A stretch of DNA of 64,000 nucleotides from NCBI RefSeq assembly GCF_900101015.1, contig NZ_FNFZ01000005.1, positions 62,001-126,000 of the forward strand. Direction: 5' to 3'. The translations under genes were made by a program, and so were the position numbers. Origin of the DNA: Sarcina sp. DSM 11001. GTDB lineage: Bacteria; Bacillota; Clostridia; Lachnospirales; Lachnospiraceae. Under the pieces are notes generated by a model, which was given only the letters and a program-made list of their open reading frames with translations, ran no database searches and had not been told where the DNA came from. Below, piece after piece: positions 1 to 64,000 of this stretch; within the stretch, counting starts at the first letter, position 1, and the number at the start of each line of letters is the position of its first letter.

Positions 1-532
1 TGGAATCCTCTCCGCAGGCCCGGCCTGTCAGGAGCAGTGAAAACCAGCCTTCCAGCTGGACGATCCTTCTGGTATTTCCAAAGACCTCCGGTTCGTTTTT
101 TCTGATCCACAGAAGCTTGGCTCCGGGCCAGATGGCGTCCTCGCCAACCTGTCCTGTCCGTTTCCGGATCTCTTCCGGGCCGAAATGTCTGACGATCTCA
201 CCTGCCTCGGCCGATGCCCGGCTGTCGCACCACAGAACAGCTCTGCGCAGCGGGCGGTTCTCTTCATCCAGAAGGAGCATGGTCTCCCCCTGTGTAGAGA
301 AGCCGATGACGCCGATCTCCTTCGGGACGATCCCCGGGCGGGTCACTATATCCTGGACTGCGGCCGCAAAGGTCTCCGTATAGACCTCCGCCGCCATCTC
401 CGCCTGCCCCGGGGCAGGTGTCTCGAAGAGATATTCCCGCGTACAGGAGGCGGCCAGCTTTCCATCAAGACCGTACAGGGCGGCCTTGAGCGCTGTCGTC
501 CCGATATCCGCCGTGAGAATGTATTTTATCAA
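1..532 (-). CDS. FGGY-family carbohydrate kinase, N-terminal part (cut by window edge)
   Basis: Seen: an open frame reads from a TTG at 530-532 to the window edge, about 177 codons. The TTG is preceded by AGGGAAGGA at good spacing, and no better ATG lies nearby. The product opens with the FGGY phosphate-binding motif ADIGTTALKAALY (about residues 8-20), then has FSTQGETMLLLDEE and VLWCDSRA, which match the first actin-like domain of xylulokinase/glycerol kinase-type enzymes. Known: these enzymes phosphorylate sugars or polyols in the cytoplasm with ATP. The substrate cannot be read from this half; the STQGE segment is not a clean match to the glycerol kinase or the xylulokinase signature. It is divergent from the next gene and has its own candidate promoter (739-767). 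The C-terminal ATP-binding half lies outside the window. Confidence 0.85.
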   Translation of the reverse strand, partial: MIKYILTADIGTTALKAALYGLDGKLAASCTREYLFETPAPGQAEMAAEVYTETFAAAVQDIVTRPGIVPKEIGVIGFSTQGETMLLLDEENRPLRRAVLWCDSRASAEAGEIVRHFGPEEIRKRTGQVGEDAIWPGAKLLWIRKNEPEVFGNTRRIVQLEGWFSLLLTGRACGEDS

Positions 533-1019
533 AATATCCTTCCCTCTTCCGGTCCCCCTGGACATATGGAAAAACAAAACATGTCCGGGTAAGGTGCCGG
601 ATATTTTTCAGATCATTTCATTCCTGCCATGCGCGAAGCCTGTTAAAAGCCTGACATGTACATGGCCTGTTAGAACCGTCCGGAGGTTTTAGCGCGTTGC
701 CGCTTTGCCCTGTTAACGCATCAAAACATAGTTTTTTTATTATAGCGAAATATCCCTTCTTATGCAATTCTTTGTAAATTATTTTATTGCCGCTTTTTAT
801 TGCCGTTTATTGGGCAATTATTATATTGCACACAGCAGTCCCCACAAGGTAAAATGTTACTGGCCGCCTGTTGACCGGCCCGGGACGTTTTTCCCGTACT
901 CGAGAAACGTTTGAAACAAAACGAAAACCCTGCCTGTACAGCCGGACGGCCTGAACATTCCGGCTGCGCATGCGCAGGCATTTCGACGAATCGCAACTGA
1001 CGACAGAGGGATTTAAATC
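533..1019. other. Divergent intergenic region (487 nt)
   Basis: No credible gene is present. It holds the leader and promoter of the FGGY kinase (minus) and the ribosome binding site of the AAA-ATPase-like gene (GAGGGA, 9 nt before ATG 1020). A perfect 10-bp palindrome CATGTACATG lies at 655-664, flanked by two copies of GCCTGTTA (638-645 and 665-672). The arrangement looks like an operator, but no regulator is known. Confidence 0.5.
739..767 (-). promoter_or_regulatory. Candidate sigma-A promoter for the FGGY kinase
   Basis: On the minus strand TTGCAT is followed after 17 nt by a perfect TATAAT. Transcription from here would give an untranslated leader of about 200 nt containing the 655-664 palindrome. 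The call rests on consensus match only. Confidence 0.55.
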
Positions 1020-2759
1020 ATGAGAGTGGTAGGACGCGGCATCCAGGAGTTCGAGAAAATCCGGGATGGAAACCTGTTTTATGTGGATAAGACGGACTTT
1101 ATTACCGCCTGGTATCGGCAGAGGGATGATATCACGCTGATCACCCGTCCACGTCGGTTCGGCAAAACTCTGACTATGGACATGCTGAACTGTTTTTTCT
1201 CCATCTCCTATGCGGGAAGGGCCGACCTGTTCAATGGCCTCCTGGTCAGTCAGGATAAAGAAATCATGGAGCTGCAGGGCACTGTGCCGACGATCAAGCT
1301 CTCTTTCGCGGGCGTAAAGGCGGAAACTTTCAGGGGCTTTCTGATTTCACTCGCCGGAAGAATATCGATTCTTCTTTCCAGATACCGCTTCCTGCCGGAG
1401 TCAGGCGTCCTCAACGAGGATGAAAAAGAATTCTTCTCAGAGATATCCCGGGTCATTCCGAAGATTCCCAACCCGGACAAGGATTCAGACAGCTATCTGG
1501 AATTCATTTTCAAACTGACCCACATTTTCCACCTTTTATCGGCCTGGCTGTTCCGATATCATGGAAAAAAAGTCTATATCTTCCTCGATGAATATGACAC
1601 GCCTCTGCAGACAGCCTACATGTATCACTACTACGACGAAGCGATCTCTGTACTGAGGGAATTGTTTTCGGAAACTTTTAAGGAGAACGAGTATCTGGAC
1701 CGTGCCGTGATCACAGGAATCACCCGCATCGCAAAAGAGTCCCTGTTCTCCGATATGAACAACCTGGCCGTCTGCTCTGTCCTTTCCGGTGGATATGACA
1801 GTTCTTTTGGCTTCACACAAGAAGAGATGAAAGCCATACTGAAGGAATACAGCCTTACGGACAAAAGAGACCTGGTCCGTTTCTGGTACGACGGGTTTAC
1901 GATCGGAAAGGAGACAGAAATCTACAATCCCTGGTCCGTCGTCAACTATCTTTGCGACAGAAAGAGCCCCCCGCAGGACTACTGGGCGCAGTCCGGAGGA
2001 CTGGACCTGGTCGACCATCTGGTACGGAGAGGCGGAATTGCCCTTAAAGAAGGATTTGAAACCCTGCTGGGCGGCGGCGTCATAGAAAGAAGAATCCGGG
2101 ACGACCTGATTTTCCCATGGCTTGATGAGGATGAAAGCGCCGTCTGGTCCATGTTGATCGCGGCCGGTTACATAAAGCCTGTTCCCGGAGCAAAAAGCAG
2201 GACAAAGCTTACGATCACCCTGACCAACCACGAATCCCTCGCCTGTCTCTCGAACATGGTGACGAAATGGTTCGCAACGCGGTCGGGAAACTATATGGAA
2301 CAGTTCGCGGATGCTTTATTGGCTGATGATCTCCGGGAAATGAACGCGGCAATGCAGGAAGTTGTCCTGACATGCTCATCTTCTTTCGACACAGGAATAA
2401 AACCATCCGCCGGAACTGTACAGCCGGAAAACTTTTTTCACGCACTGACTCTCGGTATGCTCACCTGCCTGTCGGAGGACTACCGCGTCACTTCCAATCG
2501 GGAAAGCGGCTTCGGCCGCTATGACGTCAGCCTGGAGCCTCTGGATGTGAAGGGGAATCTGTCAGCTGCCATCCTCGAATTCAAGGTTTTCGATAAAGCT
2601 AAAGGAGACCGGAAGCTGAGGGACACTGCAGACCGCGCAAGAAAGCAGATTGATGAAAAAGCATACGATGCCGATCTGCTTTCCCGGGGGATTCCCACGG
2701 GAAAGATCCGGAAATACGGTTTTGGCTTCCGCGGAAAAGAGGTCATCATCGTGAAGTGA
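1020..2759 (+). CDS. AAA-ATPase-like protein with C-terminal PD-(D/E)XK nuclease-like domain
   Basis: A 579-residue protein of the family whose N-terminus is an 'AAA-ATPase-like' domain and whose C-terminus is a PD-(D/E)XK nuclease-like domain. Seen: the family opening (GIQEFEKIRDGNLFYVDKT), a Walker A variant RPRRFGKT at residues 43-50, a Walker B stretch YIFLDEYDTPL near 184-195, and a C-terminal GRYDVS ... AAILEFKV pair near 500-523 that supplies the D and E-x-K of the nuclease fold. Known: this family is highly multiplied in gut Bacteroidetes and Clostridia; its cellular role is not established, and selfish or defence-like roles have been suggested. It is monocistronic, with a good ribosome binding site. 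Whether it cuts DNA is unknown. Confidence 0.88.
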   Translation: MRVVGRGIQEFEKIRDGNLFYVDKTDFITAWYRQRDDITLITRPRRFGKTLTMDMLNCFFSISYAGRADLFNGLLVSQDKEIMELQGTVPTIKLSFAGVKAETFRGFLISLAGRISILLSRYRFLPESGVLNEDEKEFFSEISRVIPKIPNPDKDSDSYLEFIFKLTHIFHLLSAWLFRYHGKKVYIFLDEYDTPLQTAYMYHYYDEAISVLRELFSETFKENEYLDRAVITGITRIAKESLFSDMNNLAVCSVLSGGYDSSFGFTQEEMKAILKEYSLTDKRDLVRFWYDGFTIGKETEIYNPWSVVNYLCDRKSPPQDYWAQSGGLDLVDHLVRRGGIALKEGFETLLGGGVIERRIRDDLIFPWLDEDESAVWSMLIAAGYIKPVPGAKSRTKLTITLTNHESLACLSNMVTKWFATRSGNYMEQFADALLADDLREMNAAMQEVVLTCSSSFDTGIKPSAGTVQPENFFHALTLGMLTCLSEDYRVTSNRESGFGRYDVSLEPLDVKGNLSAAILEFKVFDKAKGDRKLRDTADRARKQIDEKAYDADLLSRGIPTGKIRKYGFGFRGKEVIIVK

Positions 2760-2850
2760 CGTACCCACGGACAACACCCTTCGTCAGCAGGGGTTTTACG
2801 CATCGATCCGATAATTACATTTCAGTTTTTGCAGCAATGGAGACAAAAGC

Positions 2851-4395
2851 ATGTTTGATGTCATCATCGTCGGCGCGGGAAGCGTCGGCTGCGCCACTGC
2901 GCGCGAACTTTCCCGCTACAGGCTGCGCGTCCTGGTCCTGGAAAAAGGCCATGACCTCTGCGCAGGCGCAAGTAAATGCAATTCCGGCATGATCCATGCC
3001 GGTTACGATCCGATCCCGGGTACGAATGAAGCAAAATTCAATGCGCCCGGCTGCCGGCTGATGTACCAGATCTGCGACGAGCTCTCCGTTCCCTGTTTAA
3101 AAAACGGAACGACTATCTTCGCGACGAATGAAAGCGGCATGCGGGAGCTTTATAAGCTGGAGGGCTTCGCCAGAGAAAATCATGTCCGGGCAGAGATCGT
3201 CACTCCGCCCTCCCTCTATGAACTCCTGCCGGATATCGGAAAAGATGTGAAGGCTGTCCTCTGGGTTCCCGACGGCGGCGTCACGAATCCTTTCTGTGTC
3301 ACCTTTGCCCTCGCGGAAAACGCCTGGGCGAACGGCGTGGAATTTTATAAAGAAGCGGAAGTTACAGATATTCAAAAGTCGGAAGAAGGTTTTCTGGTGA
3401 CCGCGAGGATGCCGGCGTCACAGGCCATGGACATCCCCGGCACTACTCCGGCGGACGCTCAGCCTGAAGGCGGGACCTGCCCTGTCACCTTCTCCGCCCG
3501 CATGGTCATCAACTGCGCCGGCGGTCACTCCGACGTCATCAACAACATGGTCTCGGAAAAGAAATTCCGCATTATCCCGCGTTTCGGTGCCCATGTCGTC
3601 CTGGACAGAAAGCATTCGGACAAGCTCACGACCACCCTCATGGAGACGCCCCACGACCTGCCCGGCGGCGGCCATACCAAGGGTATGGCTATCATCACGA
3701 CGACTGGCGGCACCATGCTGCTGGGCTGCGACGCCACTGAAGTGGACGACCCCGATTTCACGGACACACGGAGGGAATCCATCGAGCAGATCGTCGATTA
3801 TTTCAAAAAAGCATGGAAGGACCTGCCCCTGGGAAGCGACGGTACACCCTTCCCCGAGGACGAGATCATCTCCATCTTTGGAGGCTGCCGCCCCCACGCG
3901 GACACCAACGACTTTGTCATCGGCGAACCGGATGACGCCCCCGGTTTCGTAAACGCGGGCGGCACCGAATCCCCCGCCTTCACCGCCTGCTATGCGATCG
4001 CGCAGCACGTCGCGGGCATCTGCATCGACCGGCTGAAACCGCCCGTCAATGAAAACTTTGATCCGCACAGGCCGGCAAAAAAGGCCTTCCGGGATATGAC
4101 CAATGAGGAGCGCCGCGCGGCCATCGCTGAAAACCCGGACTATGCCAAGATCGTCTGCCGATGCGAGATGGTCACCGAAGCAGAGATCCGGGACGCCATC
4201 CGCCGTCCCCTGGGCGCCCGCTCTATCTCCGAAGTCAAGCTCCGCACCCGCGCCGGCATGGGCCGCTGCCAGGGAGGCTTCTGCAGCCCCCGGGTTCTGG
4301 AGATCCTGAGCGAAGAGCTGGGCATCAGCCCCCTGGAGGTCACCCAGTGCGGCGGCTCTTCCAGAGTCCTGGCCGGTCTGGCCTGCAATGCCTGA
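2851..4395 (+). CDS. GlpA-like FAD-dependent glycerol-3-phosphate dehydrogenase with BFD-type [2Fe-2S] domain
   Basis: A 514-residue flavoprotein. The N-terminal FAD-binding Rossmann motif is IIVGAGSVGCATAREL (G8-x-G-x-x-G13). A DAO-type oxidoreductase body follows, and a C-terminal BFD/GlpA-like domain carries four cysteines, C436 and C438 (CRCE) and C473 and C478 (CQGGFC), with the CxC...Cx4C spacing of anaerobic GlpA. Known: GlpA oxidises sn-glycerol-3-phosphate to dihydroxyacetone phosphate and passes electrons through GlpB/GlpC. Here the following genes are a second flavoprotein and a DUF1667 protein, the usual Firmicute partners of this family. Substrate is inferred; L-2-hydroxyglutarate oxidase-like activity is the main alternative. 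Confidence 0.85.
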   Translation: MFDVIIVGAGSVGCATARELSRYRLRVLVLEKGHDLCAGASKCNSGMIHAGYDPIPGTNEAKFNAPGCRLMYQICDELSVPCLKNGTTIFATNESGMRELYKLEGFARENHVRAEIVTPPSLYELLPDIGKDVKAVLWVPDGGVTNPFCVTFALAENAWANGVEFYKEAEVTDIQKSEEGFLVTARMPASQAMDIPGTTPADAQPEGGTCPVTFSARMVINCAGGHSDVINNMVSEKKFRIIPRFGAHVVLDRKHSDKLTTTLMETPHDLPGGGHTKGMAIITTTGGTMLLGCDATEVDDPDFTDTRRESIEQIVDYFKKAWKDLPLGSDGTPFPEDEIISIFGGCRPHADTNDFVIGEPDDAPGFVNAGGTESPAFTACYAIAQHVAGICIDRLKPPVNENFDPHRPAKKAFRDMTNEERRAAIAENPDYAKIVCRCEMVTEAEIRDAIRRPLGARSISEVKLRTRAGMGRCQGGFCSPRVLEILSEELGISPLEVTQCGGSSRVLAGLACNA

Positions 4396-4429
4396 CCCGG
4401 ATAAGCCGGAACCGGCAGCGCGCGGTTTT

Positions 4430-4575
4430 CATCATAAGCAACAGTTTTCATCAATCATTTTCGTCAATCATATATACGCGCAGTTTCATCAAGCATATGC
4501 ACGCATATATACGCGCAGTTTTCAACATAAGTATTTTGTCTTCATAAGTAATTTGTCTTCATAAGTGATTTATGG
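4430..4575. repeat. Short imperfect repeats between the two flavoprotein genes
   Basis: Degenerate direct repeats built from TTTTCATCAA-like words, two copies of TATATACGCGCAGTTT (4471-4486 and about 4507-4522), and two of TTTGTCTTCATAAGT (about 4534-4566). No coding potential is evident. The array ends just before the ribosome binding region of the next gene. Confidence 0.6.
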
Positions 4576-4597
4576 CACCGCGCCTTGGAGTTGAAGC

Positions 4598-6118
4598 ATG
4601 AAAGAAGTGGAACTTGTCGTCATCGGCGGCGGGGCCGCGGGAATGGCGGCCGCTGTCAGCGCATATAAAAACGGTGTGCGGGATATCCTGATCCTGGAGC
4701 GGAACTCTGCCCTGGGCGGAGTCCTGCAGCAGTGCATTCATAACGGATTCGGCCTGCACCGCTTCAAAGAGGATCTGACCGGCGTGGAATTTGCCGCCAG
4801 ATACGCGGATATGGTGCAGGAGCTGAGGATTCCGTATCTCCTGAACACCTTCGTGATCGAACTGCACTCGGACAGGACCATCACTGCCGTGAGTCCTGAA
4901 GAGGGTCTCATGGAGATCCGGGCAAAGGCTGTCGTCCTCGCCATGGGCTGCCGTGAGCGCAGCCGCAACGCCCTCCTCATTCCCGGTGCCCGCGGCGCTG
5001 GCATCATGACTGCCGGCACAGCCCAGCGCTACCTCAATATCGACGGTTACCTGCCCGGCCGCCGCATCGTCATCGTCGGCTCCGGCGACATCGGCCTGAT
5101 CATGGCCCGCCAGTTCGTCCTGGAGGGCTGCGAAGTCGCGGCTGTCGTGGAGATCATGCCCTACTCCGGCGGCCTGCCCCGCAACATGAAGCAGTGCATC
5201 GAGGACTTTGACATCCCGGTCTACTACAATTCCGTCATCTCCGAAGTCTGCGGCAAAGAACGTGTCTCCTCTGTCCTCGTCGGAAAAGTCGACGAGAACC
5301 GCCGTCTCATCCCCGGCACTGAGTTTGAGATTTCCTGTGACACCCTCCTCATTTCCGCCGGCCTCATCCCGGAGAACGAACTGACAGAAAGCGCCGGCAT
5401 CGCCATGAGCCGGGCTACGAAGGGCGCCCTGGTCACGGAAGACCTCCAGACCAGCATTCCCGGCATATTTTCCTGCGGCAACGTCCTCCACGTCCACGAC
5501 CTCGTCGACTTCGTCAGCGAAGAAGGGGAGGAGGCGGGCAGAAATGCCGCCGCCTGGCTGCTTGCGGAAAAAGAAACTGCTTTAAAGGAAACTGCTTCAA
5601 AAGAAACTGTTTCAAAAGAAGCTGTTTCAAAAGAAGCTGCCTCAAAGGAAACCACTTTAGCCGAAACTGCTTCAAAAGAGGAGACCAAAGCCGGGAACAT
5701 CCGCGTACTCTCCGGAGACGGCGTGGGCGGCATCGTCCCCCAGACCGTGAGGCAGGACACTCCCCTCCCCGAGGTCCATTTCATGTTCCGCCCCCTCGCC
5801 CGCTACCGCGACGCGGTGATCACCGCCCGGTACCGCGATACCGTGAACACCTCCGGAGCCGGGGAAAACGGCGCTGCGCGTACAGCAAGTACAGGTGGAC
5901 AGACCGGTCAGAACAGCATGAACGCCTCCGGAGCCGGGGAAAACGGCGCTGCACGTACAGCAAGTACAGGGGGACAGACCGGTCAGAACAACAGGATTTT
6001 GATCCGAAAGCGCTTCCTCGCCCTCACCCCCGGCGAAATGTGCAAGATCACCATCCCGGCGGAAAAACTTAAAAATGCCCCTGAAATCATTTTTGACATT
6101 GAAGGGACACAAGTCTGA
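4598..6118 (+). CDS. NAD(P)/FAD-dependent oxidoreductase with low-complexity repeat insertions
   Basis: A 506-residue pyridine-nucleotide-disulfide-type flavoprotein. The FAD motif is VVIGGGAAGMAAA at residues 7-19, and the NAD(P) motif IVIVGSGDIGLIMAR lies near 155-171. AMGCRERSR and the later SIPGIFSCGNVLHVHD segment are typical of the flavoprotein that accompanies GlpA-like dehydrogenases in Clostridia. It probably transfers electrons from the 2851-4395 product to NAD(P) (inference from pairing). Odd: between the FAD-closing segment and the C-terminal domain lies about 150 residues of repeats, a KETAS-type 5-residue array and then a 25-residue unit in two copies. The conserved C-terminus (RFLALTPGEMCKITIP) resumes afterwards, so the insertions keep the frame. 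Confidence 0.85.
   Translation: MKEVELVVIGGGAAGMAAAVSAYKNGVRDILILERNSALGGVLQQCIHNGFGLHRFKEDLTGVEFAARYADMVQELRIPYLLNTFVIELHSDRTITAVSPEEGLMEIRAKAVVLAMGCRERSRNALLIPGARGAGIMTAGTAQRYLNIDGYLPGRRIVIVGSGDIGLIMARQFVLEGCEVAAVVEIMPYSGGLPRNMKQCIEDFDIPVYYNSVISEVCGKERVSSVLVGKVDENRRLIPGTEFEISCDTLLISAGLIPENELTESAGIAMSRATKGALVTEDLQTSIPGIFSCGNVLHVHDLVDFVSEEGEEAGRNAAAWLLAEKETALKETASKETVSKEAVSKEAASKETTLAETASKEETKAGNIRVLSGDGVGGIVPQTVRQDTPLPEVHFMFRPLARYRDAVITARYRDTVNTSGAGENGAARTASTGGQTGQNSMNASGAGENGAARTASTGGQTGQNNRILIRKRFLALTPGEMCKITIPAEKLKNAPEIIFDIEGTQV
5570..5683 (+). repeat. In-frame 15-bp minisatellite inside the flavoprotein gene
   Basis: Seven 15-bp units encode KETAL, KETAS, KETVS, KEAVS, KEAAS, KETTL and AETAS, followed by a partial KEE unit. 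The period is a codon multiple, so copy-number change would not shift the frame. Confidence 0.9.
5850..5996 (+). repeat. In-frame 75-bp tandem duplication
   Basis: Two adjacent, almost identical 75-bp units (5850-5924 and 5925 to about 5996) each encode SGAGENGAARTASTGGQTGQ plus five linking residues. Very few base differences separate the copies, so the duplication looks recent. Confidence 0.9.
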
Positions 6119-6220
6119 CCACCGTGCCTTCTGAAAGAACCTGCAGCCAGCTCTCTGAGCACATGTTCCCTCCTGCCCTTTTTCCCGCGATTATAATCAG
6201 ATATATTGCAGGATGAAAAA

Positions 6221-6343
6221 CAAGTTGGAAAACAAGTCAAAGAACAGGTTAAAGAACAAGTTGAAGGACAAGCTAAAGAGCAGGTTAAAGAACAAGTTGA
6301 AGGACAAGTTAAAGAGCAGGTTAAAGAACAAGTTGGAGAGCAA
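6221..6343 (+). repeat. 12-bp tandem array upstream of, and in frame with, the DUF1667 gene
   Basis: About ten 12-bp units of the type CAGGTTAAAGAA encode (QVKE)n with variants QVEG, QAKE and QVGE. The frame is open into the DUF1667 gene from a TTG at 6206, so the array could form an N-terminal extension, but no ribosome binding site precedes that TTG. Confidence 0.85.
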
Positions 6344-6364
6344 ACCATCAGGAATTCTATATCT

Positions 6365-6748
6365 ATGAAAAAAACAGACAAGCACCAGGAACTCATCTGC
6401 ATCATCTGCCCGCGAGGCTGCCGCCTGACCGCTGAGACCGGTCCCGACGGAAAGCTGGAGATCAGCGGCAACAGCTGCCCCCGGGGAATCGAATATGCCC
6501 GCCAGGAACTGACTGCGCCCATGCGCGTCCTTACTGCCCTGATGCGGCTGCAGAACATGGAAAAGCCGGTCAGCGTAAAAACCGACCGGCCTGTTCCCAA
6601 AGCTCTGTTGTTTGACTGCGCGGCAGAGATCTACCGCACCCATCCCGCACCGCCTGTCCGCCGCGGAGACATCCTCATCCGCGACCTCTGCGGGACCGGA
6701 TGCAATGTCGTCGCTACCCGCGACGCCATCGCCGGCGAAAGTCGCTGA
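6365..6748 (+). CDS. DUF1667 domain protein (small Cys-rich partner of GlpA-like dehydrogenase)
   Basis: A 127-residue protein from ATG 6365, which gives the usual length of this family. Seen: conserved cysteine groups ICIICPRGCRL, GNSCPRGIEYA and a C-terminal LCGTGCNVVATRD, with the basic middle typical of DUF1667. Known: DUF1667 genes follow GlpA-like and NAD-linked flavoprotein genes in Firmicutes, and they probably bind an iron-sulfur cluster or metal in the electron path (inference). The frame also runs upstream through the 12-bp repeat array to TTG 6206, which would add 53 residues of QVKE repeats. ATG 6365 is preferred, although its ribosome binding site (CAGGA, 12 nt away) is weak. 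Confidence 0.8.
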   Translation: MKKTDKHQELICIICPRGCRLTAETGPDGKLEISGNSCPRGIEYARQELTAPMRVLTALMRLQNMEKPVSVKTDRPVPKALLFDCAAEIYRTHPAPPVRRGDILIRDLCGTGCNVVATRDAIAGESR

Positions 6749-6758
6749 AAGCACCCTC

Positions 6759-7433
6759 TCATTTTTCCATGATGGCCTCGATCTCCCGCCCGGATCCGAT
6801 CTCAAAATGACAGGCCACGATACCAAGATCGACCCTGGTACAAGGACCCATTCCTTTTACCCTGACCGCCGGCTGGCCGTTTTTCATTCCAAAAACAAAC
6901 TTCTGCTGGTTCATTGCTGTGGGAGCCTTAAGAGCGGCCTCCACGCCGCTGCGGAACCAGTCCGGCATATTGCCCTTGGTGGCGACCACATCTTCTGTTT
7001 TCTTACTCTTGCGGCTGATTCCCTGCGTTTCACCATAACCAAGGGCGATCACCATGCAGAGCGTATCTCCCGGGGCCACCACCTCTTTCACTTTCTTTTT
7101 ATTGAAAGTCAGCGCTGCCCAGCAGGTGTTCAGACCAAGCTGCTGAGCTAAGAGGACGATCTTCTCCCCATAATATCCACAGCGGAAATCAAAGGATTCA
7201 TCCTTCTTTCCGGCAAGCACAATGTAGTTTTCCACATTCCGGAAACTGCCGTAGTGGGCAAGTCTGGAATCAAATCCCGCCGGATCGTCATACCGTATGG
7301 ATATGTTCAGGTCCCCCTCTTTATTGCAGTCCGCCGTAAAAGCATCCAGCTGGCTGCGGACTTTCTCCGGTATCGGGGTCGATTTGTAGGCCCTCACAGA
7401 ATGCCTTGCATCGATCGCTTCCAGTAACGTCAT
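6759..7433 (-). CDS. Nitroreductase family protein
   Basis: A 224-residue flavin reductase-like protein. The N-terminus TLLEAIDARHSVRAY is the nitroreductase FMN-binding signature. Further family segments are the mid-region LLAQQLGLNTCWAAL and, near the C-terminus, a two-lobed end with MGPCTRVDLGIVACHFEI, as in the TM1586-type subgroup. ATG 7433 is chosen because AAGGGGG lies 9 nt upstream; a longer frame to 7454 lacks a site. Known: such enzymes use FMN and NAD(P)H to reduce nitro or quinone compounds; the natural substrate is unknown. It is convergent with the DUF1667 gene, with only 10 nt between their ends, so the two share a 3' boundary and belong to separate transcripts. Confidence 0.85.
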   Translation of the reverse strand: MTLLEAIDARHSVRAYKSTPIPEKVRSQLDAFTADCNKEGDLNISIRYDDPAGFDSRLAHYGSFRNVENYIVLAGKKDESFDFRCGYYGEKIVLLAQQLGLNTCWAALTFNKKKVKEVVAPGDTLCMVIALGYGETQGISRKSKKTEDVVATKGNMPDWFRSGVEAALKAPTAMNQQKFVFGMKNGQPAVRVKGMGPCTRVDLGIVACHFEIGSGREIEAIMEK

Positions 7434-7690
7434 GGTTTTGATCCCCCTTTCCAACTTTTCACTCCGGATTTCCGGACTCTTTTTAACTATGATTTTCTAG
7501 CAGTAATTTTTTAGCAATAATTTTCTTTCCGTATTTCCGGACTGTTTTATCAAGGTTTTATCAAAACCATACCTTATAGGCTCCATTTTCGCAATGCATT
7601 TTCGTTAATTTCCGCACGGAGACCCGCACAGAGATCCGCGCAGAAGGAGGCAGAATACTCCGGCATGTCCGTTTAGTAAATTCGTATATA

Positions 7691-9082
7691 ATGAAAATTC
7701 TAAGATCTGTTTTTGACAAAAACTTCATAAAGATCACGATGATGATCGCCTTTCCGATCATGGTGCAGACCGGAATCACGAACTTTGTGAACATGCTGGA
7801 CAACATCATGGTCGGGAGGATCGGTACTGATCCCATGACCGGTGTTTCTATTGTAAACTCCCTTTTATTTGTCTGGAATCTGTGTGTATTCGGCGGGCTT
7901 TCCGGGATCGGTATTTTTACTGCACAGTACTGCGGCAAAGATGATCAGGAGGGGGTCCGCCATACCTTCCGGCTGCAGATCCTGATGTCGCTTCTCCTGA
8001 CTGCGGCGGGGATCTACATTTTTATGAGCCATGGGCAGTCCCTGATCGGTCTGTATCTGCACGAAGATGGAGGCGGGGGATCTGTTGAAGCGACGATGCA
8101 GGCTGCGCTCAGCTATCTGACCGTGATGTGCTTCGGCTTTCTTCCTTTTGCGGTCACGCAGGCCTACAACACGACGATCCGGTCCCATGGGGAAACCGTT
8201 GCGCCGATGATCGCGACATTGATCGCAGTAGTCGTAAATCTTGCCGGAAACTATATTCTGATCTACGGGAAACTGGGCGCACCTGCACTTGGTGTTGTCG
8301 GAGCCGCGGCAGCCACGGTGACCTCAAGATTTGTCGAGCTTGCCTTTATCGCGGTCTGGGCCCACACCCACGCGGCAAGGATTCCCTTTATTACAGGCGC
8401 TTACCGGAGCCTGTATGTGCCCCGGGTACTCACGCTGAACTGCATCCGGAAAGGGACGCCGCTTCTTTTAAACGAAGCTCTCTGGTCCGGCGGACAGGCG
8501 ATCCTCACTCAGTGCTACAGCGTGCGCGGCCTTTCTGTGGTATCCGCGCTCAATATCGCGCAGACACTCGGCAACGTATTCAACGTTGCCTTTATCGCAA
8601 TGGGATCGGCGACGGCGATCATCATCGGCCGAAAGCTGGGGGAGTGGGGAGAATCGCGCACAAAAGAGCTCAAAAACGAAGCCTGGAGACTCATGCTCTT
8701 CTCCTGTTTTTTGTGCATGCTCTCATCTACGTTGATGATCTCAGTCTCCTTCGTTTTCCCGAAAATCTACAATACAACGAATGAGATCCGGGCACTGGCG
8801 ACAGGGCTGATCATTCTCATGGCCGCCTATATGCCCATACATTCTTTTAACAACGCTTCCTACTTCATCATCCGGTCCGGCGGAAAAACATTCATCACCT
8901 TTTTGTTTGACTCCTGCTTCTGCTGGGCTGTGTCCATCCCGGCCGCCTACTTTCTGGCCCATTATACGCGGGTCCCGATCCTGCCCATGTATGCGGCGGT
9001 GATCTCCTGTGAACTGGTCAAAGTCGTGATCGGGATAACGCTTGTAAACAAAGGGATCTGGATCAAGAACATAACTGTTTAA
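7691..9082 (+). CDS. MATE family multidrug/sodium antiporter
   Basis: A 463-residue integral membrane protein with about twelve hydrophobic segments. MATE features are seen in each half: PIMVQTGITNFVNMLDNIMVGRIGT near residues 23-47 and, in the second half, GTPLLLNEALWSGGQAILTQCYSVRG. Known: MATE exporters extrude cationic drugs or metabolites in exchange for H+ or Na+. No ribosome binding site is evident directly before ATG 7691, although GGAGG lies about 40 nt upstream, so the start is moderately sure. It stands alone between the nitroreductase and SDR genes. It is not a close copy of the second MATE at 40735. Confidence 0.9.
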   Translation: MKILRSVFDKNFIKITMMIAFPIMVQTGITNFVNMLDNIMVGRIGTDPMTGVSIVNSLLFVWNLCVFGGLSGIGIFTAQYCGKDDQEGVRHTFRLQILMSLLLTAAGIYIFMSHGQSLIGLYLHEDGGGGSVEATMQAALSYLTVMCFGFLPFAVTQAYNTTIRSHGETVAPMIATLIAVVVNLAGNYILIYGKLGAPALGVVGAAAATVTSRFVELAFIAVWAHTHAARIPFITGAYRSLYVPRVLTLNCIRKGTPLLLNEALWSGGQAILTQCYSVRGLSVVSALNIAQTLGNVFNVAFIAMGSATAIIIGRKLGEWGESRTKELKNEAWRLMLFSCFLCMLSSTLMISVSFVFPKIYNTTNEIRALATGLIILMAAYMPIHSFNNASYFIIRSGGKTFITFLFDSCFCWAVSIPAAYFLAHYTRVPILPMYAAVISCELVKVVIGITLVNKGIWIKNITV

Positions 9083-9409
9083 TTCTCTGTATGGATCCCT
9101 TGCTCAGGCGGGACAAAACTCAGAATATCATGTTGCTTATCAAGCCGGTATAAAACACGAAATGTTCCGGTGCTGCACGGTTTACAGGCGGTTTACTGAG
9201 ATGCGGCGTTTGCTTTTCAAAATACCGGCATTTTGATACAATATCGGTTAGTGTATCACTGGGTAACAGTCTGAAAAGAGCATCCTCTTTGGCCATTACA
9301 CCATTGCAGCGGGTGAAAGTTCTGAAAAATACCTGAACCAATATCATGTCATCAGCCCGGATGTCTCAAATTTTTATAAGTGAGTCTGACAAACGAAAGG
9401 ATTGCGTTT
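9083..9409. other. Intergenic region (327 nt)
   Basis: No supported gene. A 75-codon minus-strand frame (9120-9347) has no ribosome binding site and resembles nothing I recognise. No clear terminator or promoter is visible. The end of the region supplies the SDR ribosome binding site (GAAAGGA). Confidence 0.4.
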
Positions 9410-10186
9410 ATGAACATTTTGAATGGGCAGAATCTGTTTGATGTCGCCGGCAAGGTCGTTCTGGTGACTGGAGCGGCTACCGGTCTCGGCGAGGGCTATG
9501 CTCACATTTTTGCGGAATCCGGATGTAAGGTCGCCTGCGCGGACATCCAGTTTGAAAAGGTGCAGGAGACGGCGGCAGACATCTGCTCCCAGGGCTTTGA
9601 AGCCCGCGCCTTCCGGGTGGATGTGACAAAACAGGACAGCATCCGGCACATGGCGCAGGAGATTCTGGACGCCTACGGTCGGATCGATGTCCTGGTCAAC
9701 AACGCCGGCGTTGAGCACATCGAACCCTACACAGAAGTCACGGAAGAGCACTACGACTTCATCACCTCTGTCAACCTGAAGGGTGTCTTCTTTGTCGGTC
9801 AGGAGATCGCCAGGATCATGAAAAAACAGGGCGGCGGCAAGATCATCAATATCGGCTCCCTGGGCAGCTACATCGGTCTCGCCGAATCCAGCGTCTACTG
9901 CTCCACCAAGGGCGGAGTGATCCAGCTTTCCAAAACCATGTCCATCGAACTGGGTGCCGACAACATCCAGGTCAACTGCGTAGCGCCCGGATATTTCATC
10001 ACACCGATGACCCGGCCCTTCTACGATGACCCGGACCACCGCGCCTGGATCGAGAGCCGGATTCCTCTGCACAACTGGGGAACCGTCAGGGATCTGGCCG
10101 GTCCCATGCTCTTCCTCGCGTCCTCCGCGTCTGACTACGTCACCGGCGCGACGATCAAGGTCGACGGCGGCTGGCTGGCCAGCTGA
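9410..10186 (+). CDS. SDR family oxidoreductase (gluconate 5-dehydrogenase/KduD-like)
   Basis: A 258-residue classical short-chain dehydrogenase. Seen: the cofactor motif VTGAATGLGEGYA (TGxxxGxG), LVNNAGVEH (NNAG), the catalytic SSVYCSTKGG (Y-x3-K), and the C-terminal SASDYVTGATIKVDGGW typical of 2-keto-sugar acid reductases. ATG 9410 is used because GAAAGGA precedes it; a GTG at 9380 has no site. Known relatives interconvert gluconate and 5-ketogluconate or act in uronate breakdown. The next gene is a zinc dehydrogenase, as in idonate/gluconate (IdnO-IdnD) pairs, so a role in sugar-acid or polyol oxidation is likely. The substrate is inferred. Confidence 0.88.
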   Translation: MNILNGQNLFDVAGKVVLVTGAATGLGEGYAHIFAESGCKVACADIQFEKVQETAADICSQGFEARAFRVDVTKQDSIRHMAQEILDAYGRIDVLVNNAGVEHIEPYTEVTEEHYDFITSVNLKGVFFVGQEIARIMKKQGGGKIINIGSLGSYIGLAESSVYCSTKGGVIQLSKTMSIELGADNIQVNCVAPGYFITPMTRPFYDDPDHRAWIESRIPLHNWGTVRDLAGPMLFLASSASDYVTGATIKVDGGWLAS

Positions 10187-10405
10187 TCCCGGATCCCGGG
10201 CCCTGCCTGTCAGCACTGTCTGTCCGTCAGGAACATCCCGTCCTGCATCTGCAGACCGGACTCTGCACTGTATTTACGTTTCTTTAGTTTCCTTAATGAG
10301 AGCGGCAGAGATTTGTCTGCAGATATTGAAATGTAATTTAAACAGACATTCATCCATGTTTTATAAACTGTGAAAGTTTTTTGTAAATTGTGAAAGGACT
10401 GCTAT

Positions 10406-11605
10406 ATGAAGATGAAAGCACTGCGCTGGTACGGAATCCATGATGTCCGGACGGAAGAAATCGATAAGCCGGCTCCTGCCCCCGGCGAGGTGCTCATCCG
10501 TGTCCTCTATGCCGGAATCTGCGGCTCGGATCTGCATATTTACAACAAAGCCATGTTCATCCAGAACATCCCCGAGACCATGGGGCATGAATTCTTCGGT
10601 ATCGTAGAGGACGTTTCACAGGCTGATCAGCCGGGGCGCAAGTCCGGTTTTAAAGAAGGCGATCTGGTCATCGCGAATCCTATGATGACCTGCGGGGAAT
10701 GCGACAGCTGCCGCCGCGGCGATTTCAACACCTGCGAAGTCCTCGGCTTCATCGGCGAGGTCCGTCAGGGATGCTTCGCAAAATATATCTGCCTGCCTGA
10801 GGACCACCTGATCCATGTCCCAAAGTATGTGGATAAGTACGCTGATATGGAAAAAATGGCTCTCGCGGAACCCCTGGCGGTGGCGGTAAACGTGTGTAAC
10901 CGCGCAGGTCTGAGTGCCTGCCTGAAGATCCCGGGATCAGGGGCTGACGGACTCTCCTCAGACAAACCCGCCCGTGAGGGGCTTTCCTCTGATGGATCTT
11001 CCTCCGGTGAACCTTCCTCTGACGGATTTTCCTCCAGGGAACCCTCCCCTGCTAAACTGTCTTCCGGCAGACAGGAAGCCCAGACTGCAGACCAGGTCTC
11101 TCTGGCCATTATCGGGGCCGGTCCCATCGGTCTCCTCACCGCAGCCCTGGCCAGGCAGGTCTGCGGGATCCGCAATGTCACCGTCGTCAACCGCTCGGAA
11201 ACCAGACGGAATATTGCGGCCCGGCTGGGCGCAAAGGCTCTGCCCGCCCTTCCCGATGGCGCGCGCTTTGACAAGGTCATCGAAACGGCCGGCAGTCCCG
11301 CGACCCTGCGTCTCGCACTGGAGCATGTCCGCGCGGGCGGTCAGGTCCTCGCCGTCAGCGTCTTTGAAGACGGCGACTGTCCGATCGACGCAAATCTCAT
11401 CGTCGGTTTCCAGATCACTCTCACCGGATGCAACTGCTATACCACAGAGGATCTCAAAACGGCTGTAGACCTGCTCGCTTCCGGCCGCATTGATGTCTCT
11501 CCAATCATCACGGACATCGTTTCCCTCGATGAGGGTAAGGCCGCCTTCGAGAAGCTCTGCGCAAAAGAAAAAACCGCCGCAAAAATCTTATTCCGGATGG
11601 AGTGA
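10406..11605 (+). CDS. Zinc-dependent MDR alcohol/polyol dehydrogenase with a repeat insertion
   Basis: A 399-residue medium-chain dehydrogenase related to sorbitol, threonine and L-idonate dehydrogenases. Seen: catalytic zinc ligands in YAGICGSDLHIY and MGHEFFGIVE, the structural zinc cluster CGECDSCRRGDFNTC, and the Rossmann motif IIGAGPIGLL. Odd: between the end of the catalytic domain (NRAGLSACLK) and the Rossmann entry (VSLAIIGAG) lie about 45 residues of Ser/Gly/Asp/Pro-rich 5-residue repeats, where relatives have a short link. The remaining enzyme is intact. GAAAGGA precedes the ATG. It follows the SDR gene by 219 nt and is probably part of the same sugar pathway. Confidence 0.88.
   Translation: MKMKALRWYGIHDVRTEEIDKPAPAPGEVLIRVLYAGICGSDLHIYNKAMFIQNIPETMGHEFFGIVEDVSQADQPGRKSGFKEGDLVIANPMMTCGECDSCRRGDFNTCEVLGFIGEVRQGCFAKYICLPEDHLIHVPKYVDKYADMEKMALAEPLAVAVNVCNRAGLSACLKIPGSGADGLSSDKPAREGLSSDGSSSGEPSSDGFSSREPSPAKLSSGRQEAQTADQVSLAIIGAGPIGLLTAALARQVCGIRNVTVVNRSETRRNIAARLGAKALPALPDGARFDKVIETAGSPATLRLALEHVRAGGQVLAVSVFEDGDCPIDANLIVGFQITLTGCNCYTTEDLKTAVDLLASGRIDVSPIITDIVSLDEGKAAFEKLCAKEKTAAKILFRME
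10949..11068 (+). repeat. In-frame degenerate 15-bp array inside the zinc dehydrogenase gene
   Basis: Eight 15-bp units encode GLSSD, KPARE, GLSSD, GSSSG, EPSSD, GFSSR, EPSPA and KLSSG. The array sits at the interdomain link between the catalytic and coenzyme domains. Confidence 0.85.
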
Positions 11606-11636
11606 CTCAGCGGGATATTAAGTAAAGGGATATTAT

Positions 11637-12272
11637 ATGGATCAAATTGAACGGCGGGACAAAGAACTCGCTTATATCACCGACCACAGTGTAATGGAAG
11701 AACAGGCCCGCTGCAGGAAAATCCTTCAGAAGCTCAATTTCATGGACCGCTCTGATTTTGGCGGCATAGCGGAAGTCGTCCGGGAGCTCCTCGGGAAATC
11801 GGAGAACGCCTTCATCAATCCTCCCTTTTACTGTGATTACGGAACCCACATCGAAGTGGGGAAAAACTTCTTTGCCAACTACAACTGCACGATCCTGGAT
11901 GTGGCAAAGGTAAAGATCGGCGACTACTGCCAGATGGCCCCCAATGTAGCCATCTACACAGCCGGTCACCCGGTTCATCCGGACAGTCGTAATTCCCTGT
12001 ATGAATACGGCAAAGCCATCACTATTGGTGACAATGTCTGGATCGGCGGCAATACTGTCATCCTCCCCGGGGTCACCATCGGAAACAACGTCGCAATCGG
12101 AGCGGGCAGCGTCGTCACCAGGGACATCCCCGACTGGAGCCTTGCTGCCGGAAATCCATGCAGGATCCTGCGGCAGATCGGGGAAACTGACCGGAAAAAG
12201 CTCTATAAGGATGAAGAATTCGACGAGGAAGCCTGGGCTGATATCGTCCGCCGCGGCTTTGCCCCGCATTGA
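11637..12272 (+). CDS. Sugar O-acetyltransferase (LacA/Maa-like, left-handed beta-helix)
   Basis: A 211-residue hexapeptide-repeat acetyltransferase of the maltose/galactoside family. Seen: the family N-terminus (about residues 10-60, with EEQARCRKILQKLN), NPPFYCDYGTHIEVGKNF, NYNCTILD, the catalytic-His segment YTAGHPVHP, and the helix coils IGDNVWIGGNTVILPGVTIG. Known: these trimeric cytoplasmic enzymes transfer acetyl from acetyl-CoA to sugar hydroxyls. It follows the zinc dehydrogenase by 31 nt and is likely cotranscribed. The sugar acceptor is unknown. Confidence 0.92.
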   Translation: MDQIERRDKELAYITDHSVMEEQARCRKILQKLNFMDRSDFGGIAEVVRELLGKSENAFINPPFYCDYGTHIEVGKNFFANYNCTILDVAKVKIGDYCQMAPNVAIYTAGHPVHPDSRNSLYEYGKAITIGDNVWIGGNTVILPGVTIGNNVAIGAGSVVTRDIPDWSLAAGNPCRILRQIGETDRKKLYKDEEFDEEAWADIVRRGFAPH

Positions 12273-12303
12273 GGGACTGTCACTGCACAGGGGCAGGAGA
12301 TTT

Positions 12304-12450
12304 TTCCAGTCTTTCTTCCGGTTCCTCCCTGTTCCCTTTCCTTATTCTGTTTTATTGTTCCATTTTATTGTTCCGTTTCCTTATTGCGTTTTTTGTTCCG
12401 TTTCACTGTTCCGTTCCATTCGCATTCGCATTTTTCAGCGATTTCCCTGT
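12304..12450. repeat. Pyrimidine-rich short repeats upstream of a secreted-protein gene
   Basis: Repeated words related to TTATTGTTCCGTTTCC and TTCCATTCGCATT are present in degenerate copies. The region lies between the acetyltransferase stop and the promoter region of the next gene (TATAATAAG at about 12473), and no gene is supported. Confidence 0.5.
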
Positions 12451-12551
12451 TTATTATACGTCGCGCGTGCGCTATAATAAGCGGAATCCGTCGAAATCTC
12501 AGTGAACCTCTGTGTCCTTATCTGCATTCATGCACTTTGAGGAGGAAATAT

Positions 12552-13856
12552 ATGGAAAGTAATAATAACATTTATAAGATAAAACACCTGCTGTCCGCGG
12601 GGCTGGTCATTCTCTCCCTCTTTCTCGGAAGCCTCGTCCCCGGGAACCTTTTACCCGGGAATCTCTTGTCCGGTCATCTCTTGTCCGGTTATCTGAGCGG
12701 AAGCCTGCAGGCATTTGCTGCGGAATCATCCTCATCCGCTGACTCTTCCGAGTCCGACAGCATTGCCCTGCATGACGCCTATTTTTACCGTCAGGAGGAT
12801 GGACAGCTTAAGTACTGGCTTGACCTCGGCGGAGAGGATATCAGGCTCCACTGCTTTTTCCGTTCCGGCAGCCCAGACTATTATGAAAAGATCTATACTC
12901 TGTTCCCGGAGCCGGAGAGCTCACAGGGAAACACGATCAGCATCAGGGAGATCAGGGTCGACGGCAGCACAGATATTTCCTCCTGGTTCCTCTTTATGGG
13001 AATCACCTTTACCGATGATTCCGCTGTCCTGTCAGTCGTCCGCGACGATGAGACTCTGGCAGGCGGAGGGGGCAGCAACCTTCTGACCGGCAGCTATGTA
13101 ATGACTGCCGGCAGACCGGACAGCTCCCCGAAGACTTCGGCCACCACACCTGCGGAAGGGTCCTATGATGATTACATGCATTATAACGGATCCGCTTTCC
13201 TGGTAAACGGCGGACAGCTCCGTTACTGGATCGAATTCCGCGATAACTTTGAGCTCCACTGCCTTTTCTTTAACGGAGACCCCGCTTCCGGAGGAACCTA
13301 TGAGGAGGTCTACACCCTCTATCCGGATCTTGACAATTCTCCCGCGCAGGAGCTGATCATCAAGAGTGTGGCAAACGGACAGGGAACCGACATCACCGAC
13401 AGCTTCCGGAAATTCAGATTCCTCTTTTCTTCTAATGACTCGGTTGTAATGGAGGTGGAGCGCGACACGACAAAACTCGCAGGAGGGGGCGGCAGCAATC
13501 TCCTCGACGGCAGCTACACGCTGTCTCCCTGCCCTGCCCTTGAAGCCGTCAGGGAACTTCTCTCCCCTGCCGGTTCTTCATCAGGGAAAAAGGCTTCTTC
13601 CACAGCCTCTGAATCCTACTCCCCGGAGGAGCTCTGTGAACTTGCGCAGAACTACTATAAACGCCATAATGACTTTTTCCCGCCGGAAGCAGATTATGTC
13701 AAAAACGACAACGGTACCTATACGATCCATCTGTATGAGATCGTAGACGATGGTGACGGCATGGGCCACACCGCCACCTCCGCCTGGTATACTGTCGATA
13801 CCTCCGGCATCGGCACGGATGACATCATGGGCGGAACCGTAAACCTGAATAAATAA
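12552..13856 (+). CDS. Secreted protein with two internal repeat domains, unknown function
   Basis: A 434-residue protein I do not recognise. ATG 12552 is chosen because GAGGAGG lies just upstream. The N-terminus has a basic start and a hydrophobic signal segment (HLLSAGLVILSLFLGSLV) followed by a 5-residue repeat (LVPGN, LLPGN, LLSGH, LLSGY). Two homologous domains of about 110-120 residues follow. Each contains QLKYW or QLRYW, an LHCxF motif, a YTLFP or YTLYP motif, and LAGGGGSNLL near its end. The C-terminal 75 residues form a third domain (LYEIVDDGDGMGHTATSAWY) resembling tails of other clostridial exported proteins. Extracellular location is inferred; no enzyme motif is seen. Confidence 0.75.
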   Translation: MESNNNIYKIKHLLSAGLVILSLFLGSLVPGNLLPGNLLSGHLLSGYLSGSLQAFAAESSSSADSSESDSIALHDAYFYRQEDGQLKYWLDLGGEDIRLHCFFRSGSPDYYEKIYTLFPEPESSQGNTISIREIRVDGSTDISSWFLFMGITFTDDSAVLSVVRDDETLAGGGGSNLLTGSYVMTAGRPDSSPKTSATTPAEGSYDDYMHYNGSAFLVNGGQLRYWIEFRDNFELHCLFFNGDPASGGTYEEVYTLYPDLDNSPAQELIIKSVANGQGTDITDSFRKFRFLFSSNDSVVMEVERDTTKLAGGGGSNLLDGSYTLSPCPALEAVRELLSPAGSSSGKKASSTASESYSPEELCELAQNYYKRHNDFFPPEADYVKNDNGTYTIHLYEIVDDGDGMGHTATSAWYTVDTSGIGTDDIMGGTVNLNK

Positions 13857-13969
13857 CCGGACAGCCGACAGAGGACAAAATTCTGTACCGATTAAAGACT
13901 CACCCGCGGGATAACCGGACAGCCGGCAGAATGACACAATTCTGTACTGATTTAAGACTCGCTCGCGAG
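13853..13969. repeat. Tandem 58-59 bp direct repeat after the secreted-protein gene
   Basis: Copy one (13853-13910) and copy two (13911-13969) both begin ATAACCGGACAGCCG and end with AAGACTC plus a GC-rich word. The first copy includes the stop codon of the secreted-protein gene. The end of copy two (AAGACTCGCTCGCGAGT) recurs with two changes at 39777-39793. Confidence 0.85.
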
Positions 13970-14011
13970 TATGGAAGCAGACGGATAAAACATTGTCTGA
14001 ATAAAGCAATA

Positions 14012-14057
14012 AAGCCGGGCACGGACTGTTGCAAAACAGCCTGTGCCCGGCTTTTTT
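14012..14057 (+). terminator. Rho-independent terminator
   Basis: An 11-bp perfect stem, AAGCCGGGCAC (14012-14022) with GTGCCCGGCTT (14043-14053), is followed by a T-run on the plus strand. It ends the secreted-protein transcript and separates it from the convergent feoB. Confidence 0.85.
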
Positions 14058-14094
14058 CATTTATCATTTGACATTTATCCCAGCCCCAGCAGCT

Positions 14095-16476
14095 TTATCC
14101 CAGGCCCAGCAGCATTCCGATCATGCGCAGGAGAAGGGCTGCGCCCCAGGCCACTGCGCACTGCCAGAGTACGACGGCTGCCGCCCATCTGGTCCCCAGC
14201 TCCCTCTTGATCGATGCCACTGCAGCCACACAGGGGGTGTAGAGCAGGGAAAAGACCAGAAGGCAGCCCGCTGTGAGTGAGGACATGGACTGGCCGATAC
14301 CGCCCTCAGCTCCAAACAGGACCTTCAGGACAGAGACCACGCTCTCCTTGGCCATGAATCCCGAGATCAGCGATGTACAGATCCGCCAGTCTCCCAGTCC
14401 GGCGGGACGGAAGAGGGGGACCAGGAAGCTCGCGATCGCCGCCAGGATGCTGGTTTGAGGATCTTCTACCAGGTTGAAATGGAAGTCAAAGCTCTTTAAG
14501 AACCACACGAGGACTGTCGCGACCAGGATGACGGAAAAGGCTCTCTGTAAAAAGTCTTTTGCCTTTTCCCACAAAAGCTGGGCGACGCTCCTGACCCCCG
14601 GCAGGCGGTAATTGGGAAGCTCCATGACAAAAGGAACCGCCTCTCCTTTAAACATGGTCCTTCTGTAAAGCGCAGCTGCCAGAACTCCCAGAAATATCCC
14701 GAGGAAATACAGGGCGACAATGATCAGCCAGCCCTTGTCGGGGAAAAAGACCGCCACAAAAAAGGAGTAGATCGGAAGCTTTGCCATACAGCTCATAAAA
14801 GGGGTCAGCAGAATTGTCATCCTTCTGTCCCGGTCACTGGGAAGAGTCCGGGTGGACATGACCGCGGGGACAGTACATCCAAAGCCGATCAGCATGGGGA
14901 CGATACTTCGTCCGGACAGGCCGATCCTGCGGAGGATCTTGTCCATAAAGAAGGCGACACGGGCTATGTATCCGCTGTCCTCCAGGATTGACAAAAAGAA
15001 GAACATGGTGACGATGACCGGCATGAAACTGAGGACGCTTCCCACTCCCTCAAAAATACCGTCGATGACCAGACCGTGGATCGCTTCATTGACGCCCGCG
15101 GCGGTCATTGCGGCATCCGCCGCCTCGCCCAGAGCCCCGATCCCTGCCGCCAGCAGATCCTGCAGGAAGGCGCCGATGACATTGAAGGTCAGATAAAAGA
15201 TACAGCCCATGACTGCTATAAATACCGGAATGGCCGTATATTTGCCGGTCAGGATCCTGTCGATCCTCTGGCTGCGGAGATGTTCCCTGCTCTCGTGAGG
15301 CTTCACAACACAGGCCTCGCAGACCTTCTGGATAAAGGCAAACCTCATGTCCGCCATGGCCGCGCTCCGGTCCAGTCCGCGCTCCTTTTCCATCTGGAGG
15401 ACGATGTGCTCCAGCATTTCCAGTTCATTCTGGTCCAGGGCCAGCTGATCGATGATCAGACGGTCTCCCTCGATCGCTTTATCCGCCGCGAAACGGGGAG
15501 GAAGCCCTGCCCTCTCCGCATGGTCCTCGATCAGGTGGATGACTGCGTGGAGACAGCGGTGGACAGCGCCGCCGTGGTCGTTGGCGTCACAGAAATCCTG
15601 TCTCGCAGGCCGTTCCTGATAGTGGGCGATATGGACGGCGTGGCGGACCAGCTCATCGATTCCTTCATTTTTTGCGGCCACGATCGGAACCACCGGAACT
15701 CCCAGCATACTCTCCATCCGGTTGATATCGACAGACCCGCCGTTGCCGCGCAGCTCGTCCATCATATTGAGGGCGACCACGACAGGAATATTCATTTCCA
15801 GCAGCTGCATGGTCAGATACAGGTTTCGCTCGATATTCGTGGCATCCACGATATTGATGATCGCCCTCGGGTTGTTGTCAAGGACAAAGTTCCGGCTCAC
15901 CAGCTCCTCGCTCGAATAGGGCGACATGGAATAAATACCCGGCAGGTCAGTGATCATAGTATTAGCCTGACCGCGGATCTCTCCGTCCTTGCGGTCCACC
16001 GTGACCCCCGGGAAGTTCCCGACATGCTGATTTGCCCCGGTCAGCTGGTTAAAAAGCGTCGTCTTGCCGCTGTTCTGATTTCCGACAAGGGCAAAGGTCA
16101 GGAGCTCCCCGTCCGGGAGCGGATCTCCGCTTCCCTTGGGATGATACTTGCCCTCTTCTCCAAGTCCGGGGTGCTCGATCTCTCTGGATGCACTTTTCTG
16201 CTGCCCGTCCTCCGCTGCTCCGGAACCCCCTGCCTGCGTTCCGGCTTTATTTTCAACCAGTGTAGCCTCGATCTTCCGGGCATCCTCCAGCCGCAGAGTC
16301 AGCTCATATCCATGGATGCGCAGTTCCATCGGATCCCCCATGGGAGCCAGTTTCACCAGGGTCACCTCCGCCCCGGGGATCACTCCCATGTCCAGGAAAT
16401 GCTGGCGCAGCGCGCCCTCTCCTCCAACTGCATCGATTCTGGCTGTCTGCCCGATTTTCAAGTCTCTGATCGTCAT
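14095..16476 (-). CDS. feoB: FeoA-FeoB fusion, ferrous iron transporter
   Basis: A 793-residue fusion. Residues 1-75 are a FeoA (SH3-like) domain, 76-122 a polar linker, and from about 125 a complete FeoB. Seen in the G domain: G1 GNQNSGKTTLFN (132-143), G3 DLPGIYSMSP and G4 NMMD. Two Gate domains follow (e.g. VLSFMPVIVTMFFFLSILEDSGYIARVAF), with the C-terminal YTPCVAAVASIKRE segment. Known: FeoB moves Fe2+ across the cytoplasmic membrane in a GTP-dependent way, with FeoA as accessory. The ribosome binding site is AAAAGGGGCAGGAG before ATG 16476. Upstream are a consensus promoter and an inverted repeat that could bind an iron regulator (inference). Confidence 0.96.
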   Translation of the reverse strand: MTIRDLKIGQTARIDAVGGEGALRQHFLDMGVIPGAEVTLVKLAPMGDPMELRIHGYELTLRLEDARKIEATLVENKAGTQAGGSGAAEDGQQKSASREIEHPGLGEEGKYHPKGSGDPLPDGELLTFALVGNQNSGKTTLFNQLTGANQHVGNFPGVTVDRKDGEIRGQANTMITDLPGIYSMSPYSSEELVSRNFVLDNNPRAIINIVDATNIERNLYLTMQLLEMNIPVVVALNMMDELRGNGGSVDINRMESMLGVPVVPIVAAKNEGIDELVRHAVHIAHYQERPARQDFCDANDHGGAVHRCLHAVIHLIEDHAERAGLPPRFAADKAIEGDRLIIDQLALDQNELEMLEHIVLQMEKERGLDRSAAMADMRFAFIQKVCEACVVKPHESREHLRSQRIDRILTGKYTAIPVFIAVMGCIFYLTFNVIGAFLQDLLAAGIGALGEAADAAMTAAGVNEAIHGLVIDGIFEGVGSVLSFMPVIVTMFFFLSILEDSGYIARVAFFMDKILRRIGLSGRSIVPMLIGFGCTVPAVMSTRTLPSDRDRRMTILLTPFMSCMAKLPIYSFFVAVFFPDKGWLIIVALYFLGIFLGVLAAALYRRTMFKGEAVPFVMELPNYRLPGVRSVAQLLWEKAKDFLQRAFSVILVATVLVWFLKSFDFHFNLVEDPQTSILAAIASFLVPLFRPAGLGDWRICTSLISGFMAKESVVSVLKVLFGAEGGIGQSMSSLTAGCLLVFSLLYTPCVAAVASIKRELGTRWAAAVVLWQCAVAWGAALLLRMIGMLLGLG

Positions 16477-16519
16477 GCTCCTGCCCCTTTTAACAGTTTT
16501 CCAGTTTGTACACCGATAT

Positions 16520-16549
16520 CTTCCAGTGATAGTATTTTCTACCGGAAGA
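16520..16549. promoter_or_regulatory. Inverted repeat in the feoB leader, possible operator
   Basis: The arms CTTCCAGT and ACCGGAAG form an 8-bp inverted repeat with one mismatch across an AT-rich centre, just downstream of the -10 box. Its placement fits a repressor site. It is not a recognisable Fur box or DtxR box. Confidence 0.4.
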
Positions 16550-16554
16550 CATTA

Positions 16555-16583
16555 ATTATACAACAAAAAAACACCTCCGACAA
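16555..16583 (-). promoter_or_regulatory. feoB promoter (TTGTCG-17-TATAAT)
   Basis: On the minus strand TTGTCG is followed after 17 nt by a perfect TATAAT, about 80 nt before the feoB start. Confidence 0.65.
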
Positions 16584-16633
16584 TCTCTTTGTTAAAACCA
16601 TCTAACTCGGGGTTAACTGATTTGTCCGGAAGG

Positions 16634-16667
16634 CAAAATAGAGGCGTTCCCCTGAAAGGAACGCCTC
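16634..16667 (-). terminator. Rho-independent terminator of the CinA-type gene
   Basis: On the minus strand the 10-bp stem GAGGCGTTCC/GGAACGCCTC with a 7-nt loop is followed by TATTTT. It lies between the CinA-type gene and the feoB promoter. Confidence 0.8.
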
Positions 16668-16722
16668 CAAGTCTCTGACCGTCAGATTCTAATCAATAAG
16701 GTTCTTACCAATAAGGTTCTTA

Positions 16723-17259
16723 TCAATAATTTTCCGGTGTAAACTTCATCCCTGTCAACCGCTGCAACATCACTGCGAGGAAGGAGTAGACATACTCCAC
16801 ACTGGCGATGCGCACGGCATCCCTTCCCACATCACCAAACTGTTTTGTCGCTGACAGGGTCTTTCCGTCAATAACGAAGCCAAAACAGACCATCCCCACA
16901 GGTTTCTGCGCAGTACCGCCCGTGGGACCTGCGATCCCGGTAATGCCGACGCCGACCTGGGCATTGTTTGCCCGGGCAGTGCCGACAGCCATCTGGACAG
17001 CAACCTCTTCACTCACGACTCCATGCCGGCTGATCGTTTCCGGGGAGACTCCCAGATACTTCACCTTGGCCTCATTGGAGTAGGTAACGAAGGATGAATT
17101 AAACACATTGGAGGCAGACGGGATGTCCACCAGGTGCGCCGCAGCCAGACCTGCAGTACAGGATTCCGCAAAAGAGATGGTCCATCCCTTCGCCGTGAGG
17201 ATGTCCACGATCAGAGCCGCGCGCGTGTCAGTCTCTTCATGCTTGATCACATATTCCAT
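16723..17259 (-). CDS. pncC: CinA C-terminal domain family nicotinamide-nucleotide amidohydrolase
   Basis: A 178-residue stand-alone CinA C-terminal (PncC-type) protein. Seen: FAESCTAGLAAAHL, with the catalytic serine at about residue 33, then FVTYSNEAKVKYLGV and GITGIAGPTGGTAQKPVG, all diagnostic of the family. ATG 17259 is chosen for its AAGAGGAG site; the longer frame to 17352 has none. Known: the enzyme deamidates nicotinamide mononucleotide to nicotinate mononucleotide in the NAD salvage cycle. It stands alone with its own terminator. The last 15 residues (LTGMKFTPENY) are encoded beside a degenerate 17-bp repeat (AATAAGGTTCTTA). Confidence 0.92.
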   Translation of the reverse strand: MEYVIKHEETDTRAALIVDILTAKGWTISFAESCTAGLAAAHLVDIPSASNVFNSSFVTYSNEAKVKYLGVSPETISRHGVVSEEVAVQMAVGTARANNAQVGVGITGIAGPTGGTAQKPVGMVCFGFVIDGKTLSATKQFGDVGRDAVRIASVEYVYSFLAVMLQRLTGMKFTPENY

Positions 17260-17652
17260 AAAGATGCTCCTCTTAGCAGTTGACGACATTCCAGGGAAGA
17301 TTCTGTCACGTCCTGCCGTTACATGTACAAACCCTGCCGGGGACTTGTTCATGCAACATTCTGTCTTTTTTCAGAGAAAAAAGAGAATAAAAAATAACAG
17401 AAACTAAATAAATGGCAGAAATCAAAAACGTCAGAGATTAAAAAATGGATGTATCTGTATTTTCGCAGAAAAATACAGATCGCAATATTTACGGGAACAA
17501 ATCGGTATTCTGAAAACGAGCTGGAGATCTTATAGCCGGACAGGGGAGTCCCTCCCCCGTCCGGCATCTAAAAAAGTTATAGTCTGGAAGAACGGATCAT
17601 TTCTTCAAATTAATTTCTTTTGACTGTTTCTTCTGAAATTATAGCCGCCCGA
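17260..17652. other. Intergenic region with two hairpins (393 nt)
   Basis: A-rich sequence with no supported gene. A perfect 11-bp inverted repeat, ATCTGTATTTT with AAAATACAGAT (6-nt loop), lies at 17453-17480. A GC-rich hairpin, GCCGGACAGGGG with CCCCGTCCGGC (one bulge), lies at 17535-17565. The second lacks a T-run on either strand, so it may end or process the upstream minus-strand transcript without being a classic terminator. Confidence 0.6.
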
Positions 17653-18447
17653 TTATTTCTTCTGAATAAAGACCTTGTACTTTTCACCCCTGGGATTATA
17701 TTCATCGCACGGGCTGGCCACTCTGATGTAATACGTTTTCCCTTTTTCCATATTCTTGACCAGACTCATATAGTCGCCTTCATATATGCGGCTTTTTTTG
17801 CCCATCACAGTCCTGCTGCTGTTCATCAGAGAAGCATCGAGCCATGCGCCAACTTCGACGTTCTTGACAACCACCCTGTATTTCCCGGTGGCGGAAGGTA
17901 CGAATTTAAAGTAGTCTCTGTCCAACCTGAAATCGCTCTTCCCGTAACAGTTCTTTCCTACTGTCACGACCGTCGAGTCGCCCAGGGCATTTCCTTCCAG
18001 ATCTTTCGTGTAATTGATCAAAAATTTTATCCTTCCGGCCCCCTTGTTTCCGTTCCTGATAATGATATAGTACCAGCTGTCAGTCTTCAGGGTCCTGTCC
18101 CATGTAGAAAAATTGGCAAAACCGCCTTTTTTTAAAGCAACACCGCCACCGAGGGCATCCTTTTTGTCCGTGCCGCGCAGATATACTGTGAAAGGCTTCG
18201 TTACGGTCTCATTAAAGATCATCACCTCATAAAAGGTTTTATAAGTGTTTGTCTTAAATTTGAAAATTGCATAGTCCTGAGAGCTCTTGAGATTTGTGGT
18301 ATATTCTGTGCTAAATTTGACGATTTTGGCACTGCCCCGGGTGGCTCCGCCTGTTACTGCTGTAGCAGCCATTACAGGGGTAATGGTCATCGCGATAATC
18401 ACAGCGGTGCAGACCGCCGCAATAAGCCTTTTCCACATTGTTTTCAT
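17653..18447 (-). CDS. Exported protein with two PPC-like beta domains, unknown function
   Basis: A 264-residue protein starting at ATG 18447 after GGGAGGAG. The signal peptide is KRLIAAVCTAVIIAMTITPVMAA (cleavage after AxA). Two similar domains follow, each with an aromatic-rich DYAIFKF / DYFKFVP start and a YYIIIRNG / YYIRVASP end. This resembles bacterial pre-peptidase C-terminal (PPC) domains. Such domains are usually found beside a protease or other catalytic domain, but here nothing else is present. The location is extracellular or wall-associated (inference). No precise function can be given. Confidence 0.7.
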   Translation of the reverse strand: MKTMWKRLIAAVCTAVIIAMTITPVMAATAVTGGATRGSAKIVKFSTEYTTNLKSSQDYAIFKFKTNTYKTFYEVMIFNETVTKPFTVYLRGTDKKDALGGGVALKKGGFANFSTWDRTLKTDSWYYIIIRNGNKGAGRIKFLINYTKDLEGNALGDSTVVTVGKNCYGKSDFRLDRDYFKFVPSATGKYRVVVKNVEVGAWLDASLMNSSRTVMGKKSRIYEGDYMSLVKNMEKGKTYYIRVASPCDEYNPRGEKYKVFIQKK

Positions 18448-18563
18448 GAAATACTCCTCCCTTTCTTTACATGACATGAGGTTTCTTCTGTGCTAAACTC
18501 CAGTTGTTTTCACATCTGTTCCCAGGGGATGTGCATCTGATGATCCAGGCCGCATATACGCGA

Positions 18564-18836
18564 TTATCCCTGCAGGCCTCTTGCCTGACGGTCCATATCC
18601 TCCACGACGATGTCGTAGATCTCACCCAGAGTCCGGCAGTAGGCCAGCACCAGCCAGGGCTCATTGGTATGATAGTGGATCTTGATCGGGTCTCCGTCGC
18701 CGCCGACTGCCAGAAGGCTGTCGCCCTTGAAGTTTTCCGCGATGTAGTCAAAAACCTCGTCCTCGTCGAGATCCTCATAGCCGTCGATCAAGAGCTGTGT
18801 GTCATAACGAAATTCAATGGACTGTTCAGGTAACAT
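18564..18836 (-). CDS. Stand-alone FakA/YloV-like domain (90 aa)
   Basis: A 90-residue protein from ATG 18836 (AGGAGGG site). Its sequence, FRYDTQLLIDG, DSLLAVGGDGDPIKIHYHTNEP, then GEIYDIVVEDMDRQ, matches the segment after the kinase domain in FakA/YloV-type fatty acid kinases. The DhaL kinase domain itself is missing. Known: FakA phosphorylates FakB-bound fatty acids. A fragment this short cannot be a kinase, yet it has a clean start and stop and a good ribosome binding site, and similar small proteins occur in clostridia. It lies in a minus-strand run after ftsH and the redox protein gene. Confidence 0.75.
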   Translation of the reverse strand: MLPEQSIEFRYDTQLLIDGYEDLDEDEVFDYIAENFKGDSLLAVGGDGDPIKIHYHTNEPWLVLAYCRTLGEIYDIVVEDMDRQARGLQG

Positions 18837-18867
18837 GTTTTTCCCTCCTTGTGTTTGGTTGGTTACT

Positions 18868-19266
18868 TTATCTCTTTTCCTGCAGGATCTGTTCCACGAG
18901 TGCCGTACACTCATAGACCATATCGTCACAGTGGGGCTTCTGCGGCCGTCCTGCCTCGCGGTTCATGCGGAGCAGGTCGCGGCAGTTCAGGCATCCGCTG
19001 TGGTTCTCACGAACAGCACGGCAGAAGCCGCCGACAGTGGCCCCCTCTTCGATTCCATACAGGCCAAGTGCCATCAGGCCTCCGGTCACAGCCCCGCAGG
19101 TCTCGCCCATTTTCATGCCGCTGCCAAAGTTTGCCGTGATCCGGCAGGCAGCCTCCTCGGGCAGCCCGGCATCCGGTCCGAAGGCAGCCAGCACGGCCTG
19201 GGCACAGTTATAGTGTACGTTGGGGTCATTGCGGAGCTCTTTTGCGCGTTCCAGATATTTTCCCAT
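18868..19266 (-). CDS. C_GCAxxG_C_C family redox-type protein
   Basis: A small Cys-rich protein. Seen: YNCAQAVLAAFG, the family-defining ETCGAVTGGLMALG, FCRAVRENHSGCLNCRDLL, and a late PHCDDMV cysteine. Known: this family is annotated as redox-active, probably binding metal or cycling disulfides; physiology is unknown. The start at 19266 (MGKYLERAKEL, the usual family N-terminus) has GGAGGG about 13 nt upstream. An in-frame ATG at 19305 lies one base after the ftsH stop (TAAAATG) and could be used by translational coupling, adding 13 residues. Adjacent to ftsH and probably cotranscribed. Confidence 0.85.
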   Translation of the reverse strand: MGKYLERAKELRNDPNVHYNCAQAVLAAFGPDAGLPEEAACRITANFGSGMKMGETCGAVTGGLMALGLYGIEEGATVGGFCRAVRENHSGCLNCRDLLRMNREAGRPQKPHCDDMVYECTALVEQILQEKR

Positions 19267-19306
19267 TTCCCTGTTTTTTCCCTCCTCTATAGACACAGTT
19301 TTCATT

Positions 19307-21379
19307 TTACGCTTCGGCTTCGGGGCGCGTCTCCGCGTCAGCCTGAGATCCTGCTTCCGCCCGCATATCTATACCATCGCGAACTTCCGCCTCTGCTTCT
19401 GCGGCAGTCTGTGTATCTATATCATCGTGAGCTTTCGCCTGTGCTTCTGCGGCAGTCTGCGTATCTATATTATCATGAGCTTCCGCCTGCACATCCGTTT
19501 CAGCCTGCATCCCGTCATCTGTCGTCGGGGAGGCCTGTGTCCCGATCCTGCGCGGCTCGGGGCTGCGGTTCAGGATATTCATGAATTCCTCGCCGGTGAT
19601 GGTCTCCTTGAAGTAGAGGTATTCGGCGATCTCGTCGAGCTTGCGCTTGTTGTCCCGCAGGATCTTCAGCGCCTTTTCGTGCTGGGCGCGGACGAGCTCC
19701 ACGACCTTGCGGTCGATGAGGGCCTGGGTCTCCGCGGAGCAGGCCAGGGACGTGTCGCCGCCCAGGTACTGGTTGGTGACGGTCTCCATGGCGACCATGT
19801 CAAATTCATCGCTCATGCCGTAGCGGGTGATCATGGCGCGGGCCAGTCTGGTGGCCTGTTCGATGTCGTTGGAGGCGCCGGTGGTGACACTGCCGAACTC
19901 CACCTCTTCGGCGGCGCGACCGCCGGTCAGGGTGGCGATCTTGTTCTCGATCTCCTCCTTGCTCATGAGGTAGTGATTGCCCTCCTCCTCGACCTGCATG
20001 GTATAGCCCAGGGCACCGGAGGTGCGGGGGATGATGGTGATCTTCTGGACAGGCGCGCTGTTGGTCTGCATGGCCGCGACGAGCGCGTGTCCGACCTCAT
20101 GGTAGGAGACAATGAGCTTCTCCTTGTCGGTCAGGATCGCGTTCTTTTTCTGATAACCCGCGATGACGACCTCGATGCTCTCCTCCATGTCCGCCTGATT
20201 GGCGAACCGCCTGCCGTCCCGGACGGCGCGCAGAGCCGCTTCGTTGACGATGTTGGCAAGTTCCGCGCCGGAGGCGCCTGCCGCCATTCGGGCGATCTTG
20301 TTGAAATCGACGTCAGTGCCGATCTTGATCTTCTTGGCATGGACCTTCAGGATATCGATGCGGCCCTGCAGGTCAGGGAGCTCCACGGGGACGCGCCGGT
20401 CAAAGCGGCCCGGCCTGGTCAGAGCGGGGTCCAGAGCCTCCGGACGGTTTGTCGCCGCCAGGATGACGACACCCAGATTCTCTTCAAAACCGTCCATCTC
20501 TGTCAGAAGCTGGTTCAGGGTCTGCTCGCGCTCATCATTGCCGCCGATCACACCGCCGTCGCGCTTTTTGCCGATAGCGTCGATCTCGTCGATGAAGACG
20601 ATGCAGGGAGCCTTCTCCTTGGCCTGCCTGAACAGGTCGCGGACCTTGGAGGCACCCATGCCGACAAACATCTCGACGAATTCGGACCCGGACATGGAGA
20701 AAAACGGTACATTCGACTCGCCTGCGACCGCCTTGGCCAGCATGGTCTTGCCGGTTCCGGGAGGGCCGACGAGCAGGATGCCCTTGGGCATGGTCGCGCC
20801 GATCTCCTTATACTTTCCGGGATCGTGCAGATACTCCACGATCTCCATAAGATTTTCCTTTGCCTCTTCCTCGCCGGCGACGTCCGAAAAACGGATCCCT
20901 TCCGTCGATTTGACATAGACCTTGGCGTTGCTCTTGCCCATGCCGAACATCATCGAGGAGGCCCCGCCTCCCGCGCGATCCATCATTCTTTTGCTCATGA
21001 GATAACCGAGACCGCCGAAGATCGCGATTGGCAGCACCCAGCTGAGGAGAAAAGCAGCCATGGGCGACGTCTCCGGGATGATTTCGCTCCCGAACTTGGC
21101 GCCGGCTGCATACAGCCGGTCCACAAGTCCGTCGTCCTGCATATGGCCCGTGGCATAGATCTTTCCGTCCTTGTCCGTAAACAGAATATCGTTCGATCTG
21201 AACTCTACTTTTTCAATCTGTTTGTTCTCGGTCATTGTCATGAAGGTCCCGTAATCCACTTCCTCAATGGAAGCCCGCTTAAGAGACGGCATGATAAAGG
21301 CGTTGACGATCATCATGAACAGAATGATCGTCAGCGCGTAATAAAACATTGATTTCTGAGGGGGTTTTATTTCCTGCAT
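19307..21379 (-). CDS. ftsH: ATP-dependent zinc metalloprotease FtsH
   Basis: A 690-residue membrane AAA protease. Start ATG 21379 follows AGGAAAGGAAG; the frame upstream is not needed. Two membrane segments flank an external loop ([17 protein letters not shown] near residue 13; [19 protein letters not shown] near 110). Then come Walker A GPPGTGKT, Walker [12 protein letters not shown], the second region of homology ([21 protein letters not shown] in part), and the zinc site HEVGH. Known: FtsH degrades unassembled membrane proteins and short-lived regulators as a hexamer. Odd: the last 60 residues are an acidic Ala-rich tail made of about three 16-residue repeats ([14 protein letters not shown]-type). 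Confidence 0.97.
19325..19470 (-). repeat. In-frame 48-bp repeats in the FtsH C-terminal tail
   Basis: Three imperfect 16-codon units encode [28 protein letters not shown] and a diverged [14 protein letters not shown] type. They lie beyond the conserved FtsH end. Limits are approximate. Confidence 0.75.
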
Positions 21380-21771
21380 GAAGTTTACTTCCTTTCCTGT
21401 GCGGCAGATGGCAGAGCAGGGCGTGACTATGCACCGGCTTTCGGCCGCCACCTGTCTGATTATCCTGCGGCATTATATCTTCGTAAATTTCTTCGCAATT
21501 TTTCACAATATCAGCTGTCGCAGTTAGTGTATAATGATCCGGAGTTCGGATGTTCTACACAATATAGCACAGTTAGTCGGGATTTCCTAATAAACTTTCT
21601 GTAAAATAATAAGAAATTTCCAGTTTACCGGAATGCTGCGTTTTCAGGCCTGGCGGATGATCCATGCCGGCAGGCCTGCGGACGCTTTACTTTTTGCTCA
21701 GCTCTGAAGGAGACGCTGCTGTCGCGGCATTCGACAGCCCGCAGACGATTCTCCTTTATACCTTACACGGC
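21380..21771. other. Intergenic region (392 nt) upstream of ftsH
   Basis: It contains the ftsH leader and an inverted repeat, AGGCCTG (21646-21652) with CAGGCCT (21671-21677). A weak candidate ftsH promoter is TTGCGA, 15 nt, TATAAT on the minus strand at 21472-21498; the spacing is short. No gene is supported. Confidence 0.4.
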
Positions 21772-24700
21772 TTACTCCTCCGCCTTCATGATCTCTCTGG
21801 ACAGGGTGGCGAAGAGCTCCGCCGTGTTGATGGGCTTGCTCAGGCAAGCGCTCATGCCCGCTTCGATACATCTTTTGGCGCTCTCGGGATCCACGTCCGC
21901 CGAAAGGGCGATCACAGGGATCGATTCGGCATCCGCAAGGCCGCAGGCGCGGATCTGCCGGGCAGCTTCCAGCCCGTCCATGATGGGCATCATGACATCC
22001 ATCAGGACCGCCTGGTAGTGGTAGGGTCCGCTCTTTTTGAACATATTCACGGCTTCCTCCCCGTCCCTGGCCAGTTCCGTGTGGATGCCGCGGGTCTCGA
22101 GGATCTTCATGATGACCTCAGCGTTGAGGTTGTTGTCCTCCGCGACGAGGATATTTTTGCCGTAGAGCATGCGGCCCTCAATGGTAGAGCTGCGGCGGCT
22201 CTGGTTCCTGATCTGATCCGGCGTCGCCAGATCATACTCCAGGGTGACGATGAAGGTCGTCCCGCGGCCGAGCCTGCTGTGGCAGGTGATCGTACCTCCC
22301 AGCAGATCCACCAGATTGCGGCAGATATACAGGCCGAGCCCGGTGCCGTCCCGCAGGCTTTCCTCATTGGGGATCTCCTGTTCAAAGGGCATGAACATCT
22401 TTTGCTGGAAGACATCGCTGATGCCCCGCCCCGTGTCGCGGATAGTATAGGTATGGCTCGCGTTCCGCTCTGTATAGAGAACGCTGGCCTCGAAATCCAC
22501 GCGGCCTCCCGGCTGGGTGAACTTGATCGCGTTCCCCAGGAGGTTGACGATGATCCGGGTCACATGCTCAGCGTCCATCATGACCACGCGGTTTTCACAG
22601 CCGTCGATCCTGGTCTTGAGTGTCAGACCGGCTTCCCTCGCCTTCTCCTCGACGACAGCGACCGCCTCCTCCAGCACGTCCCGTTCCCGGACCGCGGCGG
22701 CGACACTGACGACCTTGCCCGCATTGATGCGGCTGGTCTCCAGCACCTCATCAATGAGACTGGTCAGATAATGGGTCGAGGACAGGATCTTCTCCAGATT
22801 GTCCTTTACCGGGGCCCCCATGCCCTCTTCCTTCAGAGACAGCTGGGCCAGGCCCTTGATCGCGGTCAGCGGCGTCCTCATGTCATGACTCATATGGGAG
22901 AGGAAGGCCTCTTTTTCCTGGCCGGATTTGACCGCGGCCCGCAGAGCCTTGGACATCTCGTCGATCTGCTGCTGGTCCCCGATCTGCTTCGTCGTATCGA
23001 TGAAGGTCAGGACCAGGCCGCTGACATATTCCCTCCCGAAGGCTGTTCTGTCCCCTTCCATGCCGCTCCTCCATCCACTGCCATAGGAGGACATCCCCGT
23101 GCTCCTGGTCCCGTAGGAATTCGGGTTCAAATATGTCCTTGCCTTCTCCGTCAGGCCGTGAGCGCCGGTGCTTCCGGTGCCCGGTCCGTCACTGTCCGCG
23201 CCTTCCTCGGAAGAAGCCGCCAGGTGGTCTTCTTCCAGGCTTTTTTCCTGCGTCCTGTAGGGCGCTATGCGGACGAGATAGGTCTTGCCTGAGACAGAGG
23301 CGCACGCCAGCTCCAGGGGCTGCATGGTCTGCAGGACCTGGTGACAGAGGGCTATGAGGTCCACAGCGGCAAAGTGGTAGGCGATATAGCGCAGAGACCG
23401 GCCGACATCGTGCTCCGCGACGCTGAATTCATCTGCGATATACTCCGTGAACTTGCGGACATTGAGCTTGCGGTCCACCATAACGATGCCCACCAGGGTG
23501 GTGGCGAGGAAGTTCGCCATGTCGTCATTGACGCTTGCCAGCTCTCCGACCTTAGCCTGATACTCGGAGTTGACGGTATAGAGTTCTTCATTGACCGACT
23601 GCAGCTCCTCGTTGGAGCTCTGCAGCTCTTCATTGGCTGTGAGCAGCTCCTCATTGGCCGCCTGAAGCTCCGCGTTCACGGACTCCAGCTCTGTGACTGT
23701 GTGGCTGAGGTTGTCCTGAGAGACATGCAACTCCTTTTCCAGGTCAGCGATGCGCTGGGCGGCGGCAGTATCGACGTTGTAATGCTCCATATCCACCGGC
23801 TGCTCCGGTTCCTGAGAAGTGCGGAGGAAGGCGATCGCCGTCACTCCTGTCAATGTCCCCATCTTGTCCGTGATCGGCTGCGCGATCAGGGAGATATACT
23901 CCGGCTCCGTGCCGATCCGCACCGGGATCCTGTCATAAGCGACAAGCGCCTGCTTCTCCCGGGACTCCTTGAGGGCCTTGGACACTGCGATCCGCAGATC
24001 CGCCCGGATGAGAGAAAAAATATCCAGGGTGACATTGCCGACCGGGATCGTGATGAAGTCCCCGCACTTGCCGTAGGAATGACAGAGTTCATTTTTTTCA
24101 TTGATGAGGACACAGGCCGGCATCAGGAGCTCCAGCGCCCGGGTTTCCATCTCCCCTTCGCGCATGCCGGCATCCTGATCATACGATTCCCCCTTATAAT
24201 GCTGGGGCATGAGCTGGCTCTCGATGCCCTGGAGCGAATAGGTGATATGCTCGTGGGAAGGGGTGCGTCCCGCGCTGTTGTGCACAAAGATCTTTTCATT
24301 CGGGCACAGGACGCGGAAGACATCGTCGTAGTCGATGACGGACTCCGACCGGCCGAGGAAAAGATAGCCGCCGTCGTTGAGGGCCATATGAAAGATGGCA
24401 AAAAGATTCCGCTGCAGGATATTCTGAAAATAGATCAGGAGGTTCCGGCAGCTCACCAGATCCAGCCTGCCGAAGGGGGGATCCTGGAACACATTGTGCT
24501 GGGCAAAGACGATCATCTTGCGGATATCGTGATTGACCGCGTAGCGGTTTCCTTTTTTGGAGAAAAAGCGGGAGAGGCGCGTGACCGAGACATCCTCGAG
24601 GATACTGTCCCCGTAGACGCCGCGTCCCGCGACGGCGATGGAATCACCGTCGAGATCCGTCGCAAAGATCTTGATATCACGGCGCAGTCCCAGCTCCTCC

Positions 24701-25692
24701 ATAGCCTCGGCAAAGAGGATCGCTATAGAATAGGCCTCCTCGCCTGTGGAACAGCCCGCCACCCAGACCCTGATCTGGTCGGACGTGCGGTGGCTCTGGA
24801 GCAGGTCCTTGACGACACGCTCCTTGAGGATGTCAAAATAGTCCGGATCGCGGAAGAAGCTGGTGACCCCGATCAGGACCTCCTTGGCCAGGAGCCGGAC
24901 CTCCTCGGGATTATTGGACATGTAATTGACATATTCCCGCAGGTTCCGGTTATGGGTGACCACGATCCTTCGCTCGATCCGGCGAAGCACCGTCGTCTGC
25001 TTATAATACGAATAGTTGACATTCGTGACTTTTTTAAGGAGAGAAAACACCTGGCTCATCAGGTCGCCGTCCGAGAGCTGCAGACGGTGTCCCGCGTCCG
25101 CGATCGACCGGGAGATATGGGCCATCTCACGGGCGATACTGTCGGGATTGAGAATGAGGTCGGCGAAGCCTGTCGCGATGGCGCTCCGGGGCATGCCGTC
25201 AAACTTGGCGCTCTCCGGCGCCTGTGCGATGATCAGCCCGTTGCGCTCCTTGATCTGCCGGATCCCGTTGGTCCCGTCGGAACCCGTGCCCGACAGGATG
25301 ATCGCAACCGCTCGGTTTTCATAGGCCTTTGCCAGCGAACGGAAAAAGATATCGATCGGATGGTTTATGTGCTGGTGGTTGTACTCGCGCAGATGCAGCT
25401 CATCCGCCTCGATCTCCATATTGTACTTGGGGGGCAGCATATACACCGTATTTTTGCGGACATGCATCCCCTCCTTTGCCTCCAGGACAGGCATGGTCGT
25501 ATATTTTCCCAGAATATCCGCCAGCAGACTCCTGTGGTCCGGCGACAGGTGCTGGATGATCACAAACGCCATCCCCGTATCCGTCGGGAGGAAGGTCAGG
25601 AACTGCTGCAGAGCCTCCAGTCCTCCTGCCGACGACCCGATCCCGACCACACAGCCGGGTTTTTCATTTTGCATACTCTGTCTGTTTGCCAT
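21772..25692 (-). CDS. CheB-CheR-PAS-histidine kinase-receiver fusion protein
   Basis: A 1306-residue cytoplasmic signalling fusion without membrane segments. Order: CheB methylesterase (about 10-195) with GIGSSAGGLEAL, IIQHLSPDH and SGTGSDGTNGI; CheR methyltransferase (about 215-480) with the SAM motif VWVAGCSTGEEAYS and SCRNLLIYF; a Leu/Glu/Asn-rich coiled coil (ELQAANEELLTANEELQSSN); PAS (NFLATTLVGIVMVD onwards); HisKA with HMSHDMRTPLTAIKG; HATPase with NLLGNAIKF and GTGLGLYICRN; and a receiver with VLMDVMMPIMDGLEAAR and CLSKPI. Known: CheB/CheR modify chemoreceptor glutamates, and PAS-HK fusions occur in other signalling circuits. No chemoreceptor, CheA or flagellar gene is in the window. 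Site AGAGGG precedes ATG 25692. Confidence 0.95.
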   Translation of the reverse strand: MANRQSMQNEKPGCVVGIGSSAGGLEALQQFLTFLPTDTGMAFVIIQHLSPDHRSLLADILGKYTTMPVLEAKEGMHVRKNTVYMLPPKYNMEIEADELHLREYNHQHINHPIDIFFRSLAKAYENRAVAIILSGTGSDGTNGIRQIKERNGLIIAQAPESAKFDGMPRSAIATGFADLILNPDSIAREMAHISRSIADAGHRLQLSDGDLMSQVFSLLKKVTNVNYSYYKQTTVLRRIERRIVVTHNRNLREYVNYMSNNPEEVRLLAKEVLIGVTSFFRDPDYFDILKERVVKDLLQSHRTSDQIRVWVAGCSTGEEAYSIAILFAEAMEELGLRRDIKIFATDLDGDSIAVAGRGVYGDSILEDVSVTRLSRFFSKKGNRYAVNHDIRKMIVFAQHNVFQDPPFGRLDLVSCRNLLIYFQNILQRNLFAIFHMALNDGGYLFLGRSESVIDYDDVFRVLCPNEKIFVHNSAGRTPSHEHITYSLQGIESQLMPQHYKGESYDQDAGMREGEMETRALELLMPACVLINEKNELCHSYGKCGDFITIPVGNVTLDIFSLIRADLRIAVSKALKESREKQALVAYDRIPVRIGTEPEYISLIAQPITDKMGTLTGVTAIAFLRTSQEPEQPVDMEHYNVDTAAAQRIADLEKELHVSQDNLSHTVTELESVNAELQAANEELLTANEELQSSNEELQSVNEELYTVNSEYQAKVGELASVNDDMANFLATTLVGIVMVDRKLNVRKFTEYIADEFSVAEHDVGRSLRYIAYHFAAVDLIALCHQVLQTMQPLELACASVSGKTYLVRIAPYRTQEKSLEEDHLAASSEEGADSDGPGTGSTGAHGLTEKARTYLNPNSYGTRSTGMSSYGSGWRSGMEGDRTAFGREYVSGLVLTFIDTTKQIGDQQQIDEMSKALRAAVKSGQEKEAFLSHMSHDMRTPLTAIKGLAQLSLKEEGMGAPVKDNLEKILSSTHYLTSLIDEVLETSRINAGKVVSVAAAVRERDVLEEAVAVVEEKAREAGLTLKTRIDGCENRVVMMDAEHVTRIIVNLLGNAIKFTQPGGRVDFEASVLYTERNASHTYTIRDTGRGISDVFQQKMFMPFEQEIPNEESLRDGTGLGLYICRNLVDLLGGTITCHSRLGRGTTFIVTLEYDLATPDQIRNQSRRSSTIEGRMLYGKNILVAEDNNLNAEVIMKILETRGIHTELARDGEEAVNMFKKSGPYHYQAVLMDVMMPIMDGLEAARQIRACGLADAESIPVIALSADVDPESAKRCIEAGMSACLSKPINTAELFATLSREIMKAEE

Positions 25693-25855
25693 AGTGGTTC
25701 CCTCTTTTCCTTCTGCATCTGCCCGGTATCTGCCGGGTGATAAGGCACTGTTACTTCATTACTTCAAAAAACCTGCAGGTCTTTTCTTCCGCAGCTTTCG
25801 GAAGTTATTTGCGAACAGTGCCCAAGGCACTGTAATCAGGTCAACGCGGCAAAAC

Positions 25856-26383
25856 TCAATGTTCCTTTCTGCCGGTTCCCGCCCGCAGCGTGCGGATGAT
25901 CCTGGCGACGACTTCTTCGATCTCGCCGCTTCCCTCCCGCACAATGAGATCCGCATACTTTTCATACAGGACGGATCTCTCCTCATATAAATCACGGAGG
26001 GTCTGCCCCTCCCGGAGTGCCACTCCCCTCTGCCGGATGTTGTGGAGCCTTTTCCGGATGGTCTCAAAATCCGCCTGAAGATAAATGACAGCCCCGATAT
26101 CCCGAAGATGCCGCATCGCCTCTTCTCCATAGACGGCGCTGCCGCCCGTCGCGATCACGCATCTGGAAGCCTGAACCGATGCATTGACCTCGTTTTCAAT
26201 GGCGATAAAACCATCGATCCCTTTCTCCTCAATGATCCGTGACAGGCGCATCCCCTCCCGCCGCTGAATCAGCAGATCTGTGTCAATGAAGTCAAATCCG
26301 ATCACCTTGGCCAGGATCACTCCGACAGTACTCTTGCCGGATGCCGGCATCCCGATCAAAACAAGATTATCTTTTTTTGCCAA
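25856..26383 (-). CDS. aroK: Shikimate kinase
   Basis: A 175-residue P-loop kinase. Walker A is IGMPASGKSTVG near residues 9-20. The shikimate-binding DTDLLIQRREG, the FIAIENEV segment and ATGGSAVYGEEA (GG(S/A)xV) are diagnostic. The start is TTG at 26381-26383, since AAAGGAGG stands 8 nt upstream and no ATG fits. Known: it phosphorylates shikimate at O3 in chorismate synthesis. No other aro gene is nearby. It lies upstream of the CheB-CheR fusion with a 163-nt gap and is divergent from the glycan operon. Confidence 0.92.
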   Translation of the reverse strand: MAKKDNLVLIGMPASGKSTVGVILAKVIGFDFIDTDLLIQRREGMRLSRIIEEKGIDGFIAIENEVNASVQASRCVIATGGSAVYGEEAMRHLRDIGAVIYLQADFETIRKRLHNIRQRGVALREGQTLRDLYEERSVLYEKYADLIVREGSGEIEEVVARIIRTLRAGTGRKEH

Positions 26384-26600
26384 ACTGTCAGCCTCCTTTA
26401 AGGAACAACATACATAGACAGTATACCACACTTCCGGCCCGGATTGTCTCCTCCCGCAGTATTCGCCGGACCAATTTTCCCGCAAAAGTATCTTTCATCC
26501 CCAACTCGTGGTATACTGGAAAAGTCAGTTTACCGGCTTCGGCCTGTTGTTCTTTCAAATATTCATTTATATCTTTATCTATCATTTTCAGGAGAACAAT

Positions 26601-27737
26601 ATGATTTCTTTCAACGTGCCCCCTTTCGTCGGGACAGAGCTCACATATGTAAAACAGGCTATTGACGCGCACAAGATCTGCGGAGACGGGCAGTTCACCA
26701 AAAAATGCCACGCATGGCTGGAGGAGCGTTTCGGCGCCCAGAAGGTTCTTTTGACCACCAGCGGGACGACCGCGCTGGAAATGGCCGCCCTGCTCTGCGG
26801 ACTGCACAAGGGCGATGAAGTGATCCTCCCGAGCTTCACGTTTTCCAGCACTGCTACGGCCATCGTGCTCACCGGAGCGACACCTGTTTTTGTGGATGTC
26901 CGCCCGGACACGATGAATATTGATGAGAAAAAAATAGAAGCAGCCATCACAGACAGGACCCGGGCGATCATGGTCGTCCACTATGCGGGCGTCGCCTGTG
27001 AAATGGACACGATCATGGCGATCGCCGCCCGGCACGGCCTTAAAGTCATCGAGGACGCTGCACAGGGCGTCATGTCCTCCTACAAGGGGAAGGCGCTCGG
27101 TACGATCGGCGATTTTGGCTGCTACTCCTTCCATGAGACCAAAAACTACTCCATGGGAGAAGGCGGCGCACTCGTCATCCGCAATCCCGAAGACAATGAC
27201 GCCGCCGAGATCCTGAGAGAAAAAGGGACAAACCGTGCCAGATTTTTCCGCGGACAGGTCGACAAATATACCTGGGTCGATTACGGCTCCAGTTATCTTC
27301 CCAGCGACATGAACGCTGCCTATCTCTGGGCCCAGCTGCAGGAGGCAGACCGGATCAATGAAGACCGCCTCGCCGTCTGGGACCGCTACAGAGAAGCTTT
27401 TGCCCCTCTCGCCGCGGCAGGACGCGTCGAAGTCCCCTTCATTCCGGCAGAATGTGTGCACAACGCCCACATGTACTATCTCAAGCTCCGCGACCTCTCC
27501 GACCGCACGGAATTCATCGATTATTTAAAGGAGCGCGGCATCGTTGCCGTCTTCCATTACATTCCCCTGCACTCGGCGCCGGCCGGGCTTAAGTTCGGAC
27601 GTTTCCACGGAGAAGACCGCTTCACCACCAGCGAAAGCGACCGGCTTGTACGCCTGCCGCTCTACTATGGTCTCACAAAAGAGGACCAGGAAACAGTCAT
27701 CCGCACCGCAATGGAGTATTTTGAATCTCATGAATAA
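26601..27737 (+). CDS. rffA: dTDP-4-amino-4,6-dideoxygalactose transaminase-like (DegT/DnrJ family)
   Basis: A 378-residue PLP-dependent sugar aminotransferase. Seen: NVPPFVGTELTYVKQAI at the start, TTSGTTALEMAALLCG, EDAAQGV, the Schiff-base lysine K181 in SFHETKNYSMGEGGAL, and the RffA-specific tail FHYIPLHSAPAGLKFG. ATG 26601 follows CAGGAG; the longer frame to 26508 has no site. Known: RffA/WecE converts dTDP-4-keto-6-deoxyglucose to dTDP-Fuc4N. It opens a plus-strand operon of surface-glycan genes and overlaps the next gene by 8 nt, so translation is probably coupled. Confidence 0.93.
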   Translation: MISFNVPPFVGTELTYVKQAIDAHKICGDGQFTKKCHAWLEERFGAQKVLLTTSGTTALEMAALLCGLHKGDEVILPSFTFSSTATAIVLTGATPVFVDVRPDTMNIDEKKIEAAITDRTRAIMVVHYAGVACEMDTIMAIAARHGLKVIEDAAQGVMSSYKGKALGTIGDFGCYSFHETKNYSMGEGGALVIRNPEDNDAAEILREKGTNRARFFRGQVDKYTWVDYGSSYLPSDMNAAYLWAQLQEADRINEDRLAVWDRYREAFAPLAAAGRVEVPFIPAECVHNAHMYYLKLRDLSDRTEFIDYLKERGIVAVFHYIPLHSAPAGLKFGRFHGEDRFTTSESDRLVRLPLYYGLTKEDQETVIRTAMEYFESHE

Positions 27738-28890
27738 TCAGACACAAGGACAGCTGCATCCAGACGCCCCTGTTCAGGAAGGCTTTCCTCAGGAGGCAGG
27801 AGACCCTTCGCCGGTCATAAAGGACCTCTCGCAGGAAGCCCGGGATCCTTCACCGCTCATTCAGGCCCTTCCGCAGGAGGCAGGAGACCCTTCCCAGAAA
27901 GCAAAGGAAAAAAAGCAGGTGATCAGCTTTATCATCCCCTGCTATCACAGTGAGGGCTCCGTAGGGCTCGTGATCGACGAGATCCGCGAGGTCGTGGCCC
28001 GGCGTCCCGGATTTGACTATCAGGTCGTCGCCGTCAATGACTGCTCCCCCGACAATGTCCTCAGCGTCCTGACCGGGATCGCTCAGAAGGACCCGAAGGT
28101 CGCCGTGATCGACCTCGCCAAAAACGGGGGGCGCCATAATGCCCTGATGTGCGGCTGTCATTTCGCGACGGGGGACTACATTGTCTTTATCGACGACGAT
28201 CAGCAGTGCCCTGCAGACAGACTCTGGGATCTGATGGATCCCCTCCTGCACGACGCCGCTGACGGGCGCGGCTCCTACGACGTCGCTATCGCCCGCTATC
28301 GCAAAAAGACCCAGTCCCGGTTTAAAAATTTCGGTTCCTGGGTCAACGACCGGGTGGCGACCTGGCTTTTGGACAAGGATCCCTCCCTGAAATTTTCCAA
28401 TTTCTCCGTGATGAAAAAATTCGTCAAGGACGAGGTCATCAAATATACCAACCCTTATCCCTATCTCTCCGGCCTGATGCTGCGCGCGACGCGCCGTGTC
28501 ATCAACGTGGACATGGAAGAGCGGGTACGGACCATCGGTGTAGGCCACTACAGCTTCCGCAAGTCCTTCTCTCTCTGGATGAACAGCTTTACAGCCTTTT
28601 CCGTAAAGCCTCTGCGCATCGCCACGGGCATAGGGATCCTGTGGGCAGTCCTTGGAATTCTCATGGGTATCCGGACAGTCGTCCGCAAGCTCATGAATCC
28701 CGCGATCCCGCTGGGTTACAGCTCCATGATGGCGGTCCTTCTCTTCTCCACCGGCATGATCATGTTCATGCTGGGGCTCATCGGTGAATATATCGGCCGC
28801 ATTTACATCTCCCTGAACAAGTCACCGCAGTTTGTCATCCGGGACACCATCAATGTGCCCAAAAAGCGCAAACGCGGGAAATCGAGGTAA
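27730..28890 (+). CDS. GT2 polyprenyl-phosphate glycosyltransferase (ArnC/GtrB-like)
   Basis: A 386-residue family 2 glycosyltransferase from ATG 27730, inside the end of rffA. The catalytic domain starts at VISFIIPCYHSEGSV, with VVAVNDCSPDN and the D-x-D type FIDDDQQCP. Two C-terminal membrane helices (IATGIGILWAVLGILMGI and AVLLFSTGMIMFMLGLIGEYIG) are as in GtrB, ArnC and DPM synthases. Known relatives load a sugar onto undecaprenyl phosphate on the cytoplasmic face. Odd: the first 55 residues are a repeat-rich tail (PQEAGDPSPVIKDL unit, three copies, 42 bp each) absent from the family. It likely uses the amino sugar made by the upstream gene (inference). Confidence 0.9.
   Translation: MNNQTQGQLHPDAPVQEGFPQEAGDPSPVIKDLSQEARDPSPLIQALPQEAGDPSQKAKEKKQVISFIIPCYHSEGSVGLVIDEIREVVARRPGFDYQVVAVNDCSPDNVLSVLTGIAQKDPKVAVIDLAKNGGRHNALMCGCHFATGDYIVFIDDDQQCPADRLWDLMDPLLHDAADGRGSYDVAIARYRKKTQSRFKNFGSWVNDRVATWLLDKDPSLKFSNFSVMKKFVKDEVIKYTNPYPYLSGLMLRATRRVINVDMEERVRTIGVGHYSFRKSFSLWMNSFTAFSVKPLRIATGIGILWAVLGILMGIRTVVRKLMNPAIPLGYSSMMAVLLFSTGMIMFMLGLIGEYIGRIYISLNKSPQFVIRDTINVPKKRKRGKSR
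27774..27899 (+). repeat. In-frame 42-bp repeats at the N-terminus of the GT2 gene
   Basis: Three 14-codon units encode PQEAGDPSPVIKDL, SQEARDPSPLIQAL and PQEAGDPSQKAKEK, just before the catalytic domain. Limits are approximate. Confidence 0.8.
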
Positions 28891-28893
28891 ACT

Positions 28894-30351
28894 ATGCCTT
28901 CCATCCATGATAATCCTACTGCCCCGGGTCCTGACCGTCTTCTGAAAAACCATCCCGGATCAGCTCCCTCTACAGGAAACACAGTCCCCTGTGAATGTGC
29001 CCCGGCATCTTCTGAAAAAGGCGGGGATCATCCCCGCAGAAAAAAGCTCCTGATCATCGGGGCCGGAGGTTTCCAGCTCCCTCTTGTACAGAAGGCTTCG
29101 GAGACCTGCGACGTCCTGCTCGCCGCCCCGGTCATCACAGAGGATTTCGACCCCTATATCACAGACCGTCTGATCGTCGACGTCCGGGACAAGGAGAAGA
29201 TCCTCGTCTTTGCTGAGAAGAACCGGATCGACGGCGTCATCACCGACCAGACCGACATTGCCGTCCGGAGCGTCGCCTATGTGGCTGAAAAAATGGGCCT
29301 GCCCGGTATCGGTTATGAGACCGGTGTCCTCTTTACGGACAAAAGCCTGATGCGCGGGCGCCTCACTGAGCTCGGCCTCCCGGTGCTGGAAAACCGCACC
29401 GTGGACACCGTGGACGAAGCCTGCGCCTTTTTCCGGGAACTCTGTGAAAAAAAGACCTCCGGAAATGCCGGCCCCGCCGGTCCCACCGTTCTGAAAGCCC
29501 CGGCCGGAGACAGCCGGGTCCGGGAGACCGTCCGTGTGATCATCAAGCCTCTGGACACTCAGGGCAGCCGCGGCGTCCAGGTCTGCTCAGGCGAGGAGGA
29601 GATCCGTGAAAAGTTCTCCGAAGCTTCCCGCTGGTCCAGCAGCCGCCAGGTCATCGTCGAACAGTTTGCCACAGGACGGGAATTCGTCGTCGAATCTCTC
29701 GTTCTCGACCACGAATATCACACTCTCTGCATCGGCGACACCCTCTATTTCGATATTCCTGATGCCTTTGCGGCAAAAAGCCGCATCTTCCCGACGACAG
29801 CGGATGAAGGCCTGCGGGCCAAAGTGCTGGCCCTCGATGAAAAGATCATCCGCGGCTTCGGCCTCCGCCAGGGCATCACGCACAGCGAATACATTATGGA
29901 GGGAGATGAGGTCTATCTGATCGAAACCGCCGCCCGCGGCGGAGGTGTCTTTATCTCCTCCGACCTCATCAGCCTCTCCAGCGGCCTGCACACAGAGGAG
30001 TTCCTTGTCAACATCGCTCTGGGACAGCAGAAAGACCTGCCCGGGATCTCCCCGGAACCGCTCTGCTTCTGCGGATATATGGCCTTTTACCTTCCCGTCG
30101 GACGCGTCATCCGGGCGGACGGGATCGACGCTGTCCGGGCTCTTCCCTTTGTGCACCGCAATCAGCTCTCCTCCCTCCACACAGGCATGGAAAACCGGGA
30201 GGGGGCTACCGACAAGACCTCCCGCCTCGCGGTCATCGTCTCCGGTGCCACGCGGGAAGACCTCATGGCCCACATGCAGCAGGTCCGTGAGACCCTGAAG
30301 ATCGAAGTCGAGGCTCCGGACGGCTCCATCCTGCCTCCCATCTGGGAATAA
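28894..30351 (+). CDS. ATP-grasp domain protein in glycan operon
   Basis: A 485-residue ATP-grasp enzyme beginning 3 nt after the GT2 stop, with GAGGTAAACT before the ATG. Residues 1-48 are low complexity. Then KLLIIGAGGFQLPLVQKA starts a pre-ATP-grasp Rossmann domain, followed by DKSLMRGRLTELGLPVLEN, the lysine strand VIIKPLDTQGSRGVQV, EQFATGREFVVESLV and the metal-binding IETAARGGGVF. Known: such carbamoyl-phosphate-synthase/PurK-like enzymes ligate a carboxylate to an amine with ATP. In this operon a plausible job is acylating the amino sugar with an amino acid or other acid (inference). Stop TAA at 30349-30351 is followed in frame by an 18-bp repeat array. Confidence 0.85.
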   Translation: MPSIHDNPTAPGPDRLLKNHPGSAPSTGNTVPCECAPASSEKGGDHPRRKKLLIIGAGGFQLPLVQKASETCDVLLAAPVITEDFDPYITDRLIVDVRDKEKILVFAEKNRIDGVITDQTDIAVRSVAYVAEKMGLPGIGYETGVLFTDKSLMRGRLTELGLPVLENRTVDTVDEACAFFRELCEKKTSGNAGPAGPTVLKAPAGDSRVRETVRVIIKPLDTQGSRGVQVCSGEEEIREKFSEASRWSSSRQVIVEQFATGREFVVESLVLDHEYHTLCIGDTLYFDIPDAFAAKSRIFPTTADEGLRAKVLALDEKIIRGFGLRQGITHSEYIMEGDEVYLIETAARGGGVFISSDLISLSSGLHTEEFLVNIALGQQKDLPGISPEPLCFCGYMAFYLPVGRVIRADGIDAVRALPFVHRNQLSSLHTGMENREGATDKTSRLAVIVSGATREDLMAHMQQVRETLKIEVEAPDGSILPPIWE

Positions 30352-30369
30352 TCCCTTCAAAATCTTGCG

Positions 30370-30531
30370 GGCTGCAGTATCCTGGCAGGCTGCAGTATCC
30401 TGACGGGTCATAATATCCTGGCAGGATGCAGCATCCTGACGAGTTACAGTATCCTGACAGGCTGCAGCATCCTGACGAGTTATAGTATCCTGGCTGGCCG
30501 CAGTATCCTGACGGGTTACAGCACCGGTAAT
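30370..30531 (+). repeat. 18-bp tandem array (nine units) following the ATP-grasp stop codon in frame
   Basis: Nine contiguous 18-bp units of the type GGCTGCAGTATCCTGACG show scattered substitutions. In the frame of the upstream gene they would read GCSILA, GCSILT, GHNILA, GCSILT, SYSILT and so on, with no stop for about 60 codons after TAA 30349. There are no spacers, so this is not a CRISPR. Confidence 0.92.
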
Positions 30532-30642
30532 AGAAACTCGTTATAGTCGTTATAGATCGTAACTACAGGACGCAAATCACCCTGCCGACAGACTGGCAGA
30601 CTGCTTTCACGGCATTCCCTGTACGCGTCCAGGAGGTATCTT

Positions 30643-31053
30643 TTGCTCAATCATTTTCTCGACAAACGCCGGAACGTCTTTTTACTGGCTGCCTTCGCCG
30701 TCTTTATGGAAAGTCTGACCTCTCCCTGCCTCAAGATCGGCTCCCAGCGCTACGACACTTTTTCGATCGGATATTTTTTCTGGTTCGGTCTCGCAGTGAT
30801 CATTCTCGGGATCTATGCTGTCTGCTGGCAGCTCATCCTGGAACGGATCCCTCTTACCACCGCCTATCTGCGGCGGGGCTTCAGCTACATCCTGCTGTTT
30901 GTCTGGTCCACACTCATTTTTCATGAAAATATCACGATAAAGCAGATCATCGGCATCGCCGTGATCTCACTTGGTATGTTCATCAGCGTCTCTGGAGACT
31001 CGGCCGCCCCCGGAAAATCCACAGAAAAATCTGCGGAAGAATCCTCAGAATAA
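30643..31053 (+). CDS. Half-size DMT/EamA membrane protein (ArnE/F-like flippase subunit), first
   Basis: A 136-residue protein with four membrane helices, starting at TTG 30643 after a consensus AGGAGGT. Seen: VFLLAAFAVFMESLTSPCLK, a central FSIGYFFWFGLAVIILG, LERIPLTTAYLRRGFSYILLF and a last helix IIGIAVISLGMFISVSG. Length and layout match EamA half-transporters such as ArnE/ArnF. Those flip undecaprenyl-phosphate sugars, usually as a pair. The C-terminal tail is a KSTEKSAEES-type repeat cut by the stop codon; the same repeat continues in frame afterwards. Paired with the gene at 31200. Confidence 0.8.
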   Translation: MLNHFLDKRRNVFLLAAFAVFMESLTSPCLKIGSQRYDTFSIGYFFWFGLAVIILGIYAVCWQLILERIPLTTAYLRRGFSYILLFVWSTLIFHENITIKQIIGIAVISLGMFISVSGDSAAPGKSTEKSAEESSE

Positions 31054-31087
31054 TCTGCAGAAAAATCTGCGGAAGAATCTGCGGGAT
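31014..31087 (+). repeat. Repeat running through the stop codon of the first DMT gene
   Basis: A unit of about 36 bp encoding K-S-(T/A)-E-K-S-A-E-E-S occurs once before and once after TAA 31051-31053, in the same frame. The second copy ends at another TAA. Confidence 0.75.
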
Positions 31088-31199
31088 AAGCCTGGGAAAC
31101 CGAGTCCCTTTTTAACCGGGACCACTGAAAAGCCATCTAAAGAAGCCCCGGGGAAAGCCCCGGGAAACCGAGTCCCTTTCAAATTCATGAGGTCCATCT

Positions 31200-31559
31200 A
31201 TGCAATCGTTTTCACTCTCTCCCCAGCTGTGTTATATCGCCGCCATCTGCGGCGCTTTCATCACAGCGCTGAGCCAGATTCTCCTGAAAACTCAGGCAAA
31301 CACGACCGGCGGCAAGGGATTTTTCAGCAAATTTCTGAATGTCCGTGTCATCGTCTCCTACGGTCTTTTATTTTTGACCCTCGCCATCAATCAGGTCGCC
31401 CTGCGGTATGTCCCTCTCTCGGTCATGCCCTGCATCACTTCCACAAGCTTTGTCTGGGTCTTTGTTCTGGGCGCCCTGATCCTGAAGGAAAAAATCTCAG
31501 CCAGAAAAATACTCGGGGTTGCCGTCATCATCGCGGGCGTCCTGATCTCAAGACTATGA
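31200..31559 (+). CDS. Half-size DMT/EamA membrane protein, second (flippase partner)
   Basis: A 119-residue protein with four predicted helices. It has CYIAAICGAFITALSQILLK, VIVSYGLLFLTLAINQVALR, then SVMPCITSTSFVWVFVLGALI and the terminal ILGVAVIIAGVLISRL. GAGGT precedes the ATG. Like the gene at 30643 it is half an EamA transporter. The two probably form a heterodimer moving a polyprenyl-linked sugar across the membrane (inference from ArnE/F and GtrA-type systems). The 146-nt gap between the two holds repeats, including two copies of GGGAAACCGAGTCCCTTT. Confidence 0.82.
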   Translation: MQSFSLSPQLCYIAAICGAFITALSQILLKTQANTTGGKGFFSKFLNVRVIVSYGLLFLTLAINQVALRYVPLSVMPCITSTSFVWVFVLGALILKEKISARKILGVAVIIAGVLISRL

Positions 31560-31603
31560 GATCTCCCGTCCCGGGTTCATTTTTGATCAAAATTTGTTTA
31601 TTG

Positions 31604-31687
31604 TCAGGAATCTATCCTCAGGAGTTATCACCGGAAATGTACCCTCAGTAGTTTATCTCCAGGAATCTATCCTCAGGAGTTACCACC
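31604..31687. repeat. 28-bp-type direct repeats before the GtrII-like gene
   Basis: Two close copies of CAGGAATCTATCCTCAGGAG plus TTAYCACC flank a diverged third (GGAAATGTACCCTCAGTAG). The last copy abuts the ribosome binding site (AGGAAAGGAAG) of the next gene. Confidence 0.75.
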
Positions 31688-31706
31688 AGGAAAGGAAGCA
31701 TTCGCT

Positions 31707-33467
31707 ATGCACAGCCTGATCAAAGAATACACAGATAAAATTGCAGGCAGGAAGGCTTACTGGATCCCTCTTCTCTTTTATACCTTCGGAGCCTATGGCT
31801 TCTCCATGCTCAACAGAACACTCGGAGCCGATGACCTGGGCACTCCGCTTTATGTGAATGATACCGTCTGGCTCCAGGATCTCAGGTGGGGAGCTGTTCT
31901 CTGGAAAAAACTGTTTTCCTTCGGGAGCTTCGTCCCTTTTCTGGACAAGTTTCTCTCCATATGCTTCCTGATGCTGGCAGGCACGGCTTTCTCCTGTCTT
32001 CTCTATCTGCTGAACGGAAAGCGGGAACGGGTCCTCCTGTATACCATCGCTTCCTGCTCCTTCCTCACTTTCCCGATCATCTGTGAGATCTGGGAGTTTA
32101 CCTGCGGTGGGACCCTGATCGTCCCCGGCGATTTCTTCTGCATCTTTATGATCCTCGTCTGGCTTTTGTGCGGGATCACAGCTTCTGAAGCTTCTTCCAA
32201 TCCGCAAAATGCTGCCTCCGCTGCTTCGTCTCCGGCCCGGCCGCAGGCCTTGTCTGCCGGCCGCAGGCATCCGCGGCAATCCTCTTCCGCTGCCATCCTT
32301 CCACAGCAGGCAGCTGTCCTCCTGGCAGCAGGTGTGCTCATGACGCCCGTCATCTCCAGTGCGGAATCCATCGCCCCTGTCTATGTCACGACGGTCCTGA
32401 TCATCCTGTTTTACCGTTACTGTATCCAGAGAACCTCTCCGGAGAGAAAAAGCGCCTGGTTTTTTGAGGGAGTGCGCTTCGCCATCCCCCTTGTCACAGC
32501 CTTTGCCCTCAGACTGATCATTGCCTACTCTATTCTGGCTGTCCTGGGTCTGGAGCGCAAGCACACCGGCGCGACCCGGATCGAATGGTTCGGAATGAAC
32601 GCGGAAAAATTCGCCGCCCTCATTAAGGGCATGTTCATCAATTACGGCGTCGCCTCACTGATCAATTTCCCCATCACGGTCTTTGTTATCTGCGCTGTCC
32701 TGTTCGCCCTCCGCTGCATCCTCCTCACAATAAGGCGCAGAAGCGCCCTTCCGGTCTTCCTGGGGATCTGCATCGGTCTCTCCCTGTTTCTGATCACGCT
32801 CATCCAGGGCTCCGTGATGCTGTACAGGACCGCCATCACACTGATGGTCTTCTGCGCTTTCGTCTTTTACCTGTTTGCGGAAACCTTTTACGCCTGGATC
32901 AATGCCGGAATCATAAACAGAAAAACGCTCCCGGTGCTGGCCGGGAGATGCGGACTTGTCTTCCTTCTTTTCATTACCTGGAGGCAGGCAGCCCATCTGC
33001 ACCGCTTCCTGGCACTGAATAACCTTCGCTACGACAATGAGACCGCTGTCATGCAGGAGATCTGCTACACGCTCTCGACAGATTACGACACCTCCAAGCC
33101 CCTGATCTTTGTGGGGAACTTTTCAAACGGCGACGCCATGTACTATTCCACGCACGACAGCGGAAAGACCCGCGCCGGCGCGATGTACCGAAAAATCCGC
33201 CACAAGATCGACGGAACACCAGTATGGAAATCTCCCCTCCTCGTCCAGAGCACCGTTTCCTCCGCGATCGACTTTTACCACGAGGAATTCGACGGGAGGC
33301 TGATGGGTGAATACATCGCCTATTACGGATACGATTTCAATGTCCCGGCCCTGTCCAGAGATGAACACATCCCATACAATGAAGAGGCTGCAGGCCTGGG
33401 AATGAAACCCTTTAATATTGCCGACCGGGGTGATTACATCCTGATCTGTATTGGCAGTCTGGACTGA
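31707..33467 (+). CDS. GtrII-like membrane glucosyltransferase
   Basis: A 586-residue integral membrane protein with many helices. The N-terminal region, YGFSMLNRTLGADDLG then a cytosol/exterior loop and WRWG-like VWLQDLRWGAVLW, matches the glucosyltransferase domain family that includes phage GtrII. The helices (e.g. FAIPLVTAFALRLIIAYSIL) are followed by a soluble C-terminal domain of about 150 residues. Known: GtrII-type enzymes move a glucosyl group from undecaprenyl phosphate to a surface glycan on the outer side of the membrane. With the GT2 and DMT genes upstream this completes a three-step sugar-transfer set. A Ser/Ala-rich loop near residues 155-195 is unusual. Confidence 0.85.
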   Translation: MHSLIKEYTDKIAGRKAYWIPLLFYTFGAYGFSMLNRTLGADDLGTPLYVNDTVWLQDLRWGAVLWKKLFSFGSFVPFLDKFLSICFLMLAGTAFSCLLYLLNGKRERVLLYTIASCSFLTFPIICEIWEFTCGGTLIVPGDFFCIFMILVWLLCGITASEASSNPQNAASAASSPARPQALSAGRRHPRQSSSAAILPQQAAVLLAAGVLMTPVISSAESIAPVYVTTVLIILFYRYCIQRTSPERKSAWFFEGVRFAIPLVTAFALRLIIAYSILAVLGLERKHTGATRIEWFGMNAEKFAALIKGMFINYGVASLINFPITVFVICAVLFALRCILLTIRRRSALPVFLGICIGLSLFLITLIQGSVMLYRTAITLMVFCAFVFYLFAETFYAWINAGIINRKTLPVLAGRCGLVFLLFITWRQAAHLHRFLALNNLRYDNETAVMQEICYTLSTDYDTSKPLIFVGNFSNGDAMYYSTHDSGKTRAGAMYRKIRHKIDGTPVWKSPLLVQSTVSSAIDFYHEEFDGRLMGEYIAYYGYDFNVPALSRDEHIPYNEEAAGLGMKPFNIADRGDYILICIGSLD

Positions 33468-33513
33468 GAAGAAAACCACTCCACTTAAGTACACTTAAGT
33501 AATAAAACCAAAT

Positions 33514-33570
33514 AAAGCAGCCGGTGCTGCAGATCTGTTCTGCGGCATCGGCTGCTGCTTTATTGCTTTT
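33514..33570. terminator. Bidirectional terminator
   Basis: A long stem (AAAGCAGCCGGTGCTGCAGA with its near-complement at 33539-33562) is followed by TTTATTGCTTTTT on the plus strand and an A/T-rich flank on the other. It separates the plus-strand glycan operon from the convergent L,D-transpeptidase gene. Confidence 0.8.
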
Positions 33571-33637
33571 TATTATTTATTTTTTATTAAAAATGTTCTT
33601 TGGTCTTAATCTAAGTGGTCTAATCTAAGAATAAATC

Positions 33638-34654
33638 TTAATAAACGATAACGCGGGTATTCCTGGGTGTGACCTGGTGGATAAACTTGGCGTTCTCAAG
33701 AGACAGCCTGATGCAGCTGTTGGATTTGCTCTTGCCAAGGGATGCATCCTTGGGGGTGTGGGTATAAGGATTCCTGCAGCCCAGCTTGTAGGTGATGGAA
33801 TGGAAATAGTTTCCTGCTGAGATCCTGGTCGCAAAGAATGCGGTCGAATTCTTGAAATCCTTGTAGCCATATACCTTGGAGCTCTTGTGATCCAGGTGGA
33901 AGCTGCCGGAAGGACTGGGAGTAGAGGACTTGCCGATCGTGCAGATCATGTTCCTCTTGACTGCTGCCCAGCTGCCCTTGGAGCCCTGATAGATATTGAT
34001 CTTATGCTCTTTCTTGTTGACGAGGATCAGATAGCGGGTGCTGCTGCTGTAGCCCTGGGCCTTTTTGTCCATGCCGGAAGTATCAGTGACCGCACCGTTT
34101 CCGCCGATCCTGTAACCGTCGATCGTTGTGTTGGTCGCGACAGTTCCATCGGCCTTGATATAGTACATGGTATTGCCGATGAAGAACCAGCCCTTGGTCC
34201 TGCGCTGTGCGAAATCAACGGAAGAGAAGAAATACAGTTTTCCGCCGATCCACAAAAAGCCGGATCTTCTCAGTCCGCTCTGGTTGGGATCAAGATAATA
34301 AAACTTGTTTCCAATCTTTCTGTAGCCGGTCAGGACCTCTCCATAACCCTTGGCGCCGTTTACATTGCTGGCGAAATAAGAATGGCCGTTAAGTTTGAAC
34401 CAGCCTCTGCAAAGCTTTCCATTGGCGTCAAATCCATATCTTTTTCCGCCGATCCAGTAGATGCCTTTCTTGTAGGCTTTGCCGTTAACATAAAACATGT
34501 AGCCGGTACCGGATTTTACCCAGCCGTTTTTGGCTGCCTGAGTCGTCACGTCAGAAGCCGCGCCGGCGGGATCTGCGGAAACAGCAGCTGCCATGACAGG
34601 CATGGAGGACAGGACCATAATCAGTACAAACAGTAATGCAAGTTTTTTCTTCAT
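33638..34654 (-). CDS. L,D-transpeptidase (YkuD) with N-terminal wall-binding-type repeats
   Basis: A 338-residue exported enzyme. The signal peptide is KKLALLFVLIMVLSSMPVMAA. Residues about 45-190 form six or seven aromatic/glycine repeats of the cell-wall/choline-binding type (GWFKLNGHSYFA, GKRYGFDANGKLCRGW). Residues about 205-338 are a YkuD domain. Catalytic candidates are His in NYFHSITYKLGC and Cys in SNSCIRLSLENA. The usual SHGC(I/V)R is here SNSCIR, so the HG pair is replaced. Known: L,D-transpeptidases form 3-3 cross-links or attach proteins to peptidoglycan. It lies just downstream of a close paralogue. AGGAG precedes the ATG. Confidence 0.9.
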   Translation of the reverse strand: MKKKLALLFVLIMVLSSMPVMAAAVSADPAGAASDVTTQAAKNGWVKSGTGYMFYVNGKAYKKGIYWIGGKRYGFDANGKLCRGWFKLNGHSYFASNVNGAKGYGEVLTGYRKIGNKFYYLDPNQSGLRRSGFLWIGGKLYFFSSVDFAQRRTKGWFFIGNTMYYIKADGTVATNTTIDGYRIGGNGAVTDTSGMDKKAQGYSSSTRYLILVNKKEHKINIYQGSKGSWAAVKRNMICTIGKSSTPSPSGSFHLDHKSSKVYGYKDFKNSTAFFATRISAGNYFHSITYKLGCRNPYTHTPKDASLGKSKSNSCIRLSLENAKFIHQVTPRNTRVIVY

Positions 34655-34959
34655 AAAATCTCCTGTTCTTCTTAATATTATGCTCGTTTACGGGTGTTCA
34701 ACCTGCGCAATTCAATCAATTTCGTCAACTAATCGCGCTTTCAGATTAGATAATTCAGCAGCAGCTGCCCGGCGGGCGGGCTGCTGCTGCATTCATGTTT
34801 TCTAATTTCCATGCTGCTTCACCGCGGAGGAATCAGTTGCCTTCTCTTTACTCAGCCGCTGTAAAACTTCCCTTCGGGGTCTTTTACAGGACTGCCGTTC
34901 CGCAGGTTCTGCAGCTTCATGAATCAGATGATGTTCACGGACTTTAAAGTCACGCAGGA
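34655..34959. other. Intergenic region between the two L,D-transpeptidase genes (305 nt)
   Basis: It holds a hairpin at 34758-34790 (GCAGCAGC with GCTGCTGC) and a second, CTGTAAAA with TTTTACAG, at about 34859-34889. Neither has a clear T-run. No gene is supported. It is the 3' end of the 34960 gene and the promoter region of the 33638 gene. Confidence 0.5.
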
Positions 34960-35979
34960 TCAATAGACAATAACTCTTGTATAACGAGGCATCTTGTCAT
35001 AGATGAACTTCGCATCCTCGAGAGGAAGCCTGATGCAGCTGTTGGATTTGCTCTTGCCCAGTGTTGCATCCTTAGGAGAATGGGTATAAGGATTCCTGCA
35101 GCCAAGCTTATAAAGAACCGAGTGGAAGAAGTTGCCGGCATTGATCCTGGTTGCAAAGAAGGCAGTGGAGCCGCCGAAATCCTTGTAGCCGTAAGCACGG
35201 GTGCTTCTGATAGAAAGCTTGAAGTTGCCGGACTTGGTCGGTGTGGAGGACTTGCCGATCGTGCAGCGGATGTCTCTCTTTATGTTTGTCCAGTGGCCCT
35301 TGGAGCCCTGATAGAAGTTGACGGAATATTTGGCCTTGTTGACAAGGACCAGGTAACGGGTCTGGCTGTCATAGCCCTGGGCCTTTTTGTCCATGCCATA
35401 GTTGTCCGCTGCAGCTGCGCCGTTGGCGCCTACCTTGACGCCGTCGATCGTAGTATTGGTGGCAATAGTGCCGTCAGACTGTACATAATATCTGAACTTG
35501 CCGTATGCGAACCAGCCCTTGGTGCGGCGCTGTGCAAAGTCGACGGAAGAGAAGAAATACAGCTTGCCCGCGATCCTGATGAAGCCGCATCTCCTCATGC
35601 CCTTGTTGGAAGGATCAAGATAGAAGAACTTGTTGCCGATCTTTCTGTATCCGGTCAGAACCTCTCCATAGCCCTTGGCGCCGTTGCTGACACTGGCATA
35701 GTAGGTGTGGCCATTGAGCTTGAACCAGCCCTTGCAGAGCTTTCCGCTTGCATCGAAGCCATACAATTTGTTGCTGATCTTATAAACACCGTTTTTATAG
35801 GCTTTGCCGTTCACATAGTACATGTACGCCGTACCGGATTTCACCCAGCCGCTCTTCGCCTGGACAGTGACAGTTTTTTCTGCCGCCGCTGCCGCATCTG
35901 CAGACACTGTACCTGCCATGACAGGCATGCAGGACAGGATCATGATCACGGCAAACAGCATTGCGAGTTTTCTCTTCAT
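34960..35979 (-). CDS. L,D-transpeptidase (YkuD) with N-terminal repeats, paralogue
   Basis: A 339-residue protein collinear with the 33638-34654 product over its full length. It has a signal peptide (KLAMLFAVIMILSCMPVMA), the same series of GWFKLNGHTYYA-type repeats, the invariant block FSSVDFAQRRTKGWF, and a YkuD domain with the same FFHSVLYKLGC and SNSCIRLPLEDA signatures. The pair arose by tandem duplication. Differences concentrate in the extreme N-terminus and in the linker before the YkuD domain. Both share the replacement of the usual SHGC motif. AAAGGAGGAAA precedes the ATG, giving strong translation. Confidence 0.9.
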   Translation of the reverse strand: MKRKLAMLFAVIMILSCMPVMAGTVSADAAAAAEKTVTVQAKSGWVKSGTAYMYYVNGKAYKNGVYKISNKLYGFDASGKLCKGWFKLNGHTYYASVSNGAKGYGEVLTGYRKIGNKFFYLDPSNKGMRRCGFIRIAGKLYFFSSVDFAQRRTKGWFAYGKFRYYVQSDGTIATNTTIDGVKVGANGAAAADNYGMDKKAQGYDSQTRYLVLVNKAKYSVNFYQGSKGHWTNIKRDIRCTIGKSSTPTKSGNFKLSIRSTRAYGYKDFGGSTAFFATRINAGNFFHSVLYKLGCRNPYTHSPKDATLGKSKSNSCIRLPLEDAKFIYDKMPRYTRVIVY

Positions 35980-36240
35980 AAGGTTTCCTCCTTTAATTCC
36001 GAATTATTGCTCCGTCCTGACGACCTCCAGTCCGGAAAAAACTTTTCTGCTGCTCTTAACAAAAAGTGGTACTTTTTTTATGATACATCCTTTTTTTCAA
36101 AATTTCCATATATAATTTTCACAGAAAATACACAATACTCAGGCGTGTACAGGATTATCTGCTCAAACACGGCCGCATTTCTGCAGGATCAGACGGATTC
36201 CTGCCGGAGCACGGCCTGACTTCTGCCGGATCCCTTCGGG

Positions 36241-37455
36241 TCAGCTTCTGGAAGCCTGAAGAAGCTTCTCACGCAGCTGGCTTTCGATGCCGGCAAGCTC
36301 CGCCTCTGCTTCGATCCTCTTCTGTTTTCCCTCGGACTGGATCGTAAGGACTTCGTCCATGGTGGAGATCAGCATCTCATTGGTGTGCTTGAGGGTCTCG
36401 ATATCCACAATACCTCTCTCGGATTCCTTCGCGGTCTCGATCGTAGCGGTCTTGAGGGCATCGGCATTCTTTTTGAGCAGCTGGTTGGTCATTTCCGTCA
36501 CTTCGCGCTGCGCGCGCGCCGCCTTATTGGCATGCTCGACGCCGATCGCGATGACCATCTGGCTCTTCCAGAGCGGAATCGTATTGACGATCGTGGACTG
36601 GATCTTCTCCGCCATGACCGAGTCTGAGGACTGGATCATGCGGATCTGCGGGCCGGTCTGCATGGCGACTGTTCTGGTCAACTGCAGGTCATGCAGCTTC
36701 TTTTCAAAGCGGTCGCACTTGTCAGCGAAATCACTCGCCGCCTGGGCGTCCTCAGGAAGGCCTGAGCGCTGGGCTTTCTGCTGCAGCTCCGCCAGCTCCT
36801 TCTCCCTGGCCTCTTTGAGTTTCTTTTTACCGGCGAGGATGTACATGGAGAGCTCTTTGTAATAATTGAGATTCAGCTCATACATCCTGTCAAGGAGGTC
36901 GATGTCCTTCATCAGCTGGATCTGGTGTTTCTCGAGCTCCTTGCTGATCGTCTCGACATTGGTCTCGACTCTGCTGTACTTGGTCTTCATCTCCTGCATT
37001 TTGTTGGTTCCTTTTTTAAAGAACCCGAAAAGACCCTTCTCTTCTTCCTCGACGTCAAAATTTTTGAGCTCGGTCACGAGAGAAGTGATCATGCCTCCCA
37101 CTTCCCCAAGATCCTTGGTCTTGACGCTCTCCAGCGTTTTCTCGGAGAAATCCGCCATCTTTTTCTGTGTTCCGACGCCATAGGTCATGACGGCCTGCGT
37201 ATTGGTGATGTCGATCTGTTTGACAAAGGCATCCACCATTTTGAGCTCTTCGGGAGTGAGGACCGCTTCCTCAGGTTCCTGCTGGGGCGGTGCCTGCACC
37301 TGGACTGCTGCCGCCTGTGCCTGTGCAGCCTCAGGCTCCGGTTCTCCAAAAGAAAGACTGGGAGCCGCTGCCGCAAAGTCTGCCAGCGGATCTGCCGCTG
37401 CGGCTGCAGCCACGCCTGTATCTACTGCTGCATCATTTCTGATTTCGTCCGACAT
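36241..37455 (-). CDS. telA: TelA/KlaA family toxic anion resistance protein
   Basis: A 404-residue largely helical cytoplasmic protein. After an Ala/Pro-rich acidic 75-residue head, the family core begins at KMVDAFVKQIDITNTQAVMTYG. It continues through FGFFKKGTNKMQEMKTKYS, the coiled-coil middle, and NTIPLWKSQMVIAIGVEHANKAAR, a hallmark of TelA. Known: TelA-type proteins are tied to tellurite or envelope-stress tolerance, and their mechanism is unclear. They are often next to xpaC, as here: the xpaC-like gene lies 226 nt upstream on the same strand. GGAGGGG precedes ATG 37455. Confidence 0.92.
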   Translation of the reverse strand: MSDEIRNDAAVDTGVAAAAAADPLADFAAAAPSLSFGEPEPEAAQAQAAAVQVQAPPQQEPEEAVLTPEELKMVDAFVKQIDITNTQAVMTYGVGTQKKMADFSEKTLESVKTKDLGEVGGMITSLVTELKNFDVEEEEKGLFGFFKKGTNKMQEMKTKYSRVETNVETISKELEKHQIQLMKDIDLLDRMYELNLNYYKELSMYILAGKKKLKEAREKELAELQQKAQRSGLPEDAQAASDFADKCDRFEKKLHDLQLTRTVAMQTGPQIRMIQSSDSVMAEKIQSTIVNTIPLWKSQMVIAIGVEHANKAARAQREVTEMTNQLLKKNADALKTATIETAKESERGIVDIETLKHTNEMLISTMDEVLTIQSEGKQKRIEAEAELAGIESQLREKLLQASRS

Positions 37456-37529
37456 GTTTCCCCTCCATTCTGTAATGTAAACGGTTCTGTGATCTTTCCT
37501 TATTTAGTACCTGTTGATTTAATGCTTAC

Positions 37530-37625
37530 TGTTTTTAATACTTATTGTTTTGTTACTAATACTTCCTATTTTATATACTCACTGTTTTTATATACTTACT
37601 GTTTCTATATACTTACTGTTTTTTC
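37530..37625. repeat. AT-rich 17-bp-type repeats between telA and xpaC
   Basis: At least three close copies of ATACTTACTGTTTYTAT plus diverged ones upstream. Non-coding. It lies where the telA promoter or the xpaC 3' end would be. Confidence 0.75.
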
Positions 37626-37681
37626 ATCCTTTATTTCCGATCCGGTCATAAAGTCAGCCATCCGGCCGCCAGTCTGTGCAG

Positions 37682-39265
37682 CTACTCTCCGAAGGTCAGG
37701 CGGATGCCCTGTTCCTGTTCATCCGACGCGGCAGGCTGCGCCGCGGCGGCGGCTGCCGATCCGGAACCGGTCTCCGAATATCCTTCTGTATATCCCTCCG
37801 TGTAGCCTTCCGTATACTCCGTCCCGGAATCCGCCTGCCCGGCGGGCTGGGCGGACGGCTGCGCAGATCCCTGCGCCGCTTTTCTGATCCGGTCTCCAGT
37901 CAATCCGTCCTGGGCCATCATGGTCTTCATCACGGAGATATCCGAAGAAATGTCCCATGCCATGTCCTGGAAAAGGCTGTCCAGGAGGTTTTCAAAGGCC
38001 ACATTGATCGTTCCCAGGGCGTCGCGGATCTCGTGCCTGGTCGAGACGATGTTCTCTCCCTGGAAAGTCTGACTGTCAAGCTCCTTGTAAGCCTGCAGGA
38101 GTTTCATGGTAGTGGGCAGGTAGTAGACCATCAGCCGCCGGAGATTGGGAGCAGAGGAAGGATCCTTCCGGATCTGGTCCAGGATCCTCTTCATCGTGGT
38201 CTCCAGCTGAGTCAGCTGAGCCGAGACTTCCTCGTCTCCGATCTCATCATTAAAGGCACGGATACGGCCCATGTACAAAATGCCCTCTTCTACGATCTTC
38301 CTCGCTTCAAGAGGGAGCTTGGCATCCTCCGGCCTGGGCCTGAGGTCCTCCGGAAGCTCGTCTACAGCCGCAGCTACAGCTGCGTCCGCGGCGGAGCTGT
38401 CCTTTTTCATCTGATCCAGGGAAGCGGCAGCCTCCTGTTCCTGCCGCTCGCGCTCCAGCTGCAGATATTCGTTGTACATCCTCTCCGTGAGCATGAGCGT
38501 CGTCTTCTGGCGGTCAAACCAGGCGGCGGGAAGGAGTTCCTCACTCATCATCTTTTCGAGGTTGTTCAGAACAGTCTCCCTGCTCTCCCCCATTGCCCTG
38601 GCCAGCTTGCTGATCTCCAGATATTCGGCAGTCCCGGCTACGCGCCCGTATTCATAATATTCTCTGACCAGCTTTTTGCGCTCCTGGCCTGTTTTGATCA
38701 GGATCCCGCCCAGGATCGCCAGTGCTCCTGTCACAATGAGGAGAAAAAGGCTCGAGGCTGAAAAGAATCCGCTCTCAAAAAAAGCACCCAGAAGTCCGGT
38801 CATGACGGTGTCAATAAAGGCAAATCCCGCACAGACCAGGCTCACGATTCCACCCACGATCCTGCCGAGCCCGGAGTTTCGGCTCACCTGCCTCTGCAGA
38901 AAGGGAGAGATCCTGCTGGAAAACTTCGTATGATGGGCCGGCCCTGACGCGCGCTTCATGTATTCCTCGGTCACATTGCCTGATGCATAACCGGCATGAC
39001 CGTAAGTACGCTGTCCCGCTCCCTGTGAGCTGCCGGAAGTGGTTCCTCCCGGTGCACCCGCATAGGATCCGCTCCCGCCTGCACCGGAACCGCCGTTCTG
39101 CAGACGCCCCTGCAGGTTATAGAGAGCGTCCGCCGCCGTCCCCGCAGCGGACCCCGTCACATTCCGCAGCGTCTCATTGAGCCCGGAATAATCTCCATTA
39201 TTGACAGCATCATTGACTGCCTCCATAATGTCGCTCCCGACATTGAAAATATCCCTTTTGTCCAT
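37682..39265 (-). CDS. xpaC: XpaC-like 5-bromo-4-chloroindolyl phosphate hydrolysis family protein
   Basis: A 527-residue membrane protein. The N-terminus (about 120 residues) is Gly/Ser/Ala-rich. Then SRNSGLGRIVGGIVSLVCAG opens two membrane helices (IVGGIVSLVCAGFAFIDTVM and LFLLIVTGALAILGGILI). The XpaC core follows, with YEYGRVAGTAEYLEISKLA, RRLMVYYLPTTMKLLQAY and FENLLDSLFQDMAWDISSDI. The tail has YTEGYTEGYTEGYSE repeats. Known: XpaC proteins co-occur with TelA; the hydrolysis name comes from a phenotype and not from a shown activity. GAGGTGGGAT precedes the ATG. Confidence 0.88.
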   Translation of the reverse strand: MDKRDIFNVGSDIMEAVNDAVNNGDYSGLNETLRNVTGSAAGTAADALYNLQGRLQNGGSGAGGSGSYAGAPGGTTSGSSQGAGQRTYGHAGYASGNVTEEYMKRASGPAHHTKFSSRISPFLQRQVSRNSGLGRIVGGIVSLVCAGFAFIDTVMTGLLGAFFESGFFSASSLFLLIVTGALAILGGILIKTGQERKKLVREYYEYGRVAGTAEYLEISKLARAMGESRETVLNNLEKMMSEELLPAAWFDRQKTTLMLTERMYNEYLQLERERQEQEAAASLDQMKKDSSAADAAVAAAVDELPEDLRPRPEDAKLPLEARKIVEEGILYMGRIRAFNDEIGDEEVSAQLTQLETTMKRILDQIRKDPSSAPNLRRLMVYYLPTTMKLLQAYKELDSQTFQGENIVSTRHEIRDALGTINVAFENLLDSLFQDMAWDISSDISVMKTMMAQDGLTGDRIRKAAQGSAQPSAQPAGQADSGTEYTEGYTEGYTEGYSETGSGSAAAAAAQPAASDEQEQGIRLTFGE

Positions 39266-39454
39266 ATCCCACCTCTGTCTGCCTCCGGCAGCGGGTCTGT
39301 GTAAAAGTGGCTTTTCCTATTATACTCCATCAACGTCCAAAAATATAGCTGGAAGTGATTTGCCCGCGGCCAGCTTCGCCGACTGTTTTGTTGTCTGACC
39401 GGCTCTTGGTCGGACGGGGCTTCACGAAAATGGCCAGCCTCGCAGGAAAAGCCG

Positions 39455-39494
39455 GAAAAAAACAGCAGGGATGCGATGTTAAAGCATTCCTGCT
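39455..39494 (-). terminator. Rho-independent terminator of the small leader-ribbon gene
   Basis: On the minus strand AGCAGGAATGC, a 9-nt loop and GCATCCCTGCT are followed by GTTTTTTT. It lies 83 nt after the stop of the 59-codon gene. Confidence 0.8.
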
Positions 39495-39576
39495 GAAGAA
39501 ACAATTATTTCCGGGTCCTCATCAATTGCCGCGGCCGCGGGGAGCCGGGCGCAAAGCAGACTGAAAAAACAGTGCA

Positions 39577-39756
39577 CTAAATGGGCTTATTGATTACGGT
39601 GATTTTTGTCCCGCAGGAACACTTGACATAAGAGGGGGCAGGGCTGGGGATCGTGACGCTTTTACCGCATTTGGGACACCTGATCTTCCGGGAGGAGTTT
39701 TCAGCCATTTCCCCTCCGCTGACTTTTTCAAGTTCTCCTATATTTATTTTATCCAT
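39577..39756 (-). CDS. 59-aa protein: double-glycine-type leader joined to a zinc ribbon
   Basis: A short gene with ATG at 39756, an AGAGAGGTG site 5-6 nt upstream, its own terminator and a candidate promoter. Residues 1-16 read MDKINIGELEKVSGGE. This has the form of bacteriocin/RiPP leaders that end in LEKVSGG (GG cleavage by a peptidase-containing ABC exporter). Residues 27-54 hold CPKCGK and CSCG, a four-cysteine zinc ribbon, ending in GTKITVINKPI. A similar ribbon ends the membrane protein at 50535. Two readings are possible: a secreted leader peptide with a metal-binding core, or a cytoplasmic ribbon protein with a chance leader match. No exporter or modifying enzyme is adjacent. Confidence 0.75.
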   Translation of the reverse strand: MDKINIGELEKVSGGEMAENSSRKIRCPKCGKSVTIPSPAPSYVKCSCGTKITVINKPI

Positions 39757-39847
39757 TTGATCACCTCTCTAATTTCAAGATTCGCTCGCAAGTATCTGGT
39801 ATTTTCTGTGTCTGACCATCATCTGAAATCATTTCCGGCCTCTTCCC

Positions 39848-39876
39848 ATAATACACCAGGCTTGTATAAATGAAAA
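39848..39876 (-). promoter_or_regulatory. Candidate promoter of the leader-ribbon gene
   Basis: TTTTCA, 17 nt, TATTAT on the minus strand, about 90 nt before ATG 39756. The -35 is a weak match. The leader contains a copy of the AAGACTCGCTCGCGAGT-like palindrome (39777-39793). Confidence 0.35.
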
Positions 39877-39904
39877 TATCGGCGAAATCAGAAAAGTCGG
39901 AAAA

Positions 39905-40110
39905 GCACTTTCTCGTTACAGTACAGACCGGCTCGAAACTCGAGGCGTTTTTCGCGGCTTTTTCGCGAAAAACCCGAGTTTTACGGCGAATATCCCATCG
40001 CGAAGCGATTTGGAATGGGATTTTCGCAAGCTACAGTACACGCCCTCGATAGGGCGTGTACTGTAGCCTTTCTCGTTACCGTACAGACCCCCTCGAAGGG
40101 CGTGGACATG
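39905..40110. repeat. REP-like hairpin cluster flanked by a direct repeat
   Basis: The word CTTTCTCGTTACAGTACAGACC (about 39908-39929, one mismatch in the second copy) recurs at 40068-40090, each time followed by a CTCGA-centred palindrome. Between them lie perfect inverted repeats: TTTTTCGCG/CGCGAAAAA (39948-39972) and a 17-bp arm pair with a 4-nt CGAT loop (40030-40046 and 40051-40067). A related TTACAGTACAG word sits in a 7-bp inverted repeat at 46120-46142. Confidence 0.8.
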
Positions 40111-40286
40111 TAATGCTTGCGCAGCAGCAGATCGGGTACAGCAGGGGTTGCGCAACAGAACCGCCGCCGAGTATAATAAATATCGAAAGCCCGCTTAAAA
40201 AGTAACTGAGTCCCGCCCGGCGGGACATCATAAATGCTTCGTAAAGAATACATGATAAAATAAAAAGGATAGAAAAGGAGATCGCA

Positions 40287-40562
40287 ATGCAGTTTATTTA
40301 CCCGGCAGTTTTCAGTCAGAATGAAGATGGCACCTACAAAGGATATTTTCCGGATCTGGAACAGTGCTTCGCGAAGGGCGACACGATCAATGAAGTCCTC
40401 AACAGCGCTATCGAAGAAGCCAGGACCTGGATCCAGGTCGAGCTGGAGGACACCTTCGAGCTTCCCCCCGTCTCGCATCCCGAGGATATCGACCTCAAGG
40501 AGGGGGAGTTTATCCGTAATATCGCTGTGACGATCAGGCTGTTTGACGGCTGGGATGAATAA
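40287..40562 (+). CDS. HicB-family antitoxin-like protein, no HicA partner adjacent
   Basis: A 91-residue protein with the HicB partial RNase H fold: FIYPAVFSQNEDGTYKGYFPDLEQCFAKGDTINE is the typical start, then IEEARTWIQVELE and LPPVSHPEDI. The C-terminus (VTIRLFDGWDE) is short, without an evident ribbon-helix-helix. Known: HicB neutralises the mRNA-cleaving toxin HicA, usually from a two-gene operon. No HicA-size frame with the family's features is found on either side. Solitary HicB-like proteins are common in clostridia, and their function is unclear. AAAAGGAG precedes the ATG. Confidence 0.85.
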   Translation: MQFIYPAVFSQNEDGTYKGYFPDLEQCFAKGDTINEVLNSAIEEARTWIQVELEDTFELPPVSHPEDIDLKEGEFIRNIAVTIRLFDGWDE

Positions 40563-40589
40563 CTCTGCCGTGACCGGAAGTATCATGCC

Positions 40590-40745
40590 GCAGGTTGTAA
40601 CATTGGAACCATGCCGCAGAATATGACTACGAGGCCATGCCGCAGCCTATAGAACCATACCGCAGGACATGACTACGAGACCATGCCGCAGCCTATAACC
40701 GTGAAACCATACCGCAGGATATGACTACGAGACCATGCCGCAGGA
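40590..40745 (+). repeat. 26-bp tandem repeats leading into the second MATE gene
   Basis: Six units built on ACCATGCCGCAGGATATGAC plus TACGAG occur with periods of 26 or 20 bp. The last unit (from about 40732) contains the ATGCCGCAGGATATGACC that is the start of the MATE reading frame, so the start codon lies inside a repeat unit. Confidence 0.85.
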
Positions 40746-42081
40746 TATGACCAGGGGCAGGATCCTGCCCATCATACTCAAATTTACGATCCCTCTTGTG
40801 ATCGGTAATATCTTCCAGCAGTTCTATAATATGGCGGATACGATCATTGTAGGCCGGTTTCTGGGAGCGTCGGCGCTTGCTGCTGTCGGCGCGACCAGCA
40901 CGGTCTCTTTTTTGATGCTCGGATTTGCCATGGGGCTCGCCACCGGCTTCTCCGTCCTGACCTCCCAGCAGTTCGGCGCCGGAGATGAGGATGGCGTGAA
41001 GGTCAGTGTCGCGAACGGGATCCTGCTGGCCCTCCTCTTTTCCGCTCTTCTGACCGCCGCCGGTCTGAAAGCCGTCCCGGTCCTTCTGTCCCTCATGCAC
41101 ACGCCTCCGGATATTGCCGCGGATGCAACAGCTTATATGCTGGTCATCTGCTCCGGTCTGACAGCCTCCATGTTCTACAATCTTTTCTCCTCCTTTCTGA
41201 GATCGGTGGGGAACAGCCGGGCACCTTTTTTCTTTCTCGCCTTTTCCTCCTGCCTCAATATCGTCCTCGATATCTGGTTCATCGTGTATATCGGCGCCGG
41301 AGTCCGCGGCGCAGCCTGTGCGACCGTCGTGTCCCAGGTGGTGTCCGTTTTACTCTGTGCACTCTATATCCTCCTGCGCGTCAGGGTCCTGATCCCGTCC
41401 GCAAGGCACTGGGGCCTGAACCGGGCGGCAACAGTCCATCAGCTCCGCATGGGCATCCCGATGGCGCTCCAGTTCGCTGTGACAGCTGCGGGCACGATCG
41501 TCATGCAGACTGCGATCAATATGTTCGGATCTGTCGCCGTCGCCGCCTTTACTGCGGCGTGGAGGATCCAGAACGTGCTCACCCAGGGCATGGTCGCTAT
41601 GGGGCAGACCATGGCCGCCTTCTGCGGGCAGAACTTTGGGAGCAAAAACATTGAGAGGGTCCGGCAGGGTGTCCGGACAGCAGTCCGGATCGAGATCATC
41701 TATTCAGCAGCGGCCGGGATCGCCGCTGTCGTCCTTCTCCCCTGGTTTCTGCGGCTGTTTTTTTCAGGCAGCGCCGGAATTGAAGATCTCATGCCCTGGG
41801 CTATGATCTATACGGTGGAATCCGCCCTCTTCTTTATTCCCCTGAGCCTGATCTTCATTTTCCGCAACGCCATGCAGGGCTGCAGTTACTCCTTCCTCCC
41901 CCTGATGGGAGGTGTCGTCGAGATGGCCGCGCGCACCCTCTGCGCGCTCGCCGGCATCCGTCTCCACAGCTACCTGCTCTCAGCAGGCTGTGACGCAGCC
42001 GCCTGGATCACCGCAGGAACCTTCCTACTGCTTTCCTATAGATATATGCTCATGAAACTGACTGCAAAAGATGCTTCATGA
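40735..42081 (+). CDS. MATE family efflux transporter
   Basis: A 448-residue membrane protein with twelve helices. Family signatures are PLVIGNIFQQFYNMADTIIVGR and, in the second half, MGIPMALQFAVTAAGTIVMQ, typical of the NorM/DinF-like branch common in clostridia. Known: it exports drugs or metabolites using an ion gradient. The start is taken at ATG 40735 (MPQDMTRG); ATG 40747 is also possible. Neither has a strong ribosome binding site, because the region before them is a 26-bp repeat array. Other members of the family begin with a similar MTxG segment, which favours 40747 or a site near it. No regulator is adjacent. Confidence 0.92.
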   Translation: MPQDMTRGRILPIILKFTIPLVIGNIFQQFYNMADTIIVGRFLGASALAAVGATSTVSFLMLGFAMGLATGFSVLTSQQFGAGDEDGVKVSVANGILLALLFSALLTAAGLKAVPVLLSLMHTPPDIAADATAYMLVICSGLTASMFYNLFSSFLRSVGNSRAPFFFLAFSSCLNIVLDIWFIVYIGAGVRGAACATVVSQVVSVLLCALYILLRVRVLIPSARHWGLNRAATVHQLRMGIPMALQFAVTAAGTIVMQTAINMFGSVAVAAFTAAWRIQNVLTQGMVAMGQTMAAFCGQNFGSKNIERVRQGVRTAVRIEIIYSAAAGIAAVVLLPWFLRLFFSGSAGIEDLMPWAMIYTVESALFFIPLSLIFIFRNAMQGCSYSFLPLMGGVVEMAARTLCALAGIRLHSYLLSAGCDAAAWITAGTFLLLSYRYMLMKLTAKDAS

Positions 42082-42255
42082 CCGCCTTCCGAAGCCGGCG
42101 TCTTTACAGTCTCACAGAGGAAGATCACACAGATTTGAATATTTTTTGATACAGCTGCCAAATATCTTGCAACTGAAAAAGCGGTTGCTATAATGATTTC
42201 GACCCGCACCTGAGATCATTCACCTGAAATCATTACAATAGAGGTATCTGTCATC

Positions 42256-43536
42256 ATGGTTCCCGCGACATCCGGTCAGCAGCTCCGCACCGCAAAAGTT
42301 TCTTCCCCATCTTCAGGAAAAAACGGCTCTGTCGAACTCCTGCGCTTTCTTTTTACATCCGTCATCATTCTGTTTCATATCAACCTGGATCTGTGGGATC
42401 AGGGCAAAGTCGCCGCCGTCGCAGGCGGCGTTCCTATCGCTTTTTTTCGCCACGGTAATCTGGGTGTTGAATTCTTTTTCCTCGTGACCGGGTTTCTGAT
42501 GGCGAAATCCGTCTGGAAAGACACTGCCCGGGACAGAGGCTGTGTGTCTGCACCCTGCCATGAATCTGCCCGGAACATGGGGCAGGGACTTCCGCTCCGG
42601 GAGAATCCCGTTCCGGACGATCTGCGCCGCCTCCCCGGCCGGACGCTCCGCTTTCTTTCTCATAAGATCAATGCCCTCTTCCCCTATTACCTGCCGGCCT
42701 GTCTGATGACCCCTCTGGTCCGCTTTCTGACCGGCCGCAGGCTGGACGCGGTCTATTTCCTGCGGCGGATCCCCTCCCTCTTTTTCCTGCAGAGGCTGGG
42801 TCTGGGCCGTCCTATCATCGGCTGCACCTGGTACCTGAGCTCCATGCTGATCGCCCTCGCCATAGCCTACCCTCTCTGCAGGCTGTTCTACCGGGCATAC
42901 ACGCATGTCATCGGGCCGGTCCTCTGCGCTGTGATCCTGTGCGTTCTTGTTCTTTATACCGGATCGCTGGGGGACATTGAAGAGTGGTTCATTTTTACCT
43001 ACAAGACCAATTTCCGGGCCTTTGCCGAGATCTCCATGGGCGCGGCGGGATTTGAACTCAGCCGCTTCCTTTCGGGAAAAAAATACAGCCGGCTGACACG
43101 TATCCTGCTGTCGGCGGCCGCCATCCTCAGTCTGGCCCTGTCTCTTTGCTACATTTGCAGCTTTGCGGCCAATATCTGGAGTCTGCCGGTCTTCTGCCTT
43201 CTCTTCGTTGTCGTCGTGGTCTCCTTCTCCGGGGAAGGCGCCCTGGTCAGGGCAGGGATTTTTTCCCATCCTGTCTTCCTGTATCTGGGATCCATCAGCC
43301 TGCCCATGTATGTGACACAGACCCTTATGCGCATGTACGTGCCCTGGCGCTTTGCCGCCTGCAGCCCCGAGGTCCAGTGCCTCCTGATCTATACCGGGAT
43401 CCTGCTCCTGGCCGTTGTCATGCACGCCGCAGTCACCAGGGTAAAAGACATGATAAAAAGCCTCCGCTCCGCGCATTCGCCGGCTTATGAAGGACACAGC
43501 AGAAGACTCCTTACATTCCCCCGCCTCTTTTCATGA
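42256..43536 (+). CDS. Acyltransferase family 3 membrane protein
   Basis: A 426-residue integral membrane protein of the Acyl_transf_3 type, with about ten helices. Seen: GSVELLRFLFTSVIILFHIN (family opening with the conserved His), LGVEFFFLVTGFLMAKSVWK, FLSHKINALFPYYLPAC, and CTWYLSSMLIALAIAYPL. Known: these enzymes move acetyl, succinyl or other acyl groups onto envelope carbohydrates or lipids. Odd: about 45 residues of Cys/Arg/Pro-rich sequence (RGCVSAPCHESARNM and on) interrupt the loop between helices two and three. AGAGGTATCTGTCATC precedes the ATG. It stands alone, so the acceptor is unknown. Confidence 0.88.
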   Translation: MVPATSGQQLRTAKVSSPSSGKNGSVELLRFLFTSVIILFHINLDLWDQGKVAAVAGGVPIAFFRHGNLGVEFFFLVTGFLMAKSVWKDTARDRGCVSAPCHESARNMGQGLPLRENPVPDDLRRLPGRTLRFLSHKINALFPYYLPACLMTPLVRFLTGRRLDAVYFLRRIPSLFFLQRLGLGRPIIGCTWYLSSMLIALAIAYPLCRLFYRAYTHVIGPVLCAVILCVLVLYTGSLGDIEEWFIFTYKTNFRAFAEISMGAAGFELSRFLSGKKYSRLTRILLSAAAILSLALSLCYICSFAANIWSLPVFCLLFVVVVVSFSGEGALVRAGIFSHPVFLYLGSISLPMYVTQTLMRMYVPWRFAACSPEVQCLLIYTGILLLAVVMHAAVTRVKDMIKSLRSAHSPAYEGHSRRLLTFPRLFS

Positions 43537-43704
43537 TCCGCACTTTGTGATCCATCCTTTTATCCTTCATCGCGCAAGACTCACAGGCGAGTCTTGAAGC
43601 TCTGTCTTTCCTATAATCGTAACATACTTGTGGCCATGGGTGGGTGCCCGCAAACATGTATGAATAACGCCGGACAATGTGAGCAGATGCCCGCATTGCC
43701 CGGC

Positions 43705-43776
43705 GTTAATATTCCAGTTAATACTCCAATTAATACCCCGGTTAATATTATCGTTAATATTCTCGTTGATATTCTA
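43705..43776. repeat. 12-bp tandem array (six units) between convergent genes
   Basis: Six contiguous 12-bp units of the type GTTAATATTCCA, with one to three changes each. The array lies in the 264-nt gap between the acyltransferase and phosphatase stops. A perfect 8-bp inverted repeat CAAGACTC/GAGTCTTG is at 43575-43596. Confidence 0.9.
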
Positions 43777-43800
43777 TAAGCAGAAAGTTGCAGCGCTCCT

Positions 43801-45975
43801 TTACTCTTTCTTTTTGTACTCCATACAGAGCATGGTCAGGTCGTCAAACTGCTCCGCATCCTGCACGAAACCATCCACCGCCCGGCGGACGTTGATGAGG
43901 ATCTGCTGGGGAGAGGCCTCCGGATCCTGGTTCAGGGCGTCGATCATGCGGTCTATACCGAACATGTTGTTGCCGGCGTCCGTAGCCTCCGGTACGCCGT
44001 CCGTATACAGGAACAGCTTGTCGCCTTCCTCCATCTGGAACTGGTATTCTTTATATTTGATACCATCCATTCCGCCGATGACAAAACCGTGCCTGTCCTT
44101 GAACATCTCGAAGCGGTCTCCCTTTTTCAGGATCGGGTACTCATGCCCGGCATTGGCCGCCGAGACCTTTCCCGTGGAGATCTCCATAATACCCAGCCAG
44201 ACGGTGACGAACATCTCGACCTGATTGCTGGAGCAGAGGGCTTCATTGGTCTTGTTGAGGATCTCTGCCGTGGACTGTCCGAGCATGGCGCAGCTCTGCA
44301 GAATGACCTTGGAAATCATCATGAACAGGGCTGCAGGAATACCTTTACCGCTGACATCTGCCATGACCATGCACAGATGATCATCGTCGATCAGGAAGAA
44401 GTCGTAGAAATCACCCCCGACCTCCTTGGCCGGATCCATCGCCGCATACAGGTCAAACTCCCGCCGGTCCGGGAAGGCAGGGAAAATATGCGGCAGCATG
44501 CTGCTCTGGATCAGGTTGGCCATCTTCAATTCCGTGCTGACGCGTTCCTTTTCCCTCGTTATCTCCTTGATCTCTTCTATATAGAGCCTTGTTTTCCTTG
44601 AAATTTCGTCAAAGGACTCCGCCAGCAGTTCAATCTCGTCGTCTGTCCTGTAACAATCCTTCATCTTGAACAGCTCACCGGTCATGCTGCTGCGGATGAT
44701 ATCTCTGGTCATCTGCTCGATGGGCTTTACGATCTTGCCCGCGGCAAAGAGAGCGGCGCCGGCGCCGGCAGCGAAAATAGCTGCCAGGATCAGTAAGACC
44801 GTCCTTGCCGACCTCGCCGAGCCTGTCCTGAATCTGCCGCTCGCCTCCTCATTGATCCGGGCATATTCGGCCAGCATCTGCTTTTCGGGCAGATCCGTCA
44901 CCTCTTTGTCCACAGCGGATATGACTGCCCAGCCTACTGAGGGCATCGGCGCTCCGGCCATGTAAAACTGCCTGTCATTGACCGTGATCAGTTCCATGTC
45001 CGTCGCTTCCTGAAGGGCAGTTTTATAGATCTGCGCGAGTTCCGGGTTATCTTTCAGGACCAGCTCCACCTCCTGCTTGGTGCTCTGACCGGAGTTTTCA
45101 TCTTCGGAAACTGTCCCGGTGATAGAGGAAGCGATCACCTCTCCGTCCTTACTGACGATTGAAACATATCCGCCTCCGTCACTGTTGGCGGAACGGACGA
45201 TTTCATTCAGATTATCAAGGATTACGTCCGCTCCGACGACCCCGACGATCTTACCGTCCACGACAACAGGGGCAGAGCAGGTGATTCCCGGCTCGCCGCT
45301 GAAAGCATCTGGTTCGATGCCTGTGAAATAAAGACCGCCTGTTTCAACCGCTCCCTTGTACCAGGGCCTGTCCCTCACCGGGAAGGGGATCAATTTTCCA
45401 TTCTCGTCGTATTTGTTGACAGTGCTGGTATCAGCTGCCAGATGGGTGCCGTCCGCGAGCCCGATATAACAGGCGCTGATCTTGTCGTAATTCTTCAGCA
45501 TGGCGATCATGGAGGCAGACATATGCCCGACGACTCCCAGATCCTCCGACTTCGTGTAATCTACGCCTTTTTCATGCAGGACCATGACGGCGGCTTCTCC
45601 GTCTTCGGACCGGTCGGGAAGATGGACCTCCGCAGGCGCAATACTGGCTCTGTTCTCAAAGAGTCCCTGCGCCATTGTCTGCATCATATAGACACAGTTA
45701 ATGACTTCTTTAAAATCATTGTCCGCATTTTTTGCATGCATAGACGTCATTTCGGCAAGCGTTCCCTCCATCATCTGGTGCATGGTCTGCTCTGAGACCT
45801 GGGAGATCGCCTTCTCCTGCTCTACTCTCGTGGTTTCCACGACATCAACCAGCATCTTGTTCTGATAGAACGATATCCCGATAAACACAACCACTGCCAC
45901 AGACAGCATGATCATCACAAGGGCGATCATCTTTTTCTGCAGGCCGCCAAATGTGAAACCCAATATCTTCTTCAA
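43801..45975 (-). CDS. Membrane-bound SpoIIE/RsbU-type PP2C serine phosphatase with Cache sensor and HAMP
   Basis: A 724-residue receptor phosphatase. A first membrane helix (MIALVMIMLSVAVVVFIGIS) is followed by an external double-Cache-type sensor (about 40-370, with DRPWYKGAVETGGLYFTGIEPDA). A second helix (TVLLILAAIFAAGAGAALFA), a HAMP linker, a short coiled coil, and a SpoIIE domain follow (AKEVGGDFYDFFLIDDDH, MADVSGKGIPAALFM, KLFLYTDGVPEATD). Known: such phosphatases dephosphorylate STAS antagonists to release sigma factors. The start is placed at TTG 45975, because GGAGGT stands 7 nt before it; ATG 45979-45981 is only one base from that site. Confidence 0.93.
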   Translation of the reverse strand: MKKILGFTFGGLQKKMIALVMIMLSVAVVVFIGISFYQNKMLVDVVETTRVEQEKAISQVSEQTMHQMMEGTLAEMTSMHAKNADNDFKEVINCVYMMQTMAQGLFENRASIAPAEVHLPDRSEDGEAAVMVLHEKGVDYTKSEDLGVVGHMSASMIAMLKNYDKISACYIGLADGTHLAADTSTVNKYDENGKLIPFPVRDRPWYKGAVETGGLYFTGIEPDAFSGEPGITCSAPVVVDGKIVGVVGADVILDNLNEIVRSANSDGGGYVSIVSKDGEVIASSITGTVSEDENSGQSTKQEVELVLKDNPELAQIYKTALQEATDMELITVNDRQFYMAGAPMPSVGWAVISAVDKEVTDLPEKQMLAEYARINEEASGRFRTGSARSARTVLLILAAIFAAGAGAALFAAGKIVKPIEQMTRDIIRSSMTGELFKMKDCYRTDDEIELLAESFDEISRKTRLYIEEIKEITREKERVSTELKMANLIQSSMLPHIFPAFPDRREFDLYAAMDPAKEVGGDFYDFFLIDDDHLCMVMADVSGKGIPAALFMMISKVILQSCAMLGQSTAEILNKTNEALCSSNQVEMFVTVWLGIMEISTGKVSAANAGHEYPILKKGDRFEMFKDRHGFVIGGMDGIKYKEYQFQMEEGDKLFLYTDGVPEATDAGNNMFGIDRMIDALNQDPEASPQQILINVRRAVDGFVQDAEQFDDLTMLCMEYKKKE

Positions 45976-46317
45976 TCCCATAACCTCCGTGAGAAACTGC
46001 TTGTCTTTTCTGTTTATATTCCTATTTATATTATTCTGTTTATATTTATTCTATTCTACCTTTACCTTATATAAAAGGCAAGTTCCGGCACGGAGCCGAA
46101 TTTTCCTGTTTTAGTCCAGGTTACAGTACAGTCCACTGTAACGATGATTCTTTTGTCTAAACAAAATTAATGGGCATGGTTTTGAAGGATGTGGTATGAT
46201 AATCAATAAGTTGGGGCTCTTCGGGCATTTCCCAAGGAGCAGTTACTTAAGACGTGTGGATGCCAACCATGTTTTGCAGGCACCCGCCCACGGCACAAAC
46301 AGGAAAGGAGAAAAACT
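45976..46317. other. Divergent intergenic region (342 nt)
   Basis: It holds T-rich short repeats (TTATATTYCTATT-like, 46010-46060) and the inverted repeat GTTACAG/CTGTAAC at 46120-46142. It also contains the leader of the NCS2 permease. No purine or other riboswitch core is recognised in the leader by eye. Confidence 0.5.
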
Positions 46318-47676
46318 GTGGAATCATTTTTTAAGCTCAAAGAAAGGGGAACAACTGTCCAGACCGAGATCATGGCGGGCATCACGACCTTCATGACAAT
46401 GGCTTATATCCTGGCTGTCAATCCCAGCATCCTGGCCGATGCCGGAATGGATAAGGGCGCGGTTTTCACGGCTACCGCTCTGGCATCCGGAATCGCCTGC
46501 GTACTCATGGCGCTTCTGGCCAACCTGCCTTTTGCCCTGTCCGCGGGCATGGGCCTCAACGCCTACCTGGCCTACACCGTTGTCATCGGGATGGGCTACA
46601 GCTGGGAGACGGCTCTGACAGCGGTCTTTGTGGAAGGTCTCATCTTTATCATTCTGTCCCTGACCAACGTGCGCGAAGCCATCTTCAACGCGATCCCGAC
46701 AACGCTCAAGGTCGGCGTTTCCGTCGGTATCGGTCTTTTCATTTGTTTCATCGGCCTCCAGAACGCGCACATCGTCATCGGCAGCACCACACTGGTCGGC
46801 CTTTTCCCCTTCGGCGATTCTATCCGCGAAGGGATCTTTCGCTCGGAGGGACTCCCCGTCCTCCTCGCGCTGATCGGCACCCTGGTCACCGCCTTTCTCG
46901 TCATTAAAAGGATCCGCGGGAACATCCTGATCGGCATCGTCATCACCTGGGCGATGGGCATCCTGTGCGAACTGGTCGGATTTTACGTTCCGAATCCGGA
47001 GGCAGGTTTCTATACCCTCATTCCCTCCGGTGTATTCTCCGCACCCGCATCGCTCGCTCCCACTTTTATGAAACTTGATTTTTCAAACATGTTTACCCTG
47101 AACTTTTTCTCTGTGATCTTTGCCTTTTTATTTGTCGACCTGTTTGACACACTGGGAACCCTGATCGGCTGCGCCTCAAGAGCGAATATGCTCGATGAGA
47201 AGGGCCGCCTTCCCAATATCCGCGGCGCTCTGCTTGCGGACGCGATCGGCACCACGGCCGGAGCCTGCCTGGGCACCTCGACCGTCACGACCTTTGTCGA
47301 ATCTTCATCCGGTATTGCCGAGGGCGGACGCACAGGCCTGACTGCGATCACGACAGGATTTTTCTTCCTGCTCTCGCTCTTCTTCGCCCCGCTGTTTCTC
47401 GCGATTCCTTCCTTCGCGACAGCTCCCGCACTGATCATCGTCGGTTTCCTCATGATGCAGCAGGTCGTAAAGATCGAGTGGCATGATCCAGTCGAAGCCA
47501 TCCCTGCTTACATCGCGATCTTTGCCATGCCCTTCATGTACTCCATCTCCGAAGGCATCTCCATGGGCATCATCTCCTATGTCGTGCTCCACGTCCTTAC
47601 GGGCAAGACCAAAGATATGTCTCCCCTGATGTACCTGCTCGCCGTCCTGTTCGTGCTCAAGTATATCCTTCTGTAA
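46318..47676 (+). CDS. NCS2 family purine permease (PbuG/AzgA-like)
   Basis: A 452-residue transporter with about twelve helices, starting at GTG 46318 after AAGGAG. Family signatures are ERGTTVQTEIMAGITTFMTM at the N-terminus, ALSAGMGLNAYLAYTVV, NAIPTTLKVGVSVGIGLFI, LFDTLGTLIGCASRANM, and CLGTSTVTTFVESSSGIAEG. These identify the AzgA subgroup, which imports hypoxanthine, guanine or adenine with protons. It is monocistronic. In Bacilli such genes are often under a purine riboswitch or PurR, but no such element is evident here. Confidence 0.93.
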   Translation: MESFFKLKERGTTVQTEIMAGITTFMTMAYILAVNPSILADAGMDKGAVFTATALASGIACVLMALLANLPFALSAGMGLNAYLAYTVVIGMGYSWETALTAVFVEGLIFIILSLTNVREAIFNAIPTTLKVGVSVGIGLFICFIGLQNAHIVIGSTTLVGLFPFGDSIREGIFRSEGLPVLLALIGTLVTAFLVIKRIRGNILIGIVITWAMGILCELVGFYVPNPEAGFYTLIPSGVFSAPASLAPTFMKLDFSNMFTLNFFSVIFAFLFVDLFDTLGTLIGCASRANMLDEKGRLPNIRGALLADAIGTTAGACLGTSTVTTFVESSSGIAEGGRTGLTAITTGFFFLLSLFFAPLFLAIPSFATAPALIIVGFLMMQQVVKIEWHDPVEAIPAYIAIFAMPFMYSISEGISMGIISYVVLHVLTGKTKDMSPLMYLLAVLFVLKYILL

Positions 47677-47838
47677 CGGATCAATCTTACGGAGTACACA
47701 GGAACAGGCTGTCCCGTGCCCTGTCCCTGATTGCAGACAGGCGCATTTTGGACGTCATTTGGGATAAACTAAAGAACAAATGAAATAAATGTTCCTGAAA
47801 AGGCCTTGAAATAAAGCCCTGAAAAGAGAGGCATCAAA

Positions 47839-48858
47839 ATGAGTAGATACATAAAATATCTGGCACTGTGCTTTGCATCCATATTTTTGATCACAACAGC
47901 ACCTTTACAGGCATGGGGAGCCGGAGAAAACAGCTCCCTGGCAGCCACAGCCGGTTCCACACTGGCAGAGGCTGCGGAGACTTCCGCCACAGCAGACAGC
48001 GCAGAAAAAGCTTCCCCGGATGAAGCCGCCGCCTTTTTCTATGAGCACGACCCGATGGAAAACCCGAAGGCGGCTGAGGACATCATGGTCAACCCAGACG
48101 CTGTGTACGGCTACTCCCCCAGGCCCGATTCCGTGCGTCTGAAAGCGTACGCGGACGCGGACTGGTCGGACGCAGCTCTGGTCGAAAGCGCAAGGCAGGA
48201 CCGTCTCGCTTACCATGAATCGTTCAAGGAACTGTACAGAATGATCGAGCAGATGCTCGGGGAAGCAAAAAATGTCGAAGAAATCGCCCGGGCAGTCAGT
48301 ACACGCAGAAACGAGATCCGCCTTGAATCCTACAAGGACAACCCCCAGGGACTTGAAAAAGTAAAGAAAAGCAATCTGGATACCTATGGTAATGAGAACG
48401 GGCCGACACCGGAGTCCCTGTATGAAAAATATGGTTCCTGGCAGACAGTCCTGGAAAAATCGCTCTCGTCAAATCCCGGAATGGATGCCTGCCTGGGATT
48501 GTATGATATGTATTATGATACATATGATATAGAAGAAAAAGTCCTGCAGGCGGCAGACTCAGAGACCGAGGCAGAAAATACAGACGCAGCTGAGGATGAT
48601 GCACAGGAAACTGCAGACAATATTGAGGAAACTGCAGACAGCACGGAAGCGGCTGAGTCCGACATGGAAGAAACTGCTGCCGCTGTTGAGACCAGGACCT
48701 ACAAAGTCGTCTCCGGAGACAGCCTGTGGAATATCGCACAGGATCAGTATGGAGACGGGTCAAAATGGAATGTGATTTATGAAGCAAATAAGGAAGAGAT
48801 CAGTGATCCCGGCCTTATCTTCCCCGGCCAGGAACTCAAGATCCCGAATGCCGCGTAA
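47839..48858 (+). CDS. Exported LysM-domain protein
   Basis: A 339-residue exported protein. The signal peptide is YLALCFASIFLITTAPLQAWG. A charged helical region with YGYSPRPDSVRLKAYADADW and RLAYHESFKELYRMIEQML (about 85-160) is not recognised. An acidic Glu/Ala/Thr-rich linker (about 240-285) with ETADNIEETADSTEAAESD repeats is followed by one C-terminal LysM domain (YKVVSGDSLWNIAQDQYGDG ... GLIFPGQELKIP). Known: LysM binds peptidoglycan or chitin-like glycans. The function of the central domain is unknown. GAGAGGC precedes the ATG. Three DnaA-box-like words and a strong terminator follow the gene. Confidence 0.88.
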   Translation: MSRYIKYLALCFASIFLITTAPLQAWGAGENSSLAATAGSTLAEAAETSATADSAEKASPDEAAAFFYEHDPMENPKAAEDIMVNPDAVYGYSPRPDSVRLKAYADADWSDAALVESARQDRLAYHESFKELYRMIEQMLGEAKNVEEIARAVSTRRNEIRLESYKDNPQGLEKVKKSNLDTYGNENGPTPESLYEKYGSWQTVLEKSLSSNPGMDACLGLYDMYYDTYDIEEKVLQAADSETEAENTDAAEDDAQETADNIEETADSTEAAESDMEETAAAVETRTYKVVSGDSLWNIAQDQYGDGSKWNVIYEANKEEISDPGLIFPGQELKIPNAA

Positions 48859-48867
48859 AAACCAGAT

Positions 48868-48919
48868 TTATCCACAGTGAATAGTAGATTTATCCACAGT
48901 AAAAACAGATTTATCCACA
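48868..48919 (+). promoter_or_regulatory. Cluster of three perfect DnaA-box sequences (TTATCCACA)
   Basis: TTATCCACA occurs at 48868-48876, 48890-48898 and 48911-48919, all in the same direction. The spacing is 22 and 21 bp, close to two helical turns. TTATCCACA is the high-affinity DnaA site. The units share flanks (AGAT before each, with G or A after), so they may have arisen as a short tandem repeat. No replication gene is nearby. Confidence 0.6.
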
Positions 48920-48928
48920 AGGCTTAAA

Positions 48929-48974
48929 AAAGGTTCATCCGCAATGGACAGTTATTGCGGATGAACCTTTTTCT
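48929..48974. terminator. Bidirectional terminator
   Basis: A perfect 17-bp stem, AAAGGTTCATCCGCAAT with ATTGCGGATGAACCTTT, has an 8-nt loop, then TTCTTT on the plus strand and an A-run on the other side. It serves the LysM gene and probably the convergent rhomboid gene. Confidence 0.9.
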
Positions 48975-49004
48975 TTGCGCGAGGCTGATCCGCCCGGTTC
49001 TGTG

Positions 49005-49565
49005 TTATAGAACCAGCAACAGGCAGGCCGTGACCACTATTCCGGCGATCAGACCTCCCAGATGCGCCATCGCATTAATGCTCCTGTTTGAAAAAGCATA
49101 AAAAGCATTGATCGCCAGGACACGCAGGATCCCGTAGAGGGAGACCCCTCCATAACCCGGCAGAACAGCGAAGACCAGATAAGCCCCCAGAAGGCCGAAG
49201 ACCGCCCCGGAAGCTCCCGCGGACAGCCTGTACTGTCCGGTTTTGATTTCTTTATAATAGCTCAACAGATTTCCCGCAAGTCCGGAAATCAGATACAGAA
49301 CCAGAAAAAGCGGGATCCCGAAGAACCTCTCCAGAGCCGGTCCGAGATTGGACAGAGAATACATGTTGCAGAGCAGGTGGATGAAGCCGAAATGAAGAAA
49401 CATGGATGTGATCAGCCGGTACCACTGTCCGCGCCTGACGTAAGGGGTATATTGGGCCCCGAACTTCATGGCGACGTCCCTGTTCGTCGAACCACCCTGC
49501 GACGTCTCCAGCAGGAAAATAACAATATTGATTCCGATCAAGACATAGGTTGCTGTCAGCTTCAT
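49005..49565 (-). CDS. Rhomboid family intramembrane serine protease
   Basis: A 186-residue protein with six helices. Catalytic serine is in SAGASGAVFGLLGAYLVF (GxSG), and the partner histidine is in NAMAHLGGLIAGIVV. The family loop segment MFLHFGFIHLLCNMYSL supplies the conserved His/Asn. ATG 49565 follows GAGAGGAGC; a longer frame to 49625 would add a charged head with no site. Known: rhomboids cleave transmembrane segments of other proteins; the substrate is unknown. Its leader contains half of a 60-bp-spaced direct repeat (49571-49597 and 49631-49657). Confidence 0.93.
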   Translation of the reverse strand: MKLTATYVLIGINIVIFLLETSQGGSTNRDVAMKFGAQYTPYVRRGQWYRLITSMFLHFGFIHLLCNMYSLSNLGPALERFFGIPLFLVLYLISGLAGNLLSYYKEIKTGQYRLSAGASGAVFGLLGAYLVFAVLPGYGGVSLYGILRVLAINAFYAFSNRSINAMAHLGGLIAGIVVTACLLLVL

Positions 49566-49570
49566 TGCTC

Positions 49571-49657
49571 CTCTCTCCCTCTGTCGGTACCGGGCCTCTG
49601 TGTCGTAATAGCACACAACAGGCATTGTACTTCTCTCCCTCTGCCGGTGCCGGGCCT
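49571..49657. repeat. 27-bp direct repeat spanning the rhomboid ribosome binding site
   Basis: CTCTCTCCCTCTGTCGGTAC plus CGGGCCT (49571-49597) recurs with three changes at 49631-49657, a 60-bp offset. On the minus strand the word carries GAGGGAGAGAGGAG-like purines, so the ribosome binding site is part of the repeat. Confidence 0.75.
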
Positions 49658-49789
49658 GCGTTCATGGTGTCTTTTAATCTTTCAATATCTATTTCATCTT
49701 TGAAAGAATTAATTGAAAACGGCTGTTTTGAAACGATCGTCCCATGAGCAGCATTTTCGACAAGTCAATACAGAGTATTTTTTTACATT

Positions 49790-50230
49790 TCACCTTTCAA
49801 ACAGGGTCTCCAGAAGCGACACGTACTTATCTGCCAGACAGACGATCCAGGCTTCGCGGCTGCGGGGCATGTGACGAAGGGTCAGCGGCCACATGTGACT
49901 CTGAATGACATGTTCTGTCCTGGCATCGATACCGAAGTCCCTGTCGGCATTCCGGGCGGCTTTCTCCGGATGCCTGAAGCCATGCAGCCTGTGCGTTCCC
50001 CCGTCCTTTTCATGCCAGTCATACAGATAATAGTCGTGGAGCATGGCACCCTTCAGGAGGGTCTCCTCATCCGCGTGAAGCCTGAGGCGGCGGTTGATCC
50101 TGCTGCTCAGGTCCGCCACCCTGCAGCAGTGGTCATAGGTGCTTACCTTTCCGTGCTGAATGTACTGGCTCATCTTCTGGATCCTGAAGTCTTCTTTTAA
50201 TTCTGTAAATAACCGGTCATGCTCTTTCAT
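49790..50230 (-). CDS. HD domain protein (predicted metal-dependent phosphohydrolase)
   Basis: A 146-residue single-domain HD protein. Seen: STYDHCCRVADLSSRINRRL supplies the first His, AMLHDYYLYDWHEKDGG the His-Asp pair, HPEKAARNADRDFGI a further His, and IVCLADKYVSLLE the distal Asp. This arrangement is common to small HD hydrolases of nucleotides or phosphomonoesters. Such genes are often near uncharacterised housekeeping genes in clostridia. Site AGAGGA precedes ATG 50230, and a candidate promoter lies at 50266-50294. The substrate is unknown. Confidence 0.9.
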   Translation of the reverse strand: MKEHDRLFTELKEDFRIQKMSQYIQHGKVSTYDHCCRVADLSSRINRRLRLHADEETLLKGAMLHDYYLYDWHEKDGGTHRLHGFRHPEKAARNADRDFGIDARTEHVIQSHMWPLTLRHMPRSREAWIVCLADKYVSLLETLFER

Positions 50231-50534
50231 CAGACGTCCTCTTTATCAATTGCGCTTCCTGTGGAATGGTATCATTTATAATTTCTGTTGACAAGAGACC
50301 TGCAGATCTTCGGTCTCTGGCGGTCTCTGGGCATACCCCCGGGAGAATAACCGGGAAAATAACAGGCGGTACATCTACAAAATCCTCCTTCATTTTGATA
50401 AAATAAACGCGGTAATGCGATGGCCGGTATAACTGTTACCAAAAAAAGAACAGAAAGAATATATTATCTGCCTATAACCGGGCAGGGCAGTGAAGCAGGT
50501 CCCTGCTCTGGCACAGAGGGGACGAAGGAAAAAT
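50231..50534. other. Divergent intergenic region (304 nt)
   Basis: It contains the HD-gene promoter, a small repeat (GGTCTCTGG at about 50310-50328), and the leader and GAAGGA site of the zinc-ribbon membrane protein. Nothing else is recognised. Confidence 0.5.
50266..50294 (-). promoter_or_regulatory. Candidate promoter of the HD-domain gene
   Basis: TTGTCA, 17 nt, TACCAT on the minus strand, 36 nt before ATG 50230. Confidence 0.45.
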
Positions 50535-51170
50535 ATGAAAGCAACGACAATTTTTAAGTTTATCGGTATTTTGTTTGTCGTGATCGGGGCTGTCGTCGGC
50601 ATTGGTATGCTGGCCGGAGGGTTCGGAAGCACAGAAAGACCTATGATCTTCATGGGTGTCATGTTCCTGGTCATGTTCTGCGGGATCGGCGGTCTTTTTG
50701 CAGTGATCGGATTCCGCATGGACAGGGAGGATAAAAAAGTTCTGGAACAAGGTTCTTCCTATCTGGGCAAGATCCTGGATTATCGGCCGGATATGCGCGT
50801 GACCATCAACGGAGCTCCGGCTCTCGCTCTGGTAATCCGCTACTACCGCATGGGAGAGATCTGTGAAGCCATTGTCAACACGGGAGAAGCAGACCGCAGC
50901 AAATACCCCCTGGGCAGCACCGTCGCGATCCGTCTTTACGAAGGGAAGGCGGCTCTGGAACCCGGATCCGTCTCCGACATGCACATCGAGCGCGAGGAAG
51001 ATCTGCTGAATCCGGACTTTGATCCCAATGTCAATGTCTCCTCGGTCGGGATCAAGTGCCCCAACTGCGGCGCAAATATTACGGTCCCCTACGGTATGAG
51101 CAGGATCTGCCCCTACTGCGACTCCAAGATCACAGTGGACAAAAACGGAAGACTTGTTACAGGCTTGTAA
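50535..51170 (+). CDS. Two-helix membrane protein with C-terminal zinc ribbon
   Basis: A 211-residue protein from ATG 50535 (GAAGGA site). Two adjacent membrane helices (FIGILFVVIGAVVGIGMLAG and MIFMGVMFLVMFCGIGGLFAV) occupy residues 8-70. A soluble beta-rich part follows, with SYLGKILDYRPDMRVTINGA and YPLGSTVAIRLYEGKAALEP, similar in layout to DUF3592-like domains. The end is a four-cysteine ribbon CPNCGANITVPYGMSRICPYC. This ribbon resembles the one in the 59-residue protein at 39577. Function is unknown; the soluble part is likely cytoplasmic (inference). Short AACAAGCC-type repeats follow the gene. Confidence 0.78.
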   Translation: MKATTIFKFIGILFVVIGAVVGIGMLAGGFGSTERPMIFMGVMFLVMFCGIGGLFAVIGFRMDREDKKVLEQGSSYLGKILDYRPDMRVTINGAPALALVIRYYRMGEICEAIVNTGEADRSKYPLGSTVAIRLYEGKAALEPGSVSDMHIEREEDLLNPDFDPNVNVSSVGIKCPNCGANITVPYGMSRICPYCDSKITVDKNGRLVTGL

Positions 51171-51272
51171 AAAAAGACAGCTTTTTAACAAGCCTGGTAA
51201 AACGAGAGGTAAAACAAAAGGCTTGTTAAAACGGCAGGCTTGTAACTTAAAGTGACACGACGGAGTCCGGAC

Positions 51273-52187
51273 ATGCAGAAAATACCTACCGTGCTCATGG
51301 AGGAGCACCGGGACGCCTATTATCACTGGCACAGATTCATCGACATGGGCGCGGTCCCTCCCTCAGGCAATTACCTGCTCCATATCGACCACCACGATGA
51401 CATGGAGTGCCCGGGGTATGACTGGGATCTTACCTCTATGCCGCAGAATGCGCAGGAGGCGCTCGACTTTACCGACCGGTGTCTCGGTATTGCGGATTTT
51501 ATCGTTCCTGCCATGTGGGAAGGAACCTTTGATACCATCCATATCCTCAAGGAACTTGTCCCTGCCCCTGTCAGGAGCACCAGCACAGACCTGCGTCTGA
51601 TGCAGGGAAGCAGGGGATGTCTCAAAATAACAGACCGGTCAAAGGCAGGGCAGGATCGGGACTGGCACGCCGGCGCCCCCTGGCTGATCCCGGAGAGAAA
51701 AAATGCCGGAGAGAGGTCCCTGACCTGTCAGGTTAAATACGGAGGCCTCAACGATACGGACAGATTCCCCGGGTCGGGCGTCGTCCTGGACGTTGATCTG
51801 GACTATTTCTGCTGGGATGATTCCACTTCCTTCGGGGAGCCCAGGAGGATCGAGATCACAGAGGATGCCTATCAGTCTTTTGTGAATGACCGCGATCATC
51901 CGCTGAGGATCCTTCCCTCCCGGATCATCGATGTGACCCGGGACGAAGGAAAGTACTGGCTGTACCTTTCACAGACGTATCCACAGGATACGGTGCCTGA
52001 CGATACAGTGATCCTGCGGCGTATACAGCGCCTGTTCTACTATCTCCGGTACACGGGCATACGTCCACTGGCCATTGATATATGCCGGTCTGTCCGCTCC
52101 GGTTACCTTCCCGCTCAAAAAGCTGCATATGTACAGGAAAATTTCACAAGAATTCTGGAAGAATGCTTTCCGCTCTTATACATTTAG
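51273..52187 (+). CDS. UPF0489 family protein
   Basis: A 304-residue protein of the UPF0489 (C5orf22-like) family. Seen: PTVLMEEHRDAYYHWHRFI and YLLHIDHHDDMECPGYDWD near the N-terminus, with a His-Asp-His-His-Asp-Asp cluster. Later come VVLDVDLDYFCWDD and TGIRPLAIDICRSVRSGYLP. The acidic/His motifs recall metal-binding arginase/deacetylase-like active sites, but no activity is known to me for this family. ATG 51273 is chosen because GGAG lies 7 nt upstream; a GTG at 51252 is an alternative. It precedes the type VII secretion operon but has its own spacing. Confidence 0.82.
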   Translation: MQKIPTVLMEEHRDAYYHWHRFIDMGAVPPSGNYLLHIDHHDDMECPGYDWDLTSMPQNAQEALDFTDRCLGIADFIVPAMWEGTFDTIHILKELVPAPVRSTSTDLRLMQGSRGCLKITDRSKAGQDRDWHAGAPWLIPERKNAGERSLTCQVKYGGLNDTDRFPGSGVVLDVDLDYFCWDDSTSFGEPRRIEITEDAYQSFVNDRDHPLRILPSRIIDVTRDEGKYWLYLSQTYPQDTVPDDTVILRRIQRLFYYLRYTGIRPLAIDICRSVRSGYLPAQKAAYVQENFTRILEECFPLLYI

Positions 52188-52271
52188 TATAAAATGTCAC
52201 TTAACCGAACCGCAGGACCTGATCCCACACCTTCCTGACGATACGTTATCTGGTCACAGCCTGACCAGGTT

Positions 52272-52300
52272 TTGACTATGTAACGTTGCGAATGTCTATT
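52272..52300 (+). promoter_or_regulatory. Candidate promoter of the type VII secretion operon
   Basis: TTGACT, 17 nt, TCTATT, about 34 nt before ATG 52334. The -35 is good and the -10 is weak. If used, it excludes the earlier possible starts at 52286 and 52292. Confidence 0.4.
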
Positions 52301-52333
52301 TTGATAAAAAGTTTAATGAAAAGGTCATACTCC

Positions 52334-54154
52334 ATGAAAAAAAGCGTAAACCGACAGCACTCCATGAAAGCGATGAGATTCGAAAAGAACGGCCCGAAAC
52401 AGGGAAAAAGAAAATCCTGCCGCGGGATCAGCCTGAATTTTCTTCGTCTCCGGGCTTTTTTTCTGATGTGCGTCATGATCCCGGCATTAATGGTCATGCC
52501 GGCCGAAGCCAGGACAAAGCCCGGGTATGGAAGTCAGGGAAACAGTCAGAGCGGTCAGTCCGGGCTGCCGGGGAAAGACAAACCGGGAGCACTGAACGGG
52601 GAAACCATACTGGAAAATCTTCTGACCTCCCATTCCGATGCATCCGATTCCGACACGAAAGAGTCGACCGTTGCGGAGATTGACACATTTCCCGAGAATC
52701 CCTGCATCACATGGTTTGTGCGTGGAATCGAGGGAAGGGTCAAGTCTGCCGAGGTCTATATCGGCGCCGAGCAGGCAGAGGTCTCTGAGGCGGGACGGCT
52801 GATCGATGGAGAGGGGCTGGCTCCCAAGACCCTGATCCTGGTCGACAACTCCGAGTCGATCGGCACCAGGCCCAATCAGGAAAAGATCAAAGCTATCCTG
52901 ACCAGGCTCATATGGAATCATCAGTATGACGAACGGTTCGCGATCAAGACATTCGCCGACAAGTCCGTGACGATCATGGACTATACAGACAATTATGACA
53001 AGCTGCGTCTGGCGGTCAGCAGGATCACCTTTCATGATCAGAAGACCAGTCTGCGAAATGTGCTGTACGATGAGATCCGGGAGCTGGTCAATGACGGCGA
53101 GACGGACTACAGCCGCATCGTCATTGTTTCAGACGGGACGGATGACAGCCGGCTGGGCATGACCTATCAGGAACTGCTTGAACTGGTTGAAGCGGAAAAC
53201 GGCTGCTGCCCGATCTATACGATCGGCTGTTTCTATGAATGTTCCCAGGATATCCTGGATCAGCTGTTCGCGCTCTCCAGAATCACGGGAAGCCCCTATT
53301 TTTCCATGGATGACTATGAGACTGCGGAGGAGGCAGCTGAGATCGCGGACGAGATCCGGGCAGACGGAGACGATATCACCTATTTCCGCTTTTCCCTGCC
53401 GTCCGAGCTCAAAGACGGCAGTCAGAAGGGGGTAGGCCTCATCGTCCATACCGCCAGCAATGATTATACCATTGAACGTTCCATGATCATGCCGCGGGGG
53501 ACCGCGAAGGAAATGAAGGAGTTCAATGACAAGCTTCGCGCTGAAAGGGAGGAGGCCGAGAAGAAACGGCTGGAGGAAGAAGAAGCGAGGAAGAAAGCAG
53601 AGGAAGAAGGCAGGAAGGCGGAGGAAGAGAAGGAAGAAGAGGAAGAACCGGTTCCCCAGACCCCTCTGGACAGGTTCCTGGACAATAAATATGTCCAGCT
53701 CCTGCTGATGCCCTGTATCCTGGCCCTGCTCATGCTCTATCTTCACTTTAAGGACCGCAGGAAGTCCGATGTGCCCTTCCAGGAGGTCACCCGGCCTGCC
53801 GCGGGCCACAAGGAAACGCCAAAGGAACAGGCCCCTGACGAGCAGGAGCAGGACGACGGAGTCCTTACCCTGTTCGATCCGGAGCGGCCGGGAGAGATCT
53901 ACAGGATCCAGAACGGCCAGGAGCTGGTGATCGGACGCTCTGCGGCGCGCAGTGACGTCGCCTTCCCGGATGATCCCCTGCTTGCCGCGCGGCATGCCCT
54001 GATCAGGATGGATCAGGGAAGAGCTGTTCTGGACAGTCTGGGACACAAAGACAGTACAAGTGTACAGGATAAACCGGTGGAGCATACTGCGGAACTTTTT
54101 GACGGTGATATGATCTGTGTCGGCAGTATCAAACTGAGGGTTCGATATGAGTAG
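52334..54154 (+). CDS. vWA-FHA membrane protein at head of type VII secretion operon
   Basis: A 606-residue protein. A basic head and signal-anchor (FLRLRAFFLMCVMIPALMVM) lead to an external von Willebrand A domain with the MIDAS motif LVDNSESIG near residue 170 and IVSDGTDDS. A Glu/Lys coiled coil (about 395-440) leads to a second helix (LLLMPCILALLMLYL, about 455-472) and a cytoplasmic FHA domain (VIGRSAARSDVAF, LLAARHALI, near 530-606). Known: vWA domains bind protein ligands through a metal; FHA domains bind phosphothreonine. It is the first gene of the EssC operon and overlaps the next by 8 nt. ATG 52334 is preferred; the frame is open to 52286. Confidence 0.85.
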   Translation: MKKSVNRQHSMKAMRFEKNGPKQGKRKSCRGISLNFLRLRAFFLMCVMIPALMVMPAEARTKPGYGSQGNSQSGQSGLPGKDKPGALNGETILENLLTSHSDASDSDTKESTVAEIDTFPENPCITWFVRGIEGRVKSAEVYIGAEQAEVSEAGRLIDGEGLAPKTLILVDNSESIGTRPNQEKIKAILTRLIWNHQYDERFAIKTFADKSVTIMDYTDNYDKLRLAVSRITFHDQKTSLRNVLYDEIRELVNDGETDYSRIVIVSDGTDDSRLGMTYQELLELVEAENGCCPIYTIGCFYECSQDILDQLFALSRITGSPYFSMDDYETAEEAAEIADEIRADGDDITYFRFSLPSELKDGSQKGVGLIVHTASNDYTIERSMIMPRGTAKEMKEFNDKLRAEREEAEKKRLEEEEARKKAEEEGRKAEEEKEEEEEPVPQTPLDRFLDNKYVQLLLMPCILALLMLYLHFKDRRKSDVPFQEVTRPAAGHKETPKEQAPDEQEQDDGVLTLFDPERPGEIYRIQNGQELVIGRSAARSDVAFPDDPLLAARHALIRMDQGRAVLDSLGHKDSTSVQDKPVEHTAELFDGDMICVGSIKLRVRYE

Positions 54155-54746
54155 CTTAATCCGTATGGTGATCGACTTTGTGATGTCACATACTTTCCTG
54201 ATCCTGCAGCTGTCCCTGGACCTTTTCCTCATTGTCCTCCTGATCCTGACGATACGAAGACGCAAAGCGAAAAAAGAACGCGAAATGCTGTTCTTCAGGG
54301 AGCAGGAGAGCAGGAGGCTGACAAAACGCATCTCCAACCCCGCCTATCTGGAGCGGGAGGGGATCCAGTTCGGCCGCAGTTATCCCTACAAAGTGCATGA
54401 TGGAGGCGCGCTTCCTGCAGAGCAGGGCGGGACGCGTGATCAGATGGTCGAGATATCCCTGCAGTCAAAGATGCTGACCAGGGAATTCCTCCTGCCTGTC
54501 TCGGACGGTATCCTGATCGGGAGAGGCCCCAACAATACGATCAGTATTGATAATCCGGATGTTGTGGAACACCAGTGCCGCATTTTCCGCAACGGCAGCC
54601 AGTTGTGCGTGGAGTCTCTGAGTATGGATCATCCGACAGAGCTGCAGCGGGGGGCCAGATCCATTCAGGTAAGCGGCAAACCCATGGCCCTCACCGGAGG
54701 AGATATAATCTGTTTCGGAGACAACCGTCTGCTTCTCAAATTCTGA
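54147..54746 (+). CDS. FHA-domain membrane protein
   Basis: A 199-residue protein with one N-terminal helix (FLILQLSLDLFLIVLLILTI, about 12-31), a basic stretch (RRRKAKKERE), and a C-terminal FHA domain starting at ILIGRGPNNTISIDNPDVVEHQCRI in two pieces and ending ICFGDNRLLLKF. The Gly-Arg of the phosphothreonine pocket is present, but the usual following Ser is replaced. Phosphopeptide binding is therefore uncertain. It overlaps the vWA-FHA gene by 8 nt and precedes essC by about 130 nt, and probably works with both at the membrane (inference). Confidence 0.85.
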   Translation: MSSLIRMVIDFVMSHTFLILQLSLDLFLIVLLILTIRRRKAKKEREMLFFREQESRRLTKRISNPAYLEREGIQFGRSYPYKVHDGGALPAEQGGTRDQMVEISLQSKMLTREFLLPVSDGILIGRGPNNTISIDNPDVVEHQCRIFRNGSQLCVESLSMDHPTELQRGARSIQVSGKPMALTGGDIICFGDNRLLLKF

Positions 54747-54878
54747 AGCGCCGGCCCTTACCGGCCGGCCTCGGGATGTTTCGCGTTTCATGGTCAACAC
54801 CCGGCCGGGGCCTGACCGGAAACGGCCTGATCAGCAGCAAATCTGGCGACAGTGTCAGCCCTTGGAATGGTACAGCAT

Positions 54879-57800
54879 ATGAGCAGTACAATCATTACTT
54901 TTTTTAACGAACAGGGATGCAGGAGCAGCCTCCTGCCCGCGATCGAGAACGCGGATCATGAAATCGTTCTCTACGAGAAATGGTTCTGGCTGGAGGATGA
55001 TGTAAAGATCCTTCTGGAATGCATAAAAGGCCAGTGGATCCTGAAAAGCAACAACCCCTGCCGGATCTATCAGCGGATGCGGGAGCGCGTCACACCTGTC
55101 ATCGGAGACTACAAGCTCCAGGACGGTGCCCTGCTTCAGTTTGTTACAGCGGACAATGAGAGGATCAACGCGCTTATACGCATCAGGTCTTCGCTGTTTT
55201 CCTCTGCGCTTCATATCCCGCTCGCCAGCCTCCACCGCGTCCGGATCGGAACCGGGGAAAAAAACGAGATACGGATCCCCTCCGGATTTAACTTTGAAAA
55301 CGCCGGTCTTCTGGTGACCAGGGACTGGCATGGTTTCAGTGTGGTTCCCAGGACCGGGCCTTTCTATCTGAACGGCGAAGCCATCCGCGCGGAGGCATTT
55401 CTGGAATACGGAGATACGATCGAGATCCCCGGATTCCGCTTTATGTATCTGGGTGACGACCTGGCAGTGCTGACAGGAACCCGGGAGATCGCTTTGGCAC
55501 CCGGGCTGGAAACACGTCATGCGGCAGTGGATGGCATGCTCCCGGCAGGTCGTAAACGGACCGACGTTGAATCCCGGACCGGAGAAAGACCCCTCGCTGT
55601 CTTTCATCGTTCTCCCCGCATCCTGCCCAGGATCTATGACGGTACGATCAAAATCGAAGCCGTTCCGGAGCTGGAGGAGGAGGACAGCCGCTCGACCGCA
55701 CAAGCGATACTGCAGTCCATTGCCATGGTCATTCCCATGATGCTCGCCAGCTTTTTGATGATTTATGCCAGCAGGGTCTCCGGCTACGGCAATTCCATTA
55801 TGATGTATTCAGGACTGGTGATGGCAGTCGCGTCCGGATCTGTAGCTGCTTTTCTGGCAGTCTCCAGCACCTCCCGGCAGAAGAAAAAGCATCAGGAAAA
55901 AGAGAGCAGGCGCTTTGAAGCCTACAGCAATTACCTGATCCAGAAGACCGATGAGATCCGTGAAAAATATGAGAGCAACGCAAAATCCCTGCAGCAGATG
56001 TATCCTTCGGCGGAAAGCCTTCTGACGGAAGGCATCGGTCCCGGACTGTGGAACCGCAACCGCAGGCAGGAGGATTTCCTCAAGGTGCGGATCGGGACCG
56101 GCGACATCCCTTTTCAGGTGGATATCGACGTTCCGGAGGAAAAGTTCTACATTACAGAGGATCAGCTGCGCGATAAACCCCGTTATATCAGGGACAATTT
56201 TGCCACCCTCTATGATATGCCGATCCTGCTTGATCTGGCGGAGCACCCCCTGATCGGTATCGCCGGCGGAGAGGGCGGAAAGGGCGCCATTGAACTGATG
56301 CACGTCATCTGCGCCCAACTGTGCGCGACGCACAGCTGCAGCGATGTGCGTATGATCTTTTTTTACGAGGACAACCGTTCCCTCAATCTGGGCCAGTGGG
56401 ACTTCGCCAGGTGGCTTCCGCACAGCTTCTCTGCCAACCGCAGCATGCGCATGACGGCGGTCAATGCGGATCAGATCGGCGATGTCAGCTATGAACTGTC
56501 CTCAATCCTCCGCAATCGCGAGGATGAAATCTCCGACCTGGACAAGGATTACAGGGACCGGGTGCCTCATTACGTCCTCTTCCTTTCTGATCCCGCCCTG
56601 ATCCGGGGAGAGCTGATCGCCCACTATATTTTTGAAGTACCTGAGGAAGTGGGGCTGACGACAGTGATCCTGTCCGACACGATCGAGCATCTGCCCAACG
56701 AGTGCCGCTATGTACTGCAGAATGACGAAACCTTCTGCGGGATCGTGGAAACACAGGAGGTATCGCAGGAATACCGGGAGGTAAAATTTGACCATGTGGA
56801 AACACATACTCTCGACCGTTTTGCTTCCTCGATCGCCGGCGTGCGGGTCCAGGAGACCGACGAGGGCGGCGAGATCCCGGATGCAGTGACCTTCTTTGAA
56901 ATGTACGGTGTACACCGTCTCAATGATCTGCACGCGGAGGAACTGTGGCGCAAAAACCGGATCTACGAAAATATAAAGGGACTGGTGGGCATCAAGAGCG
57001 GCCATACCCGTATGTATATGGACGTGCATGAGAAATACCATGGACCGCACGGACTGGTGGCAGGCACCACAGGATCCGGTAAGTCCGAGACCCTGCAGAC
57101 CTATCTGTTGTCTCTGGCGATCGAATACAGCCCGGATGATATCGGCTTCTTTATTATCGATTACAAGGGCGGCGGAATGGCCAACCTCTTTGACGGACTC
57201 CCCCACCTTCTGGGTTCCATCTCCAACCTCTCCGGTGCCCAGATCCGGCGCGCCATGATGGCGATCAAAAGTGAGAACCGCCGGCGCCAGAGAATGTTCA
57301 ACAGCGCGGGGGTCAACAATATCAACAAATACACCAAGCTGTACAAAAGCGGCGATGTGGAGGAACCGATCCCCCATCTGTTTATCATCATCGATGAGTT
57401 TGCCGAACTGAAGCGGGAAGAACCTGATTTCATGAAGGAACTCATCAGTGTCGCCCAGGTCGGGCGAAGCCTGGGCGTTCACCTGATCCTGTCCACACAG
57501 CGTCCTGCCGGAACAGTCGATGAAAACATCGCTTCCAACGCCAAATTCCGGCTCTGCCTGCGCGTGCAGACTAAGGAAGACAGTATGGACATGCTGGGAA
57601 AACCCGACGCTGCCTTTATCACCCAGGCCGGCCGCTGCTATCTGCAGGTAGGCAATGACGAGGTTTACGAGCTGTTCCAGTCCGGCTTCAGCGGGGCTGT
57701 ATATAATCCGGATGAAGTGGACAGTGAAAAACTGACCAGAATGCTGACCATGACCGGCAGGGACGATATTATTGCAGCCGACAGCTCAGGCAGCAGGCGT

Positions 57801-59651
57801 GACGCGGCCGCGGACAGCCAAAAGGAAGAAAAGACCCAGCTCAGTGCGGTCAAGGAATATCTGGCCGGCATCGCACAGAAAGAGGGTTACAGAGCGGTCC
57901 ACCGTCTGTGGCTGCCGCCCCTGAAGACTTCGATCTGCCTGGATGAGATCCCGGGTTACCGGGAGGAAGCCTTCCACGACGGCCGCTGGACCGTTCCCGC
58001 AGCAGACAAATGGGAGCTGAATGCAGTGATCGGTCTGGTCGATGACCCCTCCAATCAGATACAGAAACCGCTCAGGATCAGCTTCGATACAGGCGGGCAC
58101 CATGCGGTCATCGGACAGGTAGTGACCGGCAAGTCCACTCTCCTGCAGACGATCGTATACGCCCTGGTCAACCGCTACTCTCCGGATTATCTGAATGTGT
58201 ACGGGATCGACTTCTCCAGCAAGATGCTGGCCGTATTTGAAAATCTCCCGCACACGGGCGGCATTATGTACGAGGGGGACGATGAAAAGATCTCCCGTTT
58301 CTTTAATATGATCGGCAAGATCCTTGACGAGCGCAGAAAGGTATTCCGCGGGGGTAACTACAGCCAGTATTACCGCGCCAACGGTCTGCAGTATCCTTCG
58401 ATCCTGATCGTGATCGACAATTTCAGCGCATTCAATGAAAAGACAGGAGAACGCTATCTGCCCGCGCTGATCCGCCTGTCCAAGGAAGGCGAGAGCAACG
58501 GAATCTTCCTGCTGCTTTCCGGCGGCGGATTCTCACTCTCTGATATCCCCAACCGGCTGGCCGGCAACATCAAGACCTGTCTGTGTCTGGAGCTTAAGGA
58601 CCGGTTCGCATACACCGACTATCTACATACCATGCGCTTTGAGGTCGTACCCGAAGCCGGCGTACACGGCCGCGGCCTGTGCGTGATCGATGGAAAGGTC
58701 CTGGAATATCAGACTGCCCTCAGTCTTCCCGCCCGGGATGATTACGAGAGAATGCAAAAGATCGAAAACCAATGTGCAGTCCTGGCCGGCGCCTGGGAAG
58801 GCCCCGCGGCCAGAAAGGTGCCGCAGATCCCGGAAAACCCGGACTGGGCGGGGTTCGAAGCTCTGCCAGAGGTGCAGAAAGCTTTTGCGGATCCCGCGCT
58901 GCTCCCGGTCGGATACCGGGAGGACAATGCGGAGATCTACAGCCTGAATCTTTCCTCTGTATTCATCTATCTGATCACCGGCATGGCGAAATCAGGCAAA
59001 ACATCGTTCCTGTCTTTGGCGGCTTTATCCGCGCTTCATAAGGAAAAGGCACGGATCGTTCTGATCGCTCCCGACATGCCGCCCGGTCTTCCGGAGTCGG
59101 ATGCGGTATCGCTGGTATCGGATGCGGAACACCTGTATGAACTGTGCAGCACCAGTCTGGCGGACGAGTTCGTGAAGCGCCGTGCCGCCAGGCAGGAGCT
59201 TGAAAAAGAAGACCTCCTGCCGGAGGAGATCTTTACGCGTTTGTCAGACCAGTACGGTCCGATCTTTATGATGATCGATGATCTCCCCTGGCTGATCGGC
59301 ATACTCAAAGGCGACGAACACGGTATAACCGGTTTTCTTGAAAATCTGGCACTCAGGGGCGAGGGACACCTGGTTTATCTGTTCGCATGCCTGTCTCTCG
59401 AGGACAAGGCCAAGATCGCCGGCTATACTCTGGCTGACTCCATAACCGGTGCCGGCCAGGGCATCCATTTCGGCGGCAATACCAGCCAGAACACCTATAT
59501 GAATTTTTCCCATATACCTTTTACAGAACAGAACAAAGCGGAAAAGCCCGGTATCGGCCAGCTCCCCAAAGCTGCAGACAGTGAAGACGCACAGCAGATC
59601 GTGGTTCCGGCTGTTCGAAAAGCCGGCCGCTCCGGCAAAAAAGGCGGGTGA
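54879..59651 (+). CDS. essC: Type VII secretion ATPase EssC (FtsK/SpoIIIE family)
   Basis: About 1590 residues. N-terminal FHA-like domains (about 1-200, with VRIGTGEKNEIRIPSGF) precede two membrane helices (IAMVIPMMLASFLMIYAS and YSGLVMAVASGSVAAFLAV, about 280-330). Three ATPase domains follow: D1 Walker A GTTGSGKSET (729-738) with LFIIIDEFAELK; D2 GQVVTGKST (1079-1087) with LIVIDNF; D3 GMAKSGKTS (1368-1376) with MMIDDLPWL. Known: EssC is the motor and channel core of T7SSb and recognises WXG100/LXG substrates. D1 has the full Walker B Asp-Glu; D2 and D3 are degenerate, as is usual. The start is uncertain (ATG 54867 or GTG 54852 also possible). Confidence 0.96.
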   Translation: MSSTIITFFNEQGCRSSLLPAIENADHEIVLYEKWFWLEDDVKILLECIKGQWILKSNNPCRIYQRMRERVTPVIGDYKLQDGALLQFVTADNERINALIRIRSSLFSSALHIPLASLHRVRIGTGEKNEIRIPSGFNFENAGLLVTRDWHGFSVVPRTGPFYLNGEAIRAEAFLEYGDTIEIPGFRFMYLGDDLAVLTGTREIALAPGLETRHAAVDGMLPAGRKRTDVESRTGERPLAVFHRSPRILPRIYDGTIKIEAVPELEEEDSRSTAQAILQSIAMVIPMMLASFLMIYASRVSGYGNSIMMYSGLVMAVASGSVAAFLAVSSTSRQKKKHQEKESRRFEAYSNYLIQKTDEIREKYESNAKSLQQMYPSAESLLTEGIGPGLWNRNRRQEDFLKVRIGTGDIPFQVDIDVPEEKFYITEDQLRDKPRYIRDNFATLYDMPILLDLAEHPLIGIAGGEGGKGAIELMHVICAQLCATHSCSDVRMIFFYEDNRSLNLGQWDFARWLPHSFSANRSMRMTAVNADQIGDVSYELSSILRNREDEISDLDKDYRDRVPHYVLFLSDPALIRGELIAHYIFEVPEEVGLTTVILSDTIEHLPNECRYVLQNDETFCGIVETQEVSQEYREVKFDHVETHTLDRFASSIAGVRVQETDEGGEIPDAVTFFEMYGVHRLNDLHAEELWRKNRIYENIKGLVGIKSGHTRMYMDVHEKYHGPHGLVAGTTGSGKSETLQTYLLSLAIEYSPDDIGFFIIDYKGGGMANLFDGLPHLLGSISNLSGAQIRRAMMAIKSENRRRQRMFNSAGVNNINKYTKLYKSGDVEEPIPHLFIIIDEFAELKREEPDFMKELISVAQVGRSLGVHLILSTQRPAGTVDENIASNAKFRLCLRVQTKEDSMDMLGKPDAAFITQAGRCYLQVGNDEVYELFQSGFSGAVYNPDEVDSEKLTRMLTMTGRDDIIAADSSGSRRDAAADSQKEEKTQLSAVKEYLAGIAQKEGYRAVHRLWLPPLKTSICLDEIPGYREEAFHDGRWTVPAADKWELNAVIGLVDDPSNQIQKPLRISFDTGGHHAVIGQVVTGKSTLLQTIVYALVNRYSPDYLNVYGIDFSSKMLAVFENLPHTGGIMYEGDDEKISRFFNMIGKILDERRKVFRGGNYSQYYRANGLQYPSILIVIDNFSAFNEKTGERYLPALIRLSKEGESNGIFLLLSGGGFSLSDIPNRLAGNIKTCLCLELKDRFAYTDYLHTMRFEVVPEAGVHGRGLCVIDGKVLEYQTALSLPARDDYERMQKIENQCAVLAGAWEGPAARKVPQIPENPDWAGFEALPEVQKAFADPALLPVGYREDNAEIYSLNLSSVFIYLITGMAKSGKTSFLSLAALSALHKEKARIVLIAPDMPPGLPESDAVSLVSDAEHLYELCSTSLADEFVKRRAARQELEKEDLLPEEIFTRLSDQYGPIFMMIDDLPWLIGILKGDEHGITGFLENLALRGEGHLVYLFACLSLEDKAKIAGYTLADSITGAGQGIHFGGNTSQNTYMNFSHIPFTEQNKAEKPGIGQLPKAADSEDAQQIVVPAVRKAGRSGKKGG

Positions 59652-59679
59652 TCCGGAGGTACAGAACAAGGAGAAGAGC

Positions 59680-59922
59680 ATGATCCTGATTGAAGTGCAT
59701 GTTCCTGTTGTTCAGGAGAAATTTGAGTTTAAAGCAGATGAAAACCGGCTTGTTTATGATATAGTTAATGAAATGAGGCAGGTCATTTCCAAAAAGCTGC
59801 GCGAGGAGGATCCTCCTGTGGCTTTTGAACTGCATTCCAGAGAACAGAGACGGCGTCTTCCCCCGGACAACACCCTTTCGGGATGCGGGATCGGCGACGG
59901 CGCCAGACTGATCCTGGTGTAA
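59680..59922 (+). CDS. esaB: YukD/EsaB ubiquitin-like type VII secretion protein
   Basis: An 80-residue ubiquitin-fold protein starting at ATG 59680 after AAGGAGAAGAG. Seen: ILIEVHVPVVQEKFEFKA at the start, VYDIVNEMRQVISKKL in the middle, and DNTLSGCGIGDGARLILV at the end, where YukD proteins have the conserved L-x-x-GIxDGxxL segment. Known: EsaB/YukD is a small cytoplasmic T7SSb component needed for secretion or its control. It directly follows essC by 28 nt. The family lacks the C-terminal Gly-Gly of ubiquitin, and so does this protein. Confidence 0.9.
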   Translation: MILIEVHVPVVQEKFEFKADENRLVYDIVNEMRQVISKKLREEDPPVAFELHSREQRRRLPPDNTLSGCGIGDGARLILV

Positions 59923-59947
59923 AATGATCGTAAGGGAGGTAACCAAT

Positions 59948-60310
59948 ATGGCAGACGAACACAGGGAACAGAGCGGATCCGGAGGGTCCGGGCTGATCAG
60001 CAGGACGATCCGCGTCACGCCGGAAACGCTCACGCGCAAGGCAGTAGATCTGGATACGAATGCGTCCGATGTCATGCTCCTCACAACACATATGACGGAG
60101 AAGGCGCTGGAACTGACCGGCCGGATCTGGAGCGGAGAAGCCCAGTCTGCTTTTGTGACCAGATTCAAAACTCTGCAGGATACCATCAATCAATATACGC
60201 CGCTTCTGCAGAAACATGCCTCGAATCTGAAGATCATCGCAGGCCAGTACGCAGCTGTGGAAACAGAGGCGAAAGATTTATCCGGCGGGCTCCCGGGTAA
60301 TATTTTCTGA
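59948..60310 (+). CDS. WXG100-like type VII secreted protein
   Basis: A 120-residue helical-hairpin protein; ATG 59948 follows AAGGGAGG. An N-terminal 30-residue polar head (EHREQSGSGGSGLI) precedes helix one (TLTRKAVDLDTNASDVMLL). The turn GRIWSGEAQSAF carries W-S-G. Helix two is FKTLQDTINQYTPLLQKHA. Known: WXG100 proteins are exported as dimers by EssC-type machines. The C-terminal Y-x3-D/E export signal is approximated by YAAVETEAKDL. Its place right after essC/esaB suggests the EsxA role, although the long head is unusual. Confidence 0.85.
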   Translation: MADEHREQSGSGGSGLISRTIRVTPETLTRKAVDLDTNASDVMLLTTHMTEKALELTGRIWSGEAQSAFVTRFKTLQDTINQYTPLLQKHASNLKIIAGQYAAVETEAKDLSGGLPGNIF

Positions 60311-60311
60311 T

Positions 60312-60347
60312 CCCGGGCAGTTCCGGTAACATCGCCGGGGCTTTTTG
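60312..60347 (+). terminator. Weak hairpin with T-run after the first WXG100 gene
   Basis: CCCGG (60312-60316) can pair with CCGGG (60335-60339), followed by GCTTTTTG. The stem is short. It may attenuate between the core secretion genes and the STAS/DUF4176 set. Confidence 0.3.
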
Positions 60348-60520
60348 ACAAAATGATCGGAAAAAGATGTGCAGATTTTCCTTAAGTAAACAGGAACAGC
60401 CCCTAAGCCGCGGGATTCCCTTTTGCGCGCGTATCCCACGACTGAAGTCACGGGTATTGAGCGATGAAGAATAAAACACCAGGCCGGCAGAAAGAACCGG
60501 AACCGTGGAGGAAGAAGTAA

Positions 60521-60832
60521 ATGGACATACAACTTAATAAACAGAATCATACCCTGAAAGCTGTAATCACCGGCAGGCTGTCCGGGAAGGATGCATCCGC
60601 ATGGTATACAATGATCATCGATCAATTAGGGGATGATGTGACAGAAATCGTTCTTAATCTGGCCGGTGTCACTTATCTCACATCCACATCTCTCCGGAAC
60701 ATCATTATGCTTCAGAAAGAGATGAATATAAGGGATGGTGAACTGATTCTGGAAGATCCGCAGGAAATGGTCATGGAAACCCTGCAGTTGAGTGGAATGA
60801 CATCATTCCTCGATATCAGAAAAACAGGGTGA
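60521..60832 (+). CDS. STAS domain protein (anti-sigma antagonist-like)
   Basis: A 103-residue single STAS domain. Seen: LKAVITGRLSGKDA, then VLNLAGVTYLTSTSLRNII, in which the serine of TSTSLR aligns with the phosphorylated Ser of SpoIIAA/RsbV (DSSGLG), although the Asp before it is Thr. GGAGGAAG precedes the ATG. Known: STAS antagonists release a sigma factor from an anti-sigma kinase when dephosphorylated by a PP2C phosphatase. No kinase or sigma gene is adjacent. The SpoIIE-type phosphatase at 43801 is the only possible partner in the window (inference). It overlaps the upstream leader of the first DUF4176 gene by position only. Confidence 0.87.
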   Translation: MDIQLNKQNHTLKAVITGRLSGKDASAWYTMIIDQLGDDVTEIVLNLAGVTYLTSTSLRNIIMLQKEMNIRDGELILEDPQEMVMETLQLSGMTSFLDIRKTG

Positions 60833-60852
60833 TGATCCGGAAAGGAGAAGAA

Positions 60853-61185
60853 ATGGTAAAATGGAACGGGCTCCTGCCGCTGGGCAGTATAGTCCTGCTG
60901 AACGGTTCGGACAAACGCATGCAGATCATCGGCCAGGTCCAGGCGGATGCTGTTACGCACAAGGTCTATGATTATGCGGCGGTTCCCTTTCCGGAAGGCT
61001 ATATAGACGAAAATGAGCTTGCAATGTTCCAGCATGAGGATATCCGCCTGATCAACGCGATCGGTCATCTGGATGACGGTGAGTGGGAGGCGCTTGCGCA
61101 TCTGAAAGAGCTGCGCGATGATCTTCGGGAAGGACGAGTGACCGTGGAAGAGCTGCTTGAGAGACGCGGTCACACCAATGTCTGA
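60853..61185 (+). CDS. DUF4176 protein, class A, copy 1
   Basis: A 110-residue DUF4176 protein from ATG 60853 (AAAGGAG site). Core motifs are LLPLGSIVLLNG, MQIIGQVQAD, YDYAAVPFPEGY and MFQHEDIRLINAIGHLDD, then a helical tail REGRVTVEELLERR. The family is associated with Firmicute T7SSb loci; its biochemical role is not established to my knowledge. By sequence (KWNGLLP start, QVQA, MFQHEDI, IGHLD) it is the counterpart of the copy at 62235. Confidence 0.88.
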   Translation: MVKWNGLLPLGSIVLLNGSDKRMQIIGQVQADAVTHKVYDYAAVPFPEGYIDENELAMFQHEDIRLINAIGHLDDGEWEALAHLKELRDDLREGRVTVEELLERRGHTNV

Positions 61186-61212
61186 TTCAGGCTGCAGGAG
61201 GAACAGTGAACG

Positions 61213-61542
61213 ATGAAATACGACAGACTGCTTCCGATCGGAAGTGTGATACGCATCAGAGGAGGAAAGGATCTCCTCATGATCATGGGCTGTAATCAGG
61301 TGAATCTCCAGACAAGACAGCTCTTCGATTATTCAGGGGTCCTGTACCCGACAGGATATACAGATGACCACCATGTGTACATTTTCGACCATGATGACAT
61401 TGAGGCTGTCTATGCAGTAGGATATCTGGACGAGGAGTCCAGAGCCTTTCAGCAGGAGGCTGTCATGGAAAATAAGAAGCTTCGCACAGGCGCGATGACC
61501 GTCGATGAGCTGCTTGGAACAGGGCGGTCTTTTGACCGCTGA
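61213..61542 (+). CDS. DUF4176 protein, class B, copy 1
   Basis: 109 residues from ATG 61213, with GCAGGAGGA upstream. Core: KYDRLLPIGSVIRIRGG, LMIMGCNQVN, FDYSGVLYPTGY and FDHDDIEAVYAVGYLDEESR, and a C-terminal TGAMTVDELL. Class B is marked by the KYD/RYD start, MGCN/IGCN and YAVGYLDEESRA, all shared with the copy at 62569. It sits 27 nt after class A copy 1 and is surely in the same transcript. Confidence 0.88.
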   Translation: MKYDRLLPIGSVIRIRGGKDLLMIMGCNQVNLQTRQLFDYSGVLYPTGYTDDHHVYIFDHDDIEAVYAVGYLDEESRAFQQEAVMENKKLRTGAMTVDELLGTGRSFDR

Positions 61543-61564
61543 CAATGACCGGAAAGGGTGGATC

Positions 61565-61882
61565 ATGGATAAAAAGCATAATGAAATTTTTGAAGGTCTG
61601 CTTCCCATCGGCAGCGTGGTAACGACCAAAACAGGGACAAAACGGGTGATGATCATCGGGCGCGGGATCGACCGGGAGGACGGCCAGGGCAGTACCTATG
61701 ATTACGGTGCGGTCCTGTTCCCGGAAGGTTTTTCAGACGGGGACCATATCTATCTGTTTAATCATGAGGATGTCGGAAGCATCTGCCGTGTCGGATATAT
61801 CGATGAGGTGGAGATTGAACTGGAGGACAAGCTCAGCAATTATCTGAGGTCCGGTGTTACCCCTGTGCCGGAAAAGAGGTGA
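61565..61882 (+). CDS. DUF4176 protein, class C, copy 1
   Basis: 105 residues from ATG 61565, with GGGTGGA upstream; the frame to 61505 would overlap the previous gene and has no site. Core: EGLLPIGSVVTTKTG, VMIIGRGID, YDYGAVLFPEGF and FNHEDVGSICRVGYIDEVE. Class C is marked by SVV, IIGR, DGDH and ICRVGYI, shared with the copy at 62864. The next gene, a WXG100-like protein, starts 5 nt after its stop. Confidence 0.87.
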   Translation: MDKKHNEIFEGLLPIGSVVTTKTGTKRVMIIGRGIDREDGQGSTYDYGAVLFPEGFSDGDHIYLFNHEDVGSICRVGYIDEVEIELEDKLSNYLRSGVTPVPEKR

Positions 61883-61887
61883 GTACT

Positions 61888-62181
61888 ATGTCGGATTATC
61901 TGGTAAATCCTACGGATATCGTCAGAATTATGAATGAGCTCAACGCCGACAACGAGAAACTTGCCGGCAAGATCGAGCAGCTCAGACAGCTTCATTCCGA
62001 ACTCACCGGAATCTGGGAGGGGGAGGCGGACCGGGTCTTTCAGTCGGTCATGACAAATGATATCTCGGCTCTTGAGTCTTATCACGAACTTATGCAAAAG
62101 TACTGTCTGGCCCTGCAGAAGATCGGGACAGAGTACGCGGAGACAGAGCTTAACAATAAGAGTAAAATTGAATCTTTATGA
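61888..62181 (+). CDS. WXG100-like protein, cassette 1
   Basis: A 97-residue helical hairpin from ATG 61888 (GAGGTG site). Helix one is DIVRIMNELNADNEKLAGKI, the turn TGIWEGEADRVFQ carries W-E-G, and helix two is YHELMQKYCLALQKIGTEYA. It has the size and shape of a WXG100/Esx or of the small alpha-helical partners of LXG toxins. No toxin gene is visible within the window. It closes the first DUF4176 cassette. Confidence 0.85.
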   Translation: MSDYLVNPTDIVRIMNELNADNEKLAGKIEQLRQLHSELTGIWEGEADRVFQSVMTNDISALESYHELMQKYCLALQKIGTEYAETELNNKSKIESL

Positions 62182-62234
62182 TTTCCCGCGGAAGATTCAG
62201 CTTCCGGGAAACAGAGGAAGGAGATGAAAACAGC

Positions 62235-62579
62235 ATGACACAATGGAGCGGAATCCTGCCGCCCGGCAGTGTGGTGATGCTCAAGGGCGCCACCCGGCGT
62301 CTGCAGATCATGGGACTGGTGCAGGCAAACGCAGAGACAAAGAAACTGTATGACTATTGTGCAGTCCCCTTTCCCGAGGGCTACGCGGGGCCGAACCGGG
62401 TCATTATGTTCCAGCATGAGGATATCGACCGGATCTATGCAGTCGGACACCTGGATGAAGGGACCTACAGCTTTCTGGATCACGCAGAGCAGAGACTCCG
62501 GGATCTGCGGGAGGGTAAAATGACCTTCGAGGAGGCGATGCGGACACCGTGGAAGAAAGGAGCGCCGAATGAGATATGA
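62235..62579 (+). CDS. DUF4176 protein, class A, copy 2
   Basis: 114 residues from ATG 62235; GGAAGGAG lies about 13 nt upstream, a long spacing. Core: QWSGILPPGSVVMLKG, LQIMGLVQAN, YDYCAVPFPEGY and MFQHEDIDRIYAVGHLDEG, then DLREGKMTFEEAM. It pairs with 60853 by the WxGxLP start, xVQA, MFQHEDI and DLREG(R/K)(V/M)T. Its last 11 bases overlap the next gene, so translation is probably coupled. Confidence 0.88.
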   Translation: MTQWSGILPPGSVVMLKGATRRLQIMGLVQANAETKKLYDYCAVPFPEGYAGPNRVIMFQHEDIDRIYAVGHLDEGTYSFLDHAEQRLRDLREGKMTFEEAMRTPWKKGAPNEI

Positions 62580-62862
62580 TCATCTGCTGCCTGTCGGAAG
62601 CCTGGTGAAAGTGGAGGGCGAGGAAAGACGCCTGATGATCATCGGGTGCAACATGCAGGACGAACAGACAGGCAGGATCTTCGATTACTGCGGCTGCTTC
62701 TATCCGGTGGGATTTCTGGGACCGGACCAGGTGGCAAATTTCAACCACCGCGATATCGAGATCATCTACGCGGTCGGGTATCTGGACGAGGAATCGAGAG
62801 CAAATCAGGCTGCGGAAGAGGAAACCAACCGTAAAGCCCGGGAAAGTGCCGCGGGGGTGTGA
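62569..62862 (+). CDS. DUF4176 protein, class B, copy 2
   Basis: 97 residues from ATG 62569 (AAAGGAG site inside the previous gene). Core: RYDHLLPVGSLVKVEGE, LMIIGCNMQD, FDYCGCFYPVGF and FNHRDIEIIYAVGYLDEESRA. It matches class B copy 1 at 61213 over the whole core, with the same LDEESRA block; the tail differs (EEETNRKARESAA). The next gene begins one base after its stop. Confidence 0.88.
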   Translation: MRYDHLLPVGSLVKVEGEERRLMIIGCNMQDEQTGRIFDYCGCFYPVGFLGPDQVANFNHRDIEIIYAVGYLDEESRANQAAEEETNRKARESAAGV

Positions 62863-62863
62863 G

Positions 62864-63154
62864 ATGGGGAACAGAATGCGATTTCATGGACTGCTGCCGA
62901 TCGGCAGTGTCGTGCGGATCGGCGATGTGAAAAAGAGGCTGCTGATCATCGGGCGCGTGCAGAGAAAAGCGGGTGAGGAAGACCTGCACGATTACTGTTC
63001 TGTGCCTTTTCCGGAAGGTTATCTGGACGGAGACCACCTGATCTTTCATGATCACAGTGATATTACCTACATTTGCCGCGTCGGATATATCAATGATGCA
63101 GAGATGGACCTGCAGCGCAGGCTGGAGGCTTTCCTGCAGGAAAAGAAGGGGTAA
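62864..63154 (+). CDS. DUF4176 protein, class C, copy 2
   Basis: 96 residues from ATG 62864, with GGGGGTG upstream; an earlier in-frame ATG at 62846 lies within the previous gene. Core: HGLLPIGSVVRIGDV, LLIIGRVQRK, HDYCSVPFPEGY and FHDHSDITYICRVGYINDAE. It matches class C copy 1 at 61565 by IIGR, DGDH and ICRVGYI. The tail is a short helix (LQRRLEAFLQEKKG). Confidence 0.87.
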   Translation: MGNRMRFHGLLPIGSVVRIGDVKKRLLIIGRVQRKAGEEDLHDYCSVPFPEGYLDGDHLIFHDHSDITYICRVGYINDAEMDLQRRLEAFLQEKKG

Positions 63155-63205
63155 CGGAATCCGGGTACAGAAGCACCTGACCCGGATTCGACATGGAGGA
63201 CAGAC

Positions 63206-63517
63206 ATGAATATTGAAGGATTACTGCCCATCGGAAGTGTTGTACGGATTGAGAAAGCCCCGCAGCAGCAGCTGCAGATCGTAGGACAGGGTCAGGCCAA
63301 TCCGGTGACAAAGAGAGTGACGGACTATTCCGCCGTTCTGTTTCCGCAGGGTTATTTTGACGGTGACCATATGGTACTGCTGGACAATGAAGACATTGTC
63401 CAGATCGATGCCTATGGATACATGGATGACGAGTCCCTGGAATATACACAGCATATTGAAAACATTCTCGCGATGCTCAGGGATGGCCGCATGACACTGG
63501 ATGATCTCGGGCAGTAA
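63206..63517 (+). CDS. DUF4176 protein, class D (single copy)
   Basis: 103 residues from ATG 63206, with GGAGG at good spacing. Core: EGLLPIGSVVRIEKA, LQIVGQGQAN, TDYSAVLFPQGY and LDNEDIVQIDAYGYMDDES, then a tail RDGRMTLDDLG. It has class A-like (QANPVTKR, DGRMT) and class C-like (EGLLPIGSVV, DGDH) features. It has no equivalent in the first cassette, so it is either a gain in the second or a loss from the first. Confidence 0.88.
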   Translation: MNIEGLLPIGSVVRIEKAPQQQLQIVGQGQANPVTKRVTDYSAVLFPQGYFDGDHMVLLDNEDIVQIDAYGYMDDESLEYTQHIENILAMLRDGRMTLDDLGQ

Positions 63518-63646
63518 TATGCCTGTGGCGGCGTGGTACATACACACATCAGGAAAATATGGAACCGGAATTCTGATGACCCGGACCCGTCCGGGCTGCA
63601 GCGCTGCATAATATGTGCATAGTATATATAGGTGGAGGACAAAAAT

Positions 63647-63943
63647 ATGTCTGATATCGCTGTCAATATCGCCAGCCTGAGCCAGTCGTGCGAAAACAAC
63701 CGCAAGAATACCATTAAGCTGGCCGAGCAGAGGGAACTGCTGGAAAAAGTTGCTGATGACCTCTCCAGGAAATGGGAAGGCATCGCCAGCAACAGCTATT
63801 TCGGCCGGTTCAATGTCAAACAGGATACGCTGGCAACTGTCATCAACGGCATGCAGGATGTTGTGAACTATGAGCACAAGGCCGTACAGATCTACAGAGA
63901 TGCAAACCGCATTGTCAACGGTCTGATCGACGAGATGTTCTGA
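63647..63943 (+). CDS. WXG100-like protein, cassette 2
   Basis: A 98-residue helical hairpin from ATG 63647 (GGAGGAC site). Helix one is SQSCENNRKNTIKLAEQREL, the turn SRKWEGIASNSYF carries W-E-G, and helix two is VINGMQDVVNYEHKAVQIY. It closes the second DUF4176 cassette, as the 61888 gene closes the first. The two WXG-like proteins are much more diverged from each other than the DUF4176 pairs are, which would fit proteins adapted to different effectors (inference). Confidence 0.85.
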   Translation: MSDIAVNIASLSQSCENNRKNTIKLAEQRELLEKVADDLSRKWEGIASNSYFGRFNVKQDTLATVINGMQDVVNYEHKAVQIYRDANRIVNGLIDEMF

Positions 63944-63978
63944 CAGTTTCCGGCAGCTGTCACCAGGAGAGGATAATT

Positions 63979-64000
63979 ATGGCAGAGAATACGAATACCA
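63979..64000 (+). CDS. Start of a further operon gene (cut by window edge)
   Basis: ATG 63979 follows GGAGAGGATAATT at ideal spacing, 35 nt after the WXG gene stop, and reads MAENTNT up to the window end. Too little is present to identify it. Its position suggests another secretion component or an effector. Confidence 0.5.

Follow-up and report, generated by a model that had tools for sequence, protein, structure and literature searches.

What does a type VII secretion system (T7SS) locus of a gut bacterium gain from seven DUF4176 genes? Ltc proteins (formerly DUF4176) were recently recognised, in the portion of PMC13355648 available, as chaperones of particular LXG toxins; each binds and stabilises a disordered toxin region and remains in the cytoplasm. 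The Streptococcus intermedius telD operon, as described in the available part of PMC9600955, contains one such gene. We analysed a 64,000-nucleotide stretch of the Sarcina sp. DSM 11001 genome (the window; genome G000) together with a same-genus relative, G014, whose genome is 82% complete and fragmented. We favour, with a probability of roughly 0.57, the reading that the array is a multi-class set of Ltc-type cytosolic chaperones, with classes A to D jointly serving one family of downstream effectors. The array and its counterpart in the relative suggest joint action of several chaperones on a single type of exported protein, rather than one chaperone per toxin.

The secretion locus and its DUF4176 genes

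Profile searches identified the T7SSb components EssC-type ATPase, WXG100 and EsaB/YukD at this locus, in which every gene given coordinates below lies on the forward strand. A VWA plus FHA protein (52286-54154; VWA_2 1.4e-8 and FHA 9.4e-10, read from 52331) is followed by an FHA-domain protein (54147-54746; PF00498 1.3e-7), the EssC-type ATPase (54852-59651; TIGR03928 1031.6 bits, cut-off 778.4; 66% identical in G014), an EsaB/YukD-like gene (59680-59922, start set by eye; PF08817 1.3e-7 for 59674-59922; G014 counterpart 58%) and, in the EsxA-like position beside it, a WXG100 gene (59948-60310, start taken from a Shine-Dalgarno-like GGAGGT; WXG100 1.1e-10 for the form starting at 59924; G014 counterpart 45%). 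Neither EssB (YukC; PF10140) nor EsaA (TIGR03929) was found in G000 or G014; Bacillus subtilis matches both models, and diverged forms could escape them. In both species the core WXG gene is separated from A1, just downstream, by a gene for a STAS-domain protein absent from the original prediction (60521-60832; PF01740 2.4e-10; TIGR00377 56.6 bits, cut-off 53.45); its G014 counterpart (PF01740 2e-18) is 32% identical.

From the open reading frame list and a PF13780 profile search, we located seven DUF4176 genes at 60853-63517, uninterrupted by stops within their domain matches and all above the PF13780 cut-off of 25 (67.7-86.9 bits), which bears out the number originally predicted. The first trio consists of A1 (60853-61185; 75.1 bits), with a Shine-Dalgarno-like AAGGAG 5 nt upstream, B1 (61213-61542; 86.9 bits) and C1 (61565-61882; 82.5 bits). 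The second consists of A2 (62235-62579; 77.8 bits), B2 (62569-62862; 86.5 bits), which overlaps A2 by 11 nt, and C2 (62864-63154; 77.1 bits), and is followed by a single-copy gene of class D (63206-63517; 67.7 bits), the sister of class A (D+A clade 99/86). The interval 60853-63943, initially taken as the whole feature, is too short: the locus runs on past the window end with further WXG-like genes, a radical SAM gene and two effector genes (eff1 and eff2), bringing it to about seven WXG-like genes (one, X, weakly so), two effectors and seven DUF4176 genes.

Four classes in a fixed order

By BLASTP, A1 and A2, B1 and B2, and C1 and C2 are 52, 49 and 48% identical, and each is the other's best partner among the seven, in agreement with the predicted pairing. 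G014 has orthologues of all seven genes, all intact (A1 69%, B1 61%, C1 76%, A2 61%, C2 57%, D 74%). Among the 14 genes of the two species, mean identity was 54% for the 19 pairs that share a class and 35% for the 72 pairs that do not. Copies clustered by class, the outcome anticipated at the outset, with each class forming one clade in two trees (first-tree supports: A 97/92, B 99/93, C 100/96, D 100/99); the second tree dropped five long rows and added seven. The opposing topology, in which the first-trio genes are united, was rejected by an AU test (p-AU 0.0143). Within clades A, B and C each G000 copy groups with the corresponding G014 copy (A2 with its orthologue at 100/78 in the first tree and 100/84 in the second), so the trio duplication predates the species split. 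The clade of all 14 genes has weak SH-aLRT support (93/60 in the first tree, 94/35 in the second).

Gene order within the trios agrees between the species. All four trios, two per species, read A-B-C, and the predicted persistence of this order beside EssC in other genomes holds in G014, the sole relative with the array, which is carried by 2 of the 62 genomes of the genus, the window genome included. A contig scan for further relatives with the effector alignment returned one locus, the G014 contig itself, and tblastn searches with B1 against plasmids and phages gave 6 and 8 records, all below 60% identity. The extra class D member follows A2-B2-C2 in the window, as predicted, but stands behind the first trio in G014. 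The conserved block is WXG-A2-B2-C2, and in G014 A2-B2-C2 directly precedes the effector gene.

Each trio had also been thought to end in one of two diverged copies of a WXG gene. Wa (61888-62181; WXG100 E 6e-7, 30.1 bits against a cut-off of 27.3 for the form starting at 61879) is the immediate upstream neighbour of A2 in G000 and G014 alike, so that in G014 it precedes A2-B2-C2; W2 (63647-63943) matches WXG100 at E 0.0033 and TIGR03930 at E 1.1e-6, both below cut-off. The two are WXG100-like but not a copied pair: one BLASTP comparison gave no match at E<=0.01 and another gave 47 residues at E 0.009, they have separate best counterparts in G014 (34% and 49%), and Wa is nearer to W5, a third WXG-like gene of the locus (90 residues, E 3e-12). 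Since Wa and W2 are no copied pair, and since in G014 Wa lies before A2-B2-C2 and D behind the first trio, the repeated unit is A-B-C and not A-B-C-WXG. On BLASTP and G014 gene order we reject the idea that the WXG genes were copied as part of the cassette.

Judging from the trees, the classes are older than the trio duplication, each holding its own position in the trio. This bears on whether the array could have arisen by tandem duplication for dosage, or by drift, its copies redundant and its classes accidents of age. DUF4176 genes do duplicate locally elsewhere, as sister copies 1.3 kb apart in G900 and, in G1169, as four copies that are nearly identical and lie 0.8 to 4 kb from one another. 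We nevertheless find this explanation improbable, given that none of the 14 genes in the two species is disrupted, that the older classes are fixed in trio position, and that in the trees of these genes the closest relative of a trio gene is never its trio neighbour.

Fold and putative clients

Besides the PF13780 domain, the array shows two further features of Ltc chaperones: a position beside T7SS effector genes and, in the AlphaFold model of B2, the fold of solved chaperones. This model, made for one of the seven proteins (pLDDT 82.9), matches 9dcs, by PDB title a TelD-associated DUF4176 protein (TM 0.70-0.71, best E 5.6e-6), and also 9dcr, 9dct and 9mno, by title TelA and TelB chaperones. 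The array proteins are thus of the same family as the solved DUF4176 chaperones and, as modelled for B2, are predicted to share their fold. An alternative is that they are immunity proteins or regulators with a DUF4176 fold, acting for example with the STAS gene, which heads the array in both species. By eye, we saw no immunity-like gene after the effectors, and two-domain DUF4176 proteins, seen only in G929, have a lipoprotein-like signal (also by eye), so that the fold may not always be cytosolic. We consider a non-chaperone role very improbable, however, because T7SS chaperones gave the best fold matches and because DUF4176 genes, as in known Ltc loci, adjoin effectors that do not all belong to one family.

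We also considered whether long-form DUF4176 proteins (220-259 aa) are fused pairs and rejected the idea, as 13 of 13 lacked a second N-terminal domain, with matches at chance level (E 4.4 or worse). In one long form, L117, a single DUF4176 domain was reported in two pieces.

Judged by linkage, the likely clients of the array are the two effectors encoded immediately beyond the window end, in which a linker joins a helical head to a strand-rich tail. Effectors of this build are a better description than the "helical substrate or adaptor" first envisaged. No Pfam family matched eff1, eff2 or the G014 effector at E<=0.1; the downstream effectors lack the Pfam LXG domain and are LXG-like in architecture only. 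Because of this, and because a single-sequence structure model was poor (pLDDT 41.8), we judged linker disorder and strand content from the sequence itself. A scheme of one trio per effector, which would suit the two trios and two effectors of G000, was set aside, as G014 has seven genes and one effector of this family found in its incomplete genome.

Linkage of the effector family to DUF4176 genes extends to other genera. The effector alignment matched 7 of 299 genomes of the bacterial family; in six the C-terminal part was covered, and DUF4176 genes adjoin the match or, in G000, share its locus, while the seventh (G246) matched over about 100 N-terminal residues only (E 5.9e-4), unlinked to DUF4176. 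An HMM of the effector C-terminus scored above 130 bits in nine genomes and, as it was built from effectors of eight of these nine top-scoring genomes, G440 is the sole independent strong match. The neighbouring DUF4176 genes of the nine genomes form one 24-row clade (84/92 in the first tree, 100/91 in the second), except for the first such gene of G029, which lies outside on a long branch.

Relatives of the window's effector in other genera have one or two DUF4176 genes behind them. The pairs of G850, G163 and G185 divide between two classes, the first supported at 100/96 and the second at 88/92 and 100/93, in the same order in all three, which strengthens the proposal that several DUF4176 classes belong together. 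Two ordered classes also accompany another effector type in G118, G278, G043 and G386, some rows having very long branches. The two neighbouring genes of G1204 fall in one 8-row clade and are not sisters, so that classes are unclear there.

These loci also bear on the possibility that A, B, C and D are one-client chaperones, each with its own client among the exported effectors and WXG-like proteins of the locus. That Ltc proteins serve particular LXG toxins (PMC13355648, portion available) favours such a division of labour. So do the candidate clients (about seven WXG-like genes and two effectors) set against the seven DUF4176 genes, and the other T7SS locus of the window genome, where two effector-like genes have a single DUF4176 gene each behind them. 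Against it, the stretch read from G163 and from G850 (in G850 a 3.7 kb contig) shows a single effector of this family, with both conserved classes behind it, one effector was found in G014, and we know of no report of DUF4176 binding to WXG100 proteins. We judge this explanation unlikely, though worth keeping in view.

A candidate composite chaperone and its relation to known systems

Under the preferred reading, a chaperone set jointly serving one effector family, we infer joint action or a hetero-complex of the DUF4176 classes. The "three subunits serving a substrate" of the original prediction, which was made unaware of the Ltc chaperones, would amount to a multi-subunit version of the known Ltc role. 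The clients would be the two effectors, each running from a helical T7SS-type N-terminus through a linker to a strand-rich C-terminus. The classes may bind the unfolded linker side by side, or as a hetero-oligomer, and would keep the effector soluble and export-competent; with WXG-like partners they would then pass it to EssC and stay behind. Seven alignment columns are class-specific among the 14 genes of the two species, and an interface is not evident from them.

Linker lengths were 144 and 154 at loci with one DUF4176 gene, 165, 174, 215 and 306 at loci with two, and 211-215 for the array, leaving out G440, whose effector runs off the end of the locus. They hint that a longer client goes with more DUF4176 genes, across few loci, and the two with short linkers are closely related. 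A more specific model, which we offer tentatively and regard as possible rather than probable, is that long-linker T7SS effectors are held by an obligate DUF4176 hetero-set with one defined class per client segment, that the number of classes in a set rises from one through two to four with the length of the client, and that the seven-gene array is a composite A:B:C(:D) chaperone delivering the effector to EssC. A bond between ordered sets of distinct classes and an effector family, if it holds, would mean that a composite chaperone can be a requirement of T7SS clients, and the fixed classes, the duplicated trio and the natural one-, two- and four-class loci would offer a clean genetic system for asking why.

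The locus shares with T7SSc-T7SSj, as described in the available part of PMC11217815, an EssC-type ATPase, WXG100, mostly a YukD-like protein, often FHA, and WXG partners beside substrates. The main text of that source contains neither "DUF4176" nor "STAS", and the combination of VWA-FHA, FHA, STAS and a DUF4176 array was not found among its T7SSc-T7SSj descriptions in the part available. The accessible portions of part of the literature naming DUF4176 describe no ordered multi-class set. The pairs of G163, G850 and G185 have in common with the array a related effector C-terminus, a sister DUF4176 clade and ordered classes, but they comprise two classes rather than four, without trio duplication, and these genomes have no close relative of the radical SAM gene (0, 0 and 35 bits). 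With the TelA, TelB and TelD loci of S. intermedius, as far as their sources are available, the array shares Pfam family, fold and a T7SS effector neighbourhood. The TelA and TelB chaperone chains, as listed in the PDB, have 213-228 residues, in contrast to the 96-114 of the array genes, which are nearer to 9dcs (93-103). Where the telD operon has its one DUF4176 gene (PMC9600955, same part), this locus has seven, in four classes and a fixed order, inherited together in two species.

Layout and classes of the DUF4176 array

The window corresponds to C54:62001-126000 of G000, the Sarcina genome studied here (4.15 Mb, 76 contigs); a type VII secretion (T7SS) locus occupies its positions 52286-63943. 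It encodes a VWA-FHA protein and an FHA protein (52286-54746), an EssC-type ATPase (TIGR03928, 1031.6 bits), a YukD-like protein, a WXG100 protein, a STAS protein, and then seven DUF4176 and two WXG-like genes. The array is tightly packed (A2 and B2 overlap by 11 nt and C1 lies 5 nt from the WXG-like gene Wa), with a Shine-Dalgarno-like motif upstream of the chosen start of most genes (only a weak one at C1 and C2). The VWA-FHA and FHA genes lie upstream of EssC. Although there are two EssC loci in G000, a whole-genome search of G000 and of G014, a congeneric relative with the same array, found neither the EssB/YukC nor the EsaA family. The T7SS here looks like a subtype other than b. In both species a gene for a STAS protein of the anti-sigma-antagonist type (60521-60832 in G000) separates the core WXG gene from the DUF4176 array; the protein is possibly a regulatory switch.

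BLASTP bore out the original prediction that the DUF4176 genes form two trios that pair in order (A1-A2 52%, B1-B2 49%, C1-C2 48% identity). A maximum likelihood tree was built on 93 DUF4176 domains, without one fragment, and in it the genes clustered by class, as anticipated (A 97/92, B 99/93, C 100/96, D 100/99; here and below, the second value of each branch support is SH-aLRT), with class A as the sister of class D (99/86). The tree program warned of few columns and the bootstrap of this tree had not converged; the class clades were unchanged in a second tree, which had seven rows added and five long ones taken out, leaving 95 of 100. The contrary topology named in the prediction, with the first-trio genes together, was run as a constraint uniting these six genes of G000 and G014, and was rejected at a cost of 56.7 log units (p-AU 0.0143). 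Within each of the classes A, B and C, the first copies of G000 and G014 grouped together, and so did the second copies (SH-aLRT 78-95); the classes are therefore oldest, the trio was next duplicated en bloc, and the species split came last.

Past the window end, in L059 (C54:126001-146000), lie the WXG-like gene W3 (L059:12-308), the weakly WXG-like X (L059:466-813), a radical SAM/SPASM gene (L059:822-1868, given also as C54:126822-127865; PF04055 1.3e-17, SPASM 19.5 bits, slightly below the 21.5 cut-off), eff1 (L059:2014-3423, 469 residues), eff2 (L059:3605-4993, 462 residues), and the WXG100 genes W5 (L059:5114-5404) and W6 (L059:5725-6039). We read eff1 and eff2, which are 58% identical, as putative effectors on the basis of architecture and place. 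About seven WXG-like genes accompany the seven DUF4176 genes in this locus (59948-63943 and L059:12-6039), possibly by coincidence. In G000 and G014 alike, the radical SAM/SPASM gene is part of the T7SS locus and neighbours the effectors (61% over the G014 part present). In a search of 17 genomes, close copies came only from this pair (others at most 44.4 bits), and a literature search for radical SAM enzymes with type VII secretion or WXG100 gave nothing evidently related; a modifying enzyme within a T7SS effector locus would be unexpected.

Gene order in a relative and rarity of the array

G014, which is 82% complete, also has seven DUF4176 genes. Its contig C156 carries VWA/FHA, FHA (identified by eye), EssC, YukD-like (58% identity to G000), WXG (45%), STAS (32%), A1, B1, C1, D and the start of W5 (65% over 43 residues) before the contig ends. 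Contig C98 carries the end of W6 (79% over 34 residues), W2, W3, X, Wa, A2, B2, C2, an effector and radical SAM, again up to the contig end. The order in G000 is STAS, A1, B1, C1, Wa, A2, B2, C2, D, W2, W3, X, radical SAM, eff1, eff2, W5 and W6. Within reach of the G014 contigs the gene sets are identical, with the blocks rearranged. The predicted conservation of A-B-C order in a relative held in all four trios of the two genomes. As Wa adjoins A2-B2-C2 in both genomes and D goes with A1-B1-C1 in G014, the proposed cassette of A-B-C-WXG followed by A-B-C-D-WXG is no unit; it is the arrangement of G000 alone.

The DUF4176 profile (PF13780) matched 8 of 62 genomes of the genus, 52 of 396 of the family, 21 of 342 of the class and 10 of 398 of the phylum (overlapping sets), and a 14-gene alignment used as query matched 51 of 397 family genomes; for some genomes in these searches, scoring was limited to the top 12, 14 or 16 first-look candidates. 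Among the matches listed, only G000 and G014 have runs of at least three separate DUF4176 genes with gaps below ~400 bp. G1169 has four such genes over 8 kb of one contig, and G929 has four DUF4176 domains across two genes. These two G929 genes (L108:6926-7729 and 8028-8849) encode two domains each after what by eye is a lipoprotein-like signal and cysteine, which would place DUF4176 outside the cytoplasm. EssC of the G000 type was found, among the matches listed for 61 other genomes of the genus, only in G014 (66% identity; next best 53%).

Putative effectors and ordered sets in other genomes

The G014 effector is 48-50% identical to the two G000 effectors. By sequence, all three have a ~100-residue head ending in YDNAE, a linker, and a strand-rich, glycine/alanine-rich C-terminus; structure prediction gave a helical head at low confidence, and no Pfam family matched. 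A search starting from the effector matched 7 of 299 family genomes. Six matches (G000, G244, G072, G850, G185, G163) cover the C-terminal part and share their locus with DUF4176 genes, which lie directly 3' of the effector in all except G000. The seventh, G246, matches over ~100 N-terminal residues alone (E 5.9e-4), with its DUF4176 gene on a different contig.

A C-terminal HMM trained on ten effectors, drawn from eight genomes (G000, G014, G244, G072, G185, G163, G850, G029) scored above 130 bits in these by construction and, independently, in G440. The DUF4176 neighbours in these nine genomes form one 24-row clade (84/92; second tree 100/91), except G029_11804. In MT839364.1 (L127, 4342 bases), the effector C-terminus scored 123 bits; the adjoining broken DUF4176 stretch was left out of the tree, and an intact gene further along falls outside the clade. 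This record, filed as Bacteriophage sp., resembles a bacterial contig. Weaker matches (24-49 bits) in G085, G337, G128, G364, G1204, G866, G1197 and G859 adjoin DUF4176 genes outside the clade; as these loci were reached via DUF4176, the linkage there is ascertainment-biased.

In G850, G163 and G185, two DUF4176 genes come after the effector, with identical class order in all three: first-position genes form one clade (100/96), and second-position genes another with G029_12021 (88/92; second tree 100/93). Single-gene loci (G244, G072, G440) fall in the first class (99/90; second tree 100/88). Beside another, WXG-headed effector type of 333-387 residues (G118, G278, G043; G386 is only partly similar), a first class (97/98) precedes a second, within a 95/82 clade with G029_11804, in four of four loci, the effector standing between them in G278. 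This first class includes, among its four rows, the two longest branches of the tree; in the second tree, which lacks them, it is down to two rows (98/97) and support for the second clade is 94/80. In all three G323 loci observed with both forms together (L072, L073, L074), a long form (228-259 residues, with an extra N-terminal part) precedes a short one, with an intervening gene in one locus. In contrast, neighbouring DUF4176 genes of G1204 fall in one 8-row clade as non-sisters (second tree), the second T7SS locus of G000 (C36) has two effector-like genes each followed by one DUF4176 gene, and most genomes matched in the family and class searches have single or scattered genes. Multi-class sets therefore recur, yet are not the rule.

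Chaperone family and proposed mechanism

All seven array genes belong to the DUF4176 family. The one modelled, B2 (pLDDT 82.9), has the solved fold, matching 9dcs, a TelD-associated DUF4176 protein (TM 0.70-0.71), and also the TelA and TelB chaperones. Ltc chaperones, formerly DUF4176, are described in a 2026 paper as binding a disordered region in a subset of LXG toxins, stabilising the toxins and remaining cytoplasmic (PMC13355648). By homology, the array genes would encode chaperones too, presumably retained in the cytoplasm. Linkage makes the putative effectors of the locus their likely clients. The most probable mechanism has several Ltc classes serving one client, which they would bind jointly, either as a hetero-oligomer or with each class on its own linker stretch; the client would then be handed, with WXG-like partners, to EssC. 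The single effector beside seven DUF4176 genes in G014 counts against one trio per effector. Linker lengths of 144-154 with one DUF4176 gene, 165-306 with two and 211-215 with the array give only a hint that length may rise with gene number.

The literature examined, a scope that excluded the primary Ltc papers (PMC12478183, PMC12482557), describes no ordered multi-class DUF4176 set, and the main text of a paper on T7SS variants (PMC11217815) contains neither "DUF4176" nor "STAS". A Streptococcus agalactiae figure legend gives DUF4176 genes in two shades (PMC9160427), and DUF4176 "genes", in the plural, are mentioned downstream of bltA (PMC11481500), so more than one such gene per locus may occur in those systems. 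The array is an arrangement of a known chaperone family that is real, conserved and unusual, found so far in two species.
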